NCBI GenBank assembly: GCA_009885185.1
Contig: VFLF01000561.1
Coordinates: 1-6,839 of the forward strand
Direction of reading: 5' to 3'
Length of the DNA: 6,839 bases
From: Nitrosomonadales bacterium
GTDB lineage: Bacteria > Pseudomonadota > Gammaproteobacteria > Burkholderiales > SG8-41
A program made the position numbers and the translations under genes. The notes beneath the pieces are model-generated. The model saw nothing but the letters and a program-made list of their open reading frames with translations, did no database searches and was not told where the DNA came from. Shown here piece after piece: positions 1 to 6,839 of this stretch; the stretch's first letter is position 1, and every line of letters begins with the position of its first letter.

Positions 1-78
1 GCGTTTGCCGATTATTACCAGCGCGAAACCGAGCGCTGGGGACGCGTGATTCGCGCGGCGGGCATCAAGACCGATTAG
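1..78 (+). CDS. Bug/TTT-family periplasmic receptor, C-terminal end only
   Basis: The first 25 codons of the window, read from base 1, end in a TAG stop at 76-78 and give a tail reading RWGRVIRAAGIKTD. An aromatic-rich helix followed by W-x-x-V-[IV]-[RK]-A-A-G-I is the usual C-terminus of Bug (tripartite tricarboxylate transporter, TctC-type) periplasmic solute-binding proteins. The complete homologue at 813-1796 ends in the closely similar RWAKVVKAAGIAPQ, which supports the call. Only about 8% of a normal 320-330 residue protein is present, so ligand and signal peptide cannot be judged. The gene is transcribed towards the convergent HD-domain gene, and a hairpin follows the stop after about 17 bases. 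The family is well supported, but the fragment is short. Confidence 0.7.
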   Translation, partial: AFADYYQRETERWGRVIRAAGIKTD

Positions 79-95
79 CGCGCCGCGCCATTCAG

Positions 96-118
96 GCACT
101 GGTGCGAGCACCAGGTGC
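96..118 (+). terminator. Hairpin downstream of the first Bug gene, possible terminator
   Basis: An inverted repeat pairs GCACTGGTG (96-104) with CACCAGGTGC (109-118), giving nine base pairs with one bulged G and a CGAG tetraloop. It starts 17 bases after the TAG stop of the preceding Bug gene. Only a TTT at 124-126 follows, not a real U-tract, so this is at best a weak intrinsic terminator. It could equally be a 3' end stabilising hairpin. Confidence 0.35.
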
Positions 119-197
119 GCGGCTTTCCCTGCCGCCAGAGTAGAGGCAGAACAGGGAGAGATTACCGCGTTGGTTGGTAAAAGGCATACTCGCTTTT

Positions 198-227
198 GTG
201 CTTGTGCTTGTGCTTGTGTTCGTGTTT
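198..227. repeat. Hexanucleotide tandem repeat (GTGCTT)3 plus two variant units
   Basis: Three exact GTGCTT units (198-215) are followed by GTGTTC and GTGTTT (216-227), making five hexamers in intergenic DNA between two converging genes. On the plus strand it would translate as a Cys-Leu repeat, but no plausible gene surrounds it. Short tandem repeats of this kind can vary by slippage. It lies downstream of both neighbouring genes, so an effect on expression is not obvious. Confidence 0.7.
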
Positions 228-282
228 TTACGGCGCCTGCAACCGTTTGTCGTGTCGGCAGGCCGGCGATAAGCGCCCGCCG

Positions 283-711
283 TCAGGTGAGCGATTCAAT
301 ATACGCAATCGCCCGCCGGTAGCGGGCCATGCGCTCGTGATCCTTGGCCGTGGGTTGGCTGATGCGCGACAAGTCGCAGTTGTCGCGCAGGTCGGATAAC
401 TTGACGCGGCGGCCGATGGGGTTTTCGCAGGCGCGCTTGACAAAATCATCATAGGCTTCGCCTTCGCGCTTGGTGACGGATTTCAACGCCTCGATGATTT
501 CAGGGGAGAAACCTTCGCTGATCAGCCGCTCGAGTGACCAGCCATCGCAGTCTTCAATCACGTCATGCAATACGGCGGTGATGCGTTCGGCGTCGGTGCT
601 CAGGCGCAGCATCACGCGCAGTGGGTGCAGGATATATGCTGCGCCGGCTTTGTCGTGCTGTCCGGCATGTGCGGTGGCCGCTATGGCGATGGCGCGTTCC
701 AGGGTGCTCAT
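283..711 (-). CDS. Stand-alone HD-domain phosphohydrolase, SpoT/MESH1-type
   Basis: This 142-residue cytoplasmic protein consists of essentially one HD domain of the RelA/SpoT hydrolase type. The signature elements appear in the family order: AHAGQ (14-18), YILHP with His29, LHDVIED with His49-Asp50 and Glu53-Asp54, and KLSDLRDN with Asp107. In SpoT and MESH1 the HP histidine, the HD pair and the later Asp bind Mn2+, and the E-D pair supports hydrolysis of the 3'-pyrophosphate of (p)ppGpp; MESH1 can also act on NADPH. All of these positions are kept here, so an active hydrolase is expected. The synthetase, TGS and ACT domains of full-length SpoT are absent, and the protein is somewhat shorter than MESH1. 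The start at 711 has no convincing Shine-Dalgarno sequence. The gene follows the Bug gene on the same strand after 101 bases. The real substrate is unknown; alarmone hydrolysis is inferred from family. Confidence 0.8.
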   Translation of the reverse strand: MSTLERAIAIAATAHAGQHDKAGAAYILHPLRVMLRLSTDAERITAVLHDVIEDCDGWSLERLISEGFSPEIIEALKSVTKREGEAYDDFVKRACENPIGRRVKLSDLRDNCDLSRISQPTAKDHERMARYRRAIAYIESLT

Positions 712-756
712 ATAAATGGCTATGGTCGTGGGATTTTAGACTTGTGCGGTTTTGTA

Positions 757-771
757 GCACATGAATTGTGC
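757..771. promoter_or_regulatory. Inverted repeat upstream of the HD-domain gene
   Basis: GCACA (757-761) and TGTGC (767-771) flank a five-base centre, 46 bases upstream of the HD gene start. On the minus strand a TAAAAT hexamer, five of six matches to a sigma70 -10, lies further downstream at 739-734, without a good -35 partner. The hexamer GCACAA occurs twice on this strand in the spacer (772-737 area). This may be an operator or chance symmetry. Confidence 0.2.
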
Positions 772-784
772 GCTTTTTCTGTTA

Positions 785-801
785 AGAGCGGTTTGCGCTC
801 T
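785..801 (-). terminator. Small hairpin after the Bug receptor gene
   Basis: AGAGCG (785-790) and CGCTCT (796-801) form a six-pair stem with a five-base loop, 12 bases after the stop of the minus-strand Bug gene. The minus strand has no T-run after the stem, so intrinsic termination is doubtful. It may only slow transcription or protect the mRNA 3' end. Confidence 0.25.
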
Positions 802-812
802 CGACGGCGCGG

Positions 813-1796
813 CTACTGCGGCGCAATCCCCGCGGCCTTGACCACTTTGGCCCAGCGCGCAATGTCGTCGCGCACAAACTGGGTGAAAACCTCGGCGGTA
901 TTGCCGGCGGGCATGGCGTCTATGTTTGCCATGCGTTCACGCATGCCCGGCGCCTGCAGCGCGGCTTGTATGTGCGTGTTGAGTGTCTTGATGTTTTGCG
1001 CGGGCGTTTTTGCGGGCGCGAAAATGCCTTGCCAGGTCACCAACTCAAAACCCTTGAGACCGGATTCGTCGAGCGTCGGTACCTCCGGCAGCAGCGGCCA
1101 GCGCTCCAGCGCAGTCACGGCTAGCGCGATCAGACGGCCGGATTTCACCATCGGCACGCCCACCGAGCCGGGCGGAAACATCACCGTGATCTGCCCGCCG
1201 AGCAGATCGTTCATCGCCGGCCCGACGCCCTTGTAGGGCACATGCACCAGGCGCACGCCGGACATCACCGCGAACCACTCCGGCGCGAGGTGCGTGACGT
1301 TGCCGATGCCCGGCGAACCAAACACCAGTTTGTCTGGGTTGGCGCGCGCATGGGCGATGAACTGCGCGACAGTGCGCGCCGGCGTCGATGGATGAATCAC
1401 CATCACCAGGCCGCTGGTGGTGCTGATGCGGCTCACCGGCGCAAAGTCGCGCAGCGTGTCGTAGGGCAGATTGCGGTAGATGCTGGTGTTGATGGTGTGC
1501 GAGGGTGATGCAATCAACAGCGTGTAGCCGTCGGGCGCCGAGCGCGCCACGATCTCACTACCGATAATGCCGTTGGCGCCGCCGCGGTTGTCGATTACCA
1601 CCGTCTGCCCGATCTGCTCGCCGAGTTTTTGCCCGACGAGGCGCCCCTGCACATCGATGCCGCCGCCGGGCGCGGCCGGCACGATCAGGCGAATCGGGCG
1701 GGAGGGATAGGTCTGCGCGTACGCGTTGTATGAGCCGCACAAGACCGTTATGGCAATTGACGCTATTGCGATTCGGGAGCACAAAGACTGGGCCAT
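813..1796 (-). CDS. Bug/TTT-family tricarboxylate-type periplasmic solute-binding receptor
   Basis: This 327-residue protein has the normal length for the Bug (TctC-like) family. It begins with a basic then hydrophobic signal peptide and a probable AYA cleavage site at residues 25-27. The mature part shows the family landmarks in order: RPIRLIVPAAPGGGID (33-48), VVIDNRGGANGIIGSE (66-81), PDGYTLL, LPYDTLRDFAPVS, VPYKGVGPAMNDLLGG, and the C-terminal RWAKVVKAAGI. Family members bind small, usually carboxylated ligands through the first two loops and pass them to a TctA/TctB permease or a sensor. No TctA/TctB genes lie in the window, so this is an orphan receptor, a common situation in Bordetella-like bacteria. 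A GGGGA sequence six bases before the ATG at 1796 supports the start. It follows the SDR gene on the same strand after 92 bases and may be co-transcribed. The ligand cannot be predicted. Confidence 0.92.
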   Translation of the reverse strand: MAQSLCSRIAIASIAITVLCGSYNAYAQTYPSRPIRLIVPAAPGGGIDVQGRLVGQKLGEQIGQTVVIDNRGGANGIIGSEIVARSAPDGYTLLIASPSHTINTSIYRNLPYDTLRDFAPVSRISTTSGLVMVIHPSTPARTVAQFIAHARANPDKLVFGSPGIGNVTHLAPEWFAVMSGVRLVHVPYKGVGPAMNDLLGGQITVMFPPGSVGVPMVKSGRLIALAVTALERWPLLPEVPTLDESGLKGFELVTWQGIFAPAKTPAQNIKTLNTHIQAALQAPGMRERMANIDAMPAGNTAEVFTQFVRDDIARWAKVVKAAGIAPQ

Positions 1797-1888
1797 GAAT
1801 TCCCCGCTTTCGTTTTCATCGCGCGTGCGGCGCGAACTTCGGAACCCGTCGTGTTCGTGCCGTGATCAGGGTTCTATAGGGGATGTCA

Positions 1889-2653
1889 TCACGGCTCGTA
1901 GTAACAACCGTGCGTGGTCGCAGTACGTCCGCCATCCACTACAATGTTTGCGCCACTGACGAACGATGCCGCATCGGATGCCAAGAATAGCACGACAGGC
2001 GCCACGTCCTGCGGCGTGCCTTGGCGGCCCAGCGGTGTGACGGCGACTCTGGATTTGTCTACTGGCGATACGGCAACGGTGCTTTGGCGCGTGCCGCTGG
2101 ATGAGATGCAATTGACGCGTATATTGTATTTGCCCAGATCGTGAGCCATCACGTGTGTGAGAGACAACAAGCCGCCCTTGCCGGCGGAATAGGCTGCGAT
2201 GTAGGGATTGCCCAGAACACCGTCGATGGAACCGTGATTAATGATGGCGCCTGCACCGGCTTTTTTCATCAGCGGCAAAAATGCCTGCGCGCACAAAAAG
2301 GCCGAGGTTAAATTGCGCCCGATCATGGTCACCCAGGTATCGTGCGTCGTTTTCTCGAAGGTCTGCCGGATCGGGTTACGCCCCGCCACGTTAAACAGGA
2401 TGCCCACTTTTGCGAGTGTTTTTGCGCAGGCGTCCGCTACGGCCTGGACCTGCGCCGCGTCGGTTACATCGGCATGAAAATACGGCAGCTCAAACGCATC
2501 CAGGCGCAGCAAGCGAGCATCTTTCATTTCCGCGTTGTCGTCGATGCAAATCACCTGGGCGCCTTCGCGCGCGAACATCAGCGCCGTTGCATGACCAAGA
2601 CCCCAGGCGTCGCCTGCGATCACCGCTGTCTTTCCTTTGAAATTCATCGTCAT
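1889..2653 (-). CDS. Short-chain dehydrogenase/reductase (SDR), classical type
   Basis: This 254-residue protein is a full-length classical SDR. The Rossmann nucleotide site is present as AGDAWGLG (Gly14, Gly18, Gly20). Asp38-Asp39 at the end of beta-2 favour NAD(H) over NADP(H). Asp62 of the DV motif binds adenine, and NVAG (88-91) replaces the usual NNAG. The catalytic tetrad Asn114, Ser142, Tyr155 and Lys159 (YSAGK) is complete, and the end carries SGANIVVDGG, as in FabG-like enzymes. Where most relatives have a PG after NxIxPG, this one has CISSSGTRQ, so the substrate-side loop is unusual. Expected chemistry is reversible oxidation of a secondary alcohol or hydroxyacid. ATG at 2653 is preceded by GTGGGA; a second in-frame ATG at 2647 is possible. 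It precedes a Bug receptor gene on the same strand. The substrate is unknown. Confidence 0.92.
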   Translation of the reverse strand: MTMNFKGKTAVIAGDAWGLGHATALMFAREGAQVICIDDNAEMKDARLLRLDAFELPYFHADVTDAAQVQAVADACAKTLAKVGILFNVAGRNPIRQTFEKTTHDTWVTMIGRNLTSAFLCAQAFLPLMKKAGAGAIINHGSIDGVLGNPYIAAYSAGKGGLLSLTHVMAHDLGKYNIRVNCISSSGTRQSTVAVSPVDKSRVAVTPLGRQGTPQDVAPVVLFLASDAASFVSGANIVVDGGRTATTHGCYYEP

Positions 2654-2686
2654 CGTAATCCCACTTTATAAAGATCGCTCAGCCCG

Positions 2687-2738
2687 CGTAGGGCGCATTA
2701 ACCGAAGGGCAATGCGCTGCGCTTATTGACGCACTACG
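2687..2738. repeat. Nested inverted repeat, GTAGGGCGCATT type
   Basis: An outer pair CGTAG (2687-2691) and CTACG (2734-2738) encloses an inner stem GCGCATT (2693-2699) and AATGCGC (2711-2717) with an eleven-base loop. The wording GTAGGGCGCATTA...GAAGGGC AATGCGC resembles a dispersed intergenic repeat familiar from many proteobacterial genomes. It lies 34 bases upstream of the SDR start. Copy number in this genome cannot be seen from one window. Confidence 0.5.
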
Positions 2739-2741
2739 ACT

Positions 2742-2780
2742 TTTTGCGCGAAGTGCGGTGAAAGATATGCTTTCGCAAAA
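2742..2780. repeat. Inverted repeat TTTTGCG ... CGCAAAA
   Basis: TTTTGCG (2742-2748) is the exact reverse complement of CGCAAAA (2774-2780), with a 25-base spacer whose ends (GAAG and CTTT) nearly continue the pairing. It sits next to the other palindromes of the spacer and may be the core of a larger imperfect repeat. On the minus strand the lower-coordinate end yields AAAA, so it is not a terminator for the upstream operon. Confidence 0.4.
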
Positions 2781-2819
2781 CCCCGGATTTCACGCCGTTG
2801 CATCCGCGCTACGCGTGCT

Positions 2820-2835
2820 GGCGTGAACCCACGCC
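2820..2835. repeat. Hairpin GGCGTG-AACC-CACGCC
   Basis: A perfect six-pair stem (2820-2825 with 2830-2835) encloses a four-base loop. It lies between the REP-like hairpin and the other inverted repeats in the spacer. No T-run follows on either strand. It may stabilise the 3' end of the operon that ends at 2963. Confidence 0.4.
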
Positions 2836-2862
2836 GTATCGATTCGTGCGACTGTGTTATGG

Positions 2863-2882
2863 GTTCCCGCCTGCGCGGGAAC
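2863..2882. repeat. REP-like palindrome GTTCCCGC-CTGC-GCGGGAAC
   Basis: A perfect eight-pair stem (2863-2870 with 2875-2882) with a CTGC tetraloop is followed by GACGG. This matches the very common proteobacterial intergenic element whose translation gives the artefactual PRRREP peptide. It lies about 80 bases after the last gene of the nitrile hydratase-like operon. Such elements typically protect mRNA 3' ends, are spread by RAYT-type transposases, or bind nucleoid proteins. No such transposase is in the window. Confidence 0.75.
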
Positions 2883-2962
2883 GACGGTGGGGTGGTGTGC
2901 GTTTTGGCGCGCAACGTCATCACGCGGCATAAAAATCCACGCAGCGAAGTTACGCCACAAGG

Positions 2963-3646
2963 CTACTCAACAACCTGCGGCACTGTAACCCCCACCAGCA
3001 TGTCGCGCGAGAGTAACCCAGCAAGTTTTTCTTCGCTCCAACCGTCCGTGCCAGCCGGGCGCATCGGCACCACGAGATAACGCATGTCGGCGTTGGAGTC
3101 ATGCACGCGCACCGTCATGCTGTCGGGCAGTTCGGTGCCGAATTCCTTGAGCACGGCGCGCGGCTCAAATACCACGCGCGAGCGGTAGTTGCGGCTTTTG
3201 TACCACGTGGGCGGCATGCCGAGCAGTGCGCGCGGGTAGCACGAGCACAGCGTGCAGACGATGATGTTATGCACGTCAGGCGTGTTCTCCACGGCGATCA
3301 GGCGCTCGGCTTCGAGCATCGCGCCCATTTCCGCGCATGCGGCGCGGCCATCGGCCAGCAGGCGTTGTTTGAATGCGGGATCGACCCACGCGCGCGCGAC
3401 GACTTGCGCGCCGTGATACGGGAACTCGTCGTCGAAAAGCTCCATGCGTTTGGTTACTTGCGCGGCGGTGATGATGCCTTTTTGTTCGAGCAACTCCTGC
3501 ATCGCGCGGCTGATGATTTCGTACTCGCCGGGCGGGCCGTTGTCGTGTTCGTTCACGGGCGCATGATCGTCGTGATCATGCGCGTGGTCATGATCGTGGT
3601 GGTCACTATTCTTGTGGGCGTAGTGATCGTGGATTGGGTTGCTCAT
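2963..3646 (-). CDS. nthA: Nitrile hydratase alpha-family subunit (thiocyanate hydrolase gamma-like), cobalt type
   Basis: This 227-residue protein is the metal-binding subunit. VCTLCSCYPR (130-139) is the claw: Cys131, Cys134 and Cys136 plus the backbone around Ser135 bind the metal, and in relatives two of the cysteines are oxidised to sulfinate and sulfenate. Thr after the first Cys marks the cobalt class; iron enzymes have CSLCSC. The following WYK, YRSRVV, PRAVLKEFG, RPAGTDGW and RDMLVGV stretches are family landmarks. The N-terminus is unusual: 11 His and many Asp within residues 6-35, resembling the His-rich tail I recall for thiocyanate hydrolase gamma. Arg139 in place of the common Trp also fits that enzyme, but the VENTPDVHN stretch before the claw reads like ordinary nitrile hydratase. 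AGAGGA overlapping the previous stop is the ribosome site for ATG 3646. It is last in a three-gene operon. Nitrile hydration versus thiocyanate hydrolysis is unresolved; the symbol reflects family only. Confidence 0.9.
   Translation of the reverse strand: MSNPIHDHYAHKNSDHHDHDHAHDHDDHAPVNEHDNGPPGEYEIISRAMQELLEQKGIITAAQVTKRMELFDDEFPYHGAQVVARAWVDPAFKQRLLADGRAACAEMGAMLEAERLIAVENTPDVHNIIVCTLCSCYPRALLGMPPTWYKSRNYRSRVVFEPRAVLKEFGTELPDSMTVRVHDSNADMRYLVVPMRPAGTDGWSEEKLAGLLSRDMLVGVTVPQVVE
3562..3595 (-). repeat. Alternating CATGATC/GATCATG arms in the His-rich coding segment
   Basis: CATGATC (3562-3568), GATCATG (3574-3580) and CATGATC (3589-3595) are three arms in which the middle one can pair with either neighbour. 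They arise inside His-Asp codon repeats (CAT GAT, CAC GAC) about 50-85 bases into the alpha-type gene. The symmetry is mostly a consequence of the coding repeat, but it creates mutually exclusive mRNA hairpins near the start of translation. Confidence 0.5.
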
Positions 3647-3655
3647 GGGAGTCCT

Positions 3656-3988
3656 CTAATTTTTCACCGAGTCGAGCCAATGCTCGTAAATTTCCATTTC
3701 GATAATGTCGTTCGCCGGCCCGGCGTAACCCGGCCACACGTGGGTTTGCATGAAGCGCACGCGATAGAGTATTTTCTCGGGCTTGCCGTCGAAGCTGTAG
3801 GCAAGTTCTTCGGGGTTCGGAAACGCGCCGCAGATGCGTTCGATCAGGCCTTGTTTGCCGCGGATGTACATGGGCGTGCGGCGGTGTCCCGGCGGTGTTG
3901 CGTGCTTGACCACCACCTTGTCGCCGACGTTGAAGCGGTGCGCCGGCGCCGGCGTGTAGGTGCTTTTCAAAGAAGCGGTGCTACTCAT
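3656..3988 (-). CDS. Nitrile hydratase beta C-terminal-half subunit (thiocyanate hydrolase alpha-like)
   Basis: This 110-residue protein corresponds to the SH3-like C-terminal half of nitrile hydratase beta. Landmarks are FNVGDKVVV (19-27), HRRTPMYIRGKQG (35-47), ILYRVRF (73-79), a Trp-containing loop near 85, and a final acidic strand with YEHWL. In the fused beta subunit an Arg of the HxRxPxYxRGxxG region contacts the oxidised cysteines of the alpha claw; Arg36, Arg37 or Arg43 is the likely counterpart. In thiocyanate hydrolase the same half is a separate alpha subunit of similar size. The start codon overlaps the stop of the preceding gene by four bases (ATGA, 3985-3988), so translation is coupled. 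The next gene starts nine bases after the stop. The protein should assemble with both neighbours in the cytoplasm and is unlikely to be active alone. Confidence 0.85.
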   Translation of the reverse strand: MSSTASLKSTYTPAPAHRFNVGDKVVVKHATPPGHRRTPMYIRGKQGLIERICGAFPNPEELAYSFDGKPEKILYRVRFMQTHVWPGYAGPANDIIEMEIYEHWLDSVKN

Positions 3989-4344
3989 TTTTTCGCTCCC
4001 TTTTTGAGGGGTGACTCCATTTCATCCGGCACGTTAAAGCGCGCGCGGATGTCGTCCATCTTCGCCTTGAGTTCCTGCTCGGTGAAGAGGCCTTTTTCGA
4101 GCAGCACCGCGCGCAGCGCGCTGGTGGTGATCTCGAAGTACTGCATATCCTTGTAGCGGCTGCCGAGGTCTTCGGCGGCGCGGCGCAGTTCGTCGGTACA
4201 AGTGATTTTTTGCATCTGCACCACGGAACGCAGCGCGTTGGCCTGACGCTCCCAGTGCTTCATGCCGTGATCGTGGGTATCGACCGCACCCGCGGGTTCG
4301 CCGCCGATGTCGGAAGGGAGGGTTTTTGCCGGTGTATCGCTCAT
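3985..4344 (-). CDS. Nitrile hydratase beta N-terminal-half subunit (thiocyanate hydrolase beta-like)
   Basis: This 119-residue, mainly helical protein matches the N-terminal half of nitrile hydratase beta. Visible landmarks are HWERQANAL (30-38), DELRRAAEDL (51-60), YKDMQYFE (64-71) and EKGLFTEQEL (83-92). In the fused enzyme an Arg in the equivalent of DELRR, with one from the C-terminal half, contacts the claw; Arg54 or Arg55 fits. The first 28 residues are a loose, poorly conserved extension. Activator proteins (P14K/P15K) share this fold but normally show an FTWxEWA motif, absent here, so a structural subunit is more likely. It is first in the operon, giving the N-half, C-half, alpha order of scnB-scnA-scnC and of cobalt-type beta-before-alpha operons. 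ATG 4344 has only a weak AGGCG ribosome site. Confidence 0.8.
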   Translation of the reverse strand: MSDTPAKTLPSDIGGEPAGAVDTHDHGMKHWERQANALRSVVQMQKITCTDELRRAAEDLGSRYKDMQYFEITTSALRAVLLEKGLFTEQELKAKMDDIRARFNVPDEMESPLKKGAKK

Positions 4345-4425
4345 GATGGGCGCCTGTCGTGTCGAATGAACCTGGTTACCACGCTTTTATGGGTGCCGCT
4401 GGTGCCGCCGCGGTCTCCAGCATAA

Positions 4426-4454
4426 ATGATAATCGCTCGCGTAGTGAAATAAAA
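4426..4454 (-). promoter_or_regulatory. Possible sigma70 promoter for the three-subunit enzyme operon
   Basis: On the minus strand TATCAT (4431-4426) matches five of six -10 bases. TTTTAT (4454-4449), a poor -35, lies 17 bases upstream. The start of transcription would leave a leader of about 75 bases before ATG 4344. The region is AT-rich against a GC-rich background, which supports a promoter in general more than these exact boxes. Confidence 0.3.
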
Positions 4455-4462
4455 CCTTTTGT

Positions 4463-4492
4463 TTGACGGCGGGCGGGGCGCGGGCGTAGCAT
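4463..4492 (+). promoter_or_regulatory. Possible sigma70 promoter for the CBS-domain gene
   Basis: TTGACG (4463-4468) matches five of six -35 bases, and TAGCAT (4487-4492) matches four of six -10 bases, with an 18-base spacer. It lies back-to-back with the candidate minus-strand promoter, so this 219-base divergent region probably drives both directions. The leader to ATG 4564 would be about 65 bases. Confidence 0.45.
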
Positions 4493-4563
4493 CATTCTCG
4501 TGGAACCGCCGGGGCGGGGACATGAGGCGTGCTTCGCCGGACAATCCCAATCAGGAGGCAGAC

Positions 4564-4998
4564 ATGACGATTCGAACCTTGCGCGACATCGTTGCGCAGC
4601 AAACACCGGTAACGGCGCCCACATCCATGTCGGTGCGCGACGCGGCGATCGTGATGAGGCAGCGGCGCATCGGCGCAATGATGGTGGTTGAGAACGGTGT
4701 GCTGGCCGGTGTATTCACCGAGCGCGATGCACTGAATCGCGTGGTCGCCGAGGGCCGCGACCCACAAGCCACGTCTCTGGCCGACGTGATGACCAAAAAC
4801 CCGCGGACGTTAAGTCCTGACGCAATATTTACCGCCGCGCTCGAACTGATGCATGAAGGCCGTTTTCGCCATGTGCCGATCGTCGAGCACGGCGTGCCGG
4901 TGGGCATGGTGTCAGTGCGCGACGCGATGGGGCCGGAACTGGAATCATTCGTCTACGAAATGCTGCGCCAGGAGCAGGTATCGGAAGTGTTGGCGTAA
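4564..4998 (+). CDS. Two-CBS-domain protein
   Basis: This 144-residue cytoplasmic protein consists of a tandem pair of CBS domains (a Bateman module) and nothing else. CBS1 spans about residues 7-64 and ends in GVFTERDAL; CBS2 spans about 72-124 and ends in GMVSVRDAM. The G-x-[FV]-[ST]-x-R-D pattern at each end is the usual contact with the ribose or phosphate of adenine nucleotides such as AMP, ATP or NAD. Such proteins sense energy state and modulate a partner. A strong AGGAGG (4553-4558), five bases before ATG 4564, sets the start; in-frame upstream ATGs at 4459 and 4522 lack such a site and would add a low-complexity Arg/Gly-rich extension. It is divergent from the three-subunit enzyme operon and 85 bases before the cupin gene. 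No partner can be identified. Confidence 0.9.
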   Translation: MTIRTLRDIVAQQTPVTAPTSMSVRDAAIVMRQRRIGAMMVVENGVLAGVFTERDALNRVVAEGRDPQATSLADVMTKNPRTLSPDAIFTAALELMHEGRFRHVPIVEHGVPVGMVSVRDAMGPELESFVYEMLRQEQVSEVLA

Positions 4999-5012
4999 AT
5001 TCGCAACACTGC

Positions 5013-5044
5013 GGCCGTGAACTGGACGGCCTCCGCCTTCGGCG
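5013..5044 (+). terminator. Tandem hairpins after the CBS gene, weak terminator or attenuator
   Basis: GGCCGT (5013-5018) pairs with ACGGCC (5026-5031) around a seven-base loop. A second small stem, CGCC-TTC-GGCG (5034-5044), follows immediately. No U-tract follows, so intrinsic termination is not convincing. The hairpins lie between the CBS stop and a candidate promoter of the cupin gene. Confidence 0.3.
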
Positions 5045-5050
5045 TGCCTG

Positions 5051-5059
5051 TGCAATAAT
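5051..5059 (+). promoter_or_regulatory. Possible extended -10 promoter for the cupin gene
   Basis: TGCAATAAT (5051-5059) combines the TGn of an extended -10 with AATAAT, five of six matches to TATAAT. No good -35 lies at the proper distance, which extended -10 promoters tolerate. The transcript would start about 18 bases before ATG 5084 and still include the CGGAGG ribosome site. Confidence 0.35.
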
Positions 5060-5083
5060 CCGCACGGTACTTCCGGAGGCAAC

Positions 5084-5905
5084 ATGCAGTTTCACGTGGG
5101 TCAACTCAATGAGTCCCGCTTCGCCGTGCCGCACGGCTATGCGCAGCGTTCGCGCGGCTACGAGCGTGCATCGCTGATCGACCGCGGCATCGGCTCGGTA
5201 CACATGGGCGTGGGGGTTTGCCGGCTGGCCGCGGGCGGCAGCGTGGATGCCTGCGTGCACGCCAACGAAAAAGGGATTTATGTTTTCGAGGGCGCTGTCG
5301 AATTAAAGCGCGGCAGCGATGTTTTCGTGTTGGGCAAGGACGACTACGCGCTGATACCCACCGGCACGCCGCATGCCTATCGCAATGTGAGTGGACAACC
5401 CGCGCGCTGGTTCGACATGCAGGCGCCGCAGCCCAAGCCGCCGGGCAAATGGCAGGATACATTTTTTGTCGGTGATGAGGCTGCTGGGCCGGGCGCGGGC
5501 CCGATCAAAACGGGGCACTTTGAGACGCGCGCCCCCATTATCAATCCCAATGCCGGTGTGTCGGGCCTGCGCGTGTATCGCTTTATGGAAAAGGAATTCG
5601 GCGCGCAGTGTTTTTACATGATGCGCGGCGAGCTTGCGCCGGGCGGGGTGCGCGGTTATCACGATCACCCGGTCGAAGAGAGTTATCTCGCGTTAAGCGG
5701 CGAGGCGATCATGTCGATTGAAGGCGAGGATTTTCATCTCAAGGCGGGCGATTACGTGTGGACGGGCGTGGGCGCGTGCCACGCATTCAGGCACATCGGG
5801 ACGGAGACGTTTCGCTGGATCGAGACGCAGGCGCCGCAGTTCCCGGCGCATCAGGGTACGCGCAACTACAACGTGTGGGAAAAATTTCTTCAAGGGCAAT
5901 CATGA
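5084..5905 (+). CDS. Bicupin protein with one intact metal site
   Basis: This 273-residue protein has two cupin barrels. The second matches the classical motif closely: GGVRGYHDHPVEESYLALSG gives His193, His195 and Glu199, and His233 in GACHAF completes a metal site, although motif 2 lacks the usual Pro and final Asn. The first barrel has a good motif 2 (PTGTPHAYRN, His97), but motif 1 reads HAN-EKG, with Asn61 and Lys63 where His and Glu are expected, so it probably binds no metal. This arrangement, one catalytic and one structural barrel, resembles bicupins such as ureidoglycine aminohydrolase (AllE), but I do not see enough to assign that reaction. CGGAGG (5074-5079) precedes ATG 5084. The stop overlaps the start of the next Bug receptor gene as ATGA, implying coupled translation and perhaps a shared substrate. 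The function is otherwise unknown. Confidence 0.85.
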   Translation: MQFHVGQLNESRFAVPHGYAQRSRGYERASLIDRGIGSVHMGVGVCRLAAGGSVDACVHANEKGIYVFEGAVELKRGSDVFVLGKDDYALIPTGTPHAYRNVSGQPARWFDMQAPQPKPPGKWQDTFFVGDEAAGPGAGPIKTGHFETRAPIINPNAGVSGLRVYRFMEKEFGAQCFYMMRGELAPGGVRGYHDHPVEESYLALSGEAIMSIEGEDFHLKAGDYVWTGVGACHAFRHIGTETFRWIETQAPQFPAHQGTRNYNVWEKFLQGQS

Positions 5906-6839
5906 TGCGATTTGGATTAAGCGTGGGCGCGCTGGCGGCCTTGATGGTCAGTGGCGCAGCAAATGTTGCAAATGCCGCCGACCCGGTGAAAAACTTTCCC
6001 GCCAAGCCGGTACGCATCATCGTCGGCTACGCGCCCGGCGGTGGCGTGGATATGGCTGCGCGTCTGGTCGGGCAGGGGCTGGCCGAGGAATGGAAAGGCA
6101 CGGTGGTGATCGACAATCGGCCCGGTGCCGCCGGTGGCATCGGCACTGAAATGACCGCGCGGGCGCCGGCGGACGGCTACACCATGATGTTGTGCAACAT
6201 CGGCACGCACGGCATCACGCCGGCGCGCGTGGCGAAACTGCCGTACGATCCCATCAGGGATTTTTCGTTTTTGTCGCGCGTGGGCGGTAATCCGAATGTG
6301 CTGATGGCGCATGCCTCCCTGCCGGCGCGCAATATTCAGGAACTGGTTGCGCATGCCAAGGCCAATCCCGGCAAGCTGAGCTACGGTTCGTCGGGCGTCG
6401 GCGCATCGCCGCACTTGTCCATAGAGTTGCTTAAAATGATGGCGGGCATCAATATCGTACACGTGCCGTACAAAGGCGCCGCACCCGCGCTATCGGACGT
6501 GATGGGCGGCCAAATTCCATTGTCGGTGGGCAATCTGCCGGGCGGGCCGTTGGCGGCGATCCGATCGGGCAAAGTGCGCGGGCTGGCGGTGACTACACTC
6601 AAGCGCAGTTCAAAAGCGCCCGATGTGCCGACCATGGCCGAAAGCGGCGTGCCGGGTTATGAGGTGAACGGCTGGTACGGTATTTGTTCGCCGAAACTGC
6701 CGCGCGCGCTCGAAGCCAAAATCAATGCCGACCTCATCAAGGTGCTCGCAACGAACACGCTGAAGCAGCGTCTCGACGACCAGGGCATCGACGTGCAGTC
6801 GTCAACGCCGCAGGAACTCGAAGCGCACGCGCGCGCAGA
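5902..6839 (+). CDS. Bug/TTT-family periplasmic receptor, 3' end cut by the window
   Basis: The frame is open from ATG 5902 to the window end, giving 312 residues; 10-20 more would complete a normal member. A signal peptide ends at a likely ANA site (residues 23-25). Family landmarks follow: KPVRIIVGYAPGGGVD (35-50), VVIDNRPGAAGGIG (68-81), ADGYTMM, LPYDPIRDFSFLSRV, HVPYKG (187-192), and VPTMAESGVPGYEV. The protein should bind a small organic acid in the periplasm. The gene starts within the stop of the cupin gene (ATGA, 5902-5905), with AAGGG at 5892-5896 as ribosome site; ATG 5905 is an equally plausible start. The coupling suggests that receptor and cupin protein act on the same compound. 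Permease genes are not in view but could follow downstream. It is clearly a paralogue of 813-1796 rather than a recent duplicate, since the two differ at many positions. Confidence 0.92.
   Translation, partial: MMRFGLSVGALAALMVSGAANVANAADPVKNFPAKPVRIIVGYAPGGGVDMAARLVGQGLAEEWKGTVVIDNRPGAAGGIGTEMTARAPADGYTMMLCNIGTHGITPARVAKLPYDPIRDFSFLSRVGGNPNVLMAHASLPARNIQELVAHAKANPGKLSYGSSGVGASPHLSIELLKMMAGINIVHVPYKGAAPALSDVMGGQIPLSVGNLPGGPLAAIRSGKVRGLAVTTLKRSSKAPDVPTMAESGVPGYEVNGWYGICSPKLPRALEAKINADLIKVLATNTLKQRLDDQGIDVQSSTPQELEAHARA

What the first reader, a model, noticed from the sequence alone, without database searches (positions are those of the whole stretch)
2963..4344. Three-subunit nitrile hydratase/thiocyanate hydrolase-type enzyme with split beta subunit
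Seen: beta N-half (119 aa), beta C-half (110 aa) and alpha-type (227 aa) genes run in this order, the first two joined by ATGA and the third nine bases later. Known: this architecture and order are those of thiocyanate hydrolase (scnB-scnA-scnC), and toyocamycin nitrile hydratase is also three-subunit; most nitrile hydratases are two-subunit. Inference: the alpha-type protein mixes features, with a His-rich tail and CYPR as in thiocyanate hydrolase but VENTPDVHN before the claw as in nitrile hydratase. It may belong to an intermediate or uncharacterised clade with an unassigned substrate.
Basis: partly seen in the sequence, partly recalled or inferred. Interest (0 to 1): 0.75.

Follow-up and report, generated by a model that had tools for sequence, protein, structure and literature searches.

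The report
Split-beta nitrile hydratase, uncharacterised clade
Three neighbouring genes very probably encode a cobalt enzyme that turns nitriles into amides and whose usual second subunit is cut into two proteins; the design is already known and proves to be common, but this branch and its natural substrate seem unstudied.

Summary
The three genes are real, at the stated coordinates, in the order beta-N, beta-C, alpha. They are neither a thiocyanate hydrolase nor a one-off intermediate. The alpha passes the nitrile hydratase (NHase) model and fails the ScnC model. It lies in a well-supported, mostly betaproteobacterial clade apart from ScnC-type proteins. Split beta is the norm there: of the 80 loci, 75 are split, 3 fused, 2 undetermined. 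The 'mixed' motif is the branch's usual signature: CYPR occurs in 22 of 22 window-clade and 61 of 71 other split loci. The site of ScnB Arg90 is Leu in 22 of 22 window-clade loci and Arg in 23 of 23 ScnC-type loci. The gene order without an activator gene is that of a characterised NHase, Streptomyces canus AnhD-AnhE-AnhA. No activator-like gene lies beside the operon in 22 of 22 window-clade loci. Most likely it is a Co-type NHase that matures without a separate activator; its substrate is unknown, and the pocket arginine hints at a polar or anionic nitrile (inference). An unnamed M28-fold gene lies directly downstream in 10 of 20 sister loci, not here.

The parts
3985..4344 (-). beta N-half (119 aa), equivalent of ScnB / AnhD
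   Evidence: PF21006 45.1 bits; first 29 PDB fold matches are NHase/SCNase beta chains, best E 1.6e-3; first gene of the run
3656..3988 (-). beta C-half (110 aa), equivalent of ScnA / AnhE; overlaps the previous gene by ATGA
   Evidence: PF02211 75.3 bits; PDB NHase beta C-domains and ScnA
2963..3646 (-). alpha subunit (227 aa) with His-rich N-terminus
   Evidence: PF02979 268 bits; TIGR01323 264.9 over cut-off 249.85, TIGR03887 211.9 under cut-off 291.45
3239..3256 (-). metal claw CTLCSC (alpha residues 131-136)
   Evidence: read from the sequence; position from the PDB alignment; same claw letters in all 103 rows aligned
3230..3232 (-). alpha Arg139 (CYPR), site of ScnC Arg136 and of the Trp after CYP in P. 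thermophila NHase
4186..4188 (-). beta-N Leu53 at the site of ScnB Arg90
   Evidence: alignments
4183..4185 (-). beta-N Arg54, equivalent of NHase beta Arg52
   Evidence: role of R52/R157 in PMC7193024 (passage)
4138..4140 (-). beta-N Tyr69, equivalent of NHase beta Tyr68 (NHase numbering recalled)
3878..3880 (-). beta-C Arg37, equivalent of NHase beta Arg157
   Evidence: role in PMC7193024 (passage)

Best explanation
It is a cobalt-type nitrile hydratase made of beta-N, beta-C and alpha that hydrates an organic nitrile to its amide. Alpha holds a cobalt ion in the CTLCSC claw, with two of the cysteines oxidised. The two beta arginines that pair with the oxidised cysteines sit one on each beta half, so both halves are probably needed for full activity. 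No separate activator gene is linked; the beta-N half probably serves as the cobalt and subunit-swapping chaperone, as reported for AnhD of S. canus. The pocket carries Arg where two-subunit NHases carry Trp, and Leu where thiocyanate hydrolase carries its second Arg, so the natural substrate is probably a polar or anionic nitrile rather than thiocyanate. Shown here: gene order, family by models, conserved catalytic residues, clade, no activator-like gene within the window. Inferred: metal, oxidation, assembly, chaperone role, substrate type.
For: TIGR01323 cut-off passed, TIGR03887 not. Catalytic residues present. In the careful tree the window clade (10 rows sampled) is supported at 100/100 and the ScnC-type group (10 rows) at 100/99, as separate groups. 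Window clade 22 of 22 with Arg/Leu at the two selectivity sites, ScnC-type 23 of 23 with Arg/Arg, fused two-subunit NHases 22 of 23 with Trp at the first. No activator-like gene in reach in 22 of 22 window-clade loci, against 22 of 23 fused NHase and 6 of 7 Scn loci that have one. Genome-wide, TIGR03889 is absent from 9 of 14 clade genomes; in the other 5 it lies beside a second, fused NHase. S. canus AnhDEA has the same order, no activator gene found, and hydrates nitriles.
Against: No activity data for any clade member were found. S. canus AnhA was not identified here; the four actinobacterial split loci that are my nearest stand-ins lie on the other side of the tree and have Leu or Ile at the first site, and a review says S. 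canus NHase branches with S. rimosus NHase (passage), so the activator-free mechanism is carried over by analogy. For S. rimosus NHase the alpha alone is reported as sufficient for activity (passage), which speaks against the beta halves being needed in every three-subunit enzyme. The activator association has too few independent changes for a test (3 supported pairs); 7 of 71 other split loci have an extra beta-N-like gene, and many of the fetched loci carry only about 1.5 kb of flank. No amidase is among the 25 commonest Pfam families around the clade.
Confidence: 0.75

Rival explanations
1. It is a thiocyanate hydrolase (ScnABC) that forms ammonia and carbonyl sulfide from thiocyanate.
For: Same gene order as scnB-scnA-scnC, CYPR and His-rich N-terminus; Arg at the site of ScnC Arg136.
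Against: TIGR03887 below cut-off; placed outside the ScnC-type group; ScnB Arg90 site is Leu in 22 of 22 clade loci; no P15K-like chaperone: of 14 clade genomes 13 have no match and 1 has a weak match (E 1.1e-4) near another alpha gene.
Confidence: 0.07
2. It acts on another small C-N triple-bond compound (cyanide, cyanamide, an isonitrile or a nitrile carboxylate) and forms a substrate class of its own, shared by the Arg-type split-beta branch.
For: Arg at claw+3 in 22 of 22 clade and 61 of 71 other split loci, where fused NHases have Trp in 22 of 23; well-separated side of the tree; neighbours rich in TctC carboxylate receptors (29 of 125 neighbour proteins scanned).
Against: TctC genes are generally abundant in such bacteria (recalled), so the neighbourhood is weak evidence; no substrate data.
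Confidence: 0.15
3. The genes are decaying or not expressed as an enzyme.
For: None beyond the lack of a consensus promoter on the minus strand, which says little.
Against: All three frames are intact; the same overlap of the first two genes is seen in relatives such as L003, L006 and L007; catalytic residues kept in 22 of 22; the 120 relatives listed are 76-93% identical.
Confidence: 0.03

Closest known systems
Streptomyces canus CGMCC 13662 nitrile hydratase AnhD-AnhE-AnhA (PMC7329996)
   Same: Gene order beta-N, beta-C, alpha; three subunits; no activator gene found (abstract, Introduction and passages read).
   Different: Its sequence was not compared here. The actinobacterial split loci found (L107, L108, L112, L114), which may be of its kind, lie in the other half of the tree and have Leu or Ile, not Arg, after CYP.
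Thiocyanate hydrolase ScnBAC of Thiobacillus thioparus (PDB 2dd4, 2zzd)
   Same: Order (in the Scn loci L081-L087), split beta, claw, CYPR, His-rich N-terminus.
   Different: 40% (alpha/gamma), 26% (beta-N/ScnB), 36% (beta-C/ScnA) identity; no ScnB Arg90 equivalent, no P15K neighbour; separate clade.
Two-subunit Co-type nitrile hydratase (Pseudonocardia thermophila)
   Same: 52% identity of alpha, claw, beta Arg52, Arg157 and Tyr68 equivalents.
   Different: Here beta is in two genes, Arg instead of Trp follows CYP, and no activator-like gene is linked.
Toyocamycin nitrile hydratase of Streptomyces rimosus (ToyJ and partners; role recalled, named in PMC7329996)
   Same: Three subunits.
   Different: Acts in antibiotic biosynthesis (recalled); alpha alone reported active (passage); sequence not compared here.

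Membership tests
Nitrile hydratase (Co-type) | alpha passes the curated equivalog model TIGR01323 | tested here: met
   264.9 bits, cut-off 249.85
Nitrile hydratase (Co-type) | claw C-T-L-C-S-C | tested here: met
Nitrile hydratase (Co-type) | beta Arg52, Tyr68 and Arg157 equivalents | tested here: met
   R, Y, R in the window and in 22 of 22 window-clade loci
Nitrile hydratase (Co-type) | single beta chain passing TIGR03888 | tested here: not met
   62.7 and 30.1 bits for the halves, cut-off 152.2; not taken as defining, since S. canus NHase is split too
Nitrile hydratase (Co-type) | nitrile to amide activity | not testable with these tools
   needs the enzyme
Thiocyanate hydrolase | gamma subunit passes TIGR03887 | tested here: not met
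   211.9 bits, cut-off 291.45; 7 of 399 genomes from the order of G009 have a hit over the cut-off
Thiocyanate hydrolase | Arg at ScnC Arg136 | tested here: met
   the site is swapped in PDB 3vyg and 3vyh
Thiocyanate hydrolase | Arg at ScnB Arg90 (role recalled, not read) | tested here: not met
   Leu in 22 of 22 window-clade loci; Arg in 23 of 23 ScnC-type loci
Thiocyanate hydrolase | groups with ScnC in a tree | tested here: not met
Three-subunit, activator-free nitrile hydratase (AnhDEA kind) | order beta-N, beta-C, alpha | tested here: met
Three-subunit, activator-free nitrile hydratase (AnhDEA kind) | no activator gene | tested here: inconclusive
   none in the window or beside 22 of 22 window-clade loci, but the window's own genome is not held, and 5 of 14 clade genomes have an activator beside a second NHase
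Three-subunit, activator-free nitrile hydratase (AnhDEA kind) | same clade as S. canus AnhA | tested here: inconclusive
   S. canus sequence not identified; possible actinobacterial relatives fall elsewhere
Three-subunit, activator-free nitrile hydratase (AnhDEA kind) | beta-N acts as chaperone | not testable with these tools
   reported for AnhD in PMC7329996

The most novel reading that the evidence does not exclude
The Arg-type split-beta branch is a separate enzyme class: activator-free, using its own beta-N half as cobalt chaperone, tuned by the pocket arginine to anionic or polar nitriles. In the window's clade it works with an unnamed M28-fold protein encoded directly downstream in half of the sister loci, either as the enzyme for the next step or as a maturation factor.
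Probability: 0.2. Interest if true: 0.6.

Novelty: new member of a known kind. Interest (0 to 1): 0.32.

Why it matters
It shows that CYPR plus a split beta does not mark a thiocyanate hydrolase, so thiocyanate-degrading capacity can be over-called from these features; Arg at the ScnB Arg90 site separates the groups better in this sample (23 of 23 ScnC-type loci against 1 of 97 other split loci). It also offers a large set of small NHases without a linked activator gene, useful for asking how cobalt insertion works and for amide synthesis.

Tried and rejected
Thiocyanate hydrolase: rejected on model cut-off, tree, second arginine and missing P15K.

Beta-N half as a P14K-type activator instead of a subunit: rejected; it matches NHase_beta_N, TIGR03889 was not among its matches at E 0.01, it carries the catalytic Arg and Tyr, and it aligns to ScnB.

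RiPP precursor: alpha also matches the NHLP leader model TIGR03793 (63.1 bits, over its cut-off 50.9), but it is a full-length alpha with claw, so I take this as the kinship between leader peptides and NHase alpha (recalled).

Statistical link between split beta and lack of activator: clear in counts, but only 3 supported independent pairs, so no test is possible.

Remnant of the M28-fold gene between alpha and SDR in the window: none found (the weak matches lie elsewhere). Promoter-like and terminator-like sites at 2600-4700: 1 found against a shuffled mean of 0.9, and 5 against 2.9 with sd 1.9, so not used. Inverted repeats of 14 nt or more between alpha and SDR: none.

The published report that two arginines control the selectivity of thiocyanate hydrolase is recalled only; a search for part of its title found nothing, one search did not list it, and I read none of it.

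Changes made on re-checking: L022's doubtful place in the 22-row clade, the unnamed order of the 399 genomes, short flanks, the ToyJ result and the capped lists are now told, and the 'no activator gene' row is set to inconclusive.

Full report
Observation. Three minus-strand genes are present as described: 3985-4344, 3656-3988 and 2963-3646, with an ATGA overlap and a 9-base gap. Pfam assigns NHase_beta_N, NHase_beta_C and NHase_alpha, all above their gathering scores. A structure prediction of the 119-aa protein (pLDDT 80, pTM 0.60) has NHase and thiocyanate hydrolase beta chains as its first 29 PDB hits, the best at E 1.6e-3.

Which family. The alpha passes NCBI's nitrile hydratase alpha model (264.9 against 249.85 bits) and fails the thiocyanate hydrolase gamma model (211.9 against 291.45). 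Identity is 52% to P. thermophila NHase alpha and 40% to ScnC; beta-N is 26% identical to ScnB and beta-C 36% to ScnA. In 399 genomes drawn from the order of G009 (the genome of L056, titled a betaproteobacterium; the order is not named), 87 had some match to the ScnC model and 7 were over its cut-off; those 7 supplied Scn loci L081-L087.

Tree. A quick tree of 141 alpha sequences (149 loci less 10, plus 2 references; the 10 are nine copies or near-copies and the truncated L027) and a careful tree of 67 rows show the same main groups. One side holds the two-subunit, Trp-type NHases with the four actinobacterial split loci (two of them in the careful tree) and L148; the other holds the mostly proteobacterial split-beta enzymes and the ScnC-type group (100/100 in the careful tree). 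The window lies in a clade of assemblies titled mostly Betaproteobacteria: 22 rows at 99 in the quick tree, 10 sampled rows at 100/100 in the careful one. One of the 22, L022, is an alphaproteobacterial bin on a long branch and was not in the careful tree, so its place is doubtful; without it every 22 of 22 below reads 21 of 21. The ScnC-type group is separate (100/99). Deeper order within the split side is poorly supported. Titles such as Bordetella parapertussis or Chitinophaga pinensis in this clade belong to metagenome bins and I give them no weight.

How common. Of 149 loci, 107 are split (103 in the order beta-N, beta-C, alpha), 40 fused, 2 undetermined; of the 80 kept (out of 252 found with patterns cut from the window's alpha), 75 are split, 3 fused, 2 undetermined. 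'Split' means that the two halves lie in different open frames, so an assembly frameshift could pass as split. The sample leans towards relatives of the window by design.

Selectivity sites. The residue after CYP is the one that differs in PDB 3vyg (ScnC, Trp for Arg) and 3vyh (NHase, Arg for Trp), as their sequences show. That ScnB Arg90 is the partner arginine is recalled. Over 145 loci (4 duplicates dropped): window clade 22 of 22 Arg/Leu; ScnC-type 23 of 23 Arg/Arg (7 over the ScnC cut-off, and 16 with fused beta grouped with them by the tree only); fused NHases 22 of 23 Trp, 1 Tyr; other split 71: 61 Arg, 6 Lys, 3 Val, 1 Trp at the first site, and at the second 1 Arg (L033), 3 Lys, the rest other residues; actinobacterial split 4: Leu or Ile with Phe; 2 undetermined, both with Arg at the first site. 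The 71 include seven near-copies (L089, L093-L098).

Maturation. An extra beta-N-like gene (activator or P15K) lies near 22 of 23 fused NHases, 15 of 16 fused ScnC-type and 6 of 7 Scn loci, but near 0 of 22 window-clade loci, 0 of 4 actinobacterial split loci and 7 of 71 other split loci. The reach was 2.6 kb, less where a contig or a fetched stretch ends: L081-L130 carry about 1.5 kb at most on each side. Genome-wide, the activator model TIGR03889 is absent from 9 of 14 clade genomes and in the other 5 lies beside a second, fused NHase; it does not see P15K, since the three Scn genomes given have no match. A search with P15K itself hit the 2 Scn genomes given; of 14 clade genomes 13 had no match and G016 a weak one (E 1.1e-4) near another alpha gene. 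Completeness of these genomes is not told. S. canus AnhDEA, with the same order and no activator gene found, matures through AnhD (PMC7329996: abstract, Introduction, passages), and a 2026 review repeats the architecture and puts it on a branch with S. rimosus NHase (PMC13243292, passages). Carrying the mechanism over to the window clade is inference. Against a general rule, the alpha of S. rimosus NHase is reported active alone (passage), and the phylogenetic test has no power.

Surroundings. Neighbour frames came from a crude longest-frame caller, so some are spurious. Around 21 loci (window, L001-L019, L063), 125 of the 143 neighbour proteins listed were scanned: 29 are TctC receptors; then 5 members at most per family, among them 3-hydroxyisobutyrate-type dehydrogenases (5), intradiol dioxygenases (4), SDRs (4), class II aldolases (4), cupins (4) and TauE sulfite-exporter proteins (3). 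No amidase, cobalt transporter or thiocyanate gene is among the 25 commonest of 50 families; the other 25 were not shown. The window order alpha, SDR, TctC is also found in L002 and, with one gene and one small frame inserted, in L001; the TctC proteins are 90% identical. The inserted gene, about 390 aa, lies directly downstream of alpha in 10 of 20 sister loci (gaps 11-174 bases), has no significant Pfam or NCBIfam match, and folds like M28 aminopeptidases (pLDDT 88.9; best E 1.2e-23), with HELGH, invariant in the 43 sequences aligned, where the M28 protein 3iib has Glu-Glu (the sequence match itself is only E 0.016). In the 399 genomes it has 5 matches: the four at 70% identity or more lie next to an alpha of the window clade, and the fifth (31%) was not followed. 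In 14 clade genomes 8 have it, 7 of them adjacent to alpha. The window shows no trace of it within its 6.8 kb.

Verdict. An ordinary but apparently unstudied member of a known kind of enzyme: a three-subunit, probably activator-free, cobalt nitrile hydratase with unknown substrate. No characterised clade member turned up in open-access papers; most subscription journals are not in that library.

Noticed in passing
L007:8856-10025 and nine sister loci (L001, L003, L006, L008-L013): Unnamed family of about 390 aa (617 relatives at E<=1e-5 among 7,997 scored; of the 120 listed none has a Pfam domain and every name given is 'hypothetical protein'), M28 aminopeptidase fold with altered metal ligands and an invariant HELGH, directly downstream of the NHase alpha.
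   Followed up: partly
L109, L110, L113, L116, L118-L125, L127-L130: Loci from the class of a Nonomuraea genome with an alpha that groups with ScnC, both selectivity arginines, but a fused beta chain: possible two-subunit thiocyanate hydrolases. Not run against TIGR03887.
   Followed up: partly
L022:7677-8633: Beta-N and alpha in one open frame (318 aa), followed by beta-C.
   Followed up: no
L020:1923-3206: Three or four beta-N-like frames in a row before beta-C and alpha.
   Followed up: no
L058, L137: Rearranged order beta-C, alpha, beta-N.
   Followed up: no
L033: The only split locus outside the ScnC-type group with Arg at both selectivity sites; a good test of the arginine rule.
   Followed up: no
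window 2863-2882: Perfect hairpin GTTCCCGC-CTGC-GCGGGAAC between alpha and SDR that looks like a dispersed repeat; too short for the repeat search run.
   Followed up: no
window 5084-5905: Bicupin protein weakly like ureidoglycine aminohydrolase (35.3 bits, cut-off 200), next to a TctC gene, divergent from the NHase genes.
   Followed up: no
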